DNA of 47,550 bases. Origin: an uncultured delta proteobacterium (lineage in GTDB: Bacteria; Myxococcota_A; Polyangia; Polyangiales; Polyangiaceae). The translations under genes and the position numbers were made by a program. The notes under the pieces are model-generated. The model had not been told where the DNA came from, made no database searches, and was given only the letters and a program-made list of their open reading frames with translations. The DNA lies in the NCBI GenBank assembly GCA_903870415.1, contig CAIQDA010000084.1:1-47550 (forward strand). The letters are read 5' to 3'. Within the stretch, counting starts at the first letter, position 1. Every line of letters starts with the position of its first letter. Below are positions 1 to 47,550 of this stretch, piece by piece.

Positions 1-103
1 CGCTCGACACGAGGGCGGCGACGTCCTTCGACGCGGGGGCGTTGAGCGCGGCGTAGAAGGGGGCAACGAGGGCGCGGGCGGATTCACGGGGCATCGAGGT
101 CAT
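1..103 (-). CDS. Partial CDS (N-terminus), possible SnoaL/NTF2-like small protein
   Basis: Minus-strand ATG at 103 gives MTSMPRESARALVAPFYAALNAPASKDVAALVSS, open to the window edge; divergent from the LysR gene. Family call rests on the FYAALN...D start only. Confidence 0.5.
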   Translation of the reverse strand, partial: MTSMPRESARALVAPFYAALNAPASKDVAALVSS

Positions 104-230
104 GGCGTTTCTCTCTTTCGGGGAATCTCAGCGGGAGCGATTCCCGCCGTTCGATGAGAGGAAGATGAACCCTCGGAGCCCATTCGATAAGGCAGGTGAA
201 TTCGGAGTCACTGTTCGATAGAATCGCACA

Positions 231-1127
231 ATGCTCGACCAGCTCCGTGCGCTCGCGGTGTTCGCAAAAACGGCCGATCTCGGCTCGTTCCGCGGCGCCG
301 CGAAGGCCCTCGCGCTCTCGCCCTCCGTCGTGAGCCACCACGTCTCCGAGCTCGAGCGACACCTGGGGCTGCCGCTCCTCTACCGCACAACGCGCAAGCT
401 CGCGCTCACGCCGGCGGGCGCACGACTCCTCACGAGCGCGCGCACGATGATCGACGCGGCCGAGCGCGGCCTCGACGAAGCGAGCGGTCACCGGGCGGAA
501 GCCAAGGGAACGCTTCGGCTCACGGCCCCCGCGTTCTTCGCGGAGACGCGCTTTGCACGGGACCTCGGCGCGTTCGCGACGGCCCATCCGGCGGTCACGC
601 TCGCGGTGCAGTTCACCGAGGCGCGCGTGGACCTCCTCTCCGGCGGTCTCGACCTCGCACTCCGCATCGGCACGCGCGAAGACAGCTCGCACGTGACGCG
701 CAAACTCGCCACGCTTCACCGCGTCGTCGTCGCCGCCCCCGTGCTCCTCGAGCAGCACGAGCCGCCGCGATCGGTGCGCGATCTCGCCGCGATGCCCGTC
801 GTTCATCTGGGTGCGCGAACGCCGGAGCTGGCCCTCGTTCCACCAAAGAAGAAGACCGCCGTGACCCTTGGCTACACGCCGCGCATCACCGTCGACAGCG
901 CCGCCGCGATGCGCGAGCTCGTCCTCGCGGGCGTGGGTATCGCGACGCTCCCGGAGGTGCTCGTGCGCCGAGATTTGCAAGGCGAGCGCATGGTGCACCT
1001 CCTGCCCGATCACCGCGTGCCCGAGCTGCCTGTCTATGCTCTCTGGCCCCGCAACGCGCAGCGCGCCACGCTCACCGCGCGCTTCCTCGAGTTCATGGCG
1101 CCGCGCTTCGAGAAGCTCTTCGCGTGA
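231..1127 (+). CDS. LysR family transcriptional regulator
   Basis: N-terminal wHTH MLDQLRALAVFAKTADLGSFRGAAKALALSPSVVSHHVSELERHLGLPLLYRTTRKLALTPAG plus LysR substrate-binding domain. Confidence 0.95.
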   Translation: MLDQLRALAVFAKTADLGSFRGAAKALALSPSVVSHHVSELERHLGLPLLYRTTRKLALTPAGARLLTSARTMIDAAERGLDEASGHRAEAKGTLRLTAPAFFAETRFARDLGAFATAHPAVTLAVQFTEARVDLLSGGLDLALRIGTREDSSHVTRKLATLHRVVVAAPVLLEQHEPPRSVRDLAAMPVVHLGARTPELALVPPKKKTAVTLGYTPRITVDSAAAMRELVLAGVGIATLPEVLVRRDLQGERMVHLLPDHRVPELPVYALWPRNAQRATLTARFLEFMAPRFEKLFA

Positions 1128-1185
1128 AGGCGGGGCCAAACGAAAACGGGCCCTAGCGTCTGCACGAGGACCCGCGTTCGTGGGC

Positions 1186-1203
1186 GCGATCGGTGTCGAT
1201 CGC
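1186..1203. other. Perfect 7-bp hairpin (GCGATCG-GTGT-CGATCGC) between convergent genes
   Basis: Read directly between the LysR stop (1127) and the SDR stop (1216); no T-tract on either side, so terminator function is uncertain. Confidence 0.35.
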
Positions 1204-1215
1204 AACCCGTGTAGA

Positions 1216-1962
1216 TTACATCGACAAGCCGCCATCCACATCAACGACGCGCCCGTTGAAGTAGTCGCATTCGAGGCAGAACTTCACCGCCTGCCAGATG
1301 TCTTCGGGCTCGCCCACGCGCCCGCACGGCACGTTCGCCACGAGCGCATCGCGGGCCTTTTGGTTCATGCCGCGCGTCATCGGCGTTTCGATCATGCCCG
1401 GCGCGACGGCGACCGCGCGAATGCCAAACGAGGCAAATTCGCGAGCCCACGTGACGACGTTTGCCGCGAGGGCCGCCTTCGCCGAAACGTAATTCGTCTG
1501 GCCGCGGTTTCCGTGGCGCGCGATGGACGAAATGCTGACGACGACGCCGGGACGCTCGCCGGCTTCGACCATGGCCGCCACCGTGTCGCGCACCATGAAG
1601 GTTGCGCCCGTGAGGTTCACGCCGATGACCGTGTTCCAGTCGGCCGTGGACATCTTCTTCACCTCGCCGGTGACCTTGTCCTTCTTCACGAGGAGCCCGT
1701 CGCGCAGAATGCCCGCGTTGTTGATGAGGCCGTTGACCCCGCCCATGGACTCCTTTGCCCAGGTGACAAAGGCGCCGATGTCGTCTTCGGACGAGACGTC
1801 GAGCTTGCGACGGTGAATGCCCGCGGGAAGCTCCGCAAGCGCCGCGTCGTTGATGTCGCCCGCCGCGACCTGGGCGCCGGCTTCGTGAAGGCGACGTGCG
1901 AAGTGCGCGCCCATGCCCTGGGCCGCGCCGGTGACGATGATCTTGAGGCTGCTGAGCTGCAT
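1216..1962 (-). CDS. SDR family oxidoreductase (FabG/PhaB-like 3-oxoacyl reductase)
   Basis: Start trimmed to MQLSSLKIIVTGAAQGMG; TGxxxGxG, NNAG, S...YxxxK (YVSAK) and C-terminal VDGGLSM. Confidence 0.93.
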   Translation of the reverse strand: MQLSSLKIIVTGAAQGMGAHFARRLHEAGAQVAAGDINDAALAELPAGIHRRKLDVSSEDDIGAFVTWAKESMGGVNGLINNAGILRDGLLVKKDKVTGEVKKMSTADWNTVIGVNLTGATFMVRDTVAAMVEAGERPGVVVSISSIARHGNRGQTNYVSAKAALAANVVTWAREFASFGIRAVAVAPGMIETPMTRGMNQKARDALVANVPCGRVGEPEDIWQAVKFCLECDYFNGRVVDVDGGLSM

Positions 1963-2030
1963 GAGAATCTCCAGAAGGGCCGGCAGGTTACCGGAACATC
2001 GACGCGAGGTGCGCGTGCGCAAAATAGAGA

Positions 2031-2073
2031 AAGCTCCCGCGCGGCTTTCTCCAAGGGAGTCCGGCGGGAGCTT
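2031..2073 (-). terminator. Rho-independent-like terminator downstream of the phasin gene
   Basis: Perfect 10-bp inverted repeat AAGCTCCCGC...GCGGGAGCTT; on the minus strand it is followed by TTCTCTATTTT. Confidence 0.6.
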
Positions 2074-2089
2074 CGGCAGCCCAGGGCAC

Positions 2090-2371
2090 TCAGGCCTTGG
2101 TGGCGAACGACTGCTCGCTGCGGCGCACCATTTCGAGGGCTTGCTTGCGCCAGTTCGACGACATCTCGAGGCCCCAGCTCATGGAGTCCCGCGTGAGCTT
2201 CATCGCTTCATCCATCTGGGTCATCATCTGCTCGTGAGCCTTCTGCTCCCACGTGGCGTACTCCGCTTGCGCCTTCTCGGTGCGCGAGGCCCAATCCGTC
2301 GTGATCGTGCTGAAGTCGGGCATCATCGGGAACAGGTCGCGGACGGTCTTCTTGATGTTTTCGGTGTTCAT
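2090..2371 (-). CDS. Phasin-like PHA granule-associated protein
   Basis: MNTENIKKTVRDLFPMMPDFSTITTDWASRTEKAQAEYATWEQKAHEQMMTQMDEAMKLTRDSMSWG...; small amphipathic helical protein next to phaR. Confidence 0.7.
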   Translation of the reverse strand: MNTENIKKTVRDLFPMMPDFSTITTDWASRTEKAQAEYATWEQKAHEQMMTQMDEAMKLTRDSMSWGLEMSSNWRKQALEMVRRSEQSFATKA

Positions 2372-2427
2372 GGTTCGTGCTTTCGCCTTGGGGGTTCGGG
2401 AGGGGTTTTCCTCCGACGCCTCCAGTA

Positions 2428-2488
2428 TTGTGCACCGCAACAAGGCTTGTCAACGAATGGACGGTCGATTTGTGCTGCGGCGCAACAA
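2428..2488. promoter_or_regulatory. Two candidate PhaR operators upstream of the phasin gene
   Basis: TTGTGCACCGCAACAA at 2428-2443 and TTGTGCTGCGGCGCAACAA at 2470-2488, both fitting TGC-N3-GCAA. Confidence 0.6.
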
Positions 2489-2540
2489 TGTCCGAACGAA
2501 AAACCCGGAAGAGCCCTGAGAATCGAGCCTCGGCGGCGCC

Positions 2541-3257
2541 CTACTTCTTCTTTGCTGCGCGCGCGGAAACCTTCGCCACGGCGCGCGGCTTTGGTGCCTT
2601 CACGGGCTTCACGGCCCCGAGGAGCGCGGTCTTCAGCTCGGCGAGTTCCGCGCGAAGGCTGTCGATGTCGCTGCGTTCCGCGGAGACTTCTTTGGGCGGG
2701 CTGGTGCGGCGGCGCGGCGCCGGGGGTTCGGGCGCGTAATCGGCCTCGTACTCGGGCTCCATCACCGGCGCGCTCGGCGGAGGCGGAGGCGGCGCCGCGT
2801 TCCGCGCCTCATAAACGGGGTTCTGCGGGGGGCGCCAACCGTTCGCCTCGAAGAAGGGGCGCAGGAGCGGGTTCGCCGATGCGAATGGGCGAGAGAGCGT
2901 GGTGGCCATGCCGGTGACCGCATCGAAGGCGTTCGGTGCACGACGTGCGCTCAAGTAGATTTCCAAGGCCCACGAGACATACCGCTGAAAGAATTCCGCG
3001 AGACCGTCGTCACCGAGGCGCACGAGCTGCACGAGGAGGCCCGTGGGCAAAAGGCGGGCGCCGCCGCGCGACTCAAGAATGATTTGGGCAAACGTCGCTT
3101 GGGTCAGGTCCTCGCCGGTGACCGCGTCGAACACGCGCACGTCGGTTCCGCGCTTCACCTTGGCGGCGAGCTCGTCGAGCGTGACGTAGCGGCTCTCTTC
3201 GCCGTCGTAGAGTCGCCGGTTTGCGTACTTCTTCACGATGACGGGGGGCTTTGCCAT
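2541..3257 (-). CDS. phaR: PHA synthesis repressor / PHB accumulation regulator
   Basis: MAKPPVIVKKYANRRLYDGEESRYVTLDELAAKVKRGTDVRVFDAVTGEDLTQATFAQIILE, the characteristic PHB/PHA accumulation regulator DNA-binding domain. Confidence 0.95.
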   Translation of the reverse strand: MAKPPVIVKKYANRRLYDGEESRYVTLDELAAKVKRGTDVRVFDAVTGEDLTQATFAQIILESRGGARLLPTGLLVQLVRLGDDGLAEFFQRYVSWALEIYLSARRAPNAFDAVTGMATTLSRPFASANPLLRPFFEANGWRPPQNPVYEARNAAPPPPPPSAPVMEPEYEADYAPEPPAPRRRTSPPKEVSAERSDIDSLRAELAELKTALLGAVKPVKAPKPRAVAKVSARAAKKK

Positions 3258-3321
3258 GGGCGCAAGCCTGCCAAGGCTCAGTCCGCGCCGCAAGCCTTTC
3301 CCGAGTCGTGGTGGTGTCAAA

Positions 3322-3381
3322 TGTTGCATCGCACAAAAGTCCTTGACCGAATCCTACGCCCGACTATGCTGCGCCGCAACA
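3322..3381. promoter_or_regulatory. Two candidate PhaR operators upstream of phaR
   Basis: TGTTGCATCGCACAA at 3322-3336 (reverse complement TTGTGCGATGCAACA) and TGCTGCGCCGCAACA at 3367-3381. Confidence 0.6.
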
Positions 3382-3631
3382 GATGCCAAGCGTAAGCGTA
3401 AAATCGTCGGCGAGCACGCGTGGGGGCTCCGGCTCACTCGTTGAGGCGGTTCCTATTGCTGCGACTGCGAACATCTCCGGTGCTGCGCAAGGCAGCCTTC
3501 ACGCCAAGCGACGATCGGCAACGCGGGGCCTCGCGCCCGCAACCGCATCCTTCCGCGCGGCTTTTTCGCGGCGAGAAGTCCCAAGTGACGGCTCCCACAA
3601 TCTCAGCGACGATCTTTTCGTGAGGCCTTCG

Positions 3632-4579
3632 ATGCGTTTCTTCTCCACTCTGACCTATCTTGCTGTCGCCGCGATCGGTGCAGGCTGTTCGTCCACCGCG
3701 AGCACCGAGGCGTCGTGCCGCACCGGAGCGGAATGCGCTTCGGGCGTGTGCCTCGCGAGTGGCACCTGCGAGCCCGTGCAGAATGCAGGCGATGGCGGGC
3801 TGACACCTGGCGACGGGTCGGCGCCCATCGTGAATGGCGACTCGGGCGCATGCGTGCCGAACGGAGACGGGCGCATCGATCGCAACGAATTTCCAGCGTC
3901 TCCGGGCCTTCGAGCCACCTACGCGTACGCTTCGGCGGTCGCGGTGAACTTTGCGGGCGTCACCGCGAACGGCGTGACGACCTGGGACTTCAAGGGCCCT
4001 TACGCGAGCGACACGACGCGCGTCGTCGATGTGCAAGCGACCGCGGGAAAGTGGTGGGCAGGCGCGTTCACGGGAGCGAGCTACGCCCTTGCGCTTGGCA
4101 GCACGTCGGACCTTCTCGGCGTCTTCGTCTTGAACGATACGGGGCTTACGCTTCGCGGCGTTGTCTCTCCGGCGGACGGCACCACCAAGACCCAACTTGC
4201 GTATGACCCCGGTGCCTCGTTCCTGCGCTTTCCCATGCGCAAGGGCGACGCGTGGTCGACGACGAGCACCATCACGGGAACGGTGCAGGGCCTGACGATC
4301 GCCTCGACCTCAGGCACGCAATACACCGAGACCTACGCCATCTCCGTCGACGCCGAGGGCTTCGTCGAGGTTCCCTTTGGACGCTTCAAGGTGCTCCGCG
4401 TTCTCACGACGCTCACGCGCAAAAATCAGTTCGGCCAGTCCATCTCGGCCATGCCCGACAAGAAGACCGTCGCCTTTGTCGCCGAGTGCTTCGGCACCGT
4501 CGCGAGCGCCACCTCGAACGACAGCGAAGCCACGCCACTCTTCTCAACCGCCGCGGAACTTCAGCGCCTCGCGCCCTGA
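3632..4579 (+). CDS. Secreted lipoprotein with EF-hand-like DGxIxxxE segment; paralog of the 7066-7896 product
   Basis: Lipobox signal MRFFSTLTYLAVAAIGAGC; CVPNGDGRIDRNEFP; C-terminal FVAECFGTVASAT...STAAELQRLAP. Confidence 0.85.
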   Translation: MRFFSTLTYLAVAAIGAGCSSTASTEASCRTGAECASGVCLASGTCEPVQNAGDGGLTPGDGSAPIVNGDSGACVPNGDGRIDRNEFPASPGLRATYAYASAVAVNFAGVTANGVTTWDFKGPYASDTTRVVDVQATAGKWWAGAFTGASYALALGSTSDLLGVFVLNDTGLTLRGVVSPADGTTKTQLAYDPGASFLRFPMRKGDAWSTTSTITGTVQGLTIASTSGTQYTETYAISVDAEGFVEVPFGRFKVLRVLTTLTRKNQFGQSISAMPDKKTVAFVAECFGTVASATSNDSEATPLFSTAAELQRLAP

Positions 4580-4594
4580 TCGAACGACCCCACG

Positions 4595-5497
4595 ATGCGC
4601 CTAGTTCCCTATGCCTTGCTTCTCGCGCTCACCTCCGGGTGCACGCTCGCGTTCCATCCCGCCACGCCCCCCGGCGCCCCAAAGGACTCCACCTTTGCGA
4701 CCGTCAATGGCGTGCGCCTGCGTATCAAGGCTGCGGGGCAGGGTGCCGGCACGCCGGTGCTCTTTCTCCACGGCTTCGCCTCGTCGCTCGAGACGTGGGA
4801 CTTCGTGCAGCCCCTCATCGCGAAGGACCGGCGCACGCTGTCGGTCGACCTGAAGGGTTTCGGTTATTCGGCGCGTCCCGCAGGCGACTATTCGCCGCCG
4901 GCGCAAGCCAAGATGCTCCTTGAGCTCCTCGATCAGCAGGGCATCGGCGACGTCATCGTGGTGGCGCATTCGTGGGGCACGTCCATCGCGCTCGCCATGG
5001 CGCTCGAGGCACCGGCTCGCGTGAAGCGCCTCGCGCTCTATGATGCTTGGGCGTACGAAGAGCAGATTCCGCCGTTCTTTCTCTGGGCGCGCACGCGTGG
5101 CGTCGGTGAGTTCCTCTTTAGTGCATTCTACAAGGAGCGGCCGTACGAGCGCATCGCGTTTGCGTTCTACGATCGCGAACGTTACGTGACCGAGCCGCTC
5201 CTCGACCTCACCGCGGCGGCGCTCGAGCGACCCGGCACCGAGGCTGCGGCCCTTGAAGCCGTGCGCGGTCAAACCTACGGCGAGTGGCAATCTCGCTACC
5301 GCAGCATCAAGGCACCGACGCTGCTTCTCTGGGGTCGCGAGGACGAGGTCACCACGCTCGGCTTCGGCGAACGGCTCGTGCGCGAACTGCCCAACGCCCG
5401 CCTCGCGGTCTACCCACGTTGCGGGCATTTTCCCATGCTCGAAGCCATCAACTCTTCCAACGCCGACCTTCAGACCTTCCTCGCGGAGGCCCCATGA
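4595..5497 (+). CDS. Alpha/beta-fold hydrolase, predicted lipoprotein
   Basis: Lipobox ALLLALTSGC; HGFASS oxyanion region, nucleophile elbow AHSWGTS, late GHFPMLE His. Stop overlaps the next start (ATGA). Confidence 0.9.
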   Translation: MRLVPYALLLALTSGCTLAFHPATPPGAPKDSTFATVNGVRLRIKAAGQGAGTPVLFLHGFASSLETWDFVQPLIAKDRRTLSVDLKGFGYSARPAGDYSPPAQAKMLLELLDQQGIGDVIVVAHSWGTSIALAMALEAPARVKRLALYDAWAYEEQIPPFFLWARTRGVGEFLFSAFYKERPYERIAFAFYDRERYVTEPLLDLTAAALERPGTEAAALEAVRGQTYGEWQSRYRSIKAPTLLLWGREDEVTTLGFGERLVRELPNARLAVYPRCGHFPMLEAINSSNADLQTFLAEAP

Positions 5498-7062
5498 ACC
5501 GCGCGCGGCACCTGACTCTCGCGCTCGCAGCACTCGCCTGTGCTCCTGCGGCAAATGCGACGGGCCTCATGGACACGGGCGACGACCTCGTGGGCCACGA
5601 CGATGCGCGCGTGGTCATTCACGGCGCGATGCGCGTGCGTGGCGAAGCCCTTGGCAACTTGGACCTCGATCGCGGCGTGCTCCCGAATGGCGCGCCGCTC
5701 TTTCCGGTCCCGCTCAGCGATCGCAAAGCCCAGTGGCTCGTTGGCGGCGACCTGCGCCTTCGGACCGACATCGCCATGTACGCGCCGGGCGGTCGAACAG
5801 CCGTCAAAATGCGCGTCGACATGCTCGACGACGTTCCCCTCGGGGACCGGCCCGTGGGGGTTCCTGCGGCGGCCACGAGCGTCATCACGACGGGCGATCG
5901 CGTGTTTCGCATCAAGCGCGCCTGGGGCGAAACGGCCACGCCTGTGGGTCTCCTCGCCGCGGGCCGCATGGGCAATGCGTGGGGCCTTGGCATGCTCGCG
6001 AACGGCGGAGACTGCGCCGACTGCGACAGCGGCGACGCGTCCGATCGCTTGGCTTTCGTCTCGCCGATCCTCGGTCATGTGGCCGCCATCGCGTACGACT
6101 TCTCCGTCGCCGGTCCGACGGCCCTTCGCAAAGACGGCGTGCGGTCGGTGGGTCTTGAGCCCTCGGCGGCGGTGCGAAGCATCACCTTTGCGCTCATGCA
6201 CTGGAGCGACGAGGCCACGCGAACGCGAAGGACGGCATTCGGTCGCAACGTCTTCGACTACGGCGCCTACGCGTCGTGGCGCACGCAAGCGAGCGACGTT
6301 CCGAGCACCTACGTGCCCTTCTCGTCGGCGCCCGCCATGAGCAGCTTGCAGGTTATTTCCCGGGGCTGGAACGCGCTCGCCCTCGACGGATGGCTGCGCC
6401 ACGAAGGTCGTCATCACCGCGTCGAATTCGAATTTGCGCACCTGCGCGCCACCATCGACGATGCGTCGCTTTTGCCGGGCGTATCGCTCGCCAGGCCCGT
6501 GCAGTCTGCACAGACAGGCATGTCCCTCGAAGCGACGCTGAGAACGCAAGACGACCAGCACGCCGTCGACTTGCAACTCGGCTACGCTTCTAGCGACGCC
6601 TCGCCGCTCTTTGGCAGCGGAACGACGTTGCGCATTCCTGCGGCAGACGGCTCAACGCAGACCATTCCCGTGCCGAACGGGGATCGCCTCGATCGCTTTT
6701 CGTTCCACCCGGATTACCGCATCGACCGCATTCTCTTTCGCGAGCTCGTGGGCCGCGTCACCGGTGCGGCGTATATTCGCCCGACCCTTCGCGCGACGCT
6801 CAGCGCGAACCACACCGGGCGCCTCGTCGCCTCCGTCGCCACCATCGCCTCCATCGCGACGAACGCGGCCAGCACGCCGGCGGGCAAGAGCTTCCTCGGC
6901 ATTGAGGTCGACCCGACCCTCGCGTGGCAAGGCACCGACGGCTTCACCGCTTCGCTCGAAGGTGCAGCATTTTTCCCGGGCGAAGCGCTGGGCAATCCCG
7001 CCGCGAAACTCGACGCCAAACCCGCGGGGCTCCTTCGCCTGCGCCTCTCTTACGCGTTCTAG
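5494..7062 (+). CDS. TIGR04551-like family protein, predicted secreted/outer-membrane
   Basis: Signal peptide MNRARHLTLALAALACAPAANA, then GLMDTGDDLV...VVIHGAMRVRGEALGNLDLDRG; aromatic/basic C-terminus LRLRLSYAF typical of a beta-barrel. Confidence 0.75.
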   Translation: MNRARHLTLALAALACAPAANATGLMDTGDDLVGHDDARVVIHGAMRVRGEALGNLDLDRGVLPNGAPLFPVPLSDRKAQWLVGGDLRLRTDIAMYAPGGRTAVKMRVDMLDDVPLGDRPVGVPAAATSVITTGDRVFRIKRAWGETATPVGLLAAGRMGNAWGLGMLANGGDCADCDSGDASDRLAFVSPILGHVAAIAYDFSVAGPTALRKDGVRSVGLEPSAAVRSITFALMHWSDEATRTRRTAFGRNVFDYGAYASWRTQASDVPSTYVPFSSAPAMSSLQVISRGWNALALDGWLRHEGRHHRVEFEFAHLRATIDDASLLPGVSLARPVQSAQTGMSLEATLRTQDDQHAVDLQLGYASSDASPLFGSGTTLRIPAADGSTQTIPVPNGDRLDRFSFHPDYRIDRILFRELVGRVTGAAYIRPTLRATLSANHTGRLVASVATIASIATNAASTPAGKSFLGIEVDPTLAWQGTDGFTASLEGAAFFPGEALGNPAAKLDAKPAGLLRLRLSYAF

Positions 7063-7065
7063 GCC

Positions 7066-7896
7066 ATGACGATGCGCGCACTCCCTCTCCTTGCTCCTCT
7101 CGCTCTCGCCGCGCTCGCGGCCTGTGGCGACAACCTCACCTATGTGAACGACGCACCAAGCGCCGCCACAGTGCTTGCCTGCGCGCCGAACCTCGACGGC
7201 GTCCTCACGGCCGACGAAGTCCCCGTGGTGCTCGACGCTCAAGCGCGTTTTCGCGTGGCCGCGGGCGCGGTTTCCGTCAACCTCGATGGCGTCGTGGGCT
7301 CCGACGGTCGCCGCCGTTTCTTCTTCGCAGGCTCGTACGCGGGCGAGAAGCTCGTGGGCATCTCCGGAAGCAAGCTTGCAAGTCGCTGGTATTCTGCAAG
7401 CTTTCCTGGAGCGGAGTTTGCGGCGCCCATCGACGTCGATGGCGCTCTTGATGGCGTGTATTCGCGCGGCACGGACGGCCTTCGGCTTCACGGCTTTGCG
7501 TCGCCGACCGAAGACCCGAGCGAAGGAAAAACCCTCATGGTTTACGACACGCCGGTGCTCGTGCTCCCGCTGCCACTTGAAGTGGGTTCGGCGTGGGTGA
7601 GTGCCGCGCGGGTCGTCGGCGCCACGCTGCATGGGCAGCCCTATGCGGGCTCCGATCGCTACGAGGGCGTCGTTGCGGGAGCTGGCGAATTGCGCCTCCC
7701 GGACCTCACCTTTGCGAGCGCCTTCGAGGTGCGAACGAAGGTGACCGCGAGCCCATCAAGCGGCATCGCGGTCGTCAAGCGGCAGGCTGGTTTCTACGCA
7801 GAATGCTTCGGCGAAGTGGCGCGAGCCACCGGCGTCGACAACGAAGAGAACGCGTCGTTCACGACGGCGGCAGAAGTGCGTCGCTTCACGCCTTGA
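7066..7896 (+). CDS. Secreted lipoprotein, paralog of the 3632-4579 product
   Basis: Lipobox ALAALAACGDN; CAPNLDGVLTADEVP; C-terminal FYAECFGEVARATGVDNEENASFTTAAEVRRFTP. Confidence 0.85.
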   Translation: MTMRALPLLAPLALAALAACGDNLTYVNDAPSAATVLACAPNLDGVLTADEVPVVLDAQARFRVAAGAVSVNLDGVVGSDGRRRFFFAGSYAGEKLVGISGSKLASRWYSASFPGAEFAAPIDVDGALDGVYSRGTDGLRLHGFASPTEDPSEGKTLMVYDTPVLVLPLPLEVGSAWVSAARVVGATLHGQPYAGSDRYEGVVAGAGELRLPDLTFASAFEVRTKVTASPSSGIAVVKRQAGFYAECFGEVARATGVDNEENASFTTAAEVRRFTP

Positions 7897-7930
7897 GGGC
7901 GCAAGGCGAGAATCGAGAGGAGCAGCGACG

Positions 7931-8263
7931 ATGGGCTGGGACGAGTTCAAGAAGGGTTTCGATGGCTGGGAAAGCTCCACGGCGAAGGTGCTTGAGCGCG
8001 CGCTGAAGAGCCCGTCGTTTGTCGGCCCGTCGGGTCGTGCGCTGTCGGCGTTGATGCGCGGTCGAGCGGCGAGCGAGAGGGCAAAAACCACGCTTTGGAG
8101 TGAGGTCGGCGTGGCGACGCGCCTCGATCAAGAGCGCACGCTGCACCTGCTCAATCGACTCGAATCGAAGATTCTCGATCTCGAAGAACGCATCGACCGG
8201 CTGAACGCCAAGCTCGATGCGCGAGATGCCCGTGATGCGCGCACAGGCGCGCCGTCCACCTGA
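7931..8263 (+). CDS. Small helical PhaE/phasin-like accessory protein
   Basis: MGWDEFKKGFDGWESSTAKVLERALKSPSFVG...LDQERTLHLLNRLESKILDLEERIDRLNAKLD; C-terminal coiled coil; same strand and block as phaC. Confidence 0.6.
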   Translation: MGWDEFKKGFDGWESSTAKVLERALKSPSFVGPSGRALSALMRGRAASERAKTTLWSEVGVATRLDQERTLHLLNRLESKILDLEERIDRLNAKLDARDARDARTGAPST

Positions 8264-8288
8264 CGTTCGTTTGGAAGAGGATACGACC

Positions 8289-10016
8289 ATGGTTCAAGAC
8301 GCCGATCTCACGTTCGCCCCGCGCGTTGTCTTCGACGCGCTCCCCGCTTGTGCTTCGCGCGCACGCTTCATGGTTCCCGAGGGAAAGGGCCGCTGGAGCG
8401 TTGTGACGTGGGCGGACTTTGCCGCGAGAATTCGCAGGGCTTCGTGCTTTCTGGCGGAGCGCGGGCTCAAGGCCGGCGACCGCGCATGCATCTTCGCGCC
8501 AAACTCCGTGGACTGGGGAGCTGCCGCGCTGGCGATTCAAGCGGCGGGCGGCGTGATGGTCCCGATCTATGCATCGAACACCGTCGAACAGATGGCGTAC
8601 GTGGTCGACCACTCGGACTCGGAGTTCGTCTTTGCGGGCAGTGCGCCCCTTCTCGAGCGCACCATCGAGGCCTGCGCGAGCACGCCAAAGGTGAAGCACA
8701 TCGTCTACCTCGGCCTCGAAACCGACATCGCAGCGGCAGTGAAAAAGGCCGCTTCTCGCATGCGCAGCATCGACGACGCGCTACGCCTCTTCGCCAAGGT
8801 GATTCCCTGGGAGCGCGCGCTCAGCGAGGGGCTCGTGGCCGACGAGTTGCGCCCGGAACGTTTCGAAGCGCGCATGGACGCGCTCTCGCTCGATGGCGCC
8901 TCGGTGATGCTCTACACGTCGGGGACAAGCGGTCCGCCGAAGGGTGTACCCCTCACGCATCGCAACGTGGGCACCAACGGCGTCGACTGGCTGGCCATCT
9001 ACGGTGAGGCTGTACCTGCGAACGCGGTCGATCTCCTGTGGCTTCCCATGAGCCACATCTTCGGTTTCGGCGAGCTCTGCCTCGGCAACACGCTGCGCTT
9101 CACGACGTACATGAGCGAGCCGAAGGTTCTCTACGATCACCTGAAAGAGGTGCGGCCCCAGGTGTTCATGAGTGTTCCCCAGGTGTGGGAGAAACTCGCG
9201 TCCTTCGCAGCGGGCATCGAGAATCTCGACGATCGCAAAGCCAAACTCGCGGAGATGACCGGCGGCGCGATTGCCTTTGGCCTCTCTGGAGGAGCGGGGC
9301 TGAAGCGTGAGGTCAAAGAGTTCTTCGCGACCACGGGCCTCGCCATCATGGAGGGTTACGGTCTGACCGAGTGCAGCCCGACGCTGACCCTGAACCGGCC
9401 GAAGGATTACCGATTCGATACGGTCGGAAAGGTTCTTCCGTCGGTGGAGCTGAGTCTCGCGGAGGACGGAGAAATCCTCGCGCGCGGCCCATCGGTGTTT
9501 GGCGGCTACCACAAGGACGAGGCGGCGACGCGCGAGGCATTCTCGGACGACGGCTGGTTCAAGACCGGCGACATCGGGCGCTTCACGGACGACGGGTTCC
9601 TCCAAATCGTCGATCGCAAGAAAGACATCCTCGTGACCGCGGGCGGCAAGAACGTTGCGCCGGCGAACGTCGAGCAGCTCTTCGCGTCGGACGCGCTCAT
9701 CGCGCAGGCTGTCGTGTACGGCGAGGCCAAGAAGTACCTCGTTGCGGGCTTCTGGCTCAACCCGCCCACGCCCGACGACCCTGAACAATTGCTGGGTCTC
9801 GAGGGACAAGCGCGCGTCGAAGCTGCGCGGCAGTTTGTCCAGGCGAAGGTGAACGCCGCGAACGAGCGCGTGGCGCATCACGAGACCATCAAGGCGTTTC
9901 GCGTCTTCGACAAGCCACTGACGATCGAGGGCGGCTTCCTCACGCCGACCATGAAGATTCGGCGCAAGGCCATCGTCAGTGCGTTCCGCGAAGACTTCGA
10001 GGGACTCTACACGTGA
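8289..10016 (+). CDS. Long-chain acyl-CoA synthetase / AMP-dependent ligase
   Basis: YTSGTSGPPKGVPLTH, YGLTECSP, DGWFKTGDIGRF, DRKKDILVTAGGKNVAP. Start trimmed to 8289. Confidence 0.95.
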   Translation: MVQDADLTFAPRVVFDALPACASRARFMVPEGKGRWSVVTWADFAARIRRASCFLAERGLKAGDRACIFAPNSVDWGAAALAIQAAGGVMVPIYASNTVEQMAYVVDHSDSEFVFAGSAPLLERTIEACASTPKVKHIVYLGLETDIAAAVKKAASRMRSIDDALRLFAKVIPWERALSEGLVADELRPERFEARMDALSLDGASVMLYTSGTSGPPKGVPLTHRNVGTNGVDWLAIYGEAVPANAVDLLWLPMSHIFGFGELCLGNTLRFTTYMSEPKVLYDHLKEVRPQVFMSVPQVWEKLASFAAGIENLDDRKAKLAEMTGGAIAFGLSGGAGLKREVKEFFATTGLAIMEGYGLTECSPTLTLNRPKDYRFDTVGKVLPSVELSLAEDGEILARGPSVFGGYHKDEAATREAFSDDGWFKTGDIGRFTDDGFLQIVDRKKDILVTAGGKNVAPANVEQLFASDALIAQAVVYGEAKKYLVAGFWLNPPTPDDPEQLLGLEGQARVEAARQFVQAKVNAANERVAHHETIKAFRVFDKPLTIEGGFLTPTMKIRRKAIVSAFREDFEGLYT

Positions 10017-11134
10017 GCAAGATCGAAGCTCTTTCGCGCCTCGCGCGTCGCGGTCGACCTGCCGTTGGTGTCACCCCAGCGGACGTGGTGCACCGGGAAA
10101 ACAAGCTGTCGCTTCTTCGGTACAAAGCGCGGCCCGAAGGCTTGGCATTTCGCACGCCGACTGTCCTCGTGCCGTCGCTCATCAACCGGCACTACGTGCT
10201 CGACTTGATGCCCGGTAAGAGCCTTGTCGAGTGGCTCGTCGCGCGCGGCCACGATGTATACTGCATCGATTGGGGCTCGCCGGGCCCGGAGGATCGCTGG
10301 ATCGATCTCGACACCATTTTCGACCGGTACGTGCACCACGCGGTGCGCGCGGCGAAGGCGGTGTCCGGGTCGGAGCAAGTGCACACGCTCGGGTACTGCA
10401 TGGGCGGCCTCATGACGCTCGTGCACGCGTCGCTGCACCCGGACGATGTGGCCACGACGACGACCCTCGCCACGCCGGTTCGCTTCAGCGGTGACGACGG
10501 TTCGCTGCTTTCGGCCTGGACGAGTTCGCCGACGTTTGACGTGCACGCGCTCGTGGAGGCGACCGGTGTCGTGCCCTGGCAGCTCCTTCAATCGGCGTTC
10601 CAAATGCTGCGCCCGACGATGAACCTGTCGAAGGCCGTTCACTTCATCGATCGCATCGAAGACGACCCGTACGTCGACGGGTTTCTTGCGATGGAGACCT
10701 GGGGCAACGACAACGTGGGGCTGCCCGGGGCCTTTTACGAACAGTACCTCCGCGACTTCTATCGCGGCGACAAGCTTGCGCGCGGCGAGCTCGTCGTGAG
10801 CGGCCGGCGCGTCGACCTCACGGCGTTGCGAATGCCGCTTCATTGCGTGAGCTTTGCACACGATTCCATCGTCCCTGCGGAGAGCGCGCAAGAGCTCATG
10901 GCGATCGCGGGTTCCATCGACAAAGTCGCGACGAAACTCGGGGGCGGACACGTTGGCGCTGTCGTGGCGAAGTCCGCGTCCGAGCGCCTGTGGCCGAAGC
11001 TTGCGTCGTTTTGGGAAGCTCGTGACACGCCCGCCGAGCGCGACGTCGACGACAACGCCGCAGGCCGTGAGCCCGTTGCGTCGCTCGCGCCCGAAAGCCG
11101 TGCGACAAAGGCGCGGACGAGGGCGCGCCGCTGA
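10013..11134 (+). CDS. phaC: Class III poly(3-hydroxyalkanoate) synthase subunit PhaC
   Basis: Lipase-box-like GYCMGG with Cys nucleophile, DWGSPGPEDRW, ~370 aa; GTG start overlaps the ligase stop (GTGA). Confidence 0.9.
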   Translation: MSKIEALSRLARRGRPAVGVTPADVVHRENKLSLLRYKARPEGLAFRTPTVLVPSLINRHYVLDLMPGKSLVEWLVARGHDVYCIDWGSPGPEDRWIDLDTIFDRYVHHAVRAAKAVSGSEQVHTLGYCMGGLMTLVHASLHPDDVATTTTLATPVRFSGDDGSLLSAWTSSPTFDVHALVEATGVVPWQLLQSAFQMLRPTMNLSKAVHFIDRIEDDPYVDGFLAMETWGNDNVGLPGAFYEQYLRDFYRGDKLARGELVVSGRRVDLTALRMPLHCVSFAHDSIVPAESAQELMAIAGSIDKVATKLGGGHVGAVVAKSASERLWPKLASFWEARDTPAERDVDDNAAGREPVASLAPESRATKARTRARR

Positions 11135-11148
11135 CCGCGTAACGATGC

Positions 11149-11790
11149 TTAGTTGGAGGCGGCCACAGAGGCTGCGTCGGACGCGTGCGGTGCCCCGACG
11201 AGGTCCACCACGTCGCAGTGAAGCGCTTGCGCAAGCGTTTCGAGCGTGATGGTCGTGGGAGCGTGGCGACCGCTTTCAACGCTCTGAACGGCCGACAGGG
11301 AAACGCCCGCCCGGTCGGCGAGTTCCCGCTGCGTGAGCCGGGCCATCTGACGCAATCGCGACACGGCGGCGCCCACGAAATGATGGAGCGGGACCGGCGT
11401 TGGATCCGAGGCCCGACCGTCGTGCGCCGTCCGAACCAACGCCTGGGTCGCCTGCGTCTTTTTGACCGGCAAACCGTCCGTCGCAGGTCGTTCGAGGCCC
11501 GCGAGCGCGAGCGCACGTTCCACGCTCGCGAGCAGTTCCGAGGGAAGACGCGAGAGCCCGGTCCCGAGGGCAGAAAGCGTGTCGAAGGTCACATTCGCCT
11601 CGCCGCGCTCGATGCGCCTGACCTGGCGTGCGTCGACGTCCATGCGGCCTGCCAATTGCTCGACGCCAAGGCCGAGCTCGACGCGACGCGCCCGCGCGAC
11701 GACGCCAAGAGCGACGAGCGCATCGGTCGTGACGAACGCGCGAGAGGCTGGGGGTTCTGGGGGTCGTCTTGGGGGCGCCACGCCGTGCAA
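11149..11790 (-). CDS. Tandem XRE/HTH_3 transcriptional regulator (two HTH domains)
   Basis: HTH1 ARARRVELGLGVEQLAGRMDVDARQVRRIERGEANVTFDTL and HTH2 RLRQMARLTQRELADRAGVSLSAVQSVESGRHAPTTITLETL. Confidence 0.88.
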   Translation of the reverse strand: MHGVAPPRRPPEPPASRAFVTTDALVALGVVARARRVELGLGVEQLAGRMDVDARQVRRIERGEANVTFDTLSALGTGLSRLPSELLASVERALALAGLERPATDGLPVKKTQATQALVRTAHDGRASDPTPVPLHHFVGAAVSRLRQMARLTQRELADRAGVSLSAVQSVESGRHAPTTITLETLAQALHCDVVDLVGAPHASDAASVAASN

Positions 11791-12136
11791 CTTCGCCGTA
11801 GGTTGAACTCAACAGAAGACCGACGAAGTCCGTGTGACCCTTGAACAAGTCAGTAGCTTCGAGCGGGCGAAAGCGCACCACGAACGCGGGACTCATGCCA
11901 CCACGCGGGAACCACACGAGATGCGCGCCCCATATGAGATCACTTCGTCCCGGTTCGAAACGTGCGCGCGTACAGCGTACGTGCGTAGACATACCACAAC
12001 CGCAAACGGGTATACGAAGTGGTCGAGGCGCGTGCTCAGCCGTCCGTTCGTGACGCTTGTGTGCCAACGGGTCGTTCAGGGAGCCCGGCGGCACGGTCTC
12101 CGTACCGTGAGCGATGGAACCGCTTGCAGATGCCCG

Positions 12137-12199
12137 TGCAAGGTGAGAAATCGCGGTCCCGCCTGAGCGCTCGCTCGGGCGCGCATCTCTCACCCTGCA
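12137..12199 (+). promoter_or_regulatory. Leader stem-loop upstream of speA
   Basis: Outer stem TGCA(A)GGTGAGA / TCTCACC(C)TGCA; inner stem GCCTGAGC-GCTC-GCTCGGGC (one G-U). Ends ~18 nt before the speA ATG. Confidence 0.5.
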
Positions 12200-12217
12200 G
12201 CACGAGGCCTGAACGCC

Positions 12218-14125
12218 ATGGCGAACGACGCACCCTGGAGCGTGTCCAAGAGCGCGGAACTTTATCAAATCCGCGGTTGGGGCGAGCCGTATTACCTCGC
12301 GGGCGAGGGCGGCCAAGTCGAGGTGCGGCCGAATCCGACCGTCGAGAATACGATCAATCTTTTCGAGCTCGTGAAGGACCTGCGTGCGCGCGGTCTCGAG
12401 TTGCCGCTGCTCATTCGCTTCTCGGACATTCTCGCCGACCGCATCAAGCGCATCAACGAGTGCTTCGCGAAGGCGATTGCAGAATACAACTACCCGAACG
12501 TGTACCGCGGCGTTTACCCCGTGAAGGTGAACCAGCAGCGCCACCTCGTCGAAGAGGTTGTGGAGTACGGGAAGCCTTGGCAATTCGGCCTTGAGGCCGG
12601 GTCAAAGCCTGAGCTCCTCATCGCGCTTTCGGCCATGCAGGACACGGGCGGCCTCATCCTGTGCAACGGCTACAAAGACTACAAGTACATCGAGACGGCC
12701 GTGCTCGCGCAGCGCTTTGGAAAGACGGTCATCGTGACCCTCGAGCGCATCGAAGAGCTCGACATCATTTTGAAGGTGTCCGATGCCACGGGCCTTCGTC
12801 CTCTCATTGGCGTGCGTGCGAAGCTCACGGCCAAGGGCGTCGGACGTTGGGCGGACTCTGCGGGCGAACGCGCGAAGTTCGGGCTCACAAGCTCGGAGAT
12901 CATCACGGTCGTCGACCGCCTCGCCGAGCGCAACATGCTCGACTGCCTCCAGCTGTTGCACTTTCACATTGGGTCGCAGATCTCGAGCATCATCCCGATC
13001 AAGAACGCCATGCAAGAGGCGTCGAAGATCTTCGTGGAGCTCGCCAAGATGGGCGCGGCGATGAAGTACCTCGACGTCGGCGGCGGCCTCGCGGTCGACT
13101 ACGACGGATCGAAAACCGACTTCCACGCGTCAAAGAACTACAACGTCGACGAGTACGCGCACGACATCGTCTACGCGGTGAAGGAAGCCTGCGAGAAGGC
13201 GTCAATCACTTGCCCAACCATCGTGTCCGAGTCCGGGCGCGCGATCGCCGCGCACCAGTCCGTGCTCCTCTTTGAGGTGGTCGGCACGAGCGACGTTCTC
13301 TCGCTTCAAGTGGGCGAGCTTCAGCCCAACGCGCACGCGCTCATCAAGGGCCTCCACGAGACCTACCAAGGCATCGTCGGCAAGAACGTCCAAGAGTCGT
13401 GGCACGACGCCTGCCAAGCGAAGGACGAGGCCGTGTCGCTCTTCAAGTTCGGGTACCTGTCGCTTCGTGAGCGTGCGGAGGCCGAGCGCATCTTCTGGTG
13501 CTGCGCACGCCGCATTGCCCAAAACATGCGCCGACTGCGCTTCGTTCCCGAGGAGTTGCAGAACCTCGAGAAGGAGCTCGCGAGCATCTACTACTGCAAC
13601 TTCAGCATCTTCCAGTCGGCGCCGGACTGCTGGGCCATCGATCAGCTCTTTCCGATCATGCCCATCCACCGCCTCGACGAAGAGCCGACGGTGCGCGCCA
13701 CGCTCGCCGATCTCACGTGCGACTCCGACGGTGCCATCGACGACTTCATCGACCGCGAAGACATCAAGCACGTCCTCGAAGTTCACGATGTGAAGGACAC
13801 GGAGCCCTACATCCTCGGCATGTTCCTGAACGGCGCTTATCAGGAAATTCTCGGCGACTTGCACAACCTCTTCGGCGACACGAACACCGTTCACGTGCGG
13901 CTCACCGAGAGCGGCTACCACGTGAGCCACGTCGTCAAGGGCGACAGCGTTTCCGAGGTCCTCCATTACGTGCAGTATGCACCTGAGGTCATGATCGAGA
14001 AGGTGCGCATGCAGGCGGAGCGCGCGCTCCAGGCCGGTGAGATCACCATTCCGCAGATGCGTCTCCTCATGCGCAACTACGAAGAGGGGCTCGCGAACTA
14101 CACGTACCTCACCATCGACGAGTGA
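12218..14125 (+). CDS. speA: Biosynthetic arginine decarboxylase
   Basis: 635 aa; PVKVNQQRHLVEEVVEYG (PLP Lys region), GLEAGSKPEL, HFHIGSQ, LDVGGGLAVDYDGS. Confidence 0.97.
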   Translation: MANDAPWSVSKSAELYQIRGWGEPYYLAGEGGQVEVRPNPTVENTINLFELVKDLRARGLELPLLIRFSDILADRIKRINECFAKAIAEYNYPNVYRGVYPVKVNQQRHLVEEVVEYGKPWQFGLEAGSKPELLIALSAMQDTGGLILCNGYKDYKYIETAVLAQRFGKTVIVTLERIEELDIILKVSDATGLRPLIGVRAKLTAKGVGRWADSAGERAKFGLTSSEIITVVDRLAERNMLDCLQLLHFHIGSQISSIIPIKNAMQEASKIFVELAKMGAAMKYLDVGGGLAVDYDGSKTDFHASKNYNVDEYAHDIVYAVKEACEKASITCPTIVSESGRAIAAHQSVLLFEVVGTSDVLSLQVGELQPNAHALIKGLHETYQGIVGKNVQESWHDACQAKDEAVSLFKFGYLSLRERAEAERIFWCCARRIAQNMRRLRFVPEELQNLEKELASIYYCNFSIFQSAPDCWAIDQLFPIMPIHRLDEEPTVRATLADLTCDSDGAIDDFIDREDIKHVLEVHDVKDTEPYILGMFLNGAYQEILGDLHNLFGDTNTVHVRLTESGYHVSHVVKGDSVSEVLHYVQYAPEVMIEKVRMQAERALQAGEITIPQMRLLMRNYEEGLANYTYLTIDE

Positions 14126-14187
14126 CCGTGTCGGCACAGCGAACGAGCGGGTTTCGAACGCTCGTCGCTCGTGCTCTCCATGCGGCC

Positions 14188-14856
14188 ATGAAGTTCTTTC
14201 TCGCCGGCGCGACCGGGGCTGTGGGCACCATCGTTCTTCCGTTTGCGGAGAGCGATGGTCACGTTGTCGTTCCCCACCTTCGCCCCCAGAGCGCCGGCAA
14301 GACTCCGCTTCGGAGTCATCCGAACGCGTGCATCGCCGACCTCGCCGCTGTGGACGTCATTGCGGACGCCATGCGCGGTTGCGACGCGGCTCTTTGCCTC
14401 GTGGGCACGATGCGCACACGCTTCGCCGACGGGGACAGCTACGCCACGAGCGACGTGGGCGCGGTGCGTGAGGTCGTGGCTGCAGCCAAGGCCGCCGGCG
14501 TCGCGCGCGTCGTTCTTTTGTCGAGCCTCGGTGCCGGAGGCATGGGCGCGTACCTGCAAGCGAAGGGCGAGGCGGAGCGCGTCGTAAAAGAGAGCGGCCT
14601 CGCGTGGGTCATCGCTCGTCCCGGGGCGTTCGCATCGCCGGTCAAGGCCCCGGAGGGCTTGCATGGTGCACGGAACTTCCCAAGCGCCGGAGTCGCGTTC
14701 TTTCGAGGTCTTGCAGCGGCGGGACTGCGTGGCTTCGCGCATCGTTACGGGCCGATGCCCCTCGACGTGCTCGCGCGTGCCCTCGTGCGCGCCGCTCAAG
14801 GCGGACACGATGGCTGTATTCTGCATGGCGACGAGCTGCGCGTCATCGGCGCGTGA
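14188..14856 (+). CDS. NAD(P)H-binding / NmrA-like atypical SDR protein
   Basis: MKFFLAGATGAVGTIVLPFAESDGHVV; GxxGxxG motif; LSSLGAGGMGAYLQAKGEAE. Confidence 0.88.
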   Translation: MKFFLAGATGAVGTIVLPFAESDGHVVVPHLRPQSAGKTPLRSHPNACIADLAAVDVIADAMRGCDAALCLVGTMRTRFADGDSYATSDVGAVREVVAAAKAAGVARVVLLSSLGAGGMGAYLQAKGEAERVVKESGLAWVIARPGAFASPVKAPEGLHGARNFPSAGVAFFRGLAAAGLRGFAHRYGPMPLDVLARALVRAAQGGHDGCILHGDELRVIGA

Positions 14857-14874
14857 TGGGCGTGTGAGTCGGCG

Positions 14875-15585
14875 TCAGCGCGCGACAGCCAAGGCGGCTT
14901 CGATGTCGCCCGTGACGGCGGCGTTTTCAGGCTCAATCTGCGAGGCCCAGCGCGCGACGAGCTTGCCGTCACGACCGACGAGGAACTTCGTAAAATTCCA
15001 CCCGATATCGCCGCTACCGCCCGGCTGCGACTTGAGCCACGCGAAGACCGGGTCCGTGGTCGAGCCGTTGACGTCGACCTTCTCGAAGATGGGAAAGGTC
15101 ACATGGTACGTGCCCGTGCAGACCTCACGGATGTTGCCCGCGTCTCCAGGCTCTTGGCTTCCGAATTGGTTGCAGGGAAAGCCAAGGATGGTGAAGCCCT
15201 GCTTCGCGTACTTCGCGTAGATGGCTTGAAGACCCTCGTATTGCGGCGTGTACCCACACTTGCTCGCGACGTTGACGACGAGCACGACGTTGCCTGCGTA
15301 CTGGCAGAGCTTCGAGGTGCGCTCATCGCCGAGGCCGGTCGCCGCAAGGCCCCAGAAACCCGTCAGGTCAATGCCCGAAGCGCAAGCGGCGTCCGCGTTC
15401 GGGTACGCCACGGTCGCGGACGGATCGTCATTGGCGGTCGAGCCGCTGTCCGTGGACGGCGTGGCGGTCGAGGCGTCGTTCCCCGTCGAAGCTGCCGCTG
15501 CGGAGGCCGCTGGCGCCTGCGAGGTGTTGCAGCCGGCGAACGCGAGGAGAAAGGCAGGAGCGGCGAGGGCGAAGAGTGGGCGCAT
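14875..15585 (-). CDS. Glutathione peroxidase-family lipoprotein
   Basis: Lipobox AFLLAFAGC; VVLVVNVASKCGYTPQYEGLQ, GFPCNQFGSQEPG, WNFTKFLVGRDGKLV. Confidence 0.93.
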   Translation of the reverse strand: MRPLFALAAPAFLLAFAGCNTSQAPAASAAAASTGNDASTATPSTDSGSTANDDPSATVAYPNADAACASGIDLTGFWGLAATGLGDERTSKLCQYAGNVVLVVNVASKCGYTPQYEGLQAIYAKYAKQGFTILGFPCNQFGSQEPGDAGNIREVCTGTYHVTFPIFEKVDVNGSTTDPVFAWLKSQPGGSGDIGWNFTKFLVGRDGKLVARWASQIEPENAAVTGDIEAALAVAR

Positions 15586-15772
15586 GACGTTGCTCGGATG
15601 CCTACGCCCCGTTTGGCGTTGCAGGCCGGGGAAAATCACCCTGCTGAGCCATGAAGCCCTGCGAAACCGGAAAGTTCCCGGCACATCGGCACGCGCGCCG
15701 TCGGCTGCCGTGGTCGCGCGAAACGGTTCACAACTTGGCCCTGCCCCCGGGGCCTCGGTAGGCGCGGAGGTC

Positions 15773-16993
15773 ATGTCGAATGAACGCTCTCGACCTGCTC
15801 CCGCCGCGCTCCTGGCGGTCGTGGGTTCTCTCCTCGGCCTCGCCTTTGGCGCGGTATCGACGACGGACTTCGCGGCGCACTTGGACCGGAAGGTGCACGG
15901 GGTCACCTGCTCTTTCGTGCCCGGGCTCATCTCGAGCGAAGGAGGCGCGAACGCATGCGCCACCGCGCTCTACAGCCCGTACTCGTCTCTCTTTCGCCGA
16001 AGCATCTGGGGTGGCGTGCCCATCGCGGTGTTCGCGCTAGGAGCCTTCGCCTTTTTCCTGGGAATGGGCGTGTGGCTTTGGCGCGCAAACGTGTCGGGAA
16101 TTCCGCGCTCAGTCCGCGTCGCCTACGGCGCGCTTGGCCTCACCCCGGCCCTCGTCTCCATCATGATGTTCACCATCTCGATGTCGAAGCTGGGTGCCGT
16201 ATGTAAGGTGTGTTCCGGTATCTATATCGCGTCCATCCTCGTGGCCGTCTCGGCGGCGCTCGTGCTGAAGGGCGCTCTCGAAGAAGCCTCGTCTGGCCCG
16301 CCGCTCGTCCTTGCGGGAGGCGTGCTTGCGGTCATTCTTGGCACCGCGTCCGCTGCGCCAGCGCTCGTTTACGCGGCGTCCGTTCCGGACTTCGGCCCGT
16401 TCGTGGGCGGTTGCGGAAAACTCGAAAAGACTGAAGAAAAGCACAACGCGCTCATCAAGCTGCCGACCTCGCAGCCCACGAAGAAGGCGCTCATGTTCGT
16501 CGACCCGCTATGCCCAACGTGCAAAGCGTTCCACGAGCAGCTCACCTCCGAGGGCATCTTTGATCGCCTCGAGCCCACCGTGTCGCTCTTCCCGCTCGAC
16601 GGAAGTTGCAACTGGATGATCGACGCGGAGCGTCCCGTGCACCCCGGCGCATGTGTCGTCGCACGCGCGGTCATCTGCGGCGAGGCCTCGCAAGAGAGCC
16701 GCCAAGTGCTCGAGTGGGCGTACGAGCATCAGCCCGAGCTCACCGCCGCCGGCAAGGTGTCGCCCGCTGCCGTGAAGCAAATCATTGCCGCGCGCTTCCC
16801 CAAAGAAGCGGCCTGCGTCGACGACCCGAAGACCGATCGTCGCCTCACGCAAATGCTGCAATTCGCCGTCGAAAATCACATCCGCGTTTCGACGCCGCAG
16901 TTCTACCTCGACGGTCAGCGCCTCTGCGACGAGGACTCGGACCTGGGTCTCTCCTACGCACTTCGCCGCCTCGCACCTGAGGTTCTCCCATGA
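15773..16993 (+). CDS. VKOR-DsbA fusion (vitamin K epoxide reductase domain plus thioredoxin-like domain)
   Basis: N-terminal TM VKOR-like region with AVCKVCSGIYIAS (CxxC); C-terminal FVDPLCPTCKAFHEQL (CPTC) and STPQFYLDGQRL. Confidence 0.9.
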   Translation: MSNERSRPAPAALLAVVGSLLGLAFGAVSTTDFAAHLDRKVHGVTCSFVPGLISSEGGANACATALYSPYSSLFRRSIWGGVPIAVFALGAFAFFLGMGVWLWRANVSGIPRSVRVAYGALGLTPALVSIMMFTISMSKLGAVCKVCSGIYIASILVAVSAALVLKGALEEASSGPPLVLAGGVLAVILGTASAAPALVYAASVPDFGPFVGGCGKLEKTEEKHNALIKLPTSQPTKKALMFVDPLCPTCKAFHEQLTSEGIFDRLEPTVSLFPLDGSCNWMIDAERPVHPGACVVARAVICGEASQESRQVLEWAYEHQPELTAAGKVSPAAVKQIIAARFPKEAACVDDPKTDRRLTQMLQFAVENHIRVSTPQFYLDGQRLCDEDSDLGLSYALRRLAPEVLP

Positions 16994-17685
16994 AGAATCC
17001 GATGATGATCGGTCTCGCCACCGGCGCGGCCACGCTCACGCTCATGCTCGGCATCGTGGTCACGAAGGTGAAGGCCGCCGAGACCCGCCTCAAGGAGCCG
17101 GACAAGGCGCAAGAAGCCGTCGCCGTCGCGGACCACGCCGAAGAAGCGTACTGCACGCCCGCCTTCAAGCAGGTGCTCCAGCGCGTGCTCAATGCGTGCG
17201 GACTCGTCGGTCAAGAGTCGCGCCGCGGCTGCCAGCCCGGCGATGTGAAGACCTTCGCGAGCATCGACGACGATGACTTCAACGCGCTCTTCACGCCGCT
17301 CGTGAAGCGCGGCGGCATCGTCATGTTCGACGAAGGCAAAGAAGACATCGACGACGGCGCACGTCGCCTCGTGGAGCAAAAGTGGAACGAGCGCAAAGGC
17401 GCCCGCTACTTCTTCATTGTCGCGCGCGCCTCGACGACGGGAAGCGTCGACAAGAACCGCTCGCTCAGTCACCGCCGCGCCAACAGCGTTCAGTACTTTC
17501 TCAAAGAGAAGACGAACGACCCGGACCTCGATTCCCAGGTCGGCATGCTGTGGCTCGGAAGCGAATTCGCTCAGCTCGGCAAGGACTACTGCGAGACGTG
17601 GGAGAACTCCCGCAACGGTCAGAAGTGCGACACCGAGACCGTGAACCGCAGTGCGTTCGTCAGCTGGGTCGACTGCCGCCTCTAA
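16990..17685 (+). CDS. Membrane-anchored, Cys-containing OmpA-like protein of unknown function
   Basis: N-terminal TM, then GIVMFDEGKEDIDDGARRLVEQ...YFFIVARASTTGSVDKNRSLSHRRANSVQYFL (OmpA C-terminal-like); ATGA overlap with the VKOR-DsbA gene. Confidence 0.75.
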   Translation: MKNPMMIGLATGAATLTLMLGIVVTKVKAAETRLKEPDKAQEAVAVADHAEEAYCTPAFKQVLQRVLNACGLVGQESRRGCQPGDVKTFASIDDDDFNALFTPLVKRGGIVMFDEGKEDIDDGARRLVEQKWNERKGARYFFIVARASTTGSVDKNRSLSHRRANSVQYFLKEKTNDPDLDSQVGMLWLGSEFAQLGKDYCETWENSRNGQKCDTETVNRSAFVSWVDCRL

Positions 17686-17696
17686 GCCGTTGGTGA

Positions 17697-17732
17697 GCGG
17701 CCGCAGCTCCGGATTCGTTCGGAGCCGGCCGC
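17697..17732 (+). terminator. GC-rich hairpin after the OmpA-like gene (no T-tract)
   Basis: GCGGCCG(CAG)CTCCG...CGGAG(C)CGGCCGC. Confidence 0.45.
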
Positions 17733-17787
17733 ACGCTGCATCGCTCGCTGACCCCTTTGGCCTGATTCGTAGCTTGTGAGCATCGCC

Positions 17788-18501
17788 ATGCGAACCCTCG
17801 GACTCGTGCTTGTGGCGTCGCTCGCCCTCGTGGGCTGTGACGAGAAGAAAGACGCCGTTTCGGCGATCGCGGGCGAAGGCCGTCGCAGCGATGCGGTGAC
17901 CACCTCGAAGCCGACGGTGCAACCAAACGCCCCCACTGCGCCTGGTGCGCCTGGTGCTCCTGTCGCGCAAGCGCACGCCGAGGCCCCGAAAGGACCGCGT
18001 GTATTCTGCACAGAAGCGCCCGCGGCAAAAGGTGCGAAGCTGCCGTCAACGAAGCTGGCTCAGCTCGTCGCGAACGGAAAGCCTATCGCCGCCGCAAAGC
18101 CGACGCCGCCTGCGAAGCACTGGACATGGGTGAACCTGTGGGCCGCGTGGTGTGGTCCGTGCCGTGAGGAAATCCCGCGGTTGAAGCGCTGGGAGCGCGA
18201 ACTCGCAGCCAGCCCAACGCCGCTCGCCATCGCGTTTCTCAGCCTCGACGACGACGAGCGACAGGCGCAAAAGTTCCTCGATGCGCAGCCTCTCGCGGGG
18301 CTTCAGCGAAGCTTTTGGATCGGCGAAAACGAACGCGAGCGCGCGGCGTGGCTCGGGACCTTTGGCCTCAAAGAGTCGCCGAACCTGCCCGTGCAGCTTC
18401 TCTTCACGCCGGCGGGCGAGCTCGCCTGCATCGTGGGCGGCGCCGTTGACGATGGCGACTTCGATGCGGTGAAGAAGTTCCTGGCGGCGGGCACCAAGTA
18501 G
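17788..18501 (+). CDS. TlpA-like thioredoxin-fold lipoprotein
   Basis: Lipobox ASLALVGC; TWVNLWAAWCGPCREEIPRLKRW. Confidence 0.93.
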   Translation: MRTLGLVLVASLALVGCDEKKDAVSAIAGEGRRSDAVTTSKPTVQPNAPTAPGAPGAPVAQAHAEAPKGPRVFCTEAPAAKGAKLPSTKLAQLVANGKPIAAAKPTPPAKHWTWVNLWAAWCGPCREEIPRLKRWERELAASPTPLAIAFLSLDDDERQAQKFLDAQPLAGLQRSFWIGENERERAAWLGTFGLKESPNLPVQLLFTPAGELACIVGGAVDDGDFDAVKKFLAAGTK

Positions 18502-18524
18502 GCGCGGCGCGCGGCGGCTCGGTC

Positions 18525-20306
18525 TCAGTTGAGAATGAGGCCAAGGCCGATGGTCGCACCCGTGCTCGTTGGCAGCGCATGGGGCAAGTACAGGCCCATG
18601 AGCGAGCGTTGGGCGCAGGCACGCGCTGCATCGGGCCATGGCGCATCGTCGAAGACGACCCCGACGACCTTGCCGTCCGGTGACACCTGCAAGCGTGCCA
18701 CGAGCTCGCCTAGGTTGCCGGGGCGGAGCTGCCCCGCCGAGCCCATGGTGCAGCGCTCGAGTGCCTTCTTGGCGCGATCGGCTTGCCCCGCGATGTCGCC
18801 CTCGCTGAGGCCCTGTCCAGCCTGCACGCGCGTGACCGATCCGAGCGCTTGGCGAATCTCGTGGAGCGCGTCGGCGACCGTGGGCGCGGTGTTCGGAAGG
18901 GTGGCGGGAGCGATGCCCGACTTGGCGTCTCCGCCAGGGGCCAAGGCTCCGAATTTCGGCGACGCGGGCGCGACGTGAACGCCTCCTTGCGCGGGCTCGA
19001 TGAAGTCGGTCGAGCGAACGACGAGTGCCCGTGAAGGTGTAGAATGCACAGAAGCATGATCGGGCGGGAGCGCGGCGATGGACGGAGGTGCCGGCGTCAC
19101 CTTTGGTGCCCGTGAGGCCGAGGACCCCGCGCCCGTCGCCGCCACCGTAAGCGACTCCTGGCCCGCGGCGGGTTTGGGGCCGTCACCGCCGAAGCTGTTC
19201 GCCAGAATGAACCCCGCCCCCACGAAGGCAATCCCCGCGAACGCCGCGCCGACGCCAAACCGCGAAGGCTTCTGCGGGCGAAGCAGGGGAAACTCCTCGT
19301 CGTCGATCGCGTCCTGGGGCGACGTGGGAAACGCGAGCGCATCGCCGGTGCTCGGGACGTCGAGCGATGACGCGCGAAGCGGAGAAATCGCGATGGTGGC
19401 CTCGCTCTGCCGTGTCGGGTGCTCGCGCAAAACGTCGAGGAGTGCGCGGCGCATCGTGCGTGCATCGGCGTAGCGAGAACCTTCGTCTTTGCTCAACGCA
19501 CGCGTGCAGAATGCATCGAAAGATTCGGGAAGAATCACGCGCGACGACGGCAGCGGGATCTCGGCAGACACGTGCTTGATGGCAACCTCGACCGCTGTCG
19601 TTCCCGCATAGGGGCGCGTTCCTGTCGCGAGCTCAAAAAGCAAAACGCCCACGGCGTAGAGGTCCGAACGGGGCGTGGCGACGCGGCCCACCACCTGTTC
19701 CGGGGCCATGTATTCCGGTGTACCGACGACGAAACCCGCTTGCGTGAGCGGTTCATGGGCGCCCGAGCTCGCTTCGGCACCGTGGTAGCTGGCAATTCCG
19801 AAGTCGCAAATCTTGGCATGCTCGACACGTTTGCCGTCGTCATCGCGGGTCTTGGTCACCAAGATATTGCCGGGCTTCAAGTCGCGATGAACGACCCCCA
19901 CATCGTGGACGGCTGCGAGCCCTGCGAGGATGTCCGCGCCGATGGCCACGACGCGCTCAAGCGGGAGCGCTCCTTGCGACTCGACGAGCGCGCGCAGGTC
20001 GACGCCGTCCACGTGCTCCATCGCGAGGTAGGGAAAACCCGTCGAATCGCGGCCAAAGTCGAGGACGCGAACGATGCACCGATGGTCGATGCGCGCGAGC
20101 GACTCCGCCTCGCGCTCGAAGCGAAGGATGCATTCTGCATCTTGTCCAAGGAGAACCTTGAGGGCGACGGTCGTGCCGAGATCACGATGACGCGCCCGAA
20201 AAACTGCGCCCATTCCGCCGGCACCGACGAGCGATAGAACGTCGAACTTTCCGGCCACGGTGCGTCCGATGAGCGCACCAAGATCGTTCGCGCTGGGTCC
20301 GTCCAT
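18525..20306 (-). CDS. Ser/Thr protein kinase with TM and C-terminal AgmX/TonB-like domain
   Basis: VVHRDLKPGNILV, ICDFGIA, MAPEQ; TM FGVGAAFAGIAFVGAGFILANSF; tail KKALERCTMGSAGQLRPGNLGELVARLQVSPDGKVVGV. Confidence 0.95.
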   Translation of the reverse strand: MDGPSANDLGALIGRTVAGKFDVLSLVGAGGMGAVFRARHRDLGTTVALKVLLGQDAECILRFEREAESLARIDHRCIVRVLDFGRDSTGFPYLAMEHVDGVDLRALVESQGALPLERVVAIGADILAGLAAVHDVGVVHRDLKPGNILVTKTRDDDGKRVEHAKICDFGIASYHGAEASSGAHEPLTQAGFVVGTPEYMAPEQVVGRVATPRSDLYAVGVLLFELATGTRPYAGTTAVEVAIKHVSAEIPLPSSRVILPESFDAFCTRALSKDEGSRYADARTMRRALLDVLREHPTRQSEATIAISPLRASSLDVPSTGDALAFPTSPQDAIDDEEFPLLRPQKPSRFGVGAAFAGIAFVGAGFILANSFGGDGPKPAAGQESLTVAATGAGSSASRAPKVTPAPPSIAALPPDHASVHSTPSRALVVRSTDFIEPAQGGVHVAPASPKFGALAPGGDAKSGIAPATLPNTAPTVADALHEIRQALGSVTRVQAGQGLSEGDIAGQADRAKKALERCTMGSAGQLRPGNLGELVARLQVSPDGKVVGVVFDDAPWPDAARACAQRSLMGLYLPHALPTSTGATIGLGLILN

Positions 20307-20406
20307 CTGGCGAAGCCTCGCACCCGACGGCAGTCACGGCAAGGTGCTCGCCCGCGAAGGCTGCGCCGTACTTGCCGCCGCCCGCGTCACCTGAGACGAT
20401 GCCCCC

Positions 20407-20862
20407 ATGACGGACGGAATCGATCGCGTGTTCGCCGACCGCGAAACGGGGATGCGCTTCATCAGCGCGCGCGCCATGGTCGATCATTACCTCGAGCGGT
20501 ACGGTCGCAACGTCGGTCGCCCCATTCCGCGCATCGATGCCTCGGGCCGCGCCGACATTCGGCATGGGTCCGCGCTCGTCAGCGTCACGGTGCTCGAAGA
20601 CCACGGGGTGCTCGTGATTCACGCACCGGTCGGCGGCATTCCCGACGGCAACCGCGAGGCTCTTTATCGCGAGCTTCTCGAGGCGTCGTACTTGTCGACG
20701 AGCGACGCGGCGTTCGCGGTGGACGCATCGTCGCAGCGCATTGTCGTCCGCGCGTTGCGGCGTCTCTCGGGCCTCGATTACGAAGAGCTCGAAGACTTGA
20801 TCGACACCGTTGGCAGCGTGGCCGACGAATGGGACGAACGGTTTCGCGCGCGAAAACCCTGA
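20407..20862 (+). CDS. Small protein resembling CesT/Tir-family type III secretion chaperones
   Basis: VLVIHAPVGGIPDGNREALYRELLEASYLSTSDAAFAVDASSQRIVVRALRRLSGLDYEELEDLIDTVGSVADEW matches the CesT fold pattern by eye only. Confidence 0.55.
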   Translation: MTDGIDRVFADRETGMRFISARAMVDHYLERYGRNVGRPIPRIDASGRADIRHGSALVSVTVLEDHGVLVIHAPVGGIPDGNREALYRELLEASYLSTSDAAFAVDASSQRIVVRALRRLSGLDYEELEDLIDTVGSVADEWDERFRARKP

Positions 20863-20881
20863 ACGATTCGTCGCAGGTTCA

Positions 20882-21910
20882 TCAGGCGCGGAACGACGGG
20901 CAGAGCAGAATCTTGCCGTCGCTCATGGAGCGTTCGTAGGCCGCCATCGACTCGAGAATGTGATCGAAGCCGACCTTGTCGCGGATGCTCGTCGCAAACT
21001 CCTGACGAATGCGACGCTGCACGGCCACGCCGCCCTCAAGCACCGCGGGGAGTCCTGCGGTACGAAACCAGTCCGCGAGCCAGAATCCTTGCAGGTGCTG
21101 GCCGCGAAAGACGAGTTCGCGCGGGTCGATGGAGCACGGCGTTTCGGAGAGAGCGCCGTAGACGACGATCGTTGATCCGCGTGGCATGCATGCGGCGACC
21201 TCGCCCGTGAGCGCGCCCGCGACAGCGTCAAAGGCGACCGTGGCCTTCACTTCGCGTGCAAGGGCTCGAAGCGTGTCGCGCCAACCGGACGCGGAGCTAT
21301 TGACCACGTGAATGGCGCCGAGGTCACGGAGCAATTGAGCCTGGGACTCACGCCGAACCACGCTGACGAGCGCGATGCCCTCGCGTTTGCAGAGGCGCAC
21401 CAGCATACGTCCAAGCGCGGAAGCACCTGCAGTCTGCACGATTCCTTCGTGGCCCTGTTTGCGTGCAAGCTGCACGAGTGCGTGCGCGGTGAGCGGGTTC
21501 ACGATGGCCGTGGCGCCTTCGTCGTCGGTGACCCAGGGCAAAAGCGGAATGCATTGCTGAACCGGCACGCGCGCGTATTCAGCCCACGAGCCGTCGCCGT
21601 CCACGGATGCGGAAAATGCCACACGAAGGCCCATGAGTGCCTGCGCCGCGAAGCCTCCTCCGCCCGCCACGACACGGCCGCTTCCTTCGAAGCCGGGGAC
21701 GACCGGAAGGGGCTTCGTGATGCCGTACATGCCCTTCAGGAACATCAAGTCCGAGGGGTTTACGGGGGCTGCTGAAACTTTGATGAGAGCTTCGCCGGGC
21801 TCAAGAACGGGAACAGGGCGATCCTCGACGCGAAGCGCCGAAACGCCGCCGGGACCATCGTGAAGCACGACGGCGCGCATGGTGGAGGGCACAGGCTCGA
21901 TTGGCGGCAT
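20882..21910 (-). CDS. Zinc-type alcohol dehydrogenase / NADPH:quinone oxidoreductase family protein
   Basis: MRAVVLHDGPGGVSALRVEDRPVPVLEPGEALIKVSAAPVNPSDLMFLKGMYG; GIVQTAGASALGRMLVRLCKREG. Confidence 0.93.
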   Translation of the reverse strand: MPPIEPVPSTMRAVVLHDGPGGVSALRVEDRPVPVLEPGEALIKVSAAPVNPSDLMFLKGMYGITKPLPVVPGFEGSGRVVAGGGGFAAQALMGLRVAFSASVDGDGSWAEYARVPVQQCIPLLPWVTDDEGATAIVNPLTAHALVQLARKQGHEGIVQTAGASALGRMLVRLCKREGIALVSVVRRESQAQLLRDLGAIHVVNSSASGWRDTLRALAREVKATVAFDAVAGALTGEVAACMPRGSTIVVYGALSETPCSIDPRELVFRGQHLQGFWLADWFRTAGLPAVLEGGVAVQRRIRQEFATSIRDKVGFDHILESMAAYERSMSDGKILLCPSFRA

Positions 21911-21969
21911 GACGCTCTCGTAGTGCGATTTGCGCACGCGCGAAACGGTGCTGCGCAGGCGGTCCCTCG

Positions 21970-24900
21970 TCAGCGCAGCGTGCGCGGCGTCGGGGGATCG
22001 AACATTTCATCGTCGGTGAGTTCAAGCGCTCGCGGCCCCTCAAGGGCACGCAGGCGTTCGTCGAGGCGGCGTTGAACCTCGCGCTCGATCGCTTCGTCGG
22101 TCGCCGTACGGCCCCGGTTCGCCACGAGGATGCCCCACTGCTTGAGCTTGGCGTAAAAGGTGACCTTCGAGACCCCGAGGGCGGTCGCCGCCTTCGCCAC
22201 GTTGCCTGCGCACAGGTCATAGGCCTGCATGAACGCGCGTTTTTCGACCACCACGAGCGGTTCGATGACGCCGGGACGCACAAGCGATTCAGGAGGAAGC
22301 GAACCAGGCGGCGCTGTGCCTGGGCCTGAAAGCGGAGCGCTCGACCCCGACGACCAAACCGTGGTCGCAGCCGTTCGCCGGTTTTGGATCATGAGGGAGA
22401 TGGGCGAGTTGCCGAGGAGGCGCACCGTGAGCTGCGAGAGCGTGCGCATGTCCGGAGATAGTCGCGATACTTCGCTCTCCATGACGTTGGCTACTTCACG
22501 TATATTTCCGGGCCAGTCGTAGGCATACAGCTCGCCTGAGAGTTCGGGACCAATGCCGTGGACCTGCTTGCCCTGTTGTTCCGCGAAGCGCTGAAGGTAG
22601 AAAAGGCAGAGCGGCAAAATGTCGTCGCGGCGGTCGCGAAGCGCGGGAAGCTCGATGGCCAGAACGCGAAGGCGGAAGAGAAGGTCGAGACGGAACTTGC
22701 CCTCGGCCACGTGGGCTTCGAGGTTCTGGTGCGTGGTCGCGATGACGCGCGCATTGACGGGCCTTTCGCGGTTGCCGCCGAGGCGCTGCACCGACCGCTC
22801 TTGGAGTACGCGGAGGAGCTTCGCTTGCATGTCGAGCGGCATGTCGCCGATCTCGTCGAGGAGGATGGTGCCATCGCCCGCGAGCTCGAATTTGCCCGCA
22901 TTGCCCTCAGCTTTTGCCCCGGTGAACGCGCCCTTTTCGTAGCCAAAAAGTTCCGCCTCGAGGAGGTCACGCGGAAGCGCGGCGCAGTTGATTCCCACGA
23001 ACGGTGCCGACGCCCGCGTGCTCGCGCCATGGATGGCTTGCGCAAGAACTTCTTTGCCCGTGCCGCTCTCGCCCGTGATGAGAACGGTGGCATCGACGAG
23101 CGACGCTTGGCGACCGAGTTGCACGGCCTGGCGCATCGAGCGGCTCTCGCCGACGCAGTCGTCAAACGTGTAGCGCGGACGAATCGCCGAGATGCGGCGC
23201 GCGAGAGTTTGGGCGCGCTCGAACTCGACGAATGAGAGAAGGAGTCCACCGGAGTCCGAGCCATCGTCGAACGGTCGTGCGGTGACGACGGCGTTGACCG
23301 AGCCAATCTTCACGACCACACCGTCGAGGCGTCGCGTCACGGGAAGAGCGGCTTCGAGGTCCCGCAAGTCGTGGAACGTCGAGAGCTTGCGTCCGACCAC
23401 GTCGCGGGCCGGAAGCCGCAAAATGCGCAACGCGTCGGCATTCGCGGCGAGGATAGCCCCGTCGCCGCCGACGCTGAGAATGCCCTGACGAATCGCATCG
23501 AAGGTGGCTTCGAGTTGCCGATGGAGTCGCCGTTCGGCCTTGTGCGCCACGCTGCGACTGAGCACGAGCGAGATGTAGTCGCCGAGCAAGGACCCGAGGC
23601 GCTCGTCGAGCTCGACGAACTGGCCACCACGGGTTTGCCTGTCGGCGTAAAACGACCCGATGCGGTCGCCCGCGTAGATGGGCACGACGAGGTGCGCGCC
23701 AACGCCGGAGTCGCCGCGCGGTGCGCTTGAAGGTCGGCGCACGGTGCCGATACCCGTGAGCTCTGCACCCACGTGCGGGCGCCAACGTTCCGAGAGTTGC
23801 CCGCCGCGACCTTTCTGCGCGAGCACCTCGAGTCCAGGGCCTTGCTCGATGACGACGACGGCGAGGTCCGCGTCGAGAATTTCAAGGCCGAGTGCGCAGA
23901 GGGCCTCGGTCGCGTGCTCAGGTCCCGCCGATTGCTCGAGGCGCGGGATGCGCTCGAGAAGAAGGCGCAACTTCGCCGCTTGCTCTTCGACTTTGACGAG
24001 CTCGTGGGCCAGGTCGCGCGTGGCTCGGTGAAGCTCTTCGACGGCGTCGGCGCCGCGGCCCCGTTGAAGCTGCTGAAGCTCCTCGTGCGCGCGCGCAGCG
24101 ACGAGAGAAATCTCTTCAGGGTCGGCGTTCGCCCCGGTTCCGCGGCTGGCAATCCCTGCGATGGCACGTTCCGCAACCGCGCGCATCGCGATGAGTGCAC
24201 CCTGCACGGACCCCTGGACCCGCTCGGTGGTCTCAAGGGCGCGCACGGACCCATCGCTCAACGCGCGATCGGCGAAGCGTCGCCCGGTTCGGCGGAACAC
24301 GCGACCGAGCAAAACGCGGTCGCCCGGTGAACCATGAGCACCGAGTGCGGTGTGCGCGGCGGAGGCTTCGCGAAGGGCGGCGTTTCCGTCGTCGGAGCTC
24401 ACATAATGCCACGCCAAGTCGAGGCGAATGCGCCCTTCTACGCGACGAAAACCGTGGTCAACCGCGATGGCGATCGCCGCTTGGAAATGCGCTTCCGCGG
24501 AGCCGTCTCCGGTGCGTCCCGCAAGGCGTGCCAGCTCGCCGAGGACCCGCGTTTGCCGAAGTGGACGCGGTTCGAGATCGAGGAGCTCCGTGAGCATCAG
24601 GACCGCGCGGCGGGGATCGTCTCCCCCGGCCAAAAGTGCGTCCGCGAGAAACACGTCGCGACGCAGTTCCGGCGGCAAGTCCACGCCTTCGCCGAAGGGC
24701 GCGATGGGTCGATCGAACGCGTTTCGGCGCCATGCGAACACACTGGCCACGTGCCCATGCGCGAGGAGCGTGTGGTGCCCGAGCTCTCGGGCCGCGGCGA
24801 GAGCGCCGGTGAGCCATGAGCGCGCACTCGTGTGATCGTCGGTCTCGAGCGCTCCTTCGATGAGCGCGAAGTCCACGCGCAAAGCAGCTTCACGGTGCCG

Positions 24901-25146
24901 GTGCGCAACGAGGAGGCGACGGGCGGCGAAGAGCTCTTCGAACGCCGCCGAATCAAGGCCTGCCGCAAAGATGGGAAGCACGTCTGCGGCCACGTCGTCG
25001 GCGAAGGCGATCGGATCGGCGAGCGCGGCCTGTGCGGCTCCTTCGTTCGTGATCGAACCGCTCGCCACGACAAGGTCACCGCGCAGCGAAACGTCTGTCG
25101 GCTCGACGACGGTGGGGCTCTCGACTTCGTTGAAAATGACTGCCAT
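21970..25146 (-). CDS. Sigma54-dependent transcriptional activator (TPR-like, GAF, PAS, AAA+, Fis HTH), 1058 aa
   Basis: GESGTGKE Walker [26 protein letters not shown] Walker B, C-terminal [28 protein letters not shown]. Confidence 0.95.
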
Positions 25147-25152
25147 CGAAAG

Positions 25153-25683
25153 TCAGTACGTTACCGCAGCCACCAGCCCTGCCGTCCAGAACATCGCGTC
25201 GTCGGCTTCGTCGCCCGTGATGGTGACGCGACGCAGGCGAGCGCCCACATCGATGTGCGGGGAAGCCGGGTAATCGAGGCCGATCTCCCAGTCGAACGTG
25301 GTGCCGCTCACATACGCCGTGTTCAGCGTTTTCCCGTTTCCCCACGAGTAGCCATAATGCGCGCCGATGAGGGGCTTGAGCACGAAGCCCGGGTAACGAA
25401 GGTCTCCGCCGACGGCCATGCGGTAAAACCATACGGGACGCGAGTCGTCGCGCGGGTTTGCAAAACGGCTGTAGCTTACAAGTAGTCCCGGACGGACTTC
25501 GACGGAGCTGAACGCGATCGGGTACGCGACAAAGGCGTCGGTCCCGACGCTCGTGCTGTACTTGCCGTCGACGCGCGCGCCTGGAATGGTCGCGGCGAGC
25601 TCCGCGCCAAGCAGCACGTCTGCTCGCGCCGGAAGGGCGACGGCGAGGGCGACGCCGATCATCGGCCACGGGCACGGGCGCAT
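25153..25683 (-). CDS. Hypothetical secreted protein, possibly an outer-membrane beta-barrel
   Basis: Signal-peptide-like N-terminus; alternating aromatic/polar strands; ends 6 nt upstream of the sigma54 activator start. Confidence 0.65.
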   Translation of the reverse strand: MRPCPWPMIGVALAVALPARADVLLGAELAATIPGARVDGKYSTSVGTDAFVAYPIAFSSVEVRPGLLVSYSRFANPRDDSRPVWFYRMAVGGDLRYPGFVLKPLIGAHYGYSWGNGKTLNTAYVSGTTFDWEIGLDYPASPHIDVGARLRRVTITGDEADDAMFWTAGLVAAVTY

Positions 25684-25798
25684 GGCGGGGAGGGTGCACC
25701 TTCAGCGCCGACGAAACAAGTGTCGCGACGCGCGTCTCAAAAGAGCGCGGCGCCCCCCTCGCGATGAGGAAGACGCCGCGTTCATGCAACCGCGAAAC

Positions 25799-26968
25799 TC
25801 AGCCCGCAGATTCGAGAAGACCCGCCGCGCCCATGCCGCCACCAATGCACATGGTGACGATGGCGTAGCGGCCGTTGCGGCGACGGAGTTCGTGAAGCGC
25901 CGTGGCGACGAGCTTTGCGCCCGAGCACCCAAGAGGGTGACCGAGCGAGATGGCGCCGCCGTTGACGTTGAGGCGATCCATGGGCAGCCCGAGGGTGCGC
26001 TGCACGTAGACCGCTTGGCTCGCAAACGCCTCGTTGACCTCGAAGAGGTCGATGTCCGCGACCGTGAGGCCGCTCTTGGCGAGGAGCTTCTGGACCGCGG
26101 GAATGGGGCCGATGCCCATGATGGCCGGGTCGACACCAACGGTGGCAAACGCCCGGAAGTAGCCGAGGGGCTTGGCGCCGATTTGATCGGCTTTGGCCTT
26201 CGACGTGACGATCATGGCGGCGGCGCCGTCGCTGAGTGGCGAGGCGTTGCCTGCGGTGACCGAACCCGTTGCGGAGAACACGGGCTTGAGACCCGCGAGG
26301 CTCTCCGCCGTGGTTTCGGGGCGCACGAGTTCGTCGTCCGTGAACGCATACGTCGTACGCTCATGGCCTACGAACTTAACCGCCTGCACCGCGACGAGCT
26401 CGCTCGCGAAACGGCCTGCAGCCTTGGCCGCTGCCGCTTTCTGATGGCTCGATGCGGCGAACGCGTCTTGATCGGCGCGCGCGATTTCGAAGCGCCTCGC
26501 GACGTTCTCGGCGGTGATGCCCATGGGCGTGTACACGGAGGCGACGCGCTTCATGGCTTCCGGAGAAGCGCTGAGCTTGTTGCCCGTCATCGGCACCATG
26601 GACATCGATTCGACGCCGCCGGCGACGACCATGTCGTTGGCTCCGGAGGCGATGGCACCCGCCGCGATGGCAAGCGATTGAAGGCCGCTTGAGCAGAAGC
26701 GGTTGATGGTGATGGCGCTCGTCGTCTCCGGAAGTCCGCCAAGAAGGCCGGCCACGCGGGCGATGTTGAGGCCTTGTTCGCCCTCGGGCATGGCGCAGCC
26801 GAGGATGACGTCCTCGATGTCTGCGGGGTTAACGCCCGGGTTGCGCGCCATGAGAGCCGCGATGACTTCGCCTGCGAGGTCGTCGGGGCGCTTCTGCGCA
26901 AGGGAGCCCTTGATGGCGCGGCCGACGGCGGATCGAACGGCGTCGAGAATGACAATGTCGTGGGTCAT
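25799..26968 (-). CDS. fadA: Acetyl-CoA acyltransferase (thiolase)
   Basis: NRFCSSGLQS (active Cys), NGGAISLGHPLGCSGAK, CIGGGMGAAGLLE. Confidence 0.95.
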   Translation of the reverse strand: MTHDIVILDAVRSAVGRAIKGSLAQKRPDDLAGEVIAALMARNPGVNPADIEDVILGCAMPEGEQGLNIARVAGLLGGLPETTSAITINRFCSSGLQSLAIAAGAIASGANDMVVAGGVESMSMVPMTGNKLSASPEAMKRVASVYTPMGITAENVARRFEIARADQDAFAASSHQKAAAAKAAGRFASELVAVQAVKFVGHERTTYAFTDDELVRPETTAESLAGLKPVFSATGSVTAGNASPLSDGAAAMIVTSKAKADQIGAKPLGYFRAFATVGVDPAIMGIGPIPAVQKLLAKSGLTVADIDLFEVNEAFASQAVYVQRTLGLPMDRLNVNGGAISLGHPLGCSGAKLVATALHELRRRNGRYAIVTMCIGGGMGAAGLLESAG

Positions 26969-26992
26969 GTGTTTCTCCGTTTGGCCGCGCCG

Positions 26993-29362
26993 TTAGTTGC
27001 GAAGGGGCTTGTTGTTCATGAGCATGTACTGGATGCGCTCTTGCGTCTTCGCTTCGCCGCAAAGGCTGAGGAAGGCCTCCGCTTCGAGCTCGAGCATCTC
27101 GCTCTCGGTGACTTCGTGTGCCGCGCCGCTCGCGCCGCCGCAAAGGACGTGTGCAAGCTTCTTGGCGATGAGACCGTCGTGCGCGGAGGCTTGGCCGCCG
27201 GCAACGAGCGTGTCGACCATCATCTCGAGGGTCGCGATTCCGGACTCGCCCGGGAGCACGTACGAGCGCGCTGCGGGGGCGTGGTAACCGCTTTCGGCCA
27301 TGCCGATGACCTTGTTCTTCGCCTCCGTAAGGATGCGTGCCTTGTCGAAGGAGACGCCGTCCGAATTGCGGAAGTAGCCAAAGGCTTTTCCTTCGTCGGC
27401 ACTCGTGGCGACCTTCACCATCGCGATGTTCTTGAACGTGTTCGCGACGAACTCGAAGGTGTTGATCGTGACGCCCTCGGGGACTGATTCGAGGGAGCGC
27501 CACAGCATGTTCATCGTGCCTGCGCCGCCGGGGATGAGACCGACGCCGACCTCGACGAGACCCGAGTAAGTCTCCGCCGCCGCTTGCACGCCGTCGCATG
27601 CGAAGCAGAGTTCGAGACCGCCGCCGAGGGTCATGCCGTAAGGCGCCGCGACCACGGGAACCTTCGCGTATTTCAGACGCTGGGTTGCGGCTTGGTAGCC
27701 GTGCACCATCGAGCGAATTTGATCCCACTGACCTTGCGACGAGGCCATCGCCACGAGGAGCAGGTTCGCGCCGACGCAGAAGTGATCGCCTTCGTTCGCA
27801 ATGACGATGCCGCGGAAGTCTCGCTCCGCGCGCTCAGCTGCGAGCGAGAGGAAGTTGATGACGTCCGGGTCGATGCTGTTCGCCTTCGTCTTGAAGGTGA
27901 CGCCCAGGATGCCGTCGCCGAGATCCCATGCTTCAGCGCCGTCGTTCCGGATGACCGGTGCGCCGCCGCGACGAAGCTCCGGGAGCGTGGCTTCACGAGG
28001 GTCGACGACGCGCGCAACGTACTTGCCGCTCGGGAGATCGAAGATCTCTTTGCCCTTGTAGAATGCATCCGCACCGGAGTCGTACATGCGCTTCACGGTG
28101 TCCGGAAGCGCGATGCCGTCCTTCTGCATGCGGTCGTAGGTCGCGCGGAAACCGAGCGCGTCCCACAGTTCGAAAGGACCGAGTTCCCAGTTGTAACCCC
28201 AGCGCATGGCGTCGTCGATCGCGACCACATTGCCAGCAATTTCAGGGATGCGGCGCGCCGAGTAGGCCATGGAACGCGAGGCGATCTTCCACGCGAACGT
28301 GCCCGCAACGCCTTCGTCGGCCATGAGCTTACGCACGCGCTCGCTTGGGTCTTCGACCTTGCCGAGCTTCTTGCACGTGGCCTTGATGGCTTCGTCGCCG
28401 CCCTTGGCGCGGTACTCGAGCGTGTAGGGGTCGAACGTGGCGACCTCTTTGCCCGCCTTCTTGTAGAATCCACCCTTCGTCTTGTCGCCGAGGATCTTCT
28501 TTTCGATCATCGTCGCCATGAAGGACGGAAGCTTGAAGACCTCACGCTCTTCGTCGGTCGTGAGCGAGTCCCAGCAGTTCTGTGCGACGTGCGCGAAGGT
28601 GTCGAGACCGACGAGGTCGCCCGTGCGGAAGCTTGCGCTCTTCGGGTGAGCCATTGGCGCGCCGGTGATCGCGTCCACGTCTTCAGGCGTGAGCTTGTGC
28701 TCGAGCATGAGGTGAATCGTCGACATCATGGCGTGAACGCCGATGCGGTTGCCGATGAAGTTCGGCGTGTCGTTGCCGCGGACGATGCCCTTGCCGAGCT
28801 CGTTTTTTCCGAAGCGCGCGATGGCGTCGTAGACCTTTGGGTCCGTGTCCGGGCCCGCCACAAGCTCAAGGAGCTTCATGTAGCGAACCGGGTTGAAGAA
28901 GTGCATCACGAGGAAGTTCTTCTTGAAGTTCTCCGTGCGTCCTTCGACCATCGTCTCGATGCGGAGGCCCGAGGTGTTCGACGCCACGACGGCATGCGCC
29001 GGGAGCACCGCTTCGAGCTTCGCGAAGAGAGCCTGCTTCGGCTCAAGCTTCTCGATGATGGCCTCGACGACGAGGTCGCAGTCCTTGAGCAGGTGCAGGT
29101 CGTCTTCGATGTTGCCCACGGTCACGAGCTTGGCGCGCGACTTGTGGAAGAAGGCGGCGGGGCGTGCCTTGACGGCCTTCTCGAGGCCTCCGGAGGCCCA
29201 GCTGTTGCGTGCGGCGCGGTCGTTCTTTTGCGCGTCGGTGAGGTTGGGGGGAACCACGTCGAGTAGGACGACGGGTATGCCGGCGTTCGCCATGTGGGCA
29301 GCGATGCCGCTTCCCATGACGCCCGCTCCAATGACTCCGACGCGTGCAATCGGCTTGTCCAT
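26993..29362 (-). CDS. 3-hydroxyacyl-CoA dehydrogenase / enoyl-CoA hydratase fusion (FadN-type domain order)
   Basis: N-terminal IARVGVIGAGVMGSGIAAHMANAG (HCDH), C-terminal crotonase segment APYGMTLGGGLELCFACDGVQA; 789 aa. Confidence 0.95.
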   Translation of the reverse strand: MDKPIARVGVIGAGVMGSGIAAHMANAGIPVVLLDVVPPNLTDAQKNDRAARNSWASGGLEKAVKARPAAFFHKSRAKLVTVGNIEDDLHLLKDCDLVVEAIIEKLEPKQALFAKLEAVLPAHAVVASNTSGLRIETMVEGRTENFKKNFLVMHFFNPVRYMKLLELVAGPDTDPKVYDAIARFGKNELGKGIVRGNDTPNFIGNRIGVHAMMSTIHLMLEHKLTPEDVDAITGAPMAHPKSASFRTGDLVGLDTFAHVAQNCWDSLTTDEEREVFKLPSFMATMIEKKILGDKTKGGFYKKAGKEVATFDPYTLEYRAKGGDEAIKATCKKLGKVEDPSERVRKLMADEGVAGTFAWKIASRSMAYSARRIPEIAGNVVAIDDAMRWGYNWELGPFELWDALGFRATYDRMQKDGIALPDTVKRMYDSGADAFYKGKEIFDLPSGKYVARVVDPREATLPELRRGGAPVIRNDGAEAWDLGDGILGVTFKTKANSIDPDVINFLSLAAERAERDFRGIVIANEGDHFCVGANLLLVAMASSQGQWDQIRSMVHGYQAATQRLKYAKVPVVAAPYGMTLGGGLELCFACDGVQAAAETYSGLVEVGVGLIPGGAGTMNMLWRSLESVPEGVTINTFEFVANTFKNIAMVKVATSADEGKAFGYFRNSDGVSFDKARILTEAKNKVIGMAESGYHAPAARSYVLPGESGIATLEMMVDTLVAGGQASAHDGLIAKKLAHVLCGGASGAAHEVTESEMLELEAEAFLSLCGEAKTQERIQYMLMNNKPLRN

Positions 29363-29501
29363 GCGAACTCCTGGATGGTGAAATCCATCGCCGACGAGAA
29401 TGAATGACGATTCACTCGGTGCGGCGCGCGGATGCTGAGGCCGATTTTCCCCACGCGCAACGGGGTTGAAACGCGGTGCGTCGTTTTTTGTTGTGACGCG
29501 C

Positions 29502-29579
29502 GTGGCGCACTAGTGGCGCAAGGTGGCACACTTGTTTCGAGGTCCTCCCGAGCCGAGTAGGGGAAATCCCAGGAGGACC
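29502..29579. promoter_or_regulatory. Operator-like repeats upstream of the beta-propeller gene
   Basis: Three direct repeats GTGGCRCA at 29502, 29513 and 29523, then an 8-bp inverted repeat GGTCCTCC(29541)/GGAGGACC(29572-29579). Confidence 0.4.
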
Positions 29580-29635
29580 GTGAACGAGCGACGTGGCATC
29601 GTCTTTGCTCAATGAGCCTCGGAGAGAATCATCCC

Positions 29636-32053
29636 ATGCGTTTTTCGTTCGCCCCTTCCGCCCTTCCGCTCCTTGCTGCTTTCGGTCTTGCCGCATGCAG
29701 CGCCTCTTCGACGAAGCCCGCATCGGACTTCGCCACCTCGACGGCCACACTCACCCGCGCCGCGACGTGCGACGACGTGAGCGCGTCGTTGCGCCTCGAT
29801 GCCAACGCGAAAGTAGACGCGGCGATCGACAACGCGATCGCGATGGTGCGCACCTATGGCCCCAACTACTGGTGGTACGGCTACGGCGGCGGTCGCGGCG
29901 GTGTTTACGATGACGCGGCAACGGGCGCGCCCATTGCGACTCCGACCGCGCCAGGCGCGTCGGGCGGGGCGACGAACACGGGCGCCGAGACCCCGAAGGC
30001 CTCCACGTTCACCGATACGAACACGCAGGTTGCCGGAGTGGACGAAGCCGACGTGGCGAAGACCGATGGACGCAACCTGTGGGTTCTTCACGGAAGTCAG
30101 CTTCGGACGCTCAAGGCGTTTCCCACTGCGGACCTTGCGGATCTTGGCGACAGCGCGGCGGCGGCCATCGAAGGTCAGCCCACGGAAATGTTCGTTCACG
30201 AAGGTAAGGCCGTCGTCTTTTCGAGCGTCGACGGGACCGCACTCTACCAGGGCGCGAACCTTCCGAACCGTGGAGACTACAACGATGTGCAAGCGCTCGG
30301 CGCCCCCATCGCGGTCGATACGATGATGCCGTGGAGCTACTACCGTCCGGTCACGAAGGTGACGGTGCTCACGGTCGAGAACAACGTGCCTCGCGTGCTT
30401 TCGGAACAGTATTTCGAGGGAAATTACGTGTCGTCGCGCCGCGTCGACAACCAAGTGCGCATCGTGCTCTCGGGCGCGCTCCACGAAGCCCGCAGCTATG
30501 CGTGGGATGCATCGTGGAATACGTCGCCACAAACGACCGCCGAAGCGGTGGCGCGTCTTGAAGACATTCGCGCACGCCTCAAGGCCAACATCGCCACGAC
30601 ATCGTATCGCGACTGGCTTCCGGTCTCGTTCGTCAAGAGCGGCACGCTGACGCACGTCACCGACGCGGTGCCCTGTGGCGACCTGTACCTCCCGAATGCG
30701 GGTTCATCGCAAGCGGGCATCACGCAGGTTCACACGCTCGACCTCGCGAACGTCGCGGCGGGCGTGCAGAGTACAGGCATCGTCGGAGAGACCGATGTGG
30801 TCTATGGCAACGCGGGAGAGCTCGTCCTCGCGAGCCGCGCCTGGTTTCAAGGCGTGAGCTGGGGCTTCGGCTGGGCCAGCGCTGGGGGTGGCGACGTGGC
30901 CGTTTCGCCGCCGGCCGGTACGTCGCCGGGCAGCGCCGGGTCGGGCAGCGCCGAAACGCCACCAACGCCATCCCCATCCCCATCGCCGACGCCGGGCGGG
31001 AGCTTTCGCCCGCAAGACGTCACCACGGCCGATGGACTCACGTGGACCGCGTCGACACGCACGCACCTGCATCGCTTCACGTTCGCGCCGTCGGGCCAGC
31101 CGGCATACGTGGCGTCGGGGTCCGTGCCTGGATACCTCAAGGACCAGTTCGCCATCGACAGCGTGAACGGGGTTGTTCGCGTCACCACGACGGAGGACTT
31201 CACGCTTGCGGCCGCTCCGCCTGCGAGCGTCACGTCTGCAAGCAGCCCGCCTCGCACAAACCACCTTTTCACGCTCGGTACCCAGGCCACGTCGCTCGCC
31301 ATCGTCGGTGATGCGGGGCCGATTGCCCCGACCGAGAGCATCCAGTCGACGCGCTTTGTCGGCGACTACGCGTACGTGGTCACCTTCCGTCAGGTTGACC
31401 CGCTCTTCGTGTTCGACCTGCGAAATGCCGCGGCGCCAACGAAGGTAGGGGAACTCCATATCCCCGGTTTCAGCGAGTACATGCAGCCCATCGACGAGAA
31501 CCACTTGCTCACGATCGGCAAGGACGCGAACGACCAAGGCCGCGTCACGGGGCTTGCGATTCAACTCTTCGACGTGACGAACAAGGCCGCGCCTCGAGCC
31601 CAGGGAAAGTTTTCGTTCTCGAACGACCAAGGCTGGGCGAGCTCCGAAGCGGAGAACAACCACAAGGCGTTCACCTACAGCCCTGTGAACAAGCTCCTCT
31701 CCATTCCGATGCAGCGCTGGGCGGGCAACGCGTACACGGCGAGCTTCGAGTTCTTCAAGGTCGATGCGACCGCGCAAGTGCCTGTCGATCACCTCGGCAC
31801 CGTGGACCACGCTCTGATCTTCGGCGCCGCGGCGCATGACCCGAGCATGTGCGGGTACATGGTGCAGCCACGACGCACGTTCTTCTACGAAACCGACGTG
31901 GTCACGCTCTCGACCGCCGGTGCCGTCGCAAGTCACGCCGCGGACCTGCAATTCATCAAGAGCGCGTCGCTGCCTCCGATGACGACCATGGCCTCGACCG
32001 GCGGCCCGACAGGCGTGCCGTACCCGTCTTCCTGCTACGATCGCGGCTTCTGA
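29636..32053 (+). CDS. Secreted C-terminal beta-propeller domain lipoprotein
   Basis: Lipobox LAAFGLAAC; TQVAGVDEADVAKTDGRNLWVLHGSQLRTLKAFP typical of this secreted beta-propeller family. Confidence 0.88.
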   Translation: MRFSFAPSALPLLAAFGLAACSASSTKPASDFATSTATLTRAATCDDVSASLRLDANAKVDAAIDNAIAMVRTYGPNYWWYGYGGGRGGVYDDAATGAPIATPTAPGASGGATNTGAETPKASTFTDTNTQVAGVDEADVAKTDGRNLWVLHGSQLRTLKAFPTADLADLGDSAAAAIEGQPTEMFVHEGKAVVFSSVDGTALYQGANLPNRGDYNDVQALGAPIAVDTMMPWSYYRPVTKVTVLTVENNVPRVLSEQYFEGNYVSSRRVDNQVRIVLSGALHEARSYAWDASWNTSPQTTAEAVARLEDIRARLKANIATTSYRDWLPVSFVKSGTLTHVTDAVPCGDLYLPNAGSSQAGITQVHTLDLANVAAGVQSTGIVGETDVVYGNAGELVLASRAWFQGVSWGFGWASAGGGDVAVSPPAGTSPGSAGSGSAETPPTPSPSPSPTPGGSFRPQDVTTADGLTWTASTRTHLHRFTFAPSGQPAYVASGSVPGYLKDQFAIDSVNGVVRVTTTEDFTLAAAPPASVTSASSPPRTNHLFTLGTQATSLAIVGDAGPIAPTESIQSTRFVGDYAYVVTFRQVDPLFVFDLRNAAAPTKVGELHIPGFSEYMQPIDENHLLTIGKDANDQGRVTGLAIQLFDVTNKAAPRAQGKFSFSNDQGWASSEAENNHKAFTYSPVNKLLSIPMQRWAGNAYTASFEFFKVDATAQVPVDHLGTVDHALIFGAAAHDPSMCGYMVQPRRTFFYETDVVTLSTAGAVASHAADLQFIKSASLPPMTTMASTGGPTGVPYPSSCYDRGF

Positions 32054-32155
32054 AGAGACGCCAGCGCGTGACGAGGGTCTGCCCGAGAGGGTGGGCCCTC
32101 GCTCGTTTTCGCGCGCTTCGTTTCGCTCGCCAAGAAACCGCGATAGAGCGCGCCC

Positions 32156-32890
32156 ATGGTCGACGCCAGCCTTGAAGCGACGAAGAGGTATTACGATGAC
32201 TTTGCGTCGTGGTACGAAAACGAGCGGCGTCCGAACGATGCGAGCGGGTACCACGCGCTCATCGACGACCTCGAAATCTCCGCCCTCGAGCCGTTTGGTC
32301 GAGGCAAAGAGGTTCTCGAGTGCGGGTGCGGGACGGGCCTTCTCCTCGAGCGAATCGCCGGGTTCGCGTCGCGCGCCGAAGGGGTCGACCTGTCGTCGGG
32401 CATGCTCGAAAAAGCGAGAGAGCGCGGGCTTGTTGTTCACGAGGCGAGCGTCACGAAGCTCCCGTACGCGGACGCGTCTTTCGACGTGGCGTGCTCGTTC
32501 AAGGTGCTGGCTCATGTCGAGGCCATTGGCGACGCGCTCTCGGAGATGGCGCGCGTTGTCCGCCCTGGAGGCTACGTCCTCGCGGAGCTTTACAACGGTT
32601 GGTCTCTGCGTGCGCTCGGGAAGAAGTTCGGTCCTGCGCGGCGCATTTCGAGCACCCGCGACGAGTCTGCAGTCTACACGCGATTTGATTCGCCGACCGC
32701 GTGGCGATCGATGCTTCCTGCGTCGCTTGAACTCGAAGGCATTCGCGGCGTGCGCATCGTGACTCCGGCCGCTCAGCTTCTACGCGTGCCTGTCTTGGGT
32801 CGTGCGCTCCGAGCGCTTGAGCACGGGCTCATGGGCACTCCGGCGGCGTACCTCGCGGGCTTCGCGGTGCTCGTCCTGAAGAAGCGCTGA
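32156..32890 (+). CDS. Class I SAM-dependent methyltransferase
   Basis: VLECGCGTGLLLERIA (motif I), VDLSSGML, YADASFDVACSF. Confidence 0.93.
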   Translation: MVDASLEATKRYYDDFASWYENERRPNDASGYHALIDDLEISALEPFGRGKEVLECGCGTGLLLERIAGFASRAEGVDLSSGMLEKARERGLVVHEASVTKLPYADASFDVACSFKVLAHVEAIGDALSEMARVVRPGGYVLAELYNGWSLRALGKKFGPARRISSTRDESAVYTRFDSPTAWRSMLPASLELEGIRGVRIVTPAAQLLRVPVLGRALRALEHGLMGTPAAYLAGFAVLVLKKR

Positions 32891-32892
32891 GC

Positions 32893-33843
32893 GTGGCGGC
32901 CACCTTTGCGGTGCTTGCCGTCACCATGTTGCTCATCGCGGCGGGGCGCGCGCTTGCCGTTGGCGGAACGCTGACGCCGAGCCGAAATCAAAAGTTGGCC
33001 TTGCTCCTGACGGACGTGGCGTTCCCGCTGCTTTGCCTGTCGCGCATCTCGGCCATGGACGGACCGCTCCTGCGTGCCCGCGTGACGCTGCCTCTGCTCA
33101 TGGGGTTTCTGCTTTTGCTCGGTGCGCTCGTCGGCGACGTCGGCGCTCGCGTTCTCGGGCTCTCCGCCGAAGCGCGTCGCTCGGTGCGCTTCTGCGTCGC
33201 GATGCCGAACTGGATCTTCTTGCCGTTGCCCATCGTGCTCTGGCGCTACGGCACCGCGGGCGCGCAGGTCGTGCTCCTCGGAAACGTAGGGGCCCAGTTC
33301 TTCTTGTGGACGATCGGCGTGCTGCTGCTCGCGGGACGCACGACTGAGAATCCGTTTCGAATGCTGCTGCGCAACATGGGCCTTTGGGGAACCGCGGCAG
33401 GCATCGCACTATCGCTTGCAGGATACACGTATCCGCACGGTGAAGCGTTTCGGGTGGCGCGCTTTTGCATCGATCGCTTCGGGGAGAGTGCCGTGTGGTT
33501 GACCCCGGTGACCGTCGGGGCGCAGCTCACCGGAGCCGCGGTTTCCACGATGGATCGCCGTGTCGCGACCGTGCTCGGGGCGCGATTGATCCTCATGCCG
33601 ATGGGCGTGGCGTTCATGCTTGCGGGCCTTGCACATTCGGGGGCGTGGGCTGCCGATCCGCTGACACAGGACGTCGTGCTGCTCATTTCCGCGATGCCCG
33701 TGGCGTTCAGCGCATCGGCGCTCGCGTTGAAGTTCGGCGCGGACGCGACGCTTGCCGCTCGAGCGGTCTTTGCGTCCACGGTGCTGTCGGTCGTGAGCGT
33801 TCCCGTCGTCGAGCGAATAGGCCACGCGATATTATTTCGATGA
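32893..33843 (+). CDS. AEC (auxin efflux carrier) family transporter/permease
   Basis: Multi-TM; FPLLCLSRIS, FCVAMPNWIFLPLPIVLWRYG; GTG start 2 nt after the preceding stop. Confidence 0.83.
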   Translation: MAATFAVLAVTMLLIAAGRALAVGGTLTPSRNQKLALLLTDVAFPLLCLSRISAMDGPLLRARVTLPLLMGFLLLLGALVGDVGARVLGLSAEARRSVRFCVAMPNWIFLPLPIVLWRYGTAGAQVVLLGNVGAQFFLWTIGVLLLAGRTTENPFRMLLRNMGLWGTAAGIALSLAGYTYPHGEAFRVARFCIDRFGESAVWLTPVTVGAQLTGAAVSTMDRRVATVLGARLILMPMGVAFMLAGLAHSGAWAADPLTQDVVLLISAMPVAFSASALALKFGADATLAARAVFASTVLSVVSVPVVERIGHAILFR

Positions 33844-33899
33844 CGGTTCGCTCGCGATTCGTGGCGTCATGGTGATCCGAGGCAACAATAGAGACCCGA

Positions 33900-35195
33900 A
33901 TGACACGCGCGGACGAGGCCCTGGCCACACCTCTCGACGAACTCGCCGCCCATGGCGTGGTGGTCGGGGCGGTTGTTGCGGCCAAGTTTCGCCTCGAGGG
34001 CGTGGTGGGCAGCGGCGGCATGGGCGTTGTCTTCAAGGCGTGGCACATGGAGCTCGACGAGTACGTCGCGCTCAAGTTCCTGCTTCCATCGCGGGCGCGC
34101 GACAAAGAACTCCGCGAGCGGTTCTCTCTCGAAGCGAAGGCCGCGGCGAAGCTTCGCGGTGAGCACGTGGTGCGCGTGCACGACGTCGGAACCCTCGACG
34201 GTGAGGTGCCGTTCATCGTCATGGAGTTCCTCGACGGACGCACCGTTGGCGCCATCATCAACGAACGTGGACCGCTCCCTGTGGAGCTTGCGTGCGAGCT
34301 GACCATCCAGGCGTGCGAGGCCCTTGCGGAGGCCCACGGGCGCGGCATCGTTCATCGGGACGTGAAGCCGGACAACCTCGTTGTCACCCTCGGACACGAC
34401 GACACGCCGCTTCTTCGCGTCGTGGATTTCGGCATTTCGAAAGTTTCCCTCGCTCTCGATCCAGGGCGCACAAACCCAGGCGGAACCATCCTCGGGACGC
34501 CGTATTACATGTCGCCCGAGCAGCTCGACGGCGGTGACGAACTCGACGCGCGAAGCGATATCTGGTCGCTCGGCGCGGTGCTCTTCGAGATGCTCGCGGG
34601 GCGTAAGGCGTTCGCGGGCCAATCGTTCGCGTCCCTCGCCAGCGAGATCCTCACGCAGCCGCCGCGCCAGTTGCGGAAGATTCGCTTCGATGCGCCCGAG
34701 GAGCTCGAGCGCATTGTGGAGCGTTGCCTCGCGAAGAAGCCTCACGATCGATTCGCGACGGTTGCCGAACTCGCGGCGGCACTTGAGCCCTTCGCGCCGC
34801 CCGAAGCGCGATCGGTCGCGGAACGAACGCAACGCATCGTGGCGTCGGCATCCGCCATTCGTGCCGAGCGTCCGAGCGGATCGTCTCTCGATGCCGCGAT
34901 CCTTTCGTCGGCGAAGATGCGCGCTCGAACGCCGCACGAATCCCCGTGGCGCTACCTCATCGACAAAGACGACGTGCCGACGCCGCGACCGTTTCGCGCG
35001 AGCTCTCCGCCCGGTGCCGGTGCCGGTGCCGGCGACGCGCCGCGGGGCGAAGTGAACGCAGACCTTGAAGAAACCCAGGCCGGCGAACGCATCACGGCGG
35101 TTATCGAATCCGCTCTCCGGCGAAGGCAGCTGCTCTTGGCGGCCACCCTGGGCGGGGTGTTTCTTGCGTCCCTCGTTGCGTATATCGCCCGCTAG
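33900..35195 (+). CDS. Ser/Thr protein kinase with extreme C-terminal TM anchor
   Basis: VALKFLLP, IVHRDVKPDNLVV, VVDFGISK, YYMSPEQ; tail RRRQLLLAATLGGVFLASLVAYIAR. Confidence 0.95.
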   Translation: MTRADEALATPLDELAAHGVVVGAVVAAKFRLEGVVGSGGMGVVFKAWHMELDEYVALKFLLPSRARDKELRERFSLEAKAAAKLRGEHVVRVHDVGTLDGEVPFIVMEFLDGRTVGAIINERGPLPVELACELTIQACEALAEAHGRGIVHRDVKPDNLVVTLGHDDTPLLRVVDFGISKVSLALDPGRTNPGGTILGTPYYMSPEQLDGGDELDARSDIWSLGAVLFEMLAGRKAFAGQSFASLASEILTQPPRQLRKIRFDAPEELERIVERCLAKKPHDRFATVAELAAALEPFAPPEARSVAERTQRIVASASAIRAERPSGSSLDAAILSSAKMRARTPHESPWRYLIDKDDVPTPRPFRASSPPGAGAGAGDAPRGEVNADLEETQAGERITAVIESALRRRQLLLAATLGGVFLASLVAYIAR

Positions 35196-35250
35196 TCGGC
35201 GTTATGTACGCGGACCGTCTGCGGCTGGGCTGTGATGTGTATGCCGTCAA

Positions 35251-36996
35251 TCAGCGGCAGGTGCGGGGCGTGCAGCCGTAGAGCCCTTGCTTGACCTTGT
35301 CGACGCAGCTCGCTCCCCACGTCGTCGTGCAGCAGTACGGGTCCGCGTCGCAGATGGCCTGAATGCATGCGCCATTCTGACCGTCGGTCGTGCAGCTGCG
35401 ACCTAGCGCTGCCCCGGTGGCGCAGACGTCGTGGGTGCACGTGGCACAAGCGCCCGCCGCGCAGTCGCGGTCCGAGGCCCCGCAGTTGCAGTCGCAGTTG
35501 CAGTCGCCGTACTTCGCCGCGTCGCAGGTCCAGGCTGTGGGAATCGGCGAACCGTTGGGCAGGCAAGCCGCTTGGCTTCCGGTCGATTGCGGTTTCGCGA
35601 AACACAGCTCAGCTGGAAGCGCGCTTGGCTCAGGGCGAGGCGGGATGGGGACCGACGTGCAACTGGCGCTCGCTCCGCCCGGAAGCGGAAAGGTGCCGCT
35701 CACGTTCTTGCCGCGGTTCAGGTCGAAGAGCGTGCACTCTTTCGAATAGCTGTAGAGTCCAAACAAGTCGACGTCGAGACTCGCGGCCGCGCCAACGCCC
35801 GCAAACGCGTAACCGGCGTAGCGTCCGTTGAGCTGCGGTCCCGTGGTCGTGGCGCATTCCGCCTCGGCACCAAGGCTCACGTAGGGGCGGGCCCAAAGCG
35901 CGCCCGTTGCCACACCGAAGAGCCGCAGGTCAAAGCGCGGAATCACCTCGCAGAGCACGTGGACAGCGCCGCCCAGCGTGTAGTTGGGCCCCACCGGAGA
36001 GAAGCTTCCCGACTTTTCGAAGACCGGCGTGAAGGCCTGGTTTGCGTAACGAAAGCCCGCGCTGAGCGTCGCGTTCGCGTTGGCTCCGACCACCACGTCA
36101 ACGGTGCCGCCCCAGTCAACGGTGCACGCGAGCTCCGCGTGAAAGTGCGCCGACGCCGGAGCGCTGAGCGCCCCAAGGTTGATGCTCGCGAGGGTCATGT
36201 CCGTGTCGGCGAGCACCGACGACGGGTTGCCCGTGATGGCCTGTGCGATCAGCGCGGACAAGTCTTCGCCCGTGGGGTTCCCGGTCAACGCGAGCTTCGC
36301 TTCGACCTCCACTTGCGCGTCGAGGCTTCCCGTTCCGATCGCGTGCGCCTCTTTGAGCAGCTGCCGCGGGTCGAGGCTGATGCGTCCGATCTGCGCGCCC
36401 ACGTCCCATCGCGGCGTGAACGTGAGGCTGCCCTTGTTGACCGTGAGCGAGGTCTCATAGCCAATCGTGTGCGCTTGACCGCTCGCGGGGTTCACCGCAA
36501 CGGAGCCCGACGCGCGAAGAAGTTGGCGGCCCGAAAAGTCGACGATGGTCTTCGTGGGGCCCGTGCCCGTTCCAAGGGTGCGCATGCCTTGGGTGCTCGC
36601 CGCTGCGTCCGGGGGCAGCTCGACGGTTGCCTGAAAATCAAGGGCCGAGAACGCGTCCACGAGCGACGCAGCCTCTGTATGGACGACGTATTCCGACGCG
36701 GTTACGTCGACGGAGACAACCTTGCGAAGGAAGCCCTCGGGGTTCTTCGCATCGAGGCCGCGCTCGCCAATCAGAACGTTGCCCGCGACGACTGCGGCGA
36801 GGTTCGCGTGAGCGCTCTTTGGAAAGCGAAGCGTGCTTGCGCCGACGGTGATGTCCGCTGCGGCCGCGCCCGTGAAGGCCAGCGTTCCTTCCGCGAGCTC
36901 GGAGGCGCCGAGAGCGTCGCTGGACGGCGTCGGGCTGCTGCACGCGACAGCGAGAAGCGGGAGACTGACGGCGAGGGCGGACGTGAGAAAGCGCAT
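35251..36996 (-). CDS. Large lipoprotein with Cys-rich C-terminal segment
   Basis: Lipobox SLPLLAVAC; C-terminal CDAAKYGDCNCDCNCGASDRDCAAGACATCTHDVC...YCCTTTWGASCVDKVKQGLYGCTPRTC. Confidence 0.85.
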   Translation of the reverse strand: MRFLTSALAVSLPLLAVACSSPTPSSDALGASELAEGTLAFTGAAAADITVGASTLRFPKSAHANLAAVVAGNVLIGERGLDAKNPEGFLRKVVSVDVTASEYVVHTEAASLVDAFSALDFQATVELPPDAAASTQGMRTLGTGTGPTKTIVDFSGRQLLRASGSVAVNPASGQAHTIGYETSLTVNKGSLTFTPRWDVGAQIGRISLDPRQLLKEAHAIGTGSLDAQVEVEAKLALTGNPTGEDLSALIAQAITGNPSSVLADTDMTLASINLGALSAPASAHFHAELACTVDWGGTVDVVVGANANATLSAGFRYANQAFTPVFEKSGSFSPVGPNYTLGGAVHVLCEVIPRFDLRLFGVATGALWARPYVSLGAEAECATTTGPQLNGRYAGYAFAGVGAAASLDVDLFGLYSYSKECTLFDLNRGKNVSGTFPLPGGASASCTSVPIPPRPEPSALPAELCFAKPQSTGSQAACLPNGSPIPTAWTCDAAKYGDCNCDCNCGASDRDCAAGACATCTHDVCATGAALGRSCTTDGQNGACIQAICDADPYCCTTTWGASCVDKVKQGLYGCTPRTCR

Positions 36997-37024
36997 GGTT
37001 GCTCCGACGACGAAAGAGAAGGGA

Positions 37025-37228
37025 TTACTGAGCCGCCCCGTTGATGCCGCTCACGGAGCCTGCTTGCTCGTCCACCTTGGCGCGCACGTTGTTCCCGAAG
37101 GCCTTGAAGCCCGCGATGGCGATGAGCGCGATGACGCCGACGAGGATGATGTACTCGACGAGGTTCGCGCCGCGGGTGTCGGAGAGGAGGGTGCGGGGGG
37201 ACGAAAGTCGCATGGCACTTTGCATCAT
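37025..37228 (-). CDS. Flp family type IVb pilin (orphan)
   Basis: DTRGANLVEYIILVGVIALIAIAGFKAFGNNVRAKV: G|ANLVE prepilin cleavage/E+5 motif and hydrophobic helix. Confidence 0.92.
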   Translation of the reverse strand: MMQSAMRLSSPRTLLSDTRGANLVEYIILVGVIALIAIAGFKAFGNNVRAKVDEQAGSVSGINGAAQ

Positions 37229-37322
37229 GCACGGATCATGCGCGCCCTGTCACGACCGCGCATGCAGGAAAATTCCGCTTCGAGGTGATGCACGCTCCCC
37301 GAGTCGTGCGTCGATGGACGAG

Positions 37323-37349
37323 CGACGATCCACGCCCGACGATCCACGC
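37323..37349. repeat. 13-bp direct repeat CGACGATCCACGC x2 (14-bp period) upstream of the Flp pilin gene
   Basis: Exact copies at 37323-37335 and 37337-37349. Confidence 0.8.
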
Positions 37350-37352
37350 GGG

Positions 37353-39242
37353 TCAGGCGCCGGACGCTTGGGCCACGAGGGTTGATGCGCCGTTTGCGCC
37401 GAGCACCAAAGGCACGCGCCACCAGCCGGTGAACGGTTCGCACACGGCCGCGTGGTCACGCTCACCGCACGCCATCGACTGAACGCGGAGCACAAGTTCG
37501 GAGGCGACGGGCTCCGTGCCCGAAAGCGAGACGGCGAGGGGCAGGGCAATCGCGAGGGACCCGGAGTCGGGGATAAGTCCGCGCGCTTGCGTGAACGACG
37601 GAATCACGAGGTCGCTGCGCCGAGTCACCTCGACAGTGACGGCGTAGGGCGCGCCAAGGGCGAAATGGTGGCGTCCGCCTGCGGTCACGATCACCGTGAG
37701 ATGAACGGGTCCAGGCGCGGCGTGCGCGGAGACGTGGAGGACTTCGTCGAAGAAGCGCACCACGTCCGTGGGCGCGTCGAGGGCGACCGCGGTGGAGACT
37801 GCGCGAGCGGTGATGGCGGGGGGAGCGAACGCGGAGGGGCGCACCGTGCCGTCGAGCCCCACGAGGGCGACGCGATGGCCGTTTCCATCGGCGACGAGAA
37901 GTTCTCGAGAACCAGGCAAAAAGGCTGCGCCGCTCGGCTCTTGCAGCCCCGAAACGAGCGTACGAATGGTGCCCGTGCGCAAGTCGGCGAGCTTAAGCTT
38001 GCCGTTGTACGTATCGCAAATTGCCAGCGTATGCGCTCCGTCATACGCAAGCCCCATAGGGTGTTGCAGTTGCGCTTCGCCGAAGGTCCCGTCCGCGTCG
38101 CCCCAGGTGAAAAGCGAGCCCGCGATGAGGGTTCGCGTGGCCCCGGTTTCCGCGTGAACGGCGCGCAGTGAACTCGATTCCGAATCGATCAAGAGGACAT
38201 CGTCATTGACGCGCACGAGGCCGTTCGGCTGGGAAAAAGTCGCGTCAGTTCCCGCGCCATCGAGGCGCGATTCGGCCCCGGTTCCTGCGAGCGCACGAAC
38301 GGTTCCCGCAGCGCGATCGACGACCGCGACCTGATGCGAGCCGGACATGGCGACCACGAGCCGATCGCCGAAGACGGCCACATCCCAGGGCGAACGAAGC
38401 GCGGTGCCGCACGCGGGGGTGGCGCCGAATGAGAGACTCTCGGTGCCCATGCGGCCCGTGCCCGCAACCACGCGCGCGGTCTTTCGCGCAAGGCTCACTT
38501 CCACCACCGTGTGCGTGCGCGCATCGGCGATGACGAGCAGGTCTTCGCCGTCGAACACGAGGCCCTGCGGCTCATCGAGAGGCGCGTCGACCTCAAGGCC
38601 GGGACCCACGACCGTCAGGAGCGCGCCAAGGGAATCCCACACGACGACGCGCGCGTTTCCCGTATCGGACACCGCGACGAGGCCGGCTTGCGAGCGCGCG
38701 ACCTTCGCGGGAAAACGAAAATCTGCGGCGGTCTCATGACGTGCAGAATGCAAGGACCTCGGCTCACGCGCCAGATGCCCCCGCGCCCGCGCGCGATCGA
38801 GCTCGCTTGTGACAAGCGCGTGCAGCGAGGCTTCATCGGGCTCGCCCGGGGCCACGGCTGCAATGGTTCCATCGGGACGCACGACCACCAGCGTCGGCCA
38901 CGAACGCACCGCAAAGGCATGCCACGTGCGCATCCCTTCATCGACGAGCACCGGGTGCCGAATGCGCATGCGGTCCATCGCAGCCTCCACCGCGGCCGGC
39001 TCTTGTTCGTGATCGAACTTGCCCGTGTGAACGCCAAGAACCACGACCGCCTGCCTTTCGAACCGCGATTCGAGTCGATGCAAGATGGGTGCAACATGCA
39101 TGCAGTTCACGCAGCACGAGGTAAAGAAATCGAGAATGACCACGTGGCCGCGCAAGTCGCGCAGTGACACCGGGGCCGCCGCTCCAAGCCACGTGAGCGA
39201 GGGGTCGAAATCGGGCGCGTGAATCGTCAAGGTCTCGAGCAC
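37353..39242 (-). CDS. Thioredoxin-fold plus NHL-repeat protein (NHLRC2-like)
   Basis: VVILDFFTSCCVNCMHVAPILHRLE then repeated NHL units. GTG start at 39242 preferred to the ATG at 39455, which overlaps the upstream gene. Confidence 0.88.
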   Translation of the reverse strand: MLETLTIHAPDFDPSLTWLGAAAPVSLRDLRGHVVILDFFTSCCVNCMHVAPILHRLESRFERQAVVVLGVHTGKFDHEQEPAAVEAAMDRMRIRHPVLVDEGMRTWHAFAVRSWPTLVVVRPDGTIAAVAPGEPDEASLHALVTSELDRARARGHLAREPRSLHSARHETAADFRFPAKVARSQAGLVAVSDTGNARVVVWDSLGALLTVVGPGLEVDAPLDEPQGLVFDGEDLLVIADARTHTVVEVSLARKTARVVAGTGRMGTESLSFGATPACGTALRSPWDVAVFGDRLVVAMSGSHQVAVVDRAAGTVRALAGTGAESRLDGAGTDATFSQPNGLVRVNDDVLLIDSESSSLRAVHAETGATRTLIAGSLFTWGDADGTFGEAQLQHPMGLAYDGAHTLAICDTYNGKLKLADLRTGTIRTLVSGLQEPSGAAFLPGSRELLVADGNGHRVALVGLDGTVRPSAFAPPAITARAVSTAVALDAPTDVVRFFDEVLHVSAHAAPGPVHLTVIVTAGGRHHFALGAPYAVTVEVTRRSDLVIPSFTQARGLIPDSGSLAIALPLAVSLSGTEPVASELVLRVQSMACGERDHAAVCEPFTGWWRVPLVLGANGASTLVAQASGA

Positions 39243-39292
39243 GGCCGCGACGCTAACGCAGGCGTGTTTCGTGCGCCTCTGTCGTGCGCGAC

Positions 39293-40777
39293 TCAGCCAA
39301 GCTCGTGGGGCATCACGTCTCGTGCGCTGCGAAAATGCTGCTGTGCCGAGTACGCGAAGAGGTTGGTGACCCGCGAGGTGTAGAGGCAGCCATACAGGTC
39401 GACCTGCGCGCCGAAGTTCGACGCCTCGTTGCCCTCTTTGAGCAGCGAGCCCCAATACGGATGAAAGCGCTGGGCGATGCGTCGCTCAAGGGTGTTCGAC
39501 TCGACATCGAGCTGCTTCATGCGTCCGCGGATGCGTTCGATCGCGCGCTTGAAACGCATGCGTTCTGCATCCGAACTCGGCGAGGCGTCGCGCTTGGCGA
39601 GCTCCTTGAAGCGGCTTTGGTAGAAGCGCAGATCTTCTTCGAGGTGGTCGCGCTGCTCTTCGAGACTGTCGAGAATCGCGAAGTCGTCGCGGCACGTTTC
39701 GTAGGCGTAAATCTCGCCTTCGAGCTCTTGCATCACCATGCACGTGCGCCACGCGGACTCCTTCTTCGAGCGAAGAATGTCCCCGTAGATGTGATCGCCC
39801 ACGTACAGCACTTGGTCGCCGCTGATGCCGAGGCCGCGTTCGAGGTCGTGGAGGTTGCCGCCCTCGTAGATGCGACCGCGCTCAAGGGGAAACGATGCGG
39901 GACGCACCTGGAGGCCGTCGCGCTCCATCAGTGGTCGACGCTCCTGAAAGAACGCAGGCTTCGAGGCGGCGCACACGACGACGTCGAAGAAGTTTCGCCA
40001 CTGAGGGTACTCGGGCATGAAGCCCTCAAGCAGGTACCGCATCATGGCGTCCGTGTAGGGCCACTGGGAATTCGTCAGCAGAAAGAGCTTTTTTCCAGCG
40101 CTGCGCAGCTTGTGAAGCGTGGGCGCGAGCTCCGGGTCGCGGACGACAAAGCGACCGAGGGCGGGCAAAATGGCCGCCTGGATGGTGCCGTCGTGATGGG
40201 CGCTGTCGATGGACGCGCGCACGTCCTCGAAGAGCTTTCCGTAGTCGATGGACTCGCCACGTCGCTCGAAGGCGTCCACGACGCCTGAGTATACAGCGCC
40301 TTCACATAGCGCATACAGCGTATCGATCCAGTGATACCGAGGTGTTGCCGGTCGAACGCGCTTCGAGTGGTAGAGCGTGCGAACCTCGTCGCGCGAGAGT
40401 TCGCGAAGGCCGTGGTAGGCGCGGGTCACGTTCTTGTGCCGGTCCATCTTCAGGACGTGGCCGAGCTTCTTGTCGATGAGGAGCCCGCGCACAGGGAAGT
40501 CGACGGGAAAAAGATGATCGCGCAAGTCCTCCGGGTACCCGTGCCGTGCGACGAGACGCTCGACGATGCAGCCCACCGACAGTTCGTCCATCGCCCGCTG
40601 ATCGTAGACGGCGAGCGTGTAGTCCATGTCGAACCCCACCCAGGCGATCTGGGCCATCTTGAGGTTTCGGCTGCAAAAAACCCGGCGGTGGCGCGGCAGG
40701 CTTGGCGTCGGCGTGTGGACGAACCCGTCGTCGAGGGGCAGAAGCAGCTGCACGTCGGCGGGTGGTCGGGCGCTCAT
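39293..40777 (-). CDS. HAD-IG family 5'-nucleotidase
   Basis: IAWVGFDMDYTLAVYD (HAD motif I), KLFLLTNSQWPYTDAMM, VLYVGDHIYGDILRSKK. Confidence 0.95.
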   Translation of the reverse strand: MSARPPADVQLLLPLDDGFVHTPTPSLPRHRRVFCSRNLKMAQIAWVGFDMDYTLAVYDQRAMDELSVGCIVERLVARHGYPEDLRDHLFPVDFPVRGLLIDKKLGHVLKMDRHKNVTRAYHGLRELSRDEVRTLYHSKRVRPATPRYHWIDTLYALCEGAVYSGVVDAFERRGESIDYGKLFEDVRASIDSAHHDGTIQAAILPALGRFVVRDPELAPTLHKLRSAGKKLFLLTNSQWPYTDAMMRYLLEGFMPEYPQWRNFFDVVVCAASKPAFFQERRPLMERDGLQVRPASFPLERGRIYEGGNLHDLERGLGISGDQVLYVGDHIYGDILRSKKESAWRTCMVMQELEGEIYAYETCRDDFAILDSLEEQRDHLEEDLRFYQSRFKELAKRDASPSSDAERMRFKRAIERIRGRMKQLDVESNTLERRIAQRFHPYWGSLLKEGNEASNFGAQVDLYGCLYTSRVTNLFAYSAQQHFRSARDVMPHELG

Positions 40778-40881
40778 GATGAAGTGTGGAGCCTATCGTG
40801 ACGGTGCGCCATGCGGGAAGAGAACCCACCTGTTGCCCTTTCTCGGGCTCAGGCGGTACTTATGGTGTTGGAGGACGTGGC

Positions 40882-41613
40882 GTGCAGATTCTAGTCGTCA
40901 GAACCGGAGACGCGATTGGCGAGCTCGTCGAGCGTCGCGGAGAATTTACGCGCTGGATTCGCGAAGCGGTGGCCGATGGCGGTCGTCACGAGTGGGTTGA
41001 GGTCGACGCGCGCTTCCATGCGCTCCCGGAAGCCGGCATGGGTGCGGTGATTCTTACGGGGAGCGCGGCAAGCGTCACGGAACGCGCCACGTGGATGATT
41101 CGGACGGAGAGCTGGCTGCGCACGCGCATCGAAGAAGGGTTGCCCGTTCTTGGCATTTGTTTTGGTCACCAAATGCTCGCGCAGGCCTTGGGCGGTCGCG
41201 TCGTGAAGAACCCGGCCGGTCGCGAGATCGGGACGGTCAAGGTTGCGCGCTGCGACGACGACGATCCGCTGTTTCGCGGATTGCCCCGCGAGATGGTGGT
41301 GAACTCCACGCACGTGGACACCGTTCACGATCTGCCCGCGGGTGCTCGCAATCTCGCGTCGACGAAGCTTGAGCGCCATGCGGCGTTCGCGTTGAAGAGC
41401 AACGTGTGGGGCGTGCAGTTCCACCCGGAGGTCGACGGCGACATCATGCGCGGATACATCGACGCGCGCGCACACGTGCTTCGCAGCGAGGGCATCGAGC
41501 CCGACGCGCTTCGATCCGGTTGCATCGACACGCCACACGGGGTCCAGGTGCTTCGGAACTTCGTGCGCATGGCGGCGACGCCGGACGACGTGGTCATGAG
41601 TCGCCGCGTCTGA
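40882..41613 (+). CDS. Class I glutamine amidotransferase (GMP synthase-like)
   Basis: VLGICFGHQMLAQALGG (nucleophile Cys) and VWGVQFHPEVDGD (His/Glu); GTG start at 40882. Confidence 0.92.
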   Translation: MQILVVRTGDAIGELVERRGEFTRWIREAVADGGRHEWVEVDARFHALPEAGMGAVILTGSAASVTERATWMIRTESWLRTRIEEGLPVLGICFGHQMLAQALGGRVVKNPAGREIGTVKVARCDDDDPLFRGLPREMVVNSTHVDTVHDLPAGARNLASTKLERHAAFALKSNVWGVQFHPEVDGDIMRGYIDARAHVLRSEGIEPDALRSGCIDTPHGVQVLRNFVRMAATPDDVVMSRRV

Positions 41614-41615
41614 TC

Positions 41616-41642
41616 GTTCGCCGTTCGCCGTTCGCCGTTCGC
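41616..41642. repeat. 7-bp microsatellite (GTTCGCC), ~3.8 units
   Basis: gttcgccgttcgccgttcgccgttcgc, 3 nt past the glutamine amidotransferase stop. Confidence 0.85.
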
Positions 41643-41651
41643 TGAAATGCG

Positions 41652-41673
41652 AAAAGGCGGCCCGAAGACCGCC
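41652..41673 (-). terminator. Intrinsic terminator for asd
   Basis: On the minus strand GGCGGTC-TTCG-GGCCGCC-TTTT: 7-bp stem, C(UUCG)G tetraloop, U-tract. Confidence 0.85.
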
Positions 41674-41703
41674 CTTCCTGCATGGCCGCGTGGGGCCCGT
41701 TCG

Positions 41704-42711
41704 CTACTTCTTCGCGAAGAGAACTTCAGCAATTTGCACCGCGTTGAGCGCGGCACCCTTGCGAAGATTGTCGCCCACGACCCACAGGTTGATGGCGCCG
41801 GGCACCGCGAGGTCATCGCGAACGCGGCCCACGTGAACGGCGTCTTGGCCCGTGACCGTGAGCGGCTGTGGGTGTTTTCCTGGGGCGTACGCTTCGCCGT
41901 GGAGCACGACGCCGGGCGCGTTTGCGAGGAGCTCTTTGGCCTCTTTCGCCGACATGGGTCGCTTGAATCGGCACCAAATGGCCTCCGAGTGGCCGTTGAC
42001 GACGGGAACCCGCACCGCCGTCGGCGAAACGCCAATGGAGTCGTCCCCGAGCATCTTCCGGGTTTCGTAGACCATCTTCCACTCTTCCTCGGAGTAGTCG
42101 TCGGCGCCGGCCTTCCAGTCACACAGCGTATTGAACGCGAGTATGCCTGGAAATACCTCGTGTTCCGGCGTACGGCCTTCGGCTATTGCCTTCGCTTGCG
42201 CCACGAGTTCGGTGACCGCTTCGTGCCCTTTGCCGCTCGCGGCTTGGTACGTCGAAACCACGATGTGCTCGAGCGTGGCCGCGTCGTGCAGAGGCTTGAG
42301 CGCCACGAGCATCTGAATCGTCGAGCAGTTCGGATTCGCGACAATTCCCTTGGGAATCGACTTCAGGTGATGCGCATTGACCTCGGGGACCACGAGGGGG
42401 CAATCCGGGTCCATGCGCCACGCGCTCGAGTTGTCGATGACGATGGCTCCCGCTTTCGCGGCCACCGGAGCCCACTCCTTTGAGGGGCTTGCGCCTGCGC
42501 TGAAGAGCGCCACGTCGACGCCCTGAAAGGCCTCGGCGCTCACCGCTTGAATGGCGACTTCCTCGCCGCGGAACGTGAGCGTTTTACCTGCGCTCCGCGG
42601 GCTCGCCAGGGGCACGAGCCTCTTCACGGGGAAATTGCGCTGCTCGAGGATGCGGACCATTTCCCGACCGACGGCGCCTGTTGCGCCGACCACTGCCACC
42701 GTGAAGCTCAT
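41704..42711 (-). CDS. asd: Aspartate-semialdehyde dehydrogenase
   Basis: MSFTVAVVGATGAVGREMVRILEQRNFPV; NPNCSTIQM active site; 335 aa. Confidence 0.97.
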   Translation of the reverse strand: MSFTVAVVGATGAVGREMVRILEQRNFPVKRLVPLASPRSAGKTLTFRGEEVAIQAVSAEAFQGVDVALFSAGASPSKEWAPVAAKAGAIVIDNSSAWRMDPDCPLVVPEVNAHHLKSIPKGIVANPNCSTIQMLVALKPLHDAATLEHIVVSTYQAASGKGHEAVTELVAQAKAIAEGRTPEHEVFPGILAFNTLCDWKAGADDYSEEEWKMVYETRKMLGDDSIGVSPTAVRVPVVNGHSEAIWCRFKRPMSAKEAKELLANAPGVVLHGEAYAPGKHPQPLTVTGQDAVHVGRVRDDLAVPGAINLWVVGDNLRKGAALNAVQIAEVLFAKK

Positions 42712-42805
42712 TGAAAAACCTCCAGACCTTCGTTTGCGTCGTGAACGTATGCTTGAAAAAAAACAGGGTGCAAGCGCAATTTACGCGCCGCGTCAAACGG
42801 GGGCC

Positions 42806-44203
42806 TCAGTGGCCGCTGCTCACGTGTTTGCTCGGGCGTGCGTTCCAGATCGTCAAGCAGAGCGCGAGACCGACGACGGCCACCGGGAGCATGGCGGCGG
42901 GCCACACTTTCCACGCGTCTGCAGACTTCGCTGCGGCCCCCGTGGGGAGTGCGCTCGCGTAGTAGAAGGCCTGCGCGCCGGTGCCGAGGTACACGAAGCC
43001 ATCGATGACGCCCGTGACGAGGCCCGCGTTTTTGCTGCCGCCAAAGTCCATCGACGCGGTGCCCGAGAGCATGCCGTGAACGCCGATCACGCAGAGCGAC
43101 ATGAAGACAACGCTCCACCCGAGCAGGGGTCCGTCGAGGAGCATGTACGCCGCGGCGCACCCCGCAAGCAGGCCCGCGTAAAGCACGCTCGCCACCGGCC
43201 CGCGCCGTGAGTGAAAGATGTGATCGGAGATGAAGCCCGCGAACACGCCGCCGAGGATTCCCGCGACGCACAGGAGCATTCCCCAGTTTTGGTAGACGAA
43301 CGAGCCGTCGGCGCCGATGGCCTTCGCGAACGGACGGTACTGCTTCATGACCGCCTGGCGCAGGAAGCCCGAGCAGAACTCGATGGCGACGATGATCCAG
43401 ATCACGCGCTGTGAAAACATGCGCCGCACGACGTCACGGACCGGGACCGTTCCGACTTGGCCCGCGGTCGCATCTCCGGTGTCGAAGTCCTCGAAGCCGG
43501 CTTGCGCTGGCGTGTCGCGGACAAAGACAGCGGACATCACGACGCAGATCGCGAGCACCACTGCAGGCCCCCAGAACACCGCAGCAAACCCGAGCTTGGC
43601 GAGAAGCAGGCTCCAGTCGTAAGCGAAGTAAAGGCCCAGCGAGATGAGGATGCCGAACAGGCCTCCGAGAACTCCGCGCTCGCGCACGTGGAACCACGGG
43701 GCGTTCACCTTCACGATGCTCACCGCGCCGAAACTTTGAAAGTACATGTTTGCGGCGTTGAGCAGCAGCAGGCTGTGGCGCAGGGTCTCCGGTGACGTTG
43801 CTCCGCTCGCGCCCGAGCTCATGGTGAGGGCCATGCCCACGTTCAGAAGCGACGACGCACCGGCCGCGAGCAAGATGGTCGCTCGTCCGCCCACGCGATC
43901 GGTCAGCGGTCCATTCACGAGAAACGCGATGCCGTAGACCCAGGCTCCGACGCCGTCGATCTCGTTGAATTGCTGCTTGGTGAGGAGCTGCGCTTTGTCG
44001 AGCTCGCTTACGATCGCCGAGAGGTTGTAGCGGCCGAAGTAGAGGAACGCATACGTGAGGCCGAGCGGCAGCCAGTTGCGCACGCGTCGCTGCTTGAAGG
44101 CCTCGCTGTGGCCGAGTTCGACCTTGGGCATCCGTGCGACGACGATGCCGACGGCGACGAGAAGGAGGACGATGGGGGCGAGGTGGGAGAGCCAGGACGG
44201 CAT
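42806..44203 (-). CDS. MFS transporter (organophosphate antiporter-like)
   Basis: Multi-TM; LTYAFLYFGRYNLSAIVSEL, GAWVYGIAFLVNGPLTDRVGGR. Start trimmed to MPSWLSHLAP. Confidence 0.88.
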   Translation of the reverse strand: MPSWLSHLAPIVLLLVAVGIVVARMPKVELGHSEAFKQRRVRNWLPLGLTYAFLYFGRYNLSAIVSELDKAQLLTKQQFNEIDGVGAWVYGIAFLVNGPLTDRVGGRATILLAAGASSLLNVGMALTMSSGASGATSPETLRHSLLLLNAANMYFQSFGAVSIVKVNAPWFHVRERGVLGGLFGILISLGLYFAYDWSLLLAKLGFAAVFWGPAVVLAICVVMSAVFVRDTPAQAGFEDFDTGDATAGQVGTVPVRDVVRRMFSQRVIWIIVAIEFCSGFLRQAVMKQYRPFAKAIGADGSFVYQNWGMLLCVAGILGGVFAGFISDHIFHSRRGPVASVLYAGLLAGCAAAYMLLDGPLLGWSVVFMSLCVIGVHGMLSGTASMDFGGSKNAGLVTGVIDGFVYLGTGAQAFYYASALPTGAAAKSADAWKVWPAAMLPVAVVGLALCLTIWNARPSKHVSSGH

Positions 44204-44395
44204 AGGTTCGTTGCTCCGAATCGGTGCCACTGCGCCCGCACCGCGGTTCGCCTCGGGCAAAACGATCGAGGTCACGTGTAACAGAGACCACCGGCGCGGT
44301 CATGGGCGCGTGGGGTCTTCGATGCGGGTCTCCTCCATGCGTTGCGGCGTTCCCGAGCGCGTTCCCGCGACCAAACCGCGGTAACGTTTCGTCGC

Positions 44396-45670
44396 ATGAA
44401 CCCTCACTACCGCTGGCTCCATGGCGAGCTCCCGGCTCTCGTGCGCGACGGCGTCTTGAGCGAGGAGCAGGCGAACGCGTTGCGCGAGCGCTTTGCACTT
44501 GGTGAGGAAAAATCCAAGCTTGCAGCGATCTTGCCGGGCGTCGGAATGCTGCTCGTCGGGGTCGGTGTGCTCGTCGTGTTCGGCGAGCGATGGGACCAGT
44601 TCTCACAAGCGACGCGTTCGCTCTTGGCGCTCGCACCCACGGCGCTTGCGTTTGCGTATGACCGATGGGCTGGGTCACAGGAAGGCGCAGGCGCGTCGGG
44701 TCAGCGAGAGGCGTCGGCGGCATCGCTCGTGCTCGGCGTTGCGGCGACGATGGCACTCCTTCGCTCCACCTGGGGCATTGACGTGAGCGCGCCGCGTCTA
44801 ACGTTTTGCGCGGCGGCCCTCACGCTCGTCGTGGCGTGGCAGCGTCGCGTGACGGGGCTTCACCTCGCCTACCCGCTGCTTGTGGCTCAATTCGCCCTGT
44901 CGGACGGTGGCCAGCACCGCGGCGCTGTGACGCTTCTTTCGGCGGCGATGCTCGTTGCGGCGGCACCGGCGCTTCGCGTGCGAACGGTGAGCGCCCTTGC
45001 CTCGCGCTGGCTTGCGAGCGGCTACGCCACTGCGACGCTCGTCGTCATGATGAAGGCGAGCATGGATGCGAATGCGCCGCCGACCGTCGCCCTTGCGTCG
45101 TGGGTCCTCGGTGCTCACGCGCTTTCGATCCTTGCGCTTGATTCCGCGCGGGAGCCCTTCCGCCTGATGGTGCTTTACGTGCGCGTTGCGGCGCTGCCGC
45201 TGCTGCTCATCCTCGGGTTCCGAGAGGCCTGGTCCACGGCCGGTGGGGCGATCGCCACGCTTCGTGAGCCGTCGTTGGAATCGCTGGCATTGTCCTTGTC
45301 GATGGTGGCGCCGTGGGCGCTGGCCGCAGGAGTCCTCGTCCGCCGATCGAAGGTGGATGCGCCGGTGGCGGCGTTGGCGTTCATCGTCGTCGCAGGAACG
45401 TTCGCGGCCGATAACGGTTTGTCGCGGGATGTTCTTCGTATGGTGATGATCCTACTCACGGCTGCGTGGGGGCTTGAACGCGTACGTACGGGTGTGGTCA
45501 CCTCCCGAATCGGCGAGCTGAACTTCGGTCTCGTCCTCAGCCTGGGCCTCGTGCTCGTGCAGGTTGCCGGAACGAACCTCGGTGCCGTCGTGAAAGGCCT
45601 GCTCTTCATCGCGGCGGGCCTCGCATTCCTCCTGGTGAATCGCTCGGTCCTTGCGCGGCAGAGACCATGA
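44396..45670 (+). CDS. DUF2157-like multi-pass membrane protein
   Basis: WLHGELPALVRDGVLSEEQANALRERF...AILPGVGMLLVGVGVLVVFGERWDQFS; many TM segments. Confidence 0.8.
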   Translation: MNPHYRWLHGELPALVRDGVLSEEQANALRERFALGEEKSKLAAILPGVGMLLVGVGVLVVFGERWDQFSQATRSLLALAPTALAFAYDRWAGSQEGAGASGQREASAASLVLGVAATMALLRSTWGIDVSAPRLTFCAAALTLVVAWQRRVTGLHLAYPLLVAQFALSDGGQHRGAVTLLSAAMLVAAAPALRVRTVSALASRWLASGYATATLVVMMKASMDANAPPTVALASWVLGAHALSILALDSAREPFRLMVLYVRVAALPLLLILGFREAWSTAGGAIATLREPSLESLALSLSMVAPWALAAGVLVRRSKVDAPVAALAFIVVAGTFAADNGLSRDVLRMVMILLTAAWGLERVRTGVVTSRIGELNFGLVLSLGLVLVQVAGTNLGAVVKGLLFIAAGLAFLLVNRSVLARQRP

Positions 45671-46341
45671 TAGGGGCGACGAGCATGAGTGCAGCGAAGC
45701 TGACGTTCGACGAGCGGGGCCTGATTCCAGTGGTCGTCCAAGACCGGCTCACAGGTGAGGTGCGCATGGTGGCGTGGGCGAACGCCGAGGCGCTGCGCCA
45801 CACGGACGAGACGCGGCAGGCCACGTTCTGGAGTCGCTCACGCGCCGAGTTGTGGGTCAAAGGCGCCACGAGCGGCCACGTGATGACGGTGCATGACATT
45901 CTCGTCGACTGCGACGGCGACACGCTTCTCTACCTCGTCGACGCCGCAGGACCGAGCTGCCACACGGGGGCCGAAAGCTGCTTTTTTACGCCTCTCCACG
46001 AGGTCGACGCGCCGGCGGCTCGCGCTCCATTTTCGCTCAAGCTCGAAGGTGAAATTGCTTCGCGGCGTCACGCGACGGGCAAGGCCAGCTACGTGAAAAG
46101 TCTCCTCGACGGTGGTGCCGAGGCCATTGGCGCAAAGGTTCGAGAAGAGGCCGACGAGTTCGCTCGGGCCCTCGACGCGGAAGCCGACGATCGCGTCAGC
46201 TCCGAAGCCGCCGATCTCCTCTTTCACGTTCTCGTCGGGCTTGAGAGCCGCGGACTGCGTTTGCGCCAGGTGCTCGCCACGCTCGCGAAGCGATTCGGTC
46301 GCGGTGGTCACGAGGAAAAAGCCTCGCGTGCAAAACCATGA
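45667..46341 (+). CDS. hisIE: Bifunctional phosphoribosyl-AMP cyclohydrolase / phosphoribosyl-ATP pyrophosphatase
   Basis: VRMVAWANAEALRHTDETRQATFWSRSRAELWVKGATSGH, CHTGAESCFF; C-terminal EVREEADEF-type HisE region (KVREEADEFARAL). ATGA overlap with the DUF2157 gene. Confidence 0.95.
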   Translation: MIGATSMSAAKLTFDERGLIPVVVQDRLTGEVRMVAWANAEALRHTDETRQATFWSRSRAELWVKGATSGHVMTVHDILVDCDGDTLLYLVDAAGPSCHTGAESCFFTPLHEVDAPAARAPFSLKLEGEIASRRHATGKASYVKSLLDGGAEAIGAKVREEADEFARALDAEADDRVSSEAADLLFHVLVGLESRGLRLRQVLATLAKRFGRGGHEEKASRAKP

Positions 46342-46491
46342 ATCGTGCACCGCGCACGGAGAATTCCCTCGCGACTGCGTGCTCGCTGAACGCGTGTGCG
46401 GCGTGATGAATGCATTTAACCGCGTTCCCTGTCGTCGCCGTTGCGCCGGTGCGCGGCCCTTCGATACCGTTGCGTCCTTCCTGGAGAAATC

Positions 46492-47550
46492 ATGAGTCTT
46501 CGCGTCCTCGTCTTCGACGGTGATTCACCGCTCGCCAGTTCCCTTGAGCTCGCGCTTGCTCGCCTCGGTTGCGACGTCGTTCGTCAGGGTGAACGAAGCT
46601 CGTTCATGGCCGCGGCCATCGCGAAGGCTCCGGCGCTCATCATTTTTGCCCACCAGCCCGGGCGCACCGAATCGTTCAGCGTGTGCTTGGCGGTGCGGCG
46701 CGACTCCTCGCTTGCGAAGGTGCCGACGGTGGTCGCGTCGACGTACGCCGTTGAAGCGGAATTCGAGAAATTCGCGGGAACGACCCTGCGCGCCGACGCG
46801 TATTTTGCCTCCGTGACTTCCGCCGAGGAGCTGCTCATTCGCTTGCGCGACGTCGTGCCCTCGCTGCCTGCGGCACCTCCAAGCGGCCCCGGCATCGAGA
46901 TCCTCGAAGAGGGTTTCGCTGGCGACGACATGGTCGACGTGGACGACGATGCGCACACCGTCGTGGGGCGCATTCCCGACGAGCTGTTTTTTCGCAAGGA
47001 GCCCGAGCCGGAGAGTGCAAGTCGCCCCACGGTGGACATTCGTGAGTTCGCGGTGGCCGCCGGCGACGACGAGCCCGTGATCGACTTGGTGGTTCCGGTC
47101 GACGACGATGAGTCCATCGTTGCCCTCGGAACGATGCCCGATGCGGAAGAAGCACTGGCGCTGCCTCGTGCCGCGTCGATGCCGCCGCCGATGCCCGCTC
47201 CCGCGCCGTCTTCGGCGGTCTTCGACCTCGACGTGCCGTCGCATGACGCCGATGCCGATGCGGAACGCGCACGGGCAGAAGGTGCCGCGAGCGCGGCAGA
47301 AGCGTTTCGCGCGCAAGCCGAGGCGGCAGCGCGTGACCATGGGGCACAGCTCGCGTCGGCGCGCGCAGATGTCGAGGCGCGCGAACGAGAGGTCGCGACC
47401 CTCAAGGCTTCGCTGGTCGATTCGGATCGCCAGCTTGAGGAGCTTCGCGGGAAGTTGACGTCGGCCTCAAAGGGCCAAAGCAACGTTTCGATGAAAGAGT
47501 TTCTCGATCTGCGCGAACAGATCGGCAAGCGTGATCGTGAGTTGCTCCAG
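46492..47550 (+). CDS. Partial CDS: pseudo-receiver plus acidic linker plus coiled coil (FrzS-like)
   Basis: Frame open from ATG 46492 to the window end (353 codons, no stop; absent from the ORF track). MSLRVLVFDGDSPLASSLELALARLGCDVV..., then ERARAEGAASAAEAFRAQAEAAARDHGAQLASARADVEAREREVATLK. Confidence 0.8.
   Translation, partial: MSLRVLVFDGDSPLASSLELALARLGCDVVRQGERSSFMAAAIAKAPALIIFAHQPGRTESFSVCLAVRRDSSLAKVPTVVASTYAVEAEFEKFAGTTLRADAYFASVTSAEELLIRLRDVVPSLPAAPPSGPGIEILEEGFAGDDMVDVDDDAHTVVGRIPDELFFRKEPEPESASRPTVDIREFAVAAGDDEPVIDLVVPVDDDESIVALGTMPDAEEALALPRAASMPPPMPAPAPSSAVFDLDVPSHDADADAERARAEGAASAAEAFRAQAEAAARDHGAQLASARADVEAREREVATLKASLVDSDRQLEELRGKLTSASKGQSNVSMKEFLDLREQIGKRDRELLQ

Follow-up and report, generated by a model that had tools for sequence, protein, structure and literature searches.

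A conserved lipoprotein, hydrolase, and β-barrel system linked to PHA genes in Myxococcota, with a proposed role in the uptake of ester-derived acids

Four neighboring genes, LP1-HYD-BAR-LP2, which encode two predicted lipoproteins, a lipoprotein hydrolase, and a predicted outer-membrane β-barrel, almost certainly constitute a conserved system linked to PHA genes. We think it somewhat probable that they form a hydrolysis-and-uptake system that supplies a dedicated CoA ligase and PHA synthase with (hydroxy)acids, for which extracellular PHA is the likeliest source. In the stretch of DNA that we analyzed (47,550 nucleotides from an uncultured delta proteobacterium; hereafter, the window), these genes are four open frames, all on the forward strand, and their setting reads PhaR, then LP1-HYD-BAR-LP2-short PhaE-CoA ligase-PhaC, as follows:

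1216..1962, reverse strand: SDR, a 3-ketoacyl/acetoacetyl-CoA reductase-like (FabG/PhaB-like) protein
2090..2371, reverse strand: phasin-like small protein, 93 aa; kept in the divergent PHA module; no Pfam match
2541..3257, reverse strand: PhaR, PHA synthesis repressor; divergent from LP1
3632..4579, forward strand: LP1, predicted lipoprotein, 315 aa; lipobox-like Cys19, Cys-rich N-terminus, CVPNGDG...E loop
4595..5497, forward strand: HYD, lipoprotein α/β hydrolase, 300 aa; PF00561; Ser126-Asp250-His278 triad
5494..7062, forward strand: BAR, TIGR04551-like predicted outer-membrane β-barrel, 522 aa; signal peptide; 18-stranded model; C-terminal F
7066..7896, forward strand: LP2, paralogous lipoprotein, 276 aa; LAAC lipobox; alternative ATG at 7072
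7931..8263, forward strand: short PhaE-like PHA synthase subunit, 110 aa
8289..10016, forward strand: acyl-CoA ligase, FadD11-like; frame open from 8217, the ATG at 8289 being the more likely start
10013..11134, forward strand: PhaC, class III-like PHA synthase; 4-base overlap with the ligase

The original prediction, made from the letters of the window, had placed the four genes within a PHA locus and had noted an ATGA overlap between the hydrolase and the barrel-like protein. The overlap is present, spanning four bases (5494-5497), and the placement is correct in a setting that is richer than described, with PhaR, the phasin-like protein, the reductase, the PhaE-like subunit, the ligase, and PhaC. 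Thiolase-like and 3-hydroxyacyl-CoA dehydrogenase-like genes, seen by their N-termini only, lie on the reverse strand at 25799-29362, ∼15 kb from the PHA genes.

We drew gene maps with a simple in-house gene caller for three sets of fetched loci (40, 80, and 60) and merged them into 105 distinct Myxococcota loci. HYD lies directly ahead of BAR in 92 of these, is fused to it in nine, and is absent from four, in which the contig itself begins at or close to BAR; in 92, BAR has LP1 and LP2 on its two sides. The same loci contain PhaC (88 loci), a PhaE-like gene (83), the ligase (81), and PhaR (78). No nearby PhaC was called in 17 loci and no ligase in 24, many being clipped by contig ends; among those inspected, L128 and L145 have enough flank, yet carry none of the PHA genes. 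The order is altered in some lineages but the linkage is kept, with W9-ligase-PhaC divergent, and at L087, L088, L127, and L153, PhaC directly precedes LP1 with short spacing or an overlap. Among 97 relatives, LP homologs occur in 41 (a count that drops one marginal hit, in G015, with an E value of 8e-4), nearly always paired and with strong BAR orthologs in the same genomes. LP and PhaE-like genes are both present in 39 of the 97 and both missing from 53 (Fisher p = 4e-21, phylogeny ignored), with five discordant genomes (PhaE-like only in G071, G081, and G086; LP only in G016 and G017); in many genomes from within the same family, neither gene is present. Sampling more widely, we found the LP family in 78/241 genomes of the class and 35/189 of the phylum, almost always as two copies ∼3.4 kb apart. 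Eighty BAR loci came back when the GTDB species genomes were scanned, those whose record names a group being Myxococcota or Deltaproteobacteria; about the first 50 of them include the cassette, and most of the weaker matches are other TIGR04551 paralogs. Co-occurrence of the four families, which the original prediction had named as its check, is thus the rule, since they are almost always found together as a block, both in the 105 loci and in those of the 97 relatives that carry them. A chance embedding of exported genes in a PHA locus is ruled out by this conservation across 105 loci.

LP1 and LP2, previously read as a paralogous pair bracketing HYD and BAR, are indeed related (31% identity over 250 residues, E = 3e-28), and they are the only LP family members in the window's genome. 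The motifs noted as common to both are real, as the CxPNxDG...E loop and the ECFG cysteine show no or almost no variation across orthologs. In a tree of the family, LP1 and LP2 form two groups parted by one branch (SH-aLRT 98), which argues for a single old duplication that was kept everywhere; the pair split a single time, ahead of the radiation. The LPs keep two cysteines beyond the lipobox, as well as a D-G...E loop like a degenerate EF-hand, and these sequence features suggest (i) a putative disulfide and (ii) putative calcium binding, respectively. A family was sought by sequence, and nothing in Pfam or NCBIfam scored above cut-off for either protein. The LP2 model is confident (pLDDT 94.1), and its fold matches solved structures weakly, the best being a YmcC/GfcB-like lipoprotein (prob 0.91, E = 0.07). 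At two loci, three tandem LP domains in one protein replace LP1 (L216:10945-13623 and L221:7411-10056; family f49), and at two others, L077 (G061) and L096 (G094), an additional LP1-type lipoprotein and a sodium/solute symporter (SSS) are inserted ahead of the cassette.

Export signals, which had been proposed for all four proteins, were called by a simple in-house script rather than by SignalP, and they are borne out in each, with a canonical lipobox in LP2 (LAAC) and relaxed ones in LP1 (GAGC) and HYD (TSGC). Lipobox-like motifs were called in 32/36 LP1, 34/36 LP2, and 35/38 HYD orthologs, and a signal peptide in 35/37 BAR orthologs. The hydrolase therefore stands as an exported lipoprotein, and the cytosolic alternative failed when checked, because a signal peptide and a lipobox-like Cys are found in nearly all orthologs.

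HYD matches the α/β hydrolase family PF00561 at 114.5 bits (cut-off, 25.8), and its Ser126-Asp250-His278 triad is invariant among 32 orthologs. Its best full-length structural match is a meta-cleavage-product (MCP) hydrolase, with PHB depolymerases scoring too, and it falls under the curated scores for PHA depolymerases and oligomer hydrolases (65.6 versus 300 bits for NF050089; 48.5 versus 250.6 bits for TIGR02240). At the nine fusion loci, Kofleriaceae among them (L129, L136, L141, L142, L144, L194, L202, L203, and L204), HYD and BAR occupy a single open frame, and the five inspected in full run from a lipobox through the hydrolase and a low-complexity linker to a barrel without its own signal peptide.

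BAR, originally described as a TIGR04551-like, β-barrel-like protein, fits that description on both counts: it matches TIGR04551 over profile positions 3-519 of 519 (267.6 bits, E = 2.4e-79; the curated cut-off is 300 bits), and it is modeled as an 18-stranded barrel (pLDDT 90.7). With a signal peptide, a closed barrel in the model, and a C-terminal aromatic residue (F in 26/32 and Y in 4/32 orthologs), BAR is predicted to reside in the outer membrane. Its nearest solved structure is the alginate exporter AlgE (Foldseek E = 1.6e-14, TM 0.53/0.62), and its score against the Pfam Alginate_exp family (PF13372) is 12.5 bits, under the gathering score of 25.2. The polar face, presumed to line the lumen on the basis of strand alternation, has a consensus of 20 Arg, 2 Lys, 7 Asp, and 10 Glu, of which R47, R49, D86, R88, R90, D92, R107, R158, R185, R263, R290, and D298 are invariant. 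Such an Arg/Asp-lined lumen would suit a polar solute, likely an anionic one. BAR has no Pfam match to FadL (PF03349), and a role as FadL substitute is ruled out, since FadL is present in 84 of the 97 genomes irrespective of the LP-HYD-BAR system.

In the PHA-synthesis half of the locus, the 110-aa protein of the window has no match to PHA_synth_III_E (PF09712); 22 of 32 members of its family do match (best, 6.7e-8), which identifies it as a short PhaE-like subunit. PhaC scores under the curated class III value near full length (TIGR01836; 266.1 versus 365.3 bits), and it has both an intact Cys-Asp-His triad and a PhaE-like partner, as expected of class III; Cys129, Asp284, and His313 are kept in 26/26 ligase-adjacent orthologs. 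At L086, L087, and L088, from three relatives, the PhaC homolog next to and upstream of LP1 has its catalytic Cys replaced by Ser (GYSIAG), and a normal PhaC is found elsewhere in the locus.

Evidence on the direction of transport comes from genes recruited to the locus. Uptake-type inner-membrane symporters of unrelated families occupy varied positions in 26 of the 105 loci, namely (i) anion-symporter-type MFS proteins in nine loci, upstream of LP1 where mapped, (ii) sialate/aromatic-acid-type and galactonate-type MFS proteins in six, and (iii) PanF-like SSS proteins in 11. None was found at 26 control loci around other TIGR04551 paralogs (0/26), a comparison in which related genomes are non-independent and the control is somewhat biased, because some symporters were classified singly and the rest by HMMs built from those locus members. 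Genomes with an SSS gene in the locus hold only one to four SSS genes, and the locus copy is the sole one in G105, G143, G222, and G160. At L120:6556-9027, the SSS frame continues without a stop into LP1, including the signal peptide and lipobox of the latter. An extracellular short-chain PHA depolymerase (NF050058, 240-308 bits; cut-off, 150) is encoded in or near three loci (L069, L074, and L092), and another lies near the PhaC locus of a relative that lacks the cassette (L242). Further, the PF10503 esterase family occurs in 14/44 genomes that have the system and in 2/53 that lack it (p = 2e-4, at a cut of E <1e-20 that was picked after viewing the match list). Taken together, the locus symporters, the extracellular depolymerases, and the PF10503 enrichment favor import of organic acids from ester hydrolysis; on this gene content, the system likely imports, with uptake coupled to PHA synthesis, and a PHA-derived substrate is favored. 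The full chain is not visible in the window's organism, because its genome has no PF10503 esterase at E 1e-10 and no SSS gene, and its locus has no symporter gene; this organism may draw on products made by other cells, or on a different ester.

The envelope system dedicated to a polymer or an ester that the original prediction had suggested is supported by the PHA synthase, PhaE-like subunit, and ligase in the same unit, and the recruited uptake symporters and extracellular PHA depolymerases sharpen that proposal to import. In the scheme that we propose, LP1, HYD, BAR, and LP2 would constitute an envelope half, and the short PhaE, the CoA ligase, and the PHA synthase a cytoplasmic half. At the outer membrane or just inside it, lipid-anchored HYD would cleave esters or oligomers, which most likely stem from extracellular short-chain PHA, and the resulting (hydroxy)acid anions would cross through the 18-stranded, charged, Arg-rich lumen of BAR, with the LP1/LP2 heteropair acting as capture or accessory lipoproteins. 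In many relatives, a locus-encoded H+- or Na+-coupled organic-acid symporter would then move the acids over the inner membrane. The CoA ligase would activate the imported (hydroxy)acids, PhaC and the short PhaE would polymerize them into storage PHA, and PhaR would presumably regulate. Here, we infer the import direction, the substrate, the roles of the lipoproteins, and the surface versus periplasmic face of the system. In its more specific form, as a dedicated polyester utilization locus that takes up PHA hydrolysis products, for example those of decaying cells or prey, and with the co-encoded ligase and synthase turns them directly into PHA of the cell itself, the proposal is one that we advance tentatively, as a real possibility short of an even chance.

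The same import architecture might instead serve other esters (prey lipids, wax or short-chain esters, or aromatic esters), with the freed acids activated and stored as PHA. Several features speak for such substrates, in that HYD is as similar to MCP hydrolases and general esterases as to PHA depolymerases, the ligase is FadD11-like, the MFS partners are similar to symporters of aromatic acids, sialate, and galactonate, and PF10503 is missing from the window's genome. We nevertheless judge this reading unlikely, given the extracellular scl-PHA depolymerases in or near several loci, a polar, charged BAR lumen that would be ill-suited to long-chain fatty acids, and the presence of FadL with or without the system, so that BAR is no replacement for it. 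The likeness of BAR to an alginate exporter, and the operon that it shares with a polymerase, could also be taken to mean export, whereby an AlgE-like BAR would secrete PHA oligomers or a polyester-linked polymer, with HYD trimming and the lipoproteins serving as scaffold; this is improbable, however, because neither an inner-membrane polymer exporter nor a periplasmic conduit was seen in the locus maps, the inner-membrane partners that recur are symporters of the uptake type, and a CoA ligase together with extracellular depolymerases is more in keeping with catabolic uptake. Finally, the adjoining PhaR and the precedent of Pseudomonas putida OprL, an outer-membrane lipoprotein that is reportedly a granule-associated phasin (PMC11103573), would accord with granule or envelope maintenance, in which the lipoproteins and barrel couple the envelope, in its structure or under stress, to PHA metabolism and transport no nutrient, but that account is very improbable, as it offers no explanation for an intact esterase, an open and charged barrel, the symporters, or the depolymerases.

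The proposed uptake system invites comparison with several known ones. In SusCD-type polysaccharide utilization loci, surface lipoproteins, an outer-membrane channel, a lipoprotein hydrolase, and an inner-membrane transporter are encoded in a single locus. The present system follows the same locus logic, whereas neither a TonB-dependent barrel nor a homolog of SusD was observed in it, the protein families differ, and the chemistry would be that of esters or polyesters, with the product going to a polymerase. FadL-FadD vectorial acylation similarly couples an outer-membrane channel to a cytoplasmic acyl-CoA ligase; however, BAR models as an AlgE/OprD-like barrel with a charged lumen and no PF03349 match, and the locus further encodes a lipoprotein hydrolase, two paired lipoproteins, and a PHA synthase, often together with a symporter of the inner membrane. 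AlgE shares 18 strands and a charged lumen with BAR, but the two are 10% identical, the locus has no alginate genes, and the proposed direction is opposite. The extracellular PHB depolymerase/3HB-oligomer hydrolase pathway likewise combines extracytoplasmic ester hydrolysis with conversion of the products to hydroxyacyl-CoA, and differs in that HYD is a lipoprotein from another α/β-hydrolase branch; no uptake step for that pathway was identified in the literature searched.

In Burkholderia vietnamiensis, a 2026 study on how mcl-PHA is degraded outside the cell turned up no gene for uptake, and its authors put forward passive diffusion (PMC13101487); the predator Bdellovibrio degrades the PHA of its prey (PMC4834554). 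In a survey of Myxococcota bins, most are reported to have PHA genes, and the passages of it that were consulted mention no system of this kind (PMC11821767); we found no description of the LP1-HYD-BAR-LP2 system, and no paper on the TIGR04551-like family, in the literature searched. The locus supplies concrete candidates (barrel, lipoprotein pair, lipoprotein hydrolase, and symporters) for the crossing of the outer membrane by PHA products, across a large part of a phylum that is known for its predators and scavengers, and the system may bear on the turnover of biodegradable plastics. It also gives genomic context to the TIGR04551-like family. Other TIGR04551 paralogs occur in almost every genome searched among the 97 relatives, with unrelated neighbors at the few loci inspected, and were uninformative as a functional clue (at L169 and L180, the neighbors are lysA/dap-type amino-acid genes). 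BAR, a full-length homolog of the TIGR04551 family, differs from these same-genome paralogs in forming a distinct orthologous group tied to LP1, HYD, and LP2.
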